The notes beneath the pieces were generated by a model that did no database searches, was not told the origin of the DNA, and was given only the letters and a program-made list of their open reading frames with translations. A stretch of DNA of 32,820 bases from Spirochaetaceae bacterium. Lineage in GTDB: Bacteria; Spirochaetota; Spirochaetia; SZUA-6; Fen-1364. Position numbers and translations under genes: made by a program. The stretch covers positions 1-32,820 of the forward strand of contig PMZS01000282.1 in NCBI GenBank assembly GCA_003170115.1, in the 5' to 3' direction. Of the stretch, positions 1 to 32,820 are shown piece after piece; positions within the stretch are counted from its first letter, which is position 1, and each line of letters begins with the position of its first letter.

Positions 1-1
1 C

Positions 2-1156
2 GACCAGACCCGGGCCGAGGTGCTGGAGAAGAGCCTCGCGGAGGTGTTCGAGAGCGTCGAAAAGAAGCCGATCCCGTATGCGACCCCCGAGATCAAGTCG
101 GAGGAGGCCCTGGAGCTGGGCAAGGACTTCTCCTTCGAGGTGATCTACGACACGTACCCCGCGATCGAGCTCGGACCGTACCTGGGGCTCGAGGTCGACC
201 AGCCGGAGTGGGAGATCACGGACGAGGACCTCGGACGGGAGCTCAAGGGGATCCAGGAGCAGAACGCCCTCTTCACGGACAAGGACGAAGGCGTCGTGGA
301 GACCGGCAACATCGTGAACACCGACTACGTCGAGCTGGACGAGTCGGGCGCCGAGAAACCCGGCACGAAACGCGAAGCGTTCGTGTTCGAGGTCGGCACC
401 GGCTACAACGTCTACAAGGTCGACGATGAAATGCTCGCAATGAAGAAGGCGGAGACCAAGCTCGTCACCAAGACCTTCGCGGAGGACTTCGAGACGAAGG
501 CACTCGCGGGAAAGACGGTAATGCTTCGAATCACGCTGAACAGCATCAAGGAGAAGAAACTCCCCGAGATCAACGACGAGCTCGCGCAGGACATCAGTGA
601 GAAGTTTCAGACCCTGGATGACCTGAAGGCGGACATTCGCAAAAAGCTCGAGGATGCGGTGAAGTCGGCGCTGCGCTCGAAGACGATCACACGGGTCCTC
701 GATTCAGTCGTGGAGACGAGCACGATCCCGCTCCCTGCTTCAATGGTAGACTACCAGCTGGAGGCCATGTGGCAGGACTACGCCAACCAGCTCCGCATCG
801 ACGAGAAGCGGCTTGCCGCGCTTCTGGAGCAGCAGGGCAGGAGCGTGGAGGACGTGCGCAAGGAATGGTTGCCGTCCGCCGAGAAGCGGGCTCGGCTTCA
901 GCTTGTGGTCTCCGAGATCGCCAGGAAGGAAGGGATCGGCATCGAGGACAGCGACCTGGATGCGGAGATCGCGAAGATGGCGGATGAGCGCAAGGTCACG
1001 ACGGCCGAACTGAAGGAGAGCCTTGCGAAGAACAAACTCGAGGACTACATGCGGAGCAACCTCCGCATGGACAAGCTGTACGACTTCCTCCTTTCAAAAA
1101 CCAAGCTCCGGCTGTCCGAAAAGCGGAAAGTATTGGACATTCTCCAGGGGAATTAG
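2..1156 (+). CDS. tig: Trigger factor (ribosome-associated chaperone/PPIase), 5' end truncated by window
   Basis: Frame open from base 2 (DQTRAEVLEKSLAEVFESVEKKPIPYATPEI...); trigger-factor-like N-domain, PPIase region and helical C-terminal domain; directly upstream of clpP-clpX, a classic gene order. Confidence 0.9.
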   Translation, partial: DQTRAEVLEKSLAEVFESVEKKPIPYATPEIKSEEALELGKDFSFEVIYDTYPAIELGPYLGLEVDQPEWEITDEDLGRELKGIQEQNALFTDKDEGVVETGNIVNTDYVELDESGAEKPGTKREAFVFEVGTGYNVYKVDDEMLAMKKAETKLVTKTFAEDFETKALAGKTVMLRITLNSIKEKKLPEINDELAQDISEKFQTLDDLKADIRKKLEDAVKSALRSKTITRVLDSVVETSTIPLPASMVDYQLEAMWQDYANQLRIDEKRLAALLEQQGRSVEDVRKEWLPSAEKRARLQLVVSEIARKEGIGIEDSDLDAEIAKMADERKVTTAELKESLAKNKLEDYMRSNLRMDKLYDFLLSKTKLRLSEKRKVLDILQGN

Positions 1157-1194
1157 GTACCATTAAGGATGAATGAAACAGAGGCGGAACTTCG

Positions 1195-1815
1195 ATGAAT
1201 GAGATGGACACCAACCTCGTCCCCATCGTCATCGAGCAGACGGGACGCGGGGAGCGGTCGTACGATATCTATTCCCGGCTCCTGAAGGATCGCATCGTGT
1301 TCGTGGATGGTGAGATCTACGACGTGAACGCGGACCTCGTGGTGGCACAGCTCCTGTTCCTCGAATCCCAGGACCCCGAGAAGGACATCCATCTCTACGT
1401 GAACTCGCCGGGCGGCACGGTGACCGCGGGGCTTGCCATCTACGATACGATCCAGTACATCAAGCCGAACGTGCAGACCATCTGCATCGGCCAGGCGGCA
1501 TCCATGGGCGCCCTGCTCCTTGCCTGCGGCACCCACGGCAAGCGCGTGGCCCTGCCCTCATCGCGCATACTCGTCCACCAGCCGTGGGGAGGAGTCTCGG
1601 GCCAGGCCGTGGACATCAGCATCCAGGCACGGGAGCTGGTGCGCATCAAGAAACTGATCGTCTCCTACTTCGCGGAGCATACGGGCAAAACCGCCGAAAT
1701 CGTCGAAAGGGATCTCGAGCGGGACTACTACATGTCCGCCGAGGAAGCCCTGGAGTACGGGCTCATCGACAAGATCCTGAAACGGGGAAAGAATGGCGAA
1801 AACCCCCAAAAGTGA
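1195..1815 (+). CDS. clpP: ATP-dependent Clp protease proteolytic subunit
   Basis: 206 aa; [45 protein letters not shown] (Ser nucleophile), ILVHQPWGG (His) motifs. Confidence 0.97.
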
Positions 1816-3046
1816 CGGTTTCAAGGTCTGCTCCTTCTGCGGGAAGAGCGCGGATGTCGCCCGGCGGCTGATTGCCGGCCCGGGCGTTTTCATCTGCGAC
1901 GAATGCGTGAACGTCTGCAAGAAGATCCTGGACGAGGAGGAAGAAAACCTCTCCCTCGAGTTCACGGAGGACATCCCCAAGCCGCGGGAGATCAAGGACT
2001 ACCTGGACCAGTACGTCATCGCGCAGGAGCAGGCCAAGAAGGTGCTCTCCGTCGCGGTCTACAACCACTACAAGAGGATCGCCCTTGGTCACAAGGTGCA
2101 GAACGAGGTGGAGCTGGAGAAGTCCAACGTCCTGCTCATCGGCCCGACGGGGACGGGGAAGACCCTGCTGGCCCGGACCCTGGCGCGCAAGCTGAAAGTG
2201 CCCTTCGCCATCGCGGACGCGACCACCCTCACCGAGGCCGGCTACGTCGGTGAAGACGTGGAGAACATCCTCCTGAAATTGATCCAGAACGCCGGCAACA
2301 ACATTTCCGCCGCCGAGCGCGGCATCGTCTACATTGACGAAATCGACAAGATCGCGCGGAAGAGCGGGGACAACCCGTCCATCACTCGCGACGTGTCGGG
2401 TGAAGGCGTGCAACAGGCGCTGCTGAAGATCGTGGAAGGGACGGTGGCCTCCGTTCCGCCCCAGGGAGGCCGCAAGCATCCCAACCAGGAGATGCTGCGA
2501 ATAGATACGACCAACATTCTCTTCATCTGCGGCGGGGCCTTCGTCGGCCTGGACGGCATCGTGGAGCAGCGGACGATCGCGCATCCGATGGGTTTCGGCT
2601 CGAACCCCAAGGGCGCCGGGGAGAAAGACCTCCTTGCCCTGTACTCCCAGCTGCAGCCGGACGACCTGATCCGCTACGGCCTCATCCCCGAGTTCGTCGG
2701 GCGCCTGCCCATTGTGGTTCCCCTGGAGGAGCTGGATGCCGTTGCGCTCCGCCGCATCATCACCGAGCCGCACAACGCCGTCCTCAAGCAGTACCAGGCC
2801 TCCTTCAAGCTGGACGACGTGGAGCTGGAGTTCGAGGAGCGCGCCATTGATGCCATCGCGCGAAAGGCCATTGAGCGCAAGACGGGTGCGCGGGGCCTGC
2901 GTGCCATCGTGGAAGCGCTCATGATGGACATCATGTTCGACATTCCTTCCATCAAGGGAGCGAAAAAGGTGATCATCACGGAGAGCGTGGTCACGAGCGC
3001 GGAGCGGCCCGAGATCGTCCTGTCCGGCCAGAAGAAAACCGCGTAG
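1793..3046 (+). CDS. clpX: ATP-dependent Clp protease ATP-binding subunit ClpX
   Basis: 417 aa; N-terminal zinc-binding CSFCGKS...CDECVNVC, Walker [16 protein letters not shown] Walker B. Start overlaps the clpP 3' end by 23 nt. Confidence 0.97.
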
Positions 3047-3057
3047 CCGGCCTTCTC

Positions 3058-5670
3058 ATGAAACTGCTGCAGAAGAAGCACGAGCTTTTCATGGTTCCCC
3101 TGAAGGATCTCGTCGTGTTCCCCCGGATGATCGTCCCCTTTTTCGTCGGGCGTCGGCGCTCGGTGAGAAGCGTGGAGGAGGCCGGCCGGCTCGGACGACC
3201 TCTTTTCCTGGCGGCCCAGAAGAAGACCGCCGTGGAGGAACCGGGCGAGCGCGACGTAAACGCGGTCGGCACCATCGCGCGCGTGCTGCAAATGACAAAG
3301 ATGCCGGACGGCAAGCTCCGGCTGCTCGTGGAAGGGCTGGAGCGCGCCGCCGTGGTGAAGTACACCGAGACGCGCGACTGCCTCCAGGCGGTGGTGCGGA
3401 CGCTCCGCCCGGCACCCGAGGTGACGCCCCAGCTCGCCGCGCTCATGCGGACGGTCCTCACTCAGTTCAGCCAGTACAACGAGGTGGCAAAGAAGGTGCC
3501 CGCCGAGGCAGTAACTGCCATCGAGTCCGCGGAAGGTCCGGACCTCCTCGTCGATCTGGTGGCGGGAAACCTCCCCCTGAAGCTCGAGCAGAAGATGGAG
3601 CTTCTCTCCCTGGAGGACGTGAAGGAGCGCCTGGAGCGCTGCGCCGCGATCGTGGGCTCCGAGATCGAGCTGGCCAGCCTCGAGCAGGAGATCACGGGGA
3701 AGGTCCGACGCAAACTGGAGAAGACGCAGAAGGACTACTTTCTCAATGAGCAATTGAAGGAGATCCAGAAGGAGCTGGGCGCCGAAGGGGACGATCCCAC
3801 GGGGGCCAAGGAGCTCGAGGAGAAAGTGAAGGCGAAGGGCCTGCCGACGGAGGTCGTGGAGAAGTGCCAGAAGGAGCTGAAGAGGCTGGGACGGATGCAG
3901 CCTCTTTCGCCGGAGTCGGCGCTGCTGCGCACCTACCTGGAATGGGTGGTGGATCTGCCCTGGAAGGAAGCCACCGCCGACAACCGCGACATCGAGCGCG
4001 CGCGGCAGATACTGGACGAGGACCACTATGACCTGAAAAAGGTGAAGGAGAGGATCCTGGACTTCATCGCCGTGCGGCAGTTGAAGAGCCGGGTAAAAGG
4101 TCCCATCCTCTGCTTCATCGGGCCTCCCGGAACGGGCAAGACGTCCCTGGGCAGGTCAGTCGCGCGCTCGCTGGGCCGCAGCTTCGTGCGCGTCTCCCTC
4201 GGCGGCGTGCGCGACGAGGCGGAGATCCGCGGGCACCGCAAGACCTACGTGGGCGCCCTCCCGGGAAAGATCATCCAGTCCATGCGGAAGGCGGGCTCCC
4301 GCAATCCCGTTTTCCTTCTCGACGAGATCGACAAGATGAGCTCCGACTGGCGCGGAGATCCCGCCTCCGCCCTCCTGGAGGTCCTTGACCCCGAGCAGAA
4401 CCACACCTTCATGGATCACTACCTCGAGGTTCCATACGACCTGTCCAATGTCATGTTCATCACCACCGCGAACTCCACCCACAACATTCCCTATCCTCTG
4501 CGCGACAGGATGGAGGTGATCGAGATCTCGGGATACACCGAGTTCGAGAAGGAAAAAATCGCGGAGAAGTTCCTCGTGCCCAAGCAGATCCAGGAAAACG
4601 GACTGGAGTGGGCCGACATCGTGTTCCAGCGTTCCGCGATCATGCGGCTCATCCGCGCGTACACCCTGGAAGCCGGGGTGCGCAACCTGGAACGGGAGAT
4701 AGCCAACATTCTGCGCAAGATCGCGCGCGAGGCGGTGAAGAGCGGCGCGACCACACCCGCGCCCATTTCGGTGCCCGCTGATCCGACCGCGGACGCGGTC
4801 CCTGATGACGCGGCTGCCACGCCAGCTGCCACGGCCGGTAGCGCCGCACCGGCAGCCCTCCCGCCTGGCCCGTCGATTGGCGACGATAAAGAGCCGCCTC
4901 TTCCCACGGCGGATTTCAAGGTGGTGGTGAGCGGCAGGTCCGTGGAGAAATACCTGGGCAAGGAGAAGTTCCAGGAGAGCGCTTTCTCCCAGGACGTGAC
5001 GCCGGGACTCGCCTACGGCCTTGCCTGGACGGAGCTGGGGGGACAGCTTCTGGCCGTCGAGGTGGCGATCGTGGCGGGCAAGGGCGAGCTCACCCTCACG
5101 GGAAGCCTCGGGGACGTGATGAAGGAGAGCGCGCAGGCGGCGCTCACATTCCTCCGCGCGCACCACGCGGCCCTCGGGATCACGCCGGACTTCACGAAGG
5201 ACCGCGACATCCACATTCATGTTCCCGAAGGCGCGATACCCAAGGACGGGCCGTCCGCCGGCATCACGCTTGCCGCCGCGCTTCTTTCGGCCGTGGCAGG
5301 CGCAGCCGTCGCACCAGGCTTCGCCATGACCGGAGAAATCACGCTCACCGGCCGCATCCTGCCGATCGGCGGGGTGAAGGAAAAAATGCTTGCCGCCCAC
5401 CGGTACAAGATGACGAATGTCCTCCTGCCGAGGCGGAACGAGAAGGACCTTGAAGAGATCCCCCCGGAAGTGATGCACCAGCTCCATTTCCACTTCGCGG
5501 ACTCCGTGCTGGATGCGCTGGCGATTCTTTTTCCGCACAGGAGCTTTGATGCGCAGGAGACACCGCACCCGGAGGGTGTCGTGGACGCGCTCCGTCGGGA
5601 CGTTCCCCTCGTCTCTGACGCCCCTGGGGTCCCCGCAGTCGAACCGGCCCTGGACCAGCCCTTGCTGTAA
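3058..5670 (+). CDS. lon: Endopeptidase La (Lon protease)
   Basis: 870 aa; LON N-domain (MVPLKDLVVFPRMIVPFFVGR), Walker A GPPGTGKTS, protease motif PKDGPSAGITLAAALLSA; Ala/Pro-rich linker between AAA+ and protease domains. Confidence 0.96.
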   Translation: MKLLQKKHELFMVPLKDLVVFPRMIVPFFVGRRRSVRSVEEAGRLGRPLFLAAQKKTAVEEPGERDVNAVGTIARVLQMTKMPDGKLRLLVEGLERAAVVKYTETRDCLQAVVRTLRPAPEVTPQLAALMRTVLTQFSQYNEVAKKVPAEAVTAIESAEGPDLLVDLVAGNLPLKLEQKMELLSLEDVKERLERCAAIVGSEIELASLEQEITGKVRRKLEKTQKDYFLNEQLKEIQKELGAEGDDPTGAKELEEKVKAKGLPTEVVEKCQKELKRLGRMQPLSPESALLRTYLEWVVDLPWKEATADNRDIERARQILDEDHYDLKKVKERILDFIAVRQLKSRVKGPILCFIGPPGTGKTSLGRSVARSLGRSFVRVSLGGVRDEAEIRGHRKTYVGALPGKIIQSMRKAGSRNPVFLLDEIDKMSSDWRGDPASALLEVLDPEQNHTFMDHYLEVPYDLSNVMFITTANSTHNIPYPLRDRMEVIEISGYTEFEKEKIAEKFLVPKQIQENGLEWADIVFQRSAIMRLIRAYTLEAGVRNLEREIANILRKIAREAVKSGATTPAPISVPADPTADAVPDDAAATPAATAGSAAPAALPPGPSIGDDKEPPLPTADFKVVVSGRSVEKYLGKEKFQESAFSQDVTPGLAYGLAWTELGGQLLAVEVAIVAGKGELTLTGSLGDVMKESAQAALTFLRAHHAALGITPDFTKDRDIHIHVPEGAIPKDGPSAGITLAAALLSAVAGAAVAPGFAMTGEITLTGRILPIGGVKEKMLAAHRYKMTNVLLPRRNEKDLEEIPPEVMHQLHFHFADSVLDALAILFPHRSFDAQETPHPEGVVDALRRDVPLVSDAPGVPAVEPALDQPLL

Positions 5671-5682
5671 GGAGGGGCCTTC

Positions 5683-6873
5683 ATGAAGTTCGCCCGAAGG
5701 ATGTCGTCGGTCCATCGCTCGTTCATCCGTGAAATCCTGAAGGCCGCCGTCGATCCCGGGATCATTTCCTTTGCCGGAGGTCTTCCCAACCCGCGATTCT
5801 TTCCCGTGCGCGAGCTGGAGGAGGCGACGAGGAAGGTGCTGTCCTCCGACGGGGCTGCCGCTCTGCAGTACGCGACCACCGAAGGGTTTCCCCCGCTGAG
5901 GGAAATGATCGCCGCGCGTTATGCGGCGCGGGGAACCCGGGTGCGTCCTGAAGAGGTGCTGATCCTCAACGGCTCGCAGCAGGGGCTGGACCTCGTTGCC
6001 AAGGTATTCGTGGACCCGGGGGACGTGGTGCTGGTGGAAAGCCCCTCCTACCTCGCCGCCCTGCAGTGCTTCGGTTTCTTTGAGCCCCGGTTTCTGCCGC
6101 TGTTCATGGACAGTGACGGGGTCTGCGTGCGGGAGCTCACCGCCGCCCTGCGGGACGCGGAGCCGAAGCTCTTCTATGCCATTCCGAACTTCCAGAATCC
6201 CTCCGGCATCAGCTATTCACGGGAGCGGCGCCGCGAGGCGGCGAGGCTCCTCGCGGGCTCCTCCACGGTGCTGGTGGAAGACGACCCGTACGGGGAGATC
6301 CGCTTCATGGGAGAGGACCTGCCCTCGATCCGCGCCTGCATTTCGGAGGCCGGATCGACCGATTCATCGGTTCTCCTGGGAACGTTTTCCAAGATCGTCT
6401 CTCCCGGCGTGCGCCTGGGCTGGATCGTCGCCGGCACGGAGATCATGGAAAGGCTCGTGGTGGCCAAACAGGCTGCCGACCTTCATTCCAACGAGCTCAC
6501 CCAGCGCATCGTGCACCGCTACCTCAGCGACAACGATGTGAACGCTCATATCCAGCGGATCCGCGATGCCTACAAGCGTCAGCGCGACCTGATGGTAAGC
6601 GCGGTGAAGTCGCTCTTCCCCCCGGACGTGAGCTGCACGGAACCCGAGGGCGGGATGTTCCTGTGGATGACGCTTCCCCAGGCGGTGTCCGCCATGACCT
6701 TCTTCGAGAGGTCCCTCGAACGGAAGGTCACTTTCGTGCCCGGGGCCGCGTTCTTCACCTCGGGCGGCGGGGAGAACACCCTTCGGCTGAATTTCTCCAA
6801 TTGCGACGAGGCGATGATCGATGAAGGGATGACGAGGCTCGCACGGGTCTACTCCCAGATGCCGGGAGCTTGA
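5683..6873 (+). CDS. PLP-dependent aminotransferase, class I/II (2-aminoadipate aminotransferase/LysN-like)
   Basis: 396 aa; ISFAGGLPNPRFFP, YATTEGFPPLREMIAARY, VEDDPYGEIRF, GTFSKIVSPGVRLGWIV (PLP lysine). Confidence 0.88.
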   Translation: MKFARRMSSVHRSFIREILKAAVDPGIISFAGGLPNPRFFPVRELEEATRKVLSSDGAAALQYATTEGFPPLREMIAARYAARGTRVRPEEVLILNGSQQGLDLVAKVFVDPGDVVLVESPSYLAALQCFGFFEPRFLPLFMDSDGVCVRELTAALRDAEPKLFYAIPNFQNPSGISYSRERRREAARLLAGSSTVLVEDDPYGEIRFMGEDLPSIRACISEAGSTDSSVLLGTFSKIVSPGVRLGWIVAGTEIMERLVVAKQAADLHSNELTQRIVHRYLSDNDVNAHIQRIRDAYKRQRDLMVSAVKSLFPPDVSCTEPEGGMFLWMTLPQAVSAMTFFERSLERKVTFVPGAAFFTSGGGENTLRLNFSNCDEAMIDEGMTRLARVYSQMPGA

Positions 6874-6898
6874 TCAACACCCCTGCAACCCATAGGAT
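6870..6898 (+). promoter_or_regulatory. Candidate sigma70-type promoter for the histidine kinase operon
   Basis: TTGATC - 17 nt - TAGGAT (4/6 and 4/6 matches, ideal spacing), just downstream of the aminotransferase. Confidence 0.35.
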
Positions 6899-6922
6899 AG
6901 GGTTCGCTCTGGAGGCCGGTCT

Positions 6923-8683
6923 CTGAGACTCAGAAGCATACGCTCGAAGCTGCTTTTCTCCTTCGTCTCGGTGATCCTGCTCCCGCTCCTTACGCTTGGA
7001 ATTCTCGGGCCCTACATCTCGGCGCGAACGATAGAGAGCGAAGCCACAAGCCACACCGTGCAGCTCATCCGCCAGGTGACGCGGAACATCGAGTTCTACG
7101 TGCGCCAGACGGAAAGCATCATCTCCATTGTGGATGCCAACCCCGACGTGCAGGCGTTCATGTCGTTCCAGGGGTCTTCGCAGCCCTTCTCCCCGCGGGC
7201 CCAGGCAGCGGCCCGGCAGCTCCTGAAGTCGATCTCCGACGCGCATCCCGAGATCGCGGGAATCCTCGTGGTGAGCGCGGACAATCGCCCCCTGAGCAAC
7301 GAGATCCAGCCGATCACGCGTGATCCGCTCACCGACGAGAGCTGGTACAGGAAGGCGGTGGACAACCAGGGCACCGTGCAGCTCCTCCCCCGACCCATCG
7401 GCAGGAACCTGCGGAGCAGCCACGAGTACAGCGCCGACGAGGTGGTCTCCATTGTAAAGGCGGTCGTGGACCCCGGCTCGGGGCAGGTCCGGGGCGTCGT
7501 GCTCATCGACATGCGCCTGAAGGTCGTGGAGGCCATCTTCGACGACATGACCATCGGTCTGGGCGGATTCCTCTTCATCGAGGCGCCGGGCGGAGCCATC
7601 GTGTACACGCCCGTGAACCCCATCGTCTACCGCGTGCGCGACGAGTGGCTGGACACCCCGCGCACGAGCAGCGTTCGGCGCATCAAGGGGGAGGACTACC
7701 AGATCGTCTCCCAGGGCTCCGATTACACTCAATGGAAGACAATCGGAGTTTTCCCCCTGAACGAGATCATGAGCCAGGTGAGCACCATCCGCTATTACTC
7801 CCTGATCATTGCCGGAGTCACCGTGCTCGTGGCGCTCATTGTCGCGGTCTTCTTCACGAGCGGTATCGCGCGGCCGGTGATCGAGCTTCGGTCTCTCATG
7901 AAGGAAGCGGAGGAGGGCAACCTCGGGGTCAGGTTCGAGGGTCGGCAGGAGGACGAGATCGGCTATCTCGGCAAGAGCTTTAATACCATGATCGAGGAGG
8001 TCCAGAAGCTCATCGACATGGTCTACCGCGAGCAGCAGAGCAAGCGGGAGGCTGAGCTGAAGACCCTCCAGGAGCAGATCAAGCCCCATTTCCTCTACAA
8101 CACGCTGGACACCATCCAGTGGATGGCGCAGGAGCACGGCGCCCAGGACATCGTGAAAGTCGTCGGCGCGCTCACCAGCCTCTTCCGCATCGGTCTCTCG
8201 CGCGGCAAGGAGATGATCCGCGTGGCCGACGAGATGGAGCACGTCCGCAGCTATCTCATCATCCAGAAAGCGCGCTACGAGGACAAGTTCGACTTCACGC
8301 TCAGCACGGACGACGAGGTCCTCTCCTGCATGGTGTTGAAGCTCACCCTCCAGCCGCTCGTGGAGAACGCGATCTACCATGGCATCAAGGAGCGTCGGGG
8401 CCATGGCTTCGTCCGGGTGGAGGCGCTCCGCCGCGACGGGATGCTCGTCCTTCGCGTGAGCGATGACGGGGTGGGGATGACGCCGGCGAAGCTCGAGGAG
8501 GTGCGTGCCCTCCTCAGCGTCGTCCATCCGCACGGCGCCGGGCTCGAAGGCTACGGGGTTCACAATGTCCACGAGCGGATCCAGCTCTCCTTCGGCACGC
8601 GTTACGGCCTGCGCTTCGAGAGCGCACCGGACCGCGGCACCACCGTGGAGATCCTCCACCCGCTGTTGACCAGCGAGGAGTAG
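6923..8683 (+). CDS. YesM-like sensor histidine kinase (TM - extracellular - TM - HAMP - His_kinase - HATPase)
   Basis: ORF track starts at GTG 6971. I extend to CTG 6923 because GGAGG lies at 6911-6915 (7-nt spacer) and the extension restores a basic N-terminus and complete first TM (LRLRSIRSKLLFSFVSVILLPLLTL). Kinase motifs LQEQIKPHFLYNTLDTIQWM, LVENAIYHGI, VSDDGVGM. Confidence 0.88.
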   Translation: MRLRSIRSKLLFSFVSVILLPLLTLGILGPYISARTIESEATSHTVQLIRQVTRNIEFYVRQTESIISIVDANPDVQAFMSFQGSSQPFSPRAQAAARQLLKSISDAHPEIAGILVVSADNRPLSNEIQPITRDPLTDESWYRKAVDNQGTVQLLPRPIGRNLRSSHEYSADEVVSIVKAVVDPGSGQVRGVVLIDMRLKVVEAIFDDMTIGLGGFLFIEAPGGAIVYTPVNPIVYRVRDEWLDTPRTSSVRRIKGEDYQIVSQGSDYTQWKTIGVFPLNEIMSQVSTIRYYSLIIAGVTVLVALIVAVFFTSGIARPVIELRSLMKEAEEGNLGVRFEGRQEDEIGYLGKSFNTMIEEVQKLIDMVYREQQSKREAELKTLQEQIKPHFLYNTLDTIQWMAQEHGAQDIVKVVGALTSLFRIGLSRGKEMIRVADEMEHVRSYLIIQKARYEDKFDFTLSTDDEVLSCMVLKLTLQPLVENAIYHGIKERRGHGFVRVEALRRDGMLVLRVSDDGVGMTPAKLEEVRALLSVVHPHGAGLEGYGVHNVHERIQLSFGTRYGLRFESAPDRGTTVEILHPLLTSEE

Positions 8684-8687
8684 GGCG

Positions 8688-9893
8688 ATGTGGAAGGTCA
8701 TGATCGCTGACGATGAGCCGAAGATCCGCCGCGGGCTGCGCACCACGATCGAGCGCATCCGGCCCGACATGAAGGTGGTGGCGGAGGCCGAGGACGGCGA
8801 GATGGCCCTCGCCCTCGTCCAGAAGGAAACGCCGGACATCCTCCTGATCGACGTCCGCATGCCCTTCCTGAACGGCCTCGAGCTCATAGAGAAGATCAAC
8901 GGGATCCTGAGCGACTGCATCATCATCGTCGTGTCGGGTCATGACGAGTTCGAATACGCGCAGCGTGCCCTGCAGCTGAAGGTGTTCGAATACGTCCTGA
9001 AGCCGGTGCCGCAGGAAGTGCTCGCCAACGTCCTCGCCCGGGCCGAGGAAGCCCTCACCGAATCGCGCCGTCAGCGGCATTACGTTTCGTGGGCGCACGA
9101 GCAGCTGGAACGCAACATGCCCCTGCTCCGCGAGCAGTTCCTTCGCGACTGGGTGCGCGGACGGCTCTCTCCATTGGAGCTCGCCGAGCAGGCGGGGTTC
9201 CTGGGCATGGAAACCTCCGGACATCTCGCGATGGCCGTGATCCACGTGGCCGAGCGCGCGGTGGCCACGGCGCCGTCCGAGGAGCGGGATCGCCGTCTCG
9301 CCCTCTACGCGGTTCGCTCCGCAGTGGATGAGGCATTCGGCGAGTTCACGCCGAGGTGGGTCTTTCTCGACGACCATGACAATATCGTCGTGCTTGCCCG
9401 CTCCTCCGGAGGCCAGGCCTGGGTGGAGGCGGCATCCCGAACGGAGGCGCGCGTGGTCCCCTCGCTCTGCCAGGCGTTGATCGTCGCTCAGGCTGCGGTG
9501 GAGGATGCTCCGCACGGCGTGCCCGAGGCGTACGACGCGCTGAGCGCCGAGATCTCGGGGAAAGGAAGCCATCGAGGCCTCGTGGTCCTTGCCCAGCGCT
9601 ATATCGACGCCCACTACGGGGAGCCGACGCTGTCCCTGGAGGAAGTGGCTTCCTCCGCCCAGATCAGCCCGGGGTACCTCAGCCGGCTCCTGAAACTGGA
9701 GACGGGCTTCTCCTTCGTGGACTACCTGACCCGGGTGAGGATCAACAAGGCGGTGCAGATCATGAATGATCCGTCGGTCAAGGTGTACGAGGTGGCGGAG
9801 GCCGTCGGGTACCAGAGCCAGCATTATTTCAGCCGCGCGTTCAAGCGGGTGTTCGGCCGGCCGCCGGTCGAATACCGCAAGGGCGGCGCATGA
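8688..9893 (+). CDS. YesN-like response regulator with AraC-type DNA-binding domain
   Basis: 401 aa; receiver domain KVMIADDEPKIRRGLRTTIE...ILLIDVRMPFLNGLELI; C-terminal AraC HTH ISPGYLSRLLKLETGFSFVDYLTRVRINKAVQIM...GYQSQHYFSRAFKRVFGRPPVEYRK. Confidence 0.93.
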   Translation: MWKVMIADDEPKIRRGLRTTIERIRPDMKVVAEAEDGEMALALVQKETPDILLIDVRMPFLNGLELIEKINGILSDCIIIVVSGHDEFEYAQRALQLKVFEYVLKPVPQEVLANVLARAEEALTESRRQRHYVSWAHEQLERNMPLLREQFLRDWVRGRLSPLELAEQAGFLGMETSGHLAMAVIHVAERAVATAPSEERDRRLALYAVRSAVDEAFGEFTPRWVFLDDHDNIVVLARSSGGQAWVEAASRTEARVVPSLCQALIVAQAAVEDAPHGVPEAYDALSAEISGKGSHRGLVVLAQRYIDAHYGEPTLSLEEVASSAQISPGYLSRLLKLETGFSFVDYLTRVRINKAVQIMNDPSVKVYEVAEAVGYQSQHYFSRAFKRVFGRPPVEYRKGGA

Positions 9894-11746
9894 GAGCTCG
9901 TCTGCCTCGCCTCCTCGTGCTCCCACTCCTCGTTCTGCTCGCGACCTGTCGGCCTTCGGGACACGACGCGACTGCGTTCGACTACGTGATCGGCGTCTCC
10001 ATGGCCAACCTTACCGAGCCCTGGCGCATCAACATGAGGGACGAGATCAATGCGGAGGCTGCGCACCACGCCAACCTCCGCATCGTGTTCACCGACGCGG
10101 CGGACTCGAACAGCCGCCAGATCCAGGACGTGCACACGCTGCTGAGCTCCGGCATCGACCTGCTCATCATCTCCCCGAACGACTCGGAGGCTCTCTCGCC
10201 GGTGATCACGGAGGCCTACCACCGGATCCCCGTCGTCCTCCTGGACCGGTCCGTGATCGGGTTCGACTACACCCTGTTCATCGGCCCCGACAACCGGCTC
10301 ATCGGCAAGCAGGCCGGCGAGTACGTCACGGGGCTCCTGGGAGAGAAGGGCGGGAAGGTCGTCGAGATCATGGGCCGGTCCGGCTCCCCCCCGGTGCTTG
10401 ACAGGAGCGTGGGCTTCCGGGACGCCATTTCGCCCAGCCGGTCCATCACCATCGTGGGCACGATTGTCGCCGATTGGCTGCGCGACAAGGCGGAAGACGA
10501 GCTGAGCGCGTGGCTCAAGAGATACGGGCGCGTCGACGTCATCTTTGCCCAGAACGACGCCATGGCCGAAGGGGCGCGCCGGGCGGCCGAGAAACTGGGG
10601 ATCAACGGCATCCGCGTGGTCGGCATCGACGGGCTGCCTGGACCGGATGGCGGCATTGAGCTGGTGCGAAGCGGAGCCCTCTCCGCGACGTTTACATGCC
10701 CGACGGGCGGCAAAGAGGCGATCATCTATGCAATGGACATCCTCCACCACGAGGAGGGTATCCCGAAGAAAATGATACTTCGGACCTCCCTGGTCACGGA
10801 GAAGACCATCGAGAGCGGCGCCTTGGGCGCCCCCGCGCGGCCGCGCCTTTCCCCCGATCATCGCATCGTGCTGGGTTTCGCCCAGACCGGCGCGGAGAGC
10901 AACTGGCGCCTGGCGAACACGGATTCCATCAAGACCGCGGCGCGGCAGGCCGGGATCGACCTGGTCTTCGTCGACTCGGAAGGGCAGCCGGAGAAGCAGA
11001 TCGCCGCGGTGAGGTCATTCATTGCGCGCAAGGTGGACATCATCTCCTTTTCTCCGATCGTCGAGTCGGGGTGGGAGCCGGTGCTCCGCGAGGCGAAAGC
11101 CGCGGGAATACCCGTGTTCCTGTCCGATCGCACCGTCGACGTGAAGGACGAGTCCCTCTGGACGACCTTCATGGGCTCGGACTTCCTGGAGGAAGGGCGC
11201 CGCGCCGCGAGGTGGCTCATCAACTACATGAAGACCGACGCACCGGTGAACATCGTGGAGCTGCTGGGTACGATTGGCTCGGCGCCGGAGATCGACCGGA
11301 CGCTGGGGTTCAAGGAGATGCTGAAAGAGCATCCCAACTACCGCATCATCGTGTCGGAAAGCGGCAATTTTGAACGAAGTACCGGCAGGGAGGTCATGCA
11401 GCAGATCCTGCAGGAACTTGTGGCAAAGGGTCAGAAAATGGATGCGCTCTTCGCGCACAACGACGACATGGCAATCGGCGCGATCGCGGCCATGGAGGCC
11501 TGGGGAATCAGGCCCGGCAAGGACGTGGCGATCGTGTCGGTCGACGGAATCCGCGATGCGTTCACCGCGATGATTGCCGGAAAGCTCAACTGCTCCGTAG
11601 AGTGCAACCCGCTGCTGGGTCCCCAGCTCATGAAGGCCGTCAAGGACTACATGGCCGGGAAGGACCTGCCCGTGCGCCTCATCACCTCGGAGGGCGTATA
11701 CCCCGCCGCGGTGGCGCGCACCGTGCTGCCGAGCCGCAAGTACTGA
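9890..11746 (+). CDS. Lipoprotein with two tandem LacI/RbsB-type periplasmic sugar-binding domains
   Basis: 618 aa; signal peptide with possible relaxed lipobox (LVLLATC). Domain 1 starts YVIGVSMANLTEPWRINMRDEIN...; domain 2 starts about aa 324 (RIVLGFAQTGAESNWRLANTDSIK...). Start overlaps the RR stop (ATGA). Confidence 0.88.
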   Translation: MRARLPRLLVLPLLVLLATCRPSGHDATAFDYVIGVSMANLTEPWRINMRDEINAEAAHHANLRIVFTDAADSNSRQIQDVHTLLSSGIDLLIISPNDSEALSPVITEAYHRIPVVLLDRSVIGFDYTLFIGPDNRLIGKQAGEYVTGLLGEKGGKVVEIMGRSGSPPVLDRSVGFRDAISPSRSITIVGTIVADWLRDKAEDELSAWLKRYGRVDVIFAQNDAMAEGARRAAEKLGINGIRVVGIDGLPGPDGGIELVRSGALSATFTCPTGGKEAIIYAMDILHHEEGIPKKMILRTSLVTEKTIESGALGAPARPRLSPDHRIVLGFAQTGAESNWRLANTDSIKTAARQAGIDLVFVDSEGQPEKQIAAVRSFIARKVDIISFSPIVESGWEPVLREAKAAGIPVFLSDRTVDVKDESLWTTFMGSDFLEEGRRAARWLINYMKTDAPVNIVELLGTIGSAPEIDRTLGFKEMLKEHPNYRIIVSESGNFERSTGREVMQQILQELVAKGQKMDALFAHNDDMAIGAIAAMEAWGIRPGKDVAIVSVDGIRDAFTAMIAGKLNCSVECNPLLGPQLMKAVKDYMAGKDLPVRLITSEGVYPAAVARTVLPSRKY

Positions 11747-11748
11747 TC

Positions 11749-11770
11749 GGCGCCCCTCGTACGGGGCGCC
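11749..11770 (+). terminator. Terminator-like hairpin without U-tract
   Basis: ggcgcccc-tcgtac-ggggcgcc: perfect 8-bp stem with 6-nt loop, 2 nt after the stop codon of the double-PBP gene. Confidence 0.5.
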
Positions 11771-11890
11771 ATCCCTGTCTACGCTCGAAAAGTGCACAAA
11801 ATAGCTGAATAGTCTAAATACCGCGACCCGAGAGTGTGCTACAACCAGAGGTGGATTCACACTCGTGGAAGTGAACAGAGGAGCACAATC

Positions 11891-12526
11891 ATGCGGCAGA
11901 TCCTTCGCGGGGCGGCGGTACTCCTTCTTCTGATCGCGGTGGCGGGAGTCGGCGCTGCGCAAGCGAAAGCGGGTACCCTGAAGTGCGTGGGGATATACTC
12001 GGAAACCAGCGACGGCTCCATCAGCTACAGGGTCGGCACCGGTGACTGGGTCGTTGTCAAGGTGGGGGACACGATTCCCGCCAACGCCGAGATACGGGTC
12101 AACGTGGACAGGGACTGGATAGAGGTCACGCCGGCCAGCAATTCGAACGCCGTGTACGAAATTCACGGACCCGACTCGGGGGAGATCATCAAGAAAGTCA
12201 CCGACATTCTGAAGGGCAAGCCGAAACTGGTCAGTTTCCCGAAACCAAAGGGGGCGACGCCCGACGCGAAATACAAGGACAAGCTGGTCGTTGTGCAGTA
12301 CCTCGGGAGACAAGTGTACATGACCCCCGATGGGGACGAAAATGACATCCAGTACGGCGATGTGCTGGACATCAAGGGGAAAGTAAGGATCATCGCCATC
12401 AACAACACCATCAATCTCATGAACGCCAGCGGAAAAGTGACCACCGTCATCGGTCCGCTGAATTTCGATGTGGAGAAGGTGCTGACGAATCAGCAGCTTT
12501 ACAAGTACTTGAACGTCCCGAGATGA
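11891..12526 (+). CDS. Secreted FecR-like domain protein of unknown function
   Basis: Start refined to ATG 11891 preceded by GAGGAG. Signal peptide MRQILRGAAVLLLLIAVAGVGAAQA; then YRVGTGDWVVVKVGDTIPANAEIRVNVDRDWIEVTP, resembling a FecR beta domain. Confidence 0.65.
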   Translation: MRQILRGAAVLLLLIAVAGVGAAQAKAGTLKCVGIYSETSDGSISYRVGTGDWVVVKVGDTIPANAEIRVNVDRDWIEVTPASNSNAVYEIHGPDSGEIIKKVTDILKGKPKLVSFPKPKGATPDAKYKDKLVVVQYLGRQVYMTPDGDENDIQYGDVLDIKGKVRIIAINNTINLMNASGKVTTVIGPLNFDVEKVLTNQQLYKYLNVPR

Positions 12527-12616
12527 TCGGGGTGAAGGAGGCAAATGCGAAGGAAGAAAGACGTACAAGAGCGCCCGTCGGGTATCTGACGGGATTCGGG
12601 AAATGAGTTCCAAGGG

Positions 12617-12676
12617 TTTTCTTTATCGGTTCATCCTGATGAAGAAAAGAACCGCACTAGAGGCAAGAGTTCTTTT
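12617..12676 (+). promoter_or_regulatory. Leader with competing stem-loops upstream of the sugar-binding protein gene
   Basis: ttttctt (12617-12623) pairs with aagaaaa (12642-12648); aaaagaac (12645-12652) pairs with gttctttt (12669-12676), which abuts the GAAGGAGG Shine-Dalgarno. Confidence 0.4.
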
Positions 12677-12688
12677 GAAGGAGGCTTT

Positions 12689-13663
12689 ATGAAGCGCTGG
12701 GGAAAAGTCCTGGCTCTCGTCGCCGTGGCGATGGTGGTGGTCTCGGTGGCCGCAATCGCCGCTCCCAAGACTTGGGTCGTGGGTTTCACGCAGGTCGGGT
12801 CCGAAAGCGAATGGAGAACCGCTGATACCATTTCCGTTCAGGATTCGATCACGAATGATCCCACCCTCGTGATGGTGTATTCCGATGCACAGCAGAAACA
12901 GGAGAACCAGATCAAGGCGATCCGCTCATTCATCCAGCGGAAAGTCAACGTCATTCTTTTCACCGCAATTGTTGAAACCGGGTACGGTACCGTTCTCCAG
13001 GAAGCCCAAAAGGCCCACATTCCAATCGTCATGATTGACAGGCCCGTTGCGAAGGAGGACATGCATTACGTGCTCACCATCATGGGGTCTGATTTCATCA
13101 AGGAAGGCGAAAAGGCAGGAAATTGGCTCGCCAAGTACCTCAAGGACAATGGCATCGATGACGGAAGCACGCCGATCGACATTGCCGAGCTCCAGGGGAC
13201 CACTGGCGCGGCTCCCGCCATTGACAGAGCTCAGGGTTTCCGGAACATCGCGAAAGATCATCCCAACTGGCAGATCAATCACTCTCAGGACGGCGACTTC
13301 ACCTCCTCCCAGGGGAAGCAGGTCATGGAAGCCTTCCTGAAAGCCGACCCGAAAATCCAGGTGCTCTTCGCGCACAATGATCAGATGGCACTCGGCGCCA
13401 TCCAGGCAATCAAGGAAGCCGGCCTCCAGCCCGGCAAGGACATCATCATCATCGGCATGGATGCAGTGAAGGGCATGTTCCAGGCGATAGTCGCCGGTGA
13501 GGCGAACTGCACCATCGAGTGCAACCCACTGCTCGGGCCCCAGGCCGTGCAGGCAATCCATGATCTCAGGGCCGGGAAGAAGCTTCCCGCCCGCATCTGG
13601 ACGATCGAGAGCCAGTTCGACGCGACAAACGCTGCGGCGGCATTACCGACCCGCCAGTACTAA
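12689..13663 (+). CDS. Sugar ABC transporter substrate-binding protein (YtfQ/galactofuranose-binding-like)
   Basis: 324 aa; signal peptide; TWVVGFTQVGSESEWRTADTISVQ, RKVNVILFTAIVETGYGTVLQEAQKAHIPIVMIDR, VLFAHNDQMALGAIQAIKEAG. Confidence 0.9.
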   Translation: MKRWGKVLALVAVAMVVVSVAAIAAPKTWVVGFTQVGSESEWRTADTISVQDSITNDPTLVMVYSDAQQKQENQIKAIRSFIQRKVNVILFTAIVETGYGTVLQEAQKAHIPIVMIDRPVAKEDMHYVLTIMGSDFIKEGEKAGNWLAKYLKDNGIDDGSTPIDIAELQGTTGAAPAIDRAQGFRNIAKDHPNWQINHSQDGDFTSSQGKQVMEAFLKADPKIQVLFAHNDQMALGAIQAIKEAGLQPGKDIIIIGMDAVKGMFQAIVAGEANCTIECNPLLGPQAVQAIHDLRAGKKLPARIWTIESQFDATNAAAALPTRQY

Positions 13664-13691
13664 TCTCGAGAAGTTCTGAACTTTGAATGAT

Positions 13692-13723
13692 GCAGGACCA
13701 CTCGCACTCAGGGGTGGTCCTGC
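13692..13723 (+). terminator. Intergenic stem-loop between binding protein and ATPase genes
   Basis: gcaggaccac-tcgcactcaggg-gtggtcctgc: perfect 10-bp stem, 12-nt loop, 28 nt after the stop codon. Confidence 0.5.
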
Positions 13724-13780
13724 CTTCAATCAGGCCTTACGTCACCTCCGCCGCGGTGCTCAGCGGCTTCCGGGCGGGAG

Positions 13781-13808
13781 TTGACGAACCGCAGGGCTTG
13801 CTTATCAT
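13781..13808 (+). promoter_or_regulatory. Candidate internal promoter for the ATPase-permease genes
   Basis: TTGACG (13781-13786) - 16 nt - TATCAT (13803-13808), 44 nt upstream of ATG 13853. Confidence 0.45.
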
Positions 13809-13852
13809 GTGTCGCAAGAAGCCGCGGGGTACCGCAGCGAGGAGGCGTGGGA

Positions 13853-15379
13853 ATGCCCGAAGAAATGCCCGTCCTGTCGATGAAAAGGATCACCAAGGTA
13901 TTTCCGGGCGTGAAAGCCCTTTCCGCGGTGGATTTTCGCCTTTTCAAAGGAGAGGTTCACGCCATCATGGGCCAGAACGGCGCCGGAAAATCGACGCTGA
14001 TCAAAGTGCTCACCGGTGTGCACGAGCAGGATTCCGGCGAGATACTGCTGGAAGGCAAACCGATCCGCCCGGATTCCCCCCTCGCCGCACAGAAGCTGGG
14101 AATCAGCACCGTGTACCAGGAAATCAACCTCTGCCCGAACCTGTCGGTCGCGGAAAACATCTTTGCCGGCCGGCAGCCCACGCGTTTCGGAGGCATCGAC
14201 TGGAAAGAGATGACCCGGAGGTCGGAAGAGCTCCTGAAGCGGCTGAACCTCGTCATCGACGTCACCCAGATCCTCTCGTCGTACTCCATCGCAATTCAAC
14301 AGCTTGTGGCAATCGCCCGGGTCCTGGATATTTCCTCCAAGATCCTGATCCTCGATGAGCCGACTTCCAGTCTCGATGAGACCGAAGTGGAACAATTGTT
14401 CAAGGTCATCAGGTTTTTGCGTGATGAGGGACTGGCCATCATCTTCATCACTCATTTCCTGGACCAGACCTACCAGATTTCGGACCGGATCACGGTCCTG
14501 AAAAACGGGGAGTTCGTCGGGGAGTTCAGGACCGAAATGCTCCCGAAACTGGATCTGATCGCCAAGATGCTCGGCAAGGAATTGTCCGAGTTCAGCTATG
14601 CCGCGGATAACGATCAAAGAAAAAGGGCGTTCGCAATTGCCGGCAAAGATGCAAAAAACGTGCTCAATGTGAAGGACCTCGGACTGCGCGGTTCCATCGC
14701 GCCCTTTGACCTGAATCTGAACGAAGGCGAGGTCCTCGGATTGGCCGGACTCCTGGGTTCCGGCAGGACGGAAATGGCGCGGCTCATTTTCGGCATCGAC
14801 GGCGCCAACCAGGGTGAAATCCAGGTCAAGGGAAAGAAGGCGGCCATCAACTCCCCCAGGAGCGCAATGATGGCCGGGATGGGATTCTGCTCGGAGGACA
14901 GGAAGAGCGAGGGTGTTTTCGCAGACCTGACCGTCCGGGAAAACATTATCCTGGCCCTGCAGGCCAGGAACGGAGTGTTCAAATACATCACGACGAGAAA
15001 GCAGCTGGAGATCGCCGATGAAATGATCAAGTCTCTGGCAATCATGACCCCGAGCGCAAACAACCGGGCCAGCCAGCTCAGCGGAGGCAACCAGCAGAAG
15101 GTGATGCTGGCGCGATGGCTTGCCACCAGTCCGATCATCCTGATCCTGGATGAGCCCACGCGCGGCATCGATGTCGGAGCAAAGCTGGAGATCATGGAGC
15201 TGATCCTGAACCTGAGCAGGCAGGGGATGGGCGTCATGTTCATTTCCTCCGAGTTTGAAGAGGTGGTCCGATGCAGCAGCCGGATCGCCGTCCTGAAAGA
15301 CAAGGCAAAGATCGCGGAATTGAACGGAGAGGACATGAACGAGAGCAGCATCATGCGGACGATCGCGGGAGGGAACTAG
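13853..15379 (+). CDS. Sugar ABC transporter ATP-binding protein (two ABC domains; YtfR/RbsA/MglA-type)
   Basis: Start refined to ATG 13853 (GGAGG at 13841, 7-nt spacer). Walker A GQNGAGKSTL; second-domain signature LSGGNQQKVMLARWL; ILDEPTRGIDVGAK. Confidence 0.95.
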   Translation: MPEEMPVLSMKRITKVFPGVKALSAVDFRLFKGEVHAIMGQNGAGKSTLIKVLTGVHEQDSGEILLEGKPIRPDSPLAAQKLGISTVYQEINLCPNLSVAENIFAGRQPTRFGGIDWKEMTRRSEELLKRLNLVIDVTQILSSYSIAIQQLVAIARVLDISSKILILDEPTSSLDETEVEQLFKVIRFLRDEGLAIIFITHFLDQTYQISDRITVLKNGEFVGEFRTEMLPKLDLIAKMLGKELSEFSYAADNDQRKRAFAIAGKDAKNVLNVKDLGLRGSIAPFDLNLNEGEVLGLAGLLGSGRTEMARLIFGIDGANQGEIQVKGKKAAINSPRSAMMAGMGFCSEDRKSEGVFADLTVRENIILALQARNGVFKYITTRKQLEIADEMIKSLAIMTPSANNRASQLSGGNQQKVMLARWLATSPIILILDEPTRGIDVGAKLEIMELILNLSRQGMGVMFISSEFEEVVRCSSRIAVLKDKAKIAELNGEDMNESSIMRTIAGGN

Positions 15380-15380
15380 C

Positions 15381-16403
15381 GTGACATCCTGGAGATCCCT
15401 GAGTCGCACCAAGATCGTGTGGCCCCTCATTGCCCTGGGGGCTCTCCTGCTCTTGAACCTGTTCTTCACGCCTCACTTTTTCCGCCTGGAGATCAAGCAA
15501 GGGCACCTGTACGGCAACCTGATCGATATTCTGAAGAATGTCGCCCCGATCATGCTGCTGTCCATCGGCATGACGCTGGTCATCGCGACGCACGGAATCG
15601 ATATTTCCGTCGGTTCCGTCGTGGCGGTATCTGCCGGTGCCGTCGCGATTCTCATAGGGGGTGACCTCGCCGGGCACCCGAAGTACCCCATCGCCGTGGC
15701 GATGATCGCGGCGTTGCTGGTGTGCACCGCCGCGGGCATGTGGAACGGGATGCTGGTATCACGGGTCCGCATGCAGCCCATCATCGCGACACTGATCCTT
15801 TTCGTCGCGGGCCGCGGCATCGCGATGGTGTTCACGAATGCAATGGTCATCTGGCTCTACGCAAAACCGTTTGCGATCCTGGGCCAGGGATATGTGCTGG
15901 GCATCCCCTTCTCGATCTACATAGTGGCATTCGTGCTCCTCTTGACTTTCATTTTCACCAGAAGGACCGCGGTCGGGATGTTCATCGAGGCGGTGGGTAT
16001 CAACCCGACGGCGGCCCGGTTCTCCGGAATCAACGCAAAGAATATCCTCTTCTGGGTCTACACGTTCAGCGGGCTTTGCGCGGGTATTTCCGGGCTGATC
16101 GTGTGTTCCACCGTCATGAGCGCGGACGGGAACAACGCGGGGAACCTGTACGAGCTGGACGCCATCCTGGCCGTCGTGCTGGGCGGCACCTCTCTGAACG
16201 GCGGCAAGTTTTACCTGTTCGGGAGCATCGTCGGCGCCTTGATCATCCAGACCCTCACCACGAGCATCTACGCGATCGGCATTCCGGCCGACGTTTCCCC
16301 GGTCGTAAAGGCGTTTGTCGTGTGGGCCGTCTGCCTGATGCAGTCCGAGAGGTTCAGGACCAGGATCGTACGGGTGTTCGTCAGAAAGGGGTTGTCGGCA
16401 TGA
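15381..16403 (+). CDS. Sugar ABC transporter permease (YtfT/RbsC-like)
   Basis: 340 aa multi-TM; MLLSIGMTLVIATHGIDISVGSVVAVSAGAVA...GGTSLNGGKFYLFGSIVGALIIQTL. GTG start 1 nt after the ATPase stop. Confidence 0.92.
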   Translation: MTSWRSLSRTKIVWPLIALGALLLLNLFFTPHFFRLEIKQGHLYGNLIDILKNVAPIMLLSIGMTLVIATHGIDISVGSVVAVSAGAVAILIGGDLAGHPKYPIAVAMIAALLVCTAAGMWNGMLVSRVRMQPIIATLILFVAGRGIAMVFTNAMVIWLYAKPFAILGQGYVLGIPFSIYIVAFVLLLTFIFTRRTAVGMFIEAVGINPTAARFSGINAKNILFWVYTFSGLCAGISGLIVCSTVMSADGNNAGNLYELDAILAVVLGGTSLNGGKFYLFGSIVGALIIQTLTTSIYAIGIPADVSPVVKAFVVWAVCLMQSERFRTRIVRVFVRKGLSA

Positions 16404-17422
16404 GCAGGAAACTCTTCGCCAGCTCCCGAAACCTTCCCATCCTGGTCACCCTCGGATTGTTCATCGTCATGTTCGGATTGGGCTCCATCGCATTCCCCGG
16501 GTTCTTTTCGATTCAAAACTTTCTCAACCTTTTCATCGACAACTCGTATCTCCTGATCCTTGCCGTGGGGATGACGTTTGTGATCATATCGGGAGGCATC
16601 GACCTGTCCGTTGGATCCATGCTCGCCCTGTCCGGGATGGTCTCTGCGAGCCTGCTGGAAAAGGCTCACATGAGCCCCCTGTTCGTGATACCGATCGTGC
16701 TCCTCATGGGAACGGCGCTGGGTCTTTTCATGGGGTACCTGATCCAGGCCTTCGACCTTCCGCCATTCATCATTACCCTTGCCGGGCTGTACCTGGCGCG
16801 AGGCCTGTGTTACGTCGTCAGCCTCTTTACCATCTCGGTCAAAAACAATTTTTTCCAGGCCGCGGCGCATGCGCAAGTCAATATCATCGGCACCAATTTT
16901 CTTTCACCGGGAGCGTTGATCGCGATCGGAGTGGTCCTGATTGGGTTTTTTGTCTCGCGCTATACGAAGTTCGGCAGGACCGTCTACGCGATCGGGGGCA
17001 GCGAGCAGTCCGCCCTGCTGATGGGACTTCCGGTCGCACGCACCAAGATCGCCACCTATGCCTTGAGCGGCTTCTGCTCTGCGTTGGGCGGGATTGTGTT
17101 CACATTCTATACGCTCTCCGGGTACGGGTTGAACGGAAAAGGCATGGAGCTGGACACGATCGCGGCGGTCGTCATTGGCGGAACCCTGCTGACCGGGGGC
17201 GTGGGGAACCTCTTCGGGACGCTCCTCGGCGTGCTGGTCTATGGGATCATCCAGGTGCTGATCGTCTTCCAGGGCACACTCAACTCCTGGTGGACCAGGA
17301 TCGTGATCGGGTTCCTGGTGTTCGTCTTCTGCGTTCTGCAGAGGCTGTTCGAGGCGAGAAAGGGCGCAACGTTGGGACGGAACACTGCCCGCGAGCCCGC
17401 GAAAGCCGCGGCGGGACGTTAG
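16400..17422 (+). CDS. Sugar ABC transporter permease (YjfF/RbsC-like)
   Basis: MSRKLFASSRNLPILVTLGLF...LLILAVGMTFVIISGGIDLSVGSMLALSGMV...GGTLLTGGVGNLFGTLLGVLVYGII. ATGA overlap with the preceding permease; the ORF-track start at 15722 is a spurious upstream extension. Confidence 0.93.
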   Translation: MSRKLFASSRNLPILVTLGLFIVMFGLGSIAFPGFFSIQNFLNLFIDNSYLLILAVGMTFVIISGGIDLSVGSMLALSGMVSASLLEKAHMSPLFVIPIVLLMGTALGLFMGYLIQAFDLPPFIITLAGLYLARGLCYVVSLFTISVKNNFFQAAAHAQVNIIGTNFLSPGALIAIGVVLIGFFVSRYTKFGRTVYAIGGSEQSALLMGLPVARTKIATYALSGFCSALGGIVFTFYTLSGYGLNGKGMELDTIAAVVIGGTLLTGGVGNLFGTLLGVLVYGIIQVLIVFQGTLNSWWTRIVIGFLVFVFCVLQRLFEARKGATLGRNTAREPAKAAAGR

Positions 17423-17440
17423 GCCCAGTCGGGAGGTCTT

Positions 17441-18307
17441 CTACAGCTCGACGTCGATCCAGCCCCTGCGGGTGAGCTGGCGCTGGGCACGGTAGCCCGC
17501 GCCGCGCAGGAGCTGGACTGCCTCCGGGAACTTTCCGTCGATCTGCTCGGGACGATGCGCGTCAGCGTTCACCATTACGGGGATGTCCATGCGGCACGCT
17601 TCCCGCAGGATCCAGGGTGACGGGTAGAACGACCCGCTTGTGCCGCGCACCACGCCGCCCGTGTTGATCTCCATCACGCATCCAGATTCCCGCACCGAGT
17701 CCAGCGCGAGCTTTACTGCGGCGCGGTACCATGCGTCGTCCTCGCTGAAGAACTGCCCGTCGCGGTTGTTCTTCTTCACCACGTCGAAATGGGCCACGAT
17801 GTCAGGGGCGGCCGTTTCCGCCATCGAGGCAAGCAGCCGGTAGTAGCGCTCGACCAGTCCCCGCGCGTCCCCGCCAAACCCGTGTTGGACGGCGTCCTCC
17901 ATTTCCTCGAGGGGACCGTCCACGGTCCAGGCGTGGTCGCCATCGGAAGGACCGATGAAGTGCACCGAACCGATGACGAAATCCAGCCCCAGCCCTCTGA
18001 TGTCTCGGTGCACGGGCGAGATCATGCCCGGGATGAAATCCGCCTCAATTCCAAGAAAGACCTCGAGGCGCCCTCGGTAGCGCTCCTTCACTTCCCTGAC
18101 CTCGTGAAGGTAGCTTTCCAGACGTGTGGCGGGCATTGTCCAGTCGGTGGGAAAGGGCACGACGTTGTGCCCGGAAAATCCCAGCCGGGGCATACCCTTC
18201 TTCAGAGCTGCCTCGGCGTACTCTCGCGGCTCCCCGTGGCCGTCGCAGTGATACGTGTGCGTGTGATAGTTGCCGATGCCGGGTTTCATGCCTTCCGCCA
18301 TGGGCAT
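17441..18307 (-). CDS. PHP-domain phosphatase (HisJ-type histidinol-phosphatase-like)
   Basis: 288 aa; NYHTHTYHCDGHGEPREYAEAALKKGMPRLGFSGH, GIEADF, IGSVHF, MEINTGG, MVNADAHRPEQI. Start could instead be 18301 or 18289. Confidence 0.82.
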   Translation of the reverse strand: MPMAEGMKPGIGNYHTHTYHCDGHGEPREYAEAALKKGMPRLGFSGHNVVPFPTDWTMPATRLESYLHEVREVKERYRGRLEVFLGIEADFIPGMISPVHRDIRGLGLDFVIGSVHFIGPSDGDHAWTVDGPLEEMEDAVQHGFGGDARGLVERYYRLLASMAETAAPDIVAHFDVVKKNNRDGQFFSEDDAWYRAAVKLALDSVRESGCVMEINTGGVVRGTSGSFYPSPWILREACRMDIPVMVNADAHRPEQIDGKFPEAVQLLRGAGYRAQRQLTRRGWIDVEL

Positions 18308-18334
18308 GAAGATACTCTCTCCCGCCGCCCCGGG

Positions 18335-19621
18335 CTACAGGTCGAGCATCACCGCGCCCGCCGTACGGATGGAGAGGGCATGGCAGGAGGCCGGGCCGAA
18401 CACCACCCGCATGCCGGAGAGGTACTCCGCCAGCATCGTCGCGGGAACGAACGCGAGGATCGTCCCGGCGAAACCGCCGCCGTGCACCCTCCACGCCCCG
18501 TTCTCCCCGAGGAGGATTTCACTCAGGGCAAGGGCGATGGGAACGCCCTGCTGGTCGACGGACTTTGTCGAGTAGCAGTTCTGGAGGAGGGTCCATGAGC
18601 TGCGGCCGCTCTCATTGACGAGCCCGAGGAAATCCGCAAACCTGCCCTCTTCCAGCGCCTGGACCTGCCGGTCCACGCGTATGTCGTCGGCGTAGAAATG
18701 CAGGGCCCGGAGGATCGCGCGATCGCTTACCTTTCCGCGCAGAAGGGGCAGCGCGGCCAGGACGCGCTGCCGGGAGACGTCCCGCAGGACGCTTCCTCCG
18801 AAGTATCCCGACACGTCTTTCATTTCCTGCTTCACCGCGGCGTACTCGTCGGTGAGATCGGCATGGCTGCCTCCCGTATCGACAATGACCGGCACGTACC
18901 CGCTTCCACTGAAGTCCGAGCGTACGGCCCTCACCCGGGGATGGGAAAAATCCTGAAAGTCGATGGTCACGAACCCGCCCAGCGCGCAGGTGGTCTGGTC
19001 CATGAGCCCGCATGGCTTGCCGAAGTATTCGTTTTCCGAAAACTGGGCGATGAGCGCAATCTCGACGCCGCCGATCCCGCCTCCGTTGGCGAAGTGGTTG
19101 AGGATCGTCGCAACGAGCACCTCGTACGAAGCCGACGAGCTGAGGCCCGAGCCTTTCAGGACGTCACTGGTCACGCATGCGCAGAATCCTCCGACCGAGT
19201 GACCGGTGTCCCGCGTCCTGGCCGCCACGCCCCTCGTGAGAGCCGCCGCGGTGCCGAGCTCCGAAACCTTGCGCGCCAGGTCGTCGATGCGGATCTGATG
19301 GCGCGGGTATCCTTCGCTTTCGATTGTGATGCGGCCATCCGAGGTCGGCGCGGCGACGGCGATTGCATCCAGATCCACCGCCGCGGCGAGCACCCGGCCG
19401 CCATTGTGATCGGTGTGGTTGCCGCAGATCTCCGTACGGCCGGGCGTGCTGAAAAGGCGGGTACCCTCCACGTGTGGGAAGGAATCCTCGAATCGTTCAA
19501 GAAGCCCTCGATACCGGGCTTTCTGTCGATCAGCCGCTCCCGGCCTTGCCCCGTACAATGATTCGAGCACTTCCGCTGCTTTCCCGCCTTCAAGCGAATT
19601 CCCCAGCGTTCCGGCATTCAT
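18335..19621 (-). CDS. Galactokinase-family sugar kinase (GHMP)
   Basis: ATG at 19621 (MNAGTLGNSLEGGK...). GHMP motifs FSTPGRTEICGNHTDHNGG, GSGLSSSASYEVLVATIL, CGLMDQTTCALGG, VHGGGFAGTILAFVP. Confidence 0.88.
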   Translation of the reverse strand: MNAGTLGNSLEGGKAAEVLESLYGARPGAADRQKARYRGLLERFEDSFPHVEGTRLFSTPGRTEICGNHTDHNGGRVLAAAVDLDAIAVAAPTSDGRITIESEGYPRHQIRIDDLARKVSELGTAAALTRGVAARTRDTGHSVGGFCACVTSDVLKGSGLSSSASYEVLVATILNHFANGGGIGGVEIALIAQFSENEYFGKPCGLMDQTTCALGGFVTIDFQDFSHPRVRAVRSDFSGSGYVPVIVDTGGSHADLTDEYAAVKQEMKDVSGYFGGSVLRDVSRQRVLAALPLLRGKVSDRAILRALHFYADDIRVDRQVQALEEGRFADFLGLVNESGRSSWTLLQNCYSTKSVDQQGVPIALALSEILLGENGAWRVHGGGFAGTILAFVPATMLAEYLSGMRVVFGPASCHALSIRTAGAVMLDL

Positions 19622-19774
19622 GGACGAAGTGAAACACGCCGGCGGGCACAGGGTCCACCCTCCCGGGGCTGCAATCCCGCGGCGGGGGCCTGGCTGGATG
19701 TGGCCGTCGGGGGTTTCCGGCCGTACCTTATCTTCATGGCCGCGTCCCCAGGGGATGCGGAAAGGAGGTATCGC

Positions 19775-20389
19775 ATGAGCATGAGTCGTGGGAAGGGCCG
19801 TGCGGCCCTTCTGATTTCGATCATACTTCTTCTCGGAGCGGCTGCCATGGGCGGATTCGCGCAGGCAGCGGCCACTTCCCCGGTGAGCGGCACAATCGTG
19901 TCGATCAACGGGACAAATGTCATGCTCGCCCTTGCCGACAAGACGCAGAAGACCGTCGCGCTCCAGGCGAGCACCCTCGTCCTCGAGCGGGACGCGGCGG
20001 AATTGAATCAGATCCAGACCGGCGACGCGTTGGCCGTGACGTCGCGCCGATCCGGAATGGATCTGATTGCGACCAACATCAACATCTTTTCCAGGGAGAT
20101 GTGGAACGTGGTGCGCAAGGGCCAATGGCCGATGGCCACCGGAGAGATGATGACCAACGCGATGGTGAGCGAGTATGCGCAGGGCATGAGCGGGCACACG
20201 CTTACCATGAAGTACGCCGACGGAACATCCACTATCACGGTGCCGGACGGGATCCCGATCCACCGCCTTGTGAGCATGCGGCCTGCTGATCTCACGGCGG
20301 GCATGCAGATCGTGGTGCGCGGCACCGCCGGTTCGGACGGCATCCTGAAAGCGGCGTCCATCAGCTTCGACGGACCCGCGAAGAGCTAG
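19775..20389 (+). CDS. Small secreted protein, DUF5666-like
   Basis: ATG 19775 after AAAGGAGGT. Signal peptide then ATSPVSGTIVSINGTNVMLALADKTQKTVALQASTLVLERDAAELNQIQTGDALAVTSRR... Confidence 0.6.
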   Translation: MSMSRGKGRAALLISIILLLGAAAMGGFAQAAATSPVSGTIVSINGTNVMLALADKTQKTVALQASTLVLERDAAELNQIQTGDALAVTSRRSGMDLIATNINIFSREMWNVVRKGQWPMATGEMMTNAMVSEYAQGMSGHTLTMKYADGTSTITVPDGIPIHRLVSMRPADLTAGMQIVVRGTAGSDGILKAASISFDGPAKS

Positions 20390-23076
20390 CCCACACCGGG
20401 CCTCTTCGCGAATCCCCTGAGCACCGTGGGCAGTATTCCGCCGTTGCGGTAGTACTCGAGCTCCACGGCGGTGTCGATGCGCGCGAGAACAGAGAAGGTC
20501 TTCTGCCTCCCCGACGAATCTCGCGCGACGATACCGATGTCCTGGCCGTGCTTCTCCGCCGCATCGATCTCGTAGATCTCTTCTCCCGTCAACCCGAGGC
20601 TTTCCGCGCTCTCCCCCTTGCGGAACTGCAGAGGAAGAACCCCCATGCCGACGAGGTTCGAGCGGTGAATCCGCTCGTAGCTCTCCGCGATCACCGCACG
20701 CACACCGAGCAGGATGGTGCCCTTTGCGGCCCAGTCACGCGAGCTCCCCGAGCCGTACTCCCTGCCCGCGATCACCAGGAGGGGGACCTTGTCCGCCGCG
20801 TACTTCTTCGCCGCATCATAGATGGCGAGCTGCTCTCCCGATGGGAGATGACGGGTGTACCCGCCCTCGACCCCCGGCACGAGCTTGTTTCGGATGCGGA
20901 TGTTGGCGAACGTCCCGCGGATCATCACCTCGTGATTGCCCCGGCGCGATCCGTAGGTGTTGAAATCATCCTTCTTGACGCCATGCTCCACCAGCCATCG
21001 CCCTGCCGGGCTTCTCTCGGGAATGTTCCCCGCGGGAGAGATATGATCGGTGGTGACCGAATCCCCGAGGCAGGCCAGAACGCGCGCGCCGCTGATGCGT
21101 GGAACCGCGGGGGGCGTGGCGGAAATTCCCTCGAAGAACGTCGGCTGTCGAATGTATGTCGATTCGCGGTCCCAGTTGTAGCGACGGTCCTGCGGAGTCC
21201 GCACGCTCTGCCATGCTTCGTCACCGGTGAAAACGCTCGAATAGACGGTGCGGAACATCTCCGGGGTGAGGTTTTTCAGGAGCGCGGCATCGATTTCGGC
21301 GAGGGTGGGCCAGATCTCCCGCAGATAGACGGGATTATCGCTCCTGTCCCGACCGACGGGCTCAGTCGTCAGGTCGATCTCCATGGTGCCCGCCAATGCG
21401 TAGGCGACAACCAGTGGCGGGGAGGCGAGGTAGTTCGCTTTCACCTCGGGGTGGATCCTGCCCTCGAAGTTCCTGTTGCCCGAGAGCACGGAGACGACCG
21501 TCAGGTCCCGCTCCCTGATTGCGGCACTGATCACGGGCTGCAGGGGTCCTGAGTTGCCGATGCATGTCGTGCACCCGTAGCCTACGAGGTGGAAGCCCAG
21601 CGCTTCGAGGTAGGGGCTGAGACCGGCCTGATCGAGGTATTGCGTGACAACCTTTGATCCCGGTGCGAAGCTCGTCTTCACGGAGCCGGGGACCCGCAGC
21701 CCCAGCTGTACCGCCTTGCGCGCCAGGAGTCCCGCGGCGATCATCACGGCGGGGTTCGACGTGTTCGTGCAGCTGGTGATCGCCGCGATCACCACCGCGC
21801 CGTCGCGCAGCGTTTCCCGGGAGCCCGCCACTTTCACCTCGACCTCGCGAACGGGCGAGTCCTGCGTGGTCGCCGCGAGGCGCCAGGAGCCTTTCGCGAG
21901 GGACAGAGCAATCCTGTCCTGCGGCCTCTTCGGACCGGCGATGGATGATTCGACGCTTGCCAGGTCGAGCTCGAGGACGGTGGAGTATTCCGGCTGCGGT
22001 GCATCGGCGCTTCGGAAGAGCCCCTGCTCCCGGCAGTAGCGCTCCACCAGATCCAACAGGTCGGCGCTCCTGCCGGTGAAACGCAGGTACTCCAGCGTCT
22101 TCTCATCCACGGGAAAAAAGCCGGCGGTCGCCCCGTATTCCGGAGACATGTTGCTGATGGTTGCCCTGTCCGCCACGCTGAGGGAGGCGAGCCCCGGGCC
22201 GAAGAACTCGACGATCTTGTCCACGACGCCGAACTTCCGCAGGGATTGCGTGACCGTGAGCACGAGGTCCGTGGCGGTCACGCCTTCGCGGAGGCTGCCG
22301 GAAAGGCGCATCCCCACGACCTCGGGTATGAGCATGTACAGGGGCTGCCCGAGCAGGGCGGCCTCTGCTTCGATCCCCCCGACTCCCCAGCCCAGGACGC
22401 CGATCCCATTGATCATGGGAGTGTGTGAGTCGGTGCCCACGAGCGTGTCGGGGAATGCGAAGGGTACTTTTTCTCCCTCAACCTTCCTGGCCTGGATGAC
22501 GGTTGCCAGGTATTCGAGGTTCACCTGGTGCACGATGCCCGTGGCGGGCGGCACGACCCGGAAATCGGCAAACGTCCCCGCCCCCCAGCGGAGGAATTCG
22601 TAGCGCTCCCGGTTGCGTTTGAACTCGAGCGAGGCGTTGCCCGCGAGTGCGCGGGATGAGGCGTAGAGGTCCACCTGGACGGAATGGTCGATGACAAGGT
22701 CCACCGGAATCATTGGATTGATCCGCTGCGGGTCACCCCCGAGCGCGGCCATCGCGTCTCGCATGGCCGCAAGGTCAACGATCGCGGGGACGCCGGTAAA
22801 ATCCTGCATGATGACGCGCGCCGGCTTGAAAGGGAATTCCCGGCTCTTCGATTCATGCTCCTGCCAGGCGCACAGGGACCGCACGTCATCCTCCTTCACG
22901 TCGAAGCCGTTCACCTGGCGGAGAACGGACTCAAGGAGGATCTTGAGGGAGATCGGCATCCGGGAAATCATCCCCAGCCCCTGAGCTTCGAGCTTCTGGA
23001 GGCTGAAAAATTCGAAGCGTCCCTGCGCGGTTTTCAGTGTGCTCCGCGTGCCAAAAGGAACATGCGAATGTGACAT
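20386..23076 (-). CDS. acnA: Aconitate hydratase (AcnA/IRP type)
   Basis: ATG at 23076 preceded by gaggagaaag on the minus strand. VMIQDFTGVPAIVDLAAMRDAM, GTDSHTPMINGIGVLGWGVGGIEAEA, TSCTNTSNPAVMIAAGLLARKA, GYGCTTCIGNSGPL, AGREYGSGSSRDWAAKG. Confidence 0.97.
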   Translation of the reverse strand: MSHSHVPFGTRSTLKTAQGRFEFFSLQKLEAQGLGMISRMPISLKILLESVLRQVNGFDVKEDDVRSLCAWQEHESKSREFPFKPARVIMQDFTGVPAIVDLAAMRDAMAALGGDPQRINPMIPVDLVIDHSVQVDLYASSRALAGNASLEFKRNRERYEFLRWGAGTFADFRVVPPATGIVHQVNLEYLATVIQARKVEGEKVPFAFPDTLVGTDSHTPMINGIGVLGWGVGGIEAEAALLGQPLYMLIPEVVGMRLSGSLREGVTATDLVLTVTQSLRKFGVVDKIVEFFGPGLASLSVADRATISNMSPEYGATAGFFPVDEKTLEYLRFTGRSADLLDLVERYCREQGLFRSADAPQPEYSTVLELDLASVESSIAGPKRPQDRIALSLAKGSWRLAATTQDSPVREVEVKVAGSRETLRDGAVVIAAITSCTNTSNPAVMIAAGLLARKAVQLGLRVPGSVKTSFAPGSKVVTQYLDQAGLSPYLEALGFHLVGYGCTTCIGNSGPLQPVISAAIRERDLTVVSVLSGNRNFEGRIHPEVKANYLASPPLVVAYALAGTMEIDLTTEPVGRDRSDNPVYLREIWPTLAEIDAALLKNLTPEMFRTVYSSVFTGDEAWQSVRTPQDRRYNWDRESTYIRQPTFFEGISATPPAVPRISGARVLACLGDSVTTDHISPAGNIPERSPAGRWLVEHGVKKDDFNTYGSRRGNHEVMIRGTFANIRIRNKLVPGVEGGYTRHLPSGEQLAIYDAAKKYAADKVPLLVIAGREYGSGSSRDWAAKGTILLGVRAVIAESYERIHRSNLVGMGVLPLQFRKGESAESLGLTGEEIYEIDAAEKHGQDIGIVARDSSGRQKTFSVLARIDTAVELEYYRNGGILPTVLRGFAKRPGVG

Positions 23077-23120
23077 GTCTTTCTCCTCGGGATGAATATA
23101 CATGAGGCAGGGACGCGAAT

Positions 23121-23156
23121 GCCACCTCCGCCGCGGTTCCCCGCGGCTGCGGTGGC
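23121..23156. repeat. Imperfect palindrome/hairpin in the acnA-DUF151 divergent intergenic region
   Basis: gccacctccgccgcgg-ttcc-ccgcggctgcggtggc: 16-bp arms with two mismatches and a 4-nt loop. Confidence 0.6.
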
Positions 23157-23162
23157 CGCCCA

Positions 23163-23191
23163 TTGCCAATACGGGCCAATTGCTCTATCAT
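23163..23191 (+). promoter_or_regulatory. Candidate sigma70-type promoter for the DUF151 gene
   Basis: TTGCCA - 17 nt - TATCAT (5/6 and 5/6 matches, ideal spacing), 20 nt upstream of ATG 23212. Confidence 0.55.
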
Positions 23192-23211
23192 TGAAGCCGA
23201 GAGTATTGAAG

Positions 23212-23823
23212 ATGCTGGTCCCCGCCGAGGTCTGGACAGTGGCAAAAGCCGAACAGGGCAACGCAGTTCTCGTCCGGCCGCTCGGCCTGGATGTGGCGGT
23301 TCCCATATTCATCGCTCCGCTGGAGGCGCAATCTATCCTGATCGGCCTGGGCAGCGTGAAGATGCCCCGCCCGCTCACCCACGACCTTTTCATCTCCGTC
23401 CTGGAAAGTCTCGAGTCTTCCGTGAATCGCGTGGAGATCACCTCCCTCAAGGACAGCACGTACTACGCAAAGCTCATCCTGGAGTCGGCAGGTTCGGAGA
23501 TCGCCGTGGATGCGCGTCCGTCAGATTGCCTTGCGCTCGCGGTCCGGGTGAAATGTCCGATCTACATCGACGAGGCCGTCGTGGACGAAGCGGGGATCTC
23601 GGTGAAGATGGTGGAGGAAAAGAACAGGGAGCTGAAGCAGTCCGATGTCGCCCACCAGGTCGTGGAAGAGAGTGGGACTCCGCAGATGTCCGATACCCCG
23701 ACACTTCCCTCGGAATCCGAGATGGGCAATCTCAAAAAGCTCCTGGACAGCGCGATAGAGGAAGAGAACTACGAGGAAGCGGCGCGGATCCGGGACAGGA
23801 TCAGGGATCTGGAAAACACCTGA
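23212..23823 (+). CDS. Bifunctional nuclease family protein (DUF151) with C-terminal UVR motif
   Basis: MLVPAEVWTVAKAEQGNAVLVRPLGLDVAVPIFIAPLEAQSIL...ARPSDCLALAVRVKCPIYIDEAVVDEAG; tail LKKLLDSAIEEENYEEAARIRDRIRDLE is a UvrB/UvrC motif. Confidence 0.9.
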   Translation: MLVPAEVWTVAKAEQGNAVLVRPLGLDVAVPIFIAPLEAQSILIGLGSVKMPRPLTHDLFISVLESLESSVNRVEITSLKDSTYYAKLILESAGSEIAVDARPSDCLALAVRVKCPIYIDEAVVDEAGISVKMVEEKNRELKQSDVAHQVVEESGTPQMSDTPTLPSESEMGNLKKLLDSAIEEENYEEAARIRDRIRDLENT

Positions 23824-23858
23824 CCTTTGCCGGGCTCCCGCGACGGAGGCCGGGGCGT

Positions 23859-24557
23859 CTATTCGGGACCGATAGTGGTTCCCACGAAATCCCTTCCGGC
23901 GAGGATCCCTGAAAGATTTTCCAGGTTTCTGCCCTCGGCGAATATCACCCTGATGTGGGACTCCGCGGCGGCACGGGCCGCCGTGGGATCAAACGGCGTG
24001 TTCTTCCCCGGGCTCCACTCGTCTCCGACAATCGCGATCATCTCCTTCCACGTCAGCCGGTCGACCGGCTTCGCCGCGGGGTTTTTCTTCGGATCGTCCG
24101 AATACACCTTGGCAATGTTGGAGAGGTTGATCACGGTCCCGGCCGAGAAACGCCGGGCGAGGACGACGGCGTCGTTGTCCGTGGAGAAACCGGGCTTCCA
24201 GCCCGCCGCCACCAGGATCCGGCCGGCGAATACCGACACCGCCGAGGGGTCGGTGACGAGGTCCTCCACGCACCACGGGCGCAGCATGCGCCGCAGGAGC
24301 TCGCCGTTCACCCGCGTCGCGGCCACGCCCACCCAGTCCAGGTCGTCGCTCCGCGCCTCGGGGATGACCTCGCGCAACGCGGCCTGATAGTCCCGCGCGA
24401 GGCCGCCGCCGCCGCACACGATGATGAGCTTCGCGCGCGAGTCCGCTGCCAGTCTTTCTTCGACGAGGCGGAAGAAACCCTTCAGGAAGGCGGTGTCGAC
24501 CCCCCGGGGCGCGATGATCGAGCCGCCGAGAGAGATCACGGTCACAGAATCGGGCAT
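23859..24557 (-). CDS. pyrH: UMP kinase, archaeal/spirochaete type
   Basis: ATG 24557 (MPDSVTVISLGGSIIAPRGVDTAFLKGFFRL...); amino-acid-kinase fold: VCGGGGLARDYQAAL, STDNDAVVLARRF, VINLSNIAKVYSDDPKKNPAAKPV. Confidence 0.85.
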   Translation of the reverse strand: MPDSVTVISLGGSIIAPRGVDTAFLKGFFRLVEERLAADSRAKLIIVCGGGGLARDYQAALREVIPEARSDDLDWVGVAATRVNGELLRRMLRPWCVEDLVTDPSAVSVFAGRILVAAGWKPGFSTDNDAVVLARRFSAGTVINLSNIAKVYSDDPKKNPAAKPVDRLTWKEMIAIVGDEWSPGKNTPFDPTAARAAAESHIRVIFAEGRNLENLSGILAGRDFVGTTIGPE

Positions 24558-24621
24558 GTTTCCACTATAAAATATTTTCACCACGCGCGCCATCCCGGGA
24601 AACCGCGACTGCGCTCACGGC

Positions 24622-24650
24622 TTGCAAAACATCACGCCTCGGTCTATATG
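24622..24650 (+). promoter_or_regulatory. Candidate promoter for serA
   Basis: TTGCAA - 17 nt - TATATG, with the -10 ending 6 nt before ATG 24657. Confidence 0.4.
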
Positions 24651-24656
24651 TGGTCC

Positions 24657-25613
24657 ATGGGTAAGAGAAAGGTTTTCATCGCTGATACGCTGGCAACTGA
24701 AGGGATCGAGGAGTTCGCGTCGTTCCCCGATCTGGAGCTCGTCGTGAAGACAGGGCTGTCCCCGGAGAAGCTCATCTCCGAGCTGGGGGACGCTGTCGGC
24801 CTGGTCGTGCGCTCTGCCACACAGGCCACGCGGGAGGTCATTGCGTCGGGCACCGCGCTGAAGGTGATCGGGCGCGCCGGGGCAGGCGTGGACAACATCG
24901 ATGTGAAGGCGGCTTCAGAACGCGGCATCGTGGTCCTCAACACCCCGGGGGCAAACGCGGAAGGAGCGGGGGAGCTCGCCGTGGCAATGATGTTCGCCCT
25001 CGCGCGGGACCTTGCGCGCGCGGATGCGACGATGAAAGCCGGAAAGTGGGACAAGAAGAGCTTCACCGGCTGCGAGCTTCGCGGAAAGACCCTCGGCCTT
25101 GTCGGAATAGGCAATGTGGGCAGCGTCGTGGCCCGGTGCGCGGTGGGGATCGGCATGAAGGTCATCGCCTGCGATCCGTTCGTCGCCCCGGAAAAAGCCG
25201 CGGCCCTCGGACTGCGCCTTACGGATTTCGAGGAGGTCATCCGGACCTCGGATTTCGTCTCCCTGCATTCACCCCGGACGGAGCAGACAAAGGGGCTTTT
25301 CAACGCCCCGACCTTCGCGAAGATGAAGAAGGGCGTGTTCCTCGTGAACTGCGCGCGCGGGGGCATCGTGGTGGAGAAGGACCTCATTGCCGCCCTGGAC
25401 AACGGCATCGTGCGCGGCGCGGGAGTCGATGTGTTCGACAAGGAGCCGCCGGAGGATTGGGCGCTCGCGAAGCACGCCCGTGTCATCGCCTCTCCGCACA
25501 TCGGGGCTGCAACGGCCGAGGCGCAGGTCAACGTGTCGGTCATGATCGCGCGCCAGATCGGCGCGTACCTCACCCGGGGCGAGATTGTCAACGCGGTCAA
25601 GGCAGGCGCCTGA
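24657..25613 (+). CDS. serA: D-3-phosphoglycerate dehydrogenase (short form)
   Basis: MGKRKVFIADTLATEGIEEF...VIGRAGAGVDNIDVKAASERGIVVLNTPGANAEGAGELAVAMM...LGLVGIGNVGSVVARCA...NCARGGIVVEKDL...SPHIGAATAEAQ; lacks an ACT domain. In-frame ATG also at 24648. Confidence 0.88.
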   Translation: MGKRKVFIADTLATEGIEEFASFPDLELVVKTGLSPEKLISELGDAVGLVVRSATQATREVIASGTALKVIGRAGAGVDNIDVKAASERGIVVLNTPGANAEGAGELAVAMMFALARDLARADATMKAGKWDKKSFTGCELRGKTLGLVGIGNVGSVVARCAVGIGMKVIACDPFVAPEKAAALGLRLTDFEEVIRTSDFVSLHSPRTEQTKGLFNAPTFAKMKKGVFLVNCARGGIVVEKDLIAALDNGIVRGAGVDVFDKEPPEDWALAKHARVIASPHIGAATAEAQVNVSVMIARQIGAYLTRGEIVNAVKAGA

Positions 25614-25638
25614 GGAGGGCCGCCGAACGGCCGCGTGA

Positions 25639-25839
25639 CCCGGGCGCGGCGGGTGCGAATTTATTTTGTTGGTAGTGCGCTTGACCGCAGGAAGGCGCCG
25701 GCTCATATTTCCACGCAAAAGCGCGAAGAATGCCAGGCCCAGCGCCGTTTTCCGTCGAAGGATGCCATATCTCGAATGTCAGGCCGGCGCCTTCCTGCGC
25801 TGTGCCTACCAACATTTTGAAAGTGCTCCCGGGCGCGGC
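25639..25839. repeat. Inverted-repeat element flanked by 12-bp direct repeats (MITE-like or structured RNA)
   Basis: Direct repeat cccgggcgcggc at 25639-25650 and 25828-25839. Perfect inverted arms tgttggtag (25667-25675)/ctaccaaca (25806-25814) and cgcaggaaggcgccggc (25686-25702)/gccggcgccttcctgcg (25783-25799). Confidence 0.7.
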
Positions 25840-25846
25840 CCCGTTC

Positions 25847-25875
25847 TTGTCGAAGTCTCCACGGGGGGATACACT
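25847..25875 (+). promoter_or_regulatory. Candidate promoter for the UVR-motif protein gene
   Basis: TTGTCG - 17 nt - TACACT, 18 nt upstream of ATG 25894. Confidence 0.35.
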
Positions 25876-25893
25876 GAAGGCGGGAGCGGGACG

Positions 25894-26658
25894 ATGAGCG
25901 CAGATATCACGGACATCCTGCGGGAGTGGGAGTTCGACTCGGACAACCAGATCCGCATCATACAGGCCGAGGACGGGCGCCAGGTTCTCCAGGTGCGCCA
26001 GCCCATGGGCATCGAGCAGTACGAGCTGGACGGCCGACCGGACGGCAAGAAGCCGTTCGGCCGGGAGTCCGCGCTGGAGGAGTTCCAGGCGCGCCTGGAA
26101 AGCTACCGCACGGCGCACGGCGGCGAGGAAGGGTTTGCCCTCAGCCACGAGGACTTTGCCGCCCTGCAGGGCGAGGGAGTGCTCTTCTATTTCCGCTACC
26201 TCGTGCTGTTCCAGATCGGCGATTTCATCCGCACCGCGCGGGACACCGAGCACAACCTGAATCTCTTCGCGCTGGTGGAGAGGTTCATCGACAGCGACGA
26301 TGACCGCAAGGAGCTTCTTCAGTACAAGCCCTACGTCGTGCGGATGAACGCCATCGCGCGCGCCATGATCTCGCTTCACAAGGAGATGAAGAGCGCGGCG
26401 GAGGACATCCTTTCCAGCGCGATCTCGGCGATCGAGGACATGCACGACATCGACACCCCCGCCTTCCAGTTCGAACGGGTGAGATCACTGAACTATCTCA
26501 AAGCGACGCTGAAGCAGATCCACGAGAAAAAGGGATCTGCCGCCGACTCGCTGAAGGTCGAGCTGCAAAGCGCGATCGACGACGAGGACTACGAGCGCGC
26601 CGCGGCGCTGCGGGACCGGATCCAGGAGCTGGACGTGAAGGAGCCGCAGGAAGAGTAG
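25894..26658 (+). CDS. UvrB/UvrC motif-containing protein of unknown function
   Basis: ATG 25894 (MSADITDILREWEFDSDNQIRIIQAEDGRQVLQVRQPMGIEQYELDGRPDG...); C-terminal UVR motif LKVELQSAIDDEDYERAAALRDRIQELD. Confidence 0.8.
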   Translation: MSADITDILREWEFDSDNQIRIIQAEDGRQVLQVRQPMGIEQYELDGRPDGKKPFGRESALEEFQARLESYRTAHGGEEGFALSHEDFAALQGEGVLFYFRYLVLFQIGDFIRTARDTEHNLNLFALVERFIDSDDDRKELLQYKPYVVRMNAIARAMISLHKEMKSAAEDILSSAISAIEDMHDIDTPAFQFERVRSLNYLKATLKQIHEKKGSAADSLKVELQSAIDDEDYERAAALRDRIQELDVKEPQEE

Positions 26659-26661
26659 CGC

Positions 26662-26681
26662 GCCGCGGGTCTGCCCGCGGC
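26662..26681 (+). terminator. Terminator-like hairpin without U-tract
   Basis: gccgcggg-tctg-cccgcggc: perfect 8-bp stem, 4-nt loop, starts 4 nt after the preceding stop codon. Confidence 0.5.
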
Positions 26682-26687
26682 CTGAGC

Positions 26688-26716
26688 TTGCCGCTGTCCC
26701 CGCGCCCTGTTATTCT
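26688..26716 (+). promoter_or_regulatory. Candidate promoter for the cupin gene
   Basis: TTGCCG - 17 nt - TATTCT, 19 nt upstream of ATG 26736. Confidence 0.4.
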
Positions 26717-26735
26717 GGGCGGCGGGAGAGATTCC

Positions 26736-27083
26736 ATGATCAGGAAAAACCACGAAATGGAAAAAGAGGTGAGGGAGAAAATGCGCGACGGAACCGGCTC
26801 CGTCGAGGTTCTCCACATCTTCCGCAGCAGGGAGCTGAAGGGCAGGACGCGACTGTTCGCGCGGCTGCTGCTGCCGGCCGGCAGCTCCATCGGGTTTCAC
26901 CGGCACGAGGGCGAGGAGGAAATTTTCTACATCCTGTCGGGAACGGGCGTGGTCAGCGAAGGAGGCCCTGCCGCCTCCGTCGGGCCGGGGGACGCCGTTC
27001 ACACCGGGGACGGCGCGGGTCATTCCATTGCCAACCCGGGTCCCGGACCGATGGAGCTGCTCGCCGTGATACTCGTGTACTGA
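26736..27083 (+). CDS. Cupin domain-containing protein
   Basis: ATG 26736; LLPAGSSIGFHRHEGEEEIFYILSGTGVVSEGG...VGPGDAVHTGDGAGHSIANPGPGPMELLAVIL, a typical cupin motif pair. Confidence 0.88.
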   Translation: MIRKNHEMEKEVREKMRDGTGSVEVLHIFRSRELKGRTRLFARLLLPAGSSIGFHRHEGEEEIFYILSGTGVVSEGGPAASVGPGDAVHTGDGAGHSIANPGPGPMELLAVILVY

Positions 27084-27096
27084 GAGACGGCAGAGG

Positions 27097-29556
27097 ATGC
27101 TCTTTTTCCGGCGCCGACGACCCTTTGAGCGTCTTTCCACCTCGTTCCGCTGGCTGGAGCGGAAACCTTTCCCGACGGCGCGCGAATCCTCGTATGCCGC
27201 GGGGTACGAGGGCCGCGCCTACGTTCTGACCCTTCAGAAGGACAGCGTGTTTGCCTGGGAAACGATTGCGCCGGAGCGGCGGTTCACGGAGTTCATCCTC
27301 GAAGCGGAATTGGAACAGGATCAGGCGAACGGGCATTCCGCGGCCGGGGTGATCTTCCGACACGTCAACGATGAGAACTTCTACTCCTTCCTCCTGTCGT
27401 CACGGGGAAATTTCCGTGTAGACATCCTTTTCAACAACCACCCGATGACGCTCGTCGACTGGACCCACGTCCCCGAACCGGACCCCGAGCGGACGTCCGG
27501 GGCGGCGGCGAACAGGTTCCTGCGCGTCATCGCGCACGGGTCCAAGCTCTCGTTTCACGTGGACGAAGAATGGGTGGCCGAGGTGGAAGACGAGATGCTC
27601 CCCGAGGGGAGCATCGGCTTCGCCGCGCAGAACTTCGCCGGTTCGGGTCGGGGCGTATTCAGGTTCCGACGTCTCCTCCTGGATGCGCGCCCCCTCGTGG
27701 TGGAACGGGAGCACCTGCGTTCGTGGTACTACGGTCCCGTATCTCCGGCTGCGCGAGTGAGGCTGGCGGAAACGCACTACGCCTCCGATAACTTCCGGCC
27801 CGCCGCCGTGCAGCTGCGCAAGGGGCTCAAGGACCGTCCCGGGACGCCGAGGGAGCACTTTCTCCTGGCGGAGTGCTATATGCGGCTGTCGCTGTACGAG
27901 GACGCGCTGGCCGAGGTGGACCTTGTGCTCGCGGCGCAGCCCGCGCACGCCGAGGCGAGGCTGGAGAAGGCCAATCTTCTGTACCTCGCGCAGAGGCTGC
28001 TCGAAGCGCGCGATACGCTGCAGGAGGGAATTGCCGACGGGTCGATTGCCAGGAGCGCAGGCGCGTGGAACCTCCTGGGAAACGCGGAGTACGGCCTGGG
28101 CAACTGGGAGAAAGCGGTGGAGGCGTATCGCATGGCCGCGGACCTGCAACCGGAGATGCCTCTTTTTGTCCAGAATGCCGCCCGAGCCCTCGAACAGGCC
28201 GGCCGCCGGGAGGAGGCCGTCCAGTTCTATCTCCGAGCCGCCCGCGGGTTGTTCGCCGAGGAAGCCTTTGACGAGCTCTCCCTTGTCGTGCCGCGCGTGC
28301 GCAGCCTTGCCCCCGAACACCCCGAGGTCCTCGCGCTGGAAGCCAAGATGCTCTATCGCGAGGGGAAGACCCAGGATGCATTCACGATCCTCCAGCGTCT
28401 CGAGGATGAAGGGAGCGCCGACAGCGCCGTGCATTACCTTCTGGGGATCATCCTCACCGGCAGGGGAGCGAGGGCCGAGGCCCTGCCGCGCTTTTTCCGT
28501 GCCGCGGCGCTGGAGCCGGAGTTTCCTCTCTACCAGTTCCGCCTCGCGGAGACCCTGCACCTGCTGGGAAGCGATCCCCGGGAGCCGCTTGCGCGCGCGC
28601 GCAGTCTCGCGCCATTGGACCCCTGGGTGAACAACCTCGAGGGGCAGCTCCGCATGGAGGCAGGGGATCCTGGCGGAGCCGTCGGCTTCCTGCGCGTCGC
28701 ACGCGACGCGGCTCCCGGGGAGGAAATCATCTGCCTGAACCTCTCGGAGGCGCTTGCCCGCAGCGGCCGTGGCCCGGAGGCCCTCGAGGCTGTGGACGCG
28801 TTCGTGCGAGGCGCCGGAGAAAATGCGCAAACCTCGAACCAGCGCGGGAACATCCTGGCGGTCATGGGAGACAAGCAGGGCGCGGTGCGTGAATACGAGA
28901 AAGCCATCCGCATGGATCCCGAAACCCCCGCCTACAAGGAGAACTGCGCGGCGGCGTGCATCGAGCTGGACATGGTGCACCGAGCGGAGGAACTTCTCGC
29001 GCAGGTCGAGCCCGATCACCCTTCGGCGTCGGTCTACAACCTGCTCGGCCAGGTCGCCGCGCTCAAGGGCGAACGGGCGCGCGCAGAGCTCGCCTACTCC
29101 GCGGGGCTGCAGCGTGAGCCCGGCAATCCCGACATCTCGGTGAACCTCGCTCTCCTGCAGCGGGAGAGGGGCAGGCACGATGCCGCTCGCGACTTGCTGC
29201 TCTCCGTCCTCTCCGCCCATCCCGGACATGTGCGCGCCCGCTCGCTCCTGGATCGGATCAGGGCCGAGCGCGAGCAGCGGATCCAGTGCGCGACGTGCGG
29301 CAGGGAATGGTGGGCCCCGCGTGAGCTGCCCGCCCAGCCCGCCATGCGCGTGCGTGGTGAGCCTCCCGCAGAGGCTCCGGCCGGCCGTTGTCCGGCCTGC
29401 AGGAAGGTGTACTGCGTGGGATGCGCCTCGGCGCACCTCCGGGAAATGCGTTTCTACTGCCCTGATGACGGGGAGCTTCTCAAGCTCTCCGATGACTCAC
29501 TGAAATGGCTGCTCACGCGCGCCCTCGAAACACCTTCGAGTACCTCCTCGCCTTGA
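27097..29556 (+). CDS. Large TPR-repeat protein with N-terminal concanavalin-like (DUF1080-like) region and C-terminal zinc-binding motifs
   Basis: 819 aa; N-terminal beta-rich ETIAPERRFTEFILEAELEQ...GVIFRHVNDENFYSFLLSSRGNFRVDI...GSIGFAAQNFAGSGRGVFRFRRL; multiple TPR-like repeats; tail CATCGREWW...CPACRKVYCVGCASAHL...YCPDDG. Confidence 0.75.
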   Translation: MLFFRRRRPFERLSTSFRWLERKPFPTARESSYAAGYEGRAYVLTLQKDSVFAWETIAPERRFTEFILEAELEQDQANGHSAAGVIFRHVNDENFYSFLLSSRGNFRVDILFNNHPMTLVDWTHVPEPDPERTSGAAANRFLRVIAHGSKLSFHVDEEWVAEVEDEMLPEGSIGFAAQNFAGSGRGVFRFRRLLLDARPLVVEREHLRSWYYGPVSPAARVRLAETHYASDNFRPAAVQLRKGLKDRPGTPREHFLLAECYMRLSLYEDALAEVDLVLAAQPAHAEARLEKANLLYLAQRLLEARDTLQEGIADGSIARSAGAWNLLGNAEYGLGNWEKAVEAYRMAADLQPEMPLFVQNAARALEQAGRREEAVQFYLRAARGLFAEEAFDELSLVVPRVRSLAPEHPEVLALEAKMLYREGKTQDAFTILQRLEDEGSADSAVHYLLGIILTGRGARAEALPRFFRAAALEPEFPLYQFRLAETLHLLGSDPREPLARARSLAPLDPWVNNLEGQLRMEAGDPGGAVGFLRVARDAAPGEEIICLNLSEALARSGRGPEALEAVDAFVRGAGENAQTSNQRGNILAVMGDKQGAVREYEKAIRMDPETPAYKENCAAACIELDMVHRAEELLAQVEPDHPSASVYNLLGQVAALKGERARAELAYSAGLQREPGNPDISVNLALLQRERGRHDAARDLLLSVLSAHPGHVRARSLLDRIRAEREQRIQCATCGREWWAPRELPAQPAMRVRGEPPAEAPAGRCPACRKVYCVGCASAHLREMRFYCPDDGELLKLSDDSLKWLLTRALETPSSTSSP

Positions 29557-29580
29557 CAAAGCCGACCGCATCGTTAGTAT
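29553..29580 (+). promoter_or_regulatory. Candidate promoter for the LolA-like gene
   Basis: Consensus TTGACA (29553-29558) - 16 nt - TAGTAT (29575-29580), overlapping the end of the TPR gene. Confidence 0.5.
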
Positions 29581-29590
29581 GGGGTGAGCC

Positions 29591-30271
29591 TTGAACCGAA
29601 ACGCCACATACCTACTCATTCTCTGTCTCCTCGTCCCTCTGGGCGCCTCTGCGCAGTCCACGGACATGGTGTCGGCGGAGAAGTTCTTCGCGAACCTCTC
29701 TGCCAGCTACGGCATGGTCAAGGATTACGAGGCGAACCTCACGATCACGCAGGGCAAGGCGGTTTCGCGGGGGAAAATCTCGTACAAGTCCCCGCTGTAC
29801 CTCTTCATCCGGTTCGACGAACCGGCCAACCAGGTGATCTGCTTCGACGGGGAGAAGCTGACCGTCTACCTCCCCAACGAGCAGGTCGTGCTGCAACAGA
29901 GGTACAAGAAAAAGACTCCAAACCAGATTGAAGCGCTCGCCACAAGCCAGGGCCTGGCCCTGCTGCAGCGCAACTACTCCATTGCCTACCTCACCGGTCC
30001 CGCCGCGGTTCCCCTGGAGGAGGGCTCGAAGGAGATGGTGGTGAAACTGAAGCTCGTCGCCCGGGGAACCACGAGCTACAGCCAGATGATCATCTCCGTG
30101 AAGGACTCTCTCGTCCGCCGGGTGGAAGGTACGCAGTCCAGCGGAGACAAGGTGGTCATGGATTTCGCGGGCATCCGCACCAACCAGGGGGTGCCCGATT
30201 CCCGGTTCGTCTACGACGCCCCGCCGTACGCGAACGTCATCCAGGACTGGCTCTTCGATCCGGAGCAGTAG
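29591..30271 (+). CDS. LolA-like outer-membrane lipoprotein carrier family protein
   Basis: TTG start; signal peptide NRNATYLLILCLLVPLGASAQS; AEKFFANLSASYGMVKDYEANLTITQGKAVSRGKISYKSPLYLFIRFDEPANQVICFDGEKLTVYLPNEQVVLQQ. Confidence 0.8.
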   Translation: MNRNATYLLILCLLVPLGASAQSTDMVSAEKFFANLSASYGMVKDYEANLTITQGKAVSRGKISYKSPLYLFIRFDEPANQVICFDGEKLTVYLPNEQVVLQQRYKKKTPNQIEALATSQGLALLQRNYSIAYLTGPAAVPLEEGSKEMVVKLKLVARGTTSYSQMIISVKDSLVRRVEGTQSSGDKVVMDFAGIRTNQGVPDSRFVYDAPPYANVIQDWLFDPEQ

Positions 30272-30276
30272 GAAGC

Positions 30277-31383
30277 ATGGAATCGATCGGTGAAAAACTT
30301 CGGCTTGCCCGCGAGCGCAACAACCTGACAATCGACCAGGTGGCCCGCGAAACCCACGTCGCGAAGCGCTTCCTGAAGGCGTTGGAGGATGAGGACTTCG
30401 CGGCCTTCCCCGGCGAGACCTACGCAATGGGCTTCCTGCGCAGCTACTCCGAATATCTCGGTCTCAACGCGGAGGAAATCGTCGGGATCTATCGCAACAT
30501 CAAGATCCAGGAGCAGCCGCTGCCGATGAACGAGCTGCTCGAATCCAAGCCCCACCTGCCGCCGCTGCGGATCATCATCTTCGCGGTTGCCGCGGTTCTC
30601 GCCCTCGCGGCCGTGGGTTATCTCGTCTACCGGGCGACCGCCCGGGCCGCCGGCCCCGCCGCCGCGGTGCAGAAGCCCTCGCAGTCGGCGGGCACGGATT
30701 TCGTCTTCCAGGACGAGGTCCGCACGCAGTGGTTCTCGCAGGGGGATGCCATCTCCGTGCCGTACGGTGGAAAGAGCTACAGGATCGTGGTATTCGCCAT
30801 TGGCGACACGCTCACCTTGAAGGTTCCCGGCGGGACTCTCGACATGGGCCTGGGCAAGGAGAGGTACATCGACCTGGACGGGGACTCCACTCCTGAAATC
30901 CGCATCGTGTGGAACGACGTGGACCGCGGCTCTCCGCAGAAGCGGGTGAACCTCGGCCTCTACCGTACATCCGGCCAGACCGTGGCGAACGCTGCGGCCG
31001 ATGCGTCCACCGCAATCCCCACCGCCGGGTCGGCGACGCCGGCCGTGCGCTCCGACACTTTCAAGCCTGTCACCGTCGCGCAGGCTGCGCAGGCAGGGCT
31101 CTTCACGCTGGACTTCACGTTCAAGAACGACTGTCTCTTCCGATACCTCGTGGACGCCGGCGACCGCGGGGACCGCTTCTTCCAGAGGGGCGAGCAGTTC
31201 ACCATCGATACCGCACGGAAGCAGGTGACGATCTGGCTGTCGAACGCGGGAGCGGCACGCATGCGCGTGCAGGGCAGGGATTTCGAGCTGGGCGATCTCG
31301 GAGAGGTGGCCACACGCAGGATCGCGTGGCGGAACGACACGGGGTCCGGCGGGTATGTCCTCGAAATCACTCCCCTGTACTGA
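30277..31383 (+). CDS. RodZ-like helix-turn-helix membrane protein
   Basis: MESIGEKLRLARERNNLTIDQVARETHVAKRFLKALEDEDFAAFPGETYAMGFLRSYSEYLGL (RodZ-type HTH), single TM (LRIIIFAVAAVLALAAVGYLVY), extracytoplasmic beta-rich C-terminus. Confidence 0.82.
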   Translation: MESIGEKLRLARERNNLTIDQVARETHVAKRFLKALEDEDFAAFPGETYAMGFLRSYSEYLGLNAEEIVGIYRNIKIQEQPLPMNELLESKPHLPPLRIIIFAVAAVLALAAVGYLVYRATARAAGPAAAVQKPSQSAGTDFVFQDEVRTQWFSQGDAISVPYGGKSYRIVVFAIGDTLTLKVPGGTLDMGLGKERYIDLDGDSTPEIRIVWNDVDRGSPQKRVNLGLYRTSGQTVANAAADASTAIPTAGSATPAVRSDTFKPVTVAQAAQAGLFTLDFTFKNDCLFRYLVDAGDRGDRFFQRGEQFTIDTARKQVTIWLSNAGAARMRVQGRDFELGDLGEVATRRIAWRNDTGSGGYVLEITPLY

Positions 31384-31400
31384 GCCCGGCTTCCGGCACG

Positions 31401-32702
31401 ATGGACGCTGACGCTTCCACCCGCCGCGCCTTCCATGTCGAAAGCCTCGGATGCGCGAAGAACCAGGTCGACTCGGAGCGCATGATTGCCTCTCTCGTTC
31501 GGGCGGGGTGGCGGCTGGCCGCGGCGCCTGACGAGGCGGACGTCCTCATCGTGAATACCTGCGGTTTCATCTCCTCCGCAAAAAAGGAATCCATCGAAAC
31601 GAGCCTCGAGCTGAAACAGCGGTACCCTGGCAAGAGGGTGATCATGGTCGGCTGTCTCACCGAGCGCTATGGGGAAGACCTCGCGCGGCAGCTGCCCGAG
31701 ATCGATGGCTTTCTCGGCAACAGGGATCCGTCGCTGATCCTGGGCCTCCTTTCCACGGAGGGGAATCGCGGGAGTCGGAATCTCTACGAGCGCTCCCACC
31801 TCCTCTCATTTCCCGGAAGCGCCTACTTGAAGATCGCGGAAGGATGCGGGAATCGCTGCACCTACTGCGCCATTCCTCTCATCCGGGGAGACCTTGCCAG
31901 CCGGCAGCCCTCGGAGATCGTCCAGGAGGCGAAGCAGCTCCTCGATCGCGGCATCATGGAGCTGGTCTTGATCGCGCAGGACCTCGGCTCCTACGGGCGT
32001 GACCTCGGCGGGCACTGCACGCTGCCGCGCCTGCTGGCCGATCTCTCGGTTCTCCCGGGCGATTTCTGGGTGCGGCTCCTGTACATTCACCCCGATCATT
32101 TCCCGAGCGGCATTCTCGACATCATGGCACGCGACCCTCGATTCCTGCCCTACTTCGACCTGCCTTTCCAGCACGCCGCCCCGCGGGTACTGCGGGCGAT
32201 GGGCAGGCGTGCCGACCCGGAGGCGAATCTCTCCCTTCTCACCCGGATCCGCGAGAGACTGCCCGGCGCGGTCATCAGGTCCACGTTCCTCCTGGGCTTC
32301 CCCGGTGAGACGGAGCAGGACTTCGAGGAGCTCCTCTCCTTCCAGTCCCGCGCCCGGCCCGACTGGCTGGGATGCTTCACGTATTCGCGGGAAGAGGACA
32401 CCCCGGCGTACGCGATGCGCGGCAGGGTGACGAAGGCGGTGGCCGATGCGCGCAAGGCTCGGGTCGAACAGCGTCAGGGCCCTCTCACCGAGCAGGCCCT
32501 GGAGGCCCACGTCGGAAGGACGCATGACGTTCTCGTGGAGGAGAGGGTCGAAGGGGAGGAGCTGTCCCTGGGACGCGCGTACTTCCAGGCTCCCGACGTT
32601 GACGGGCTTGTCGTGGTCAGGCGCAGCCTGCAGCCAGGGACGCGCTGTGCGGTCCTCATTGACCGGCGCAACGGCGTCGATCTCGAAGGGTCCCCCGCGT
32701 GA
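31401..32702 (+). CDS. rimO: Ribosomal protein S12 methylthiotransferase (radical SAM)
   Basis: FHVESLGCAKNQVDSERMIASL, VNTCGFISSAKKESIE, radical SAM CGNRCTYCAIPLIRG, RSTFLLGFPGETEQDFEEL, C-terminal TRAM region. Confidence 0.95.
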   Translation: MDADASTRRAFHVESLGCAKNQVDSERMIASLVRAGWRLAAAPDEADVLIVNTCGFISSAKKESIETSLELKQRYPGKRVIMVGCLTERYGEDLARQLPEIDGFLGNRDPSLILGLLSTEGNRGSRNLYERSHLLSFPGSAYLKIAEGCGNRCTYCAIPLIRGDLASRQPSEIVQEAKQLLDRGIMELVLIAQDLGSYGRDLGGHCTLPRLLADLSVLPGDFWVRLLYIHPDHFPSGILDIMARDPRFLPYFDLPFQHAAPRVLRAMGRRADPEANLSLLTRIRERLPGAVIRSTFLLGFPGETEQDFEELLSFQSRARPDWLGCFTYSREEDTPAYAMRGRVTKAVADARKARVEQRQGPLTEQALEAHVGRTHDVLVEERVEGEELSLGRAYFQAPDVDGLVVVRRSLQPGTRCAVLIDRRNGVDLEGSPA

Positions 32703-32820
32703 GCGAAGAGCCCGGCTACTTCGCTGCCCTGAACCCGGAACAACGGGCGGCCGTGGTTCACTCGGGGTCTCCCCTGCTGATTCTCGCCGGGGCAGGATCG
32801 GGCAAGACGCGCGTGATCAC
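32699..32820 (+). CDS. UvrD/PcrA-type superfamily 1 helicase, N-terminus only (truncated by window end)
   Basis: GTG start overlapping the rimO stop (GTGA); VSEEPGYFAALNPEQRAAVVHSGSPLLILAGAGSGKTRVIT contains Q-motif and Walker A of SF1 helicases. Confidence 0.88.
   Translation, partial: MSEEPGYFAALNPEQRAAVVHSGSPLLILAGAGSGKTRVI

Follow-up and report, generated by a model that had tools for sequence, protein, structure and literature searches.

We propose, with a probability of roughly 60%, that a sensor histidine kinase (HK), a response regulator (RR) and a lipoprotein encoded in the window (the whole 32,820-nucleotide stretch of Spirochaetaceae DNA analysed here) form a three-component sensor with two fused sensory PBP domains, in which the N-terminal domain (D1) would dock on the kinase, the C-terminal domain (D2) would sense a furanose sugar and the RR would activate the adjacent importer genes. 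An earlier note had suggested a three-component sugar-sensing module, and this idea gains from a gene order kept in Spirochaetota and Paenibacillaceae and from a conserved operator before the importer genes. Its further suggestion that the lipoprotein may present ligand to the kinase can now be refined, as the data favour D1 as the partner of the kinase and D2 as the furanose sensor.

The locus, the lipoprotein and the importer

The host genome is a 4.08-Mb draft in 405 contigs, and its relatives are Spirochaetota. The HK, RR and lipoprotein genes are all present where the earlier note had placed them, and the ATGA (4-bp) overlap of the RR and lipoprotein genes that it described is found in the window and in most relatives. 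The features of the locus are as follows, with the evidence in brackets.

3058-5670, + strand: Lon
5683-6873, + strand: PLP aminotransferase, the last gene 5' of the kinase
6923-8683, + strand: HK, YesM/LytS-type, 586 aa (TM, dCache, TM, HAMP, His_kinase, HATPase), CTG start (Pfam, start codon comparison, kinase tree)
8688-9893, + strand: RR, 401 aa (REC, GGDEF_2-like middle, AraC-type HTH) (Pfam)
9890-11746, + strand: tandem-PBP lipoprotein, 618 aa, Cys20 lipobox (Pfam, AlphaFold, 24-member alignment)
9989-10819, + strand: D1, N-terminal RbsB/BT1754-type PBP domain, proposed kinase-docking (2x7x match, tree, pocket tables)
10862-11743, + strand: D2, C-terminal GafA/YtfQ-type PBP domain, proposed furanose sensor (6hbd and 2vk2 matches, pocket, tree)
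11786-11825, + strand: bipartite direct-repeat operator, GAAAAGTGCACAAAA / GAATAGTCTAAATAC, 20-bp register, proposed RR site (alignment and matrix scans)
11891-12526, + strand: small exported beta protein, first gene 3' of the operator (alignment of 7 relatives)
12689-13663, + strand: GafA/YtfQ-like transporter substrate-binding protein (SBP) (NCBIfam, pocket)
13853-15379, + strand: GafB/YtfR-like double ATPase (Pfam, NCBIfam)
15381-16403, + strand: GafC/YtfT-like permease (Pfam, NCBIfam)
16397-17422, + strand: GafD/YjfF-like permease, start approximate (above NCBIfam cut-off)
18338-19537: galactokinase

Two elements, the small exported protein gene and the conserved operator, lie between the lipoprotein gene and the importer genes. 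The HK gene begins with CTG at 6923, preceded by GGAGG; in a close relative (L031), the equivalent codon is TTG, likewise preceded by GGAGG. Pfam identified dCache_1 (E=4.8e-21; residues 35-275, about 7025-7747), HAMP, His_kinase (6.3e-26) and HATPase_c in the HK, and Response_reg (1.4e-26) and HTH_18 (1.4e-21) in the RR. The HK is a membrane kinase of the His_kinase family (PF06580) with an extracytoplasmic sensor, and the RR is of the YesN/AraC type, both as in three-component systems. The third component is a dedicated membrane-anchored sensory SBP, encoded with the HK and RR and distinct from the transporter SBP.

Both PBP domains of the lipoprotein are real. Behind a hydrophobic signal ending at Cys20, Pfam found two separate Peripla_BP_4 stretches (E=3.4e-85), and an AlphaFold model built from the lipoprotein and 24 homologues showed two complete PBP folds (mean pLDDT 89.8, pTM 0.85) joined by a short low-confidence linker at about residues 311-320. 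The domain search and structure prediction of 9890-11746 thus returned two true domains rather than one, as the claim of two fused binding domains had predicted. The likeness of the first domain to the PBP1 'sensor-kinase-like' family also held: its nearest solved structure by sequence and structure search, and its top Foldseek match, is 2x7x, the sensor domain with which the hybrid kinase BT1754 binds fructose (E=6.5e-59, TMt 0.89, 39% identity). For D2, the best Foldseek match is 6hbd, MSMEG_1712 with beta-D-galactofuranose (50% identity, TMt 0.90); another match is YtfQ of E. coli (2vk2, TMt 0.93). The 6hb* structures are of MSMEG_1712 of Mycobacterium smegmatis. It is D2, not D1, that resembles the SBP of the neighbouring importer (46% identity), and D2 has both the fold and the ligand-binding residues of the GafA type. 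Because the tandem protein scores 388 bits (best stretch 325-616) and does not reach the NCBIfam YtfQ equivalog cut-off of 510 bits, D2 is GafA-like and not a strict YtfQ equivalog; the transporter SBP, at 306.5 bits, is also below this cut-off.

All four importer subunits match YtfQRT-YjfF / GafABCD with binding-site residues as in GafA, and only the YjfF-like permease passes its NCBIfam equivalog cut-off. The small exported protein is present only in the clade of the window. It had no Pfam or NCBIfam match, appears by inspection to consist of two FecR-like halves, and gave a model with pLDDT 79 and a single weak Foldseek match (5ix9). YtfQ/GafA proteins with identical binding-site residues bind D-galactofuranose and L-arabinofuranose (PMC10191376), and the ligand of D2 is probably a furanose, galactofuranose and/or L-arabinofuranose. 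Galactose, the guess of the earlier note, stays plausible through a GH36 alpha-galactosidase gene near the modules of three relatives, which hints at this sugar, but is weakened by the nearby galactokinase gene, which is not conserved beside the relatives' modules and was rejected as a pointer to the ligand. No conserved catabolic neighbours that would name the sugar were found beside the relatives' loci.

Distribution, origin and pockets of the tandem protein

Tandem proteins were found in 16/395 Spirochaetia genomes and 21/400 Paenibacillaceae genomes. Wherever the flanks could be read, the tandem gene comes after the HK and RR genes, mostly with the 4-bp overlap, and a YtfQRT-YjfF-like importer stands beside the three genes in every sufficiently readable locus except L066 and L069, where the importer is another kind of transporter. 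The neighbourhood survey proposed in the earlier note thus showed a synteny kept in two phyla far beyond chance.

Related loci supply a natural comparison set. Single-D1 sensors with an HK and RR adjoin RbsA-like importers that have a D1-like SBP (L032-L035, L037, L038, L073, L141). Single D2 sensor lipoproteins adjoin YtfQRT-YjfF-like importers (L075-L079, L081, L082), and their kinases have a short, helical-looking sensor; no dCache match was found in the three kinases of this group that were scanned. The one exception is L080, in which a stand-alone D2-like sensor is paired with a distant dCache kinase, so that dCache alone does not require D1. In two Paenibacillaceae genomes (L139, L140), the gene of a dCache kinase precedes those of two lipoproteins, first a PBP in which the pocket residues are missing and then D2 as a protein of its own. 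This arrangement is the unfused counterpart of the tandem, and L142-L144 resemble it but have the genes scattered.

In a tree of 113 PBP domain rows, the N halves (D1) form one group (82/39, in 85% of bootstrap trees) nested among the stand-alone D1 sensors, close to BT1754, and the D1-type transporter SBPs form a clade of their own apart from them. D1 joins BT1754 at 90/78 and the D1 sensor group has 100/97, which places D1 with sensor PBPs. The 27 C halves (D2), excluding L066/L069, form one clade (98/93) whose sister (95/90) is the stand-alone sensory D2 lipoproteins, the type found in the unfused loci, and not the transporter SBPs. From these positions of the N and C halves, both parents appear to have been sensors, and the tandem would most simply be one old fusion of two sensor PBPs. 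An origin of D2 by local duplication of the transporter SBP was rejected, since the C halves form a clade of their own, separate from the transporter SBPs. In the kinase tree, a 96/92 branch separates the tandem and single-D1 kinases from those that serve stand-alone D2 sensors; thus, the kinase goes with D1, not with D2. Mirror-tree partial correlations with the dCache domain differ only slightly (r = 0.22 for D1 vs 0.18 for D2). A contact between D1 and the kinase is suggested indirectly by the kinase lineage, which follows D1.

The pockets were scored in the aligned PBP domains at the established contact positions of ribose-binding protein (RbsB), which include five core polar residues; the reference RbsB sequence aligned as expected, and two truncated rows were left out of the table. 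All five core polar residues are kept in 26/26 tandem D2, 11/11 stand-alone D2 sensors, 23/23 D2-type SBPs, 8/8 D1-type SBPs and 6/7 stand-alone D1 sensors, as against only 10 of the 29 non-redundant tandem D1. Outside the pockets, the two halves are about equally conserved (mean pairwise identity 0.48 for D1 vs 0.55 for D2). Among the losses in D1, D89G marks the Paenibacillaceae; of the spirochaetes, one clade has R90K and another has N190T plus loss of W164, and further losses occur in single species. Together they amount to only about four or five independent events. D1 of the window keeps its stacking Trp as well as all five polar residues, and its pocket differs from that of D1-type SBPs only by Y235 to C and A103 to P. 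Its pocket may still bind sugar, and because the five polar residues are kept, our confidence in a ligand-blind D1 is only moderate. In the L066/L069 tandems, both pockets are altered, and that of D2 is lost.

A candidate operator before the importer genes

Alignment of the intergenic region 3' of the tandem gene in seven spirochaete loci revealed a 40-bp element of two direct half-sites. A first matrix was trained only on these 7 window-clade sites. Of the 13 Paenibacillaceae tandem loci, 11 had its top match 20-71 bp ahead of gafA, gafB or the HK gene; in a twelfth (L135), the site was only the second match. The same matrix had its top match before the same genes in 7/11 other spirochaete tandem loci, and many, not all, of its matches exceeded the maxima of Markov shuffles. 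With a second-round matrix, which was trained partly on loci that it scored, the site was found in 34/39 tandem loci of the two phyla (31/36 without duplicates) and was absent from five. No comparable site was found with the window-clade matrix in 9 stand-alone D2-sensor loci or 5 unfused loci. In single-D1 systems, the tandem-trained matrix gave weak sites in 4/8 and the window-clade matrix gave none, and we do not claim an operator there.

The 4.08-Mb genome of the window has exactly one site with up to 3 mismatches, and no second operator that would extend the regulon beyond the module was found at this threshold. No regulator other than the RR was seen to accompany the element, which makes this protein the obvious candidate for binding it, and we infer that it binds at 11786-11825. 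Direct-repeat sites would be in keeping with an AraC-type regulator, and the distance between operator and start codon, usually ~60-70 bp, would fit an activator next to the -35 region. The conserved candidate operator before the importer genes suggests that the RR controls the adjacent importer, and activation is the probable direction of the signal.

Proposed mechanism, alternatives and known systems

In the proposed mechanism, D1, inherited together with the dCache kinase, would act as a docking piece. A furanose sugar would close D2, and the movement would be passed via D1 to the dCache domain of the kinase, which would phosphorylate the AraC-type RR. The RR would then bind the direct-repeat operator and switch on the small exported protein gene and the gafABCD importer genes. 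Whether the sensor was also re-aimed by fusion seems to us evenly poised: a kinase-docking sensor may have gained a second complete sensor PBP that took over ligand recognition, its own pocket becoming dispensable or being kept as a second input.

It is rather unlikely that D1 and D2 each bind a ligand (for example, a fructose- or ribose-like sugar and a furanose) and that the kinase reads the combination by AND, OR or antagonism. Such an integrator would fit the five polar residues and the stacking Trp kept in D1 of the window and the fructose bound by the nearest D1 structure (2x7x), and it has precedents in CdgH, where one domain of a tandem binds Arg/Lys/Orn and the other prefers Gln/His (PMC5431781), and in LevS of Streptococcus mutans, which is tuned jointly by two SBPs (PMC3043104). 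However, at least one core residue is lost in 19/29 non-redundant tandem D1 and never in D2 of the same proteins, and the neighbourhoods of the loci share no conserved pathway for a second sugar.

That the lipoprotein serves the importer as a further transport SBP, with the HK and RR sensing something else via dCache, is highly improbable. It does adjoin a transporter of matching type. In addition, dCache domains often bind small molecules directly. On the other hand, its gene overlaps translationally with the RR gene in most relatives, the protein is membrane-anchored, the kinase is co-inherited with D1, and the importer operon already has its dedicated SBP. We also consider it improbable that the lipoprotein is a docking platform that reports the loaded transport SBP or the state of the permease to the kinase, with no sensing of free sugar. 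D2, by its likeness to the transporter SBP, might occupy the permease or compete for it, and the L066/L069 tandems persist beside another transporter with both pockets altered. Nevertheless, comparable systems have ligand-binding sensor SBPs (CuaD, KD 20 nM; PMC10384115), and the D2 pocket is strictly conserved, which would be needless in a pure adaptor.

The three-component sensor with fused PBPs belongs to a kind of system that is already known. SBP-kinase sugar switches are established in XylFII-LytS, AraPST and CuaDSR. XylFII-LytS-YesN (Clostridium beijerinckii, D-xylose) also has a membrane-anchored type-I PBP, a His_kinase-family HK and a YesN/AraC RR beside a CUT2 importer with its own SBP, but it has a single PBP, and D1 is only distantly like XylFII (5xsj/5xss, E about 8e-9). 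The kinase sensor in the XylFII-LytS structure paper is reportedly a four-helix bundle; no such domain was found by Pfam in the HK, which has dCache_1 instead. CuaDSR (Ruminiclostridium cellulolyticum) and AraPST (the arabinose sensor of G. stearothermophilus) likewise place a dedicated sensory SBP, an HK and a YesN/AraC RR before a sugar importer, but with one SBP, not two fused, and with cellobiose or arabinose as the ligand. CuaD binds its kinase whether or not ligand is present (PMC10384115), and CuaR, the analogous RR, recognises DNA in front of the transporter genes of its system (PMC5663094).

In LevQRST of Streptococcus mutans, one kinase is served by two carbohydrate-binding proteins, of which LevQ appears to be needed for the integrity of the complex and LevT tunes sensing (PMC3043104). 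The likeness is one of arrangement; there, the two are separate proteins and the target genes encode a PTS. The BT1754-type hybrid two-component systems of Bacteroides contain the nearest solved relative of D1, but in them PBP and kinase are one fused protein, whereas here the PBP is in a lipoprotein that carries a second PBP. BvgS and CdgH have two Venus-flytrap domains in series in one sensor, but these are of the amino-acid type (PBPb/VFT) and are fused to a kinase or cyclase (PMC4352136, PMC5431781). Unlike the GafABCD / YtfQRT-YjfF importer of E. coli, which is regulated by GalR/GalS/AraC (PMC10191376), the importer here would be under a three-component system.

Our literature search found no tandem sugar PBP sensors. 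What is new, as far as this search shows, is a fused type-I sugar PBP pair as the third component, conserved widely in two phyla, together with the decoupled pocket conservation of its halves and the phylum-crossing operator. Three-component sugar sensing as such is known, and the fused, putatively re-aimed sensor would be a new form of it.

Few known cases show how a loaded binding protein controls its kinase and how these partners evolve new specificity. Here nature supplies single-D1 systems, single-D2 systems with unrelated kinase sensor domains, unfused systems with two PBPs and the fusion, all adjoining importers, and the fusion also has a readable operator. Domain-swap predictions would be directly testable in culturable Paenibacillus, and the system may serve as a modular template for sugar biosensors. 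If true, re-aiming by fusion would offer SBP-dependent kinases a general way to change their ligand with the same kinase interface and the same operator.

The gene behind the operator

The first gene after the operator, the direct-repeat element proposed to bind the response regulator, was examined by alignment with relatives, AlphaFold and Foldseek.

11891-12526, exported protein, family unassigned

Its product had no match in Pfam or NCBIfam and is conserved, at 58-72% identity, in just six relatives, all spirochaetes, with the homologue directly following the operator in every case. The AlphaFold model suggests two halves rich in beta structure, which look FecR-like by eye, and Foldseek matched the model weakly to 5ix9.

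Galactose-related neighbours

18338-19537 (-), galactokinase (GalKase_gal_bdg, GHMP)
L057:11515-12999, GH36 alpha-galactosidase gene
L067:14924-16001, GH36 alpha-galactosidase gene
L068:2-865, GH36 alpha-galactosidase gene

The galactokinase gene is convergent with the importer, and no galactokinase was found beside the relatives' modules. The GH36 genes lie close to three spirochaete tandem modules.

Variant sensors and a chemoreceptor

L139:12405-14462, unfused counterpart of the tandem, Paenibacillaceae
L140:12592-14664, unfused counterpart of the tandem, Paenibacillaceae
L066:4588-6327, tandem sensor, altered C-terminal PBP
L069:1741-3489, tandem sensor, altered C-terminal PBP
L063:2897-6073, split tandem gene, genome G378
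L144:9131-12228, dCache chemoreceptor (MCP) region

In both Paenibacillaceae loci, genes for a dCache kinase, a response regulator and a PBP lipoprotein without sugar-pocket residues are followed by a separate gene for an intact GafA-like lipoprotein. The L066 and L069 tandems have lost the C-terminal PBP pocket and adjoin a different kind of CUT2-type importer; the fusion there is possibly decaying or put to another use. The G378 tandem gene is broken across two frames, either by an assembly error or by a genuine frameshift.

At L144, the dCache MCP gene is placed between the Gaf importer and a stand-alone GafA-like lipoprotein, and this position hints that chemotaxis may receive input from the same GafA-like sensor.
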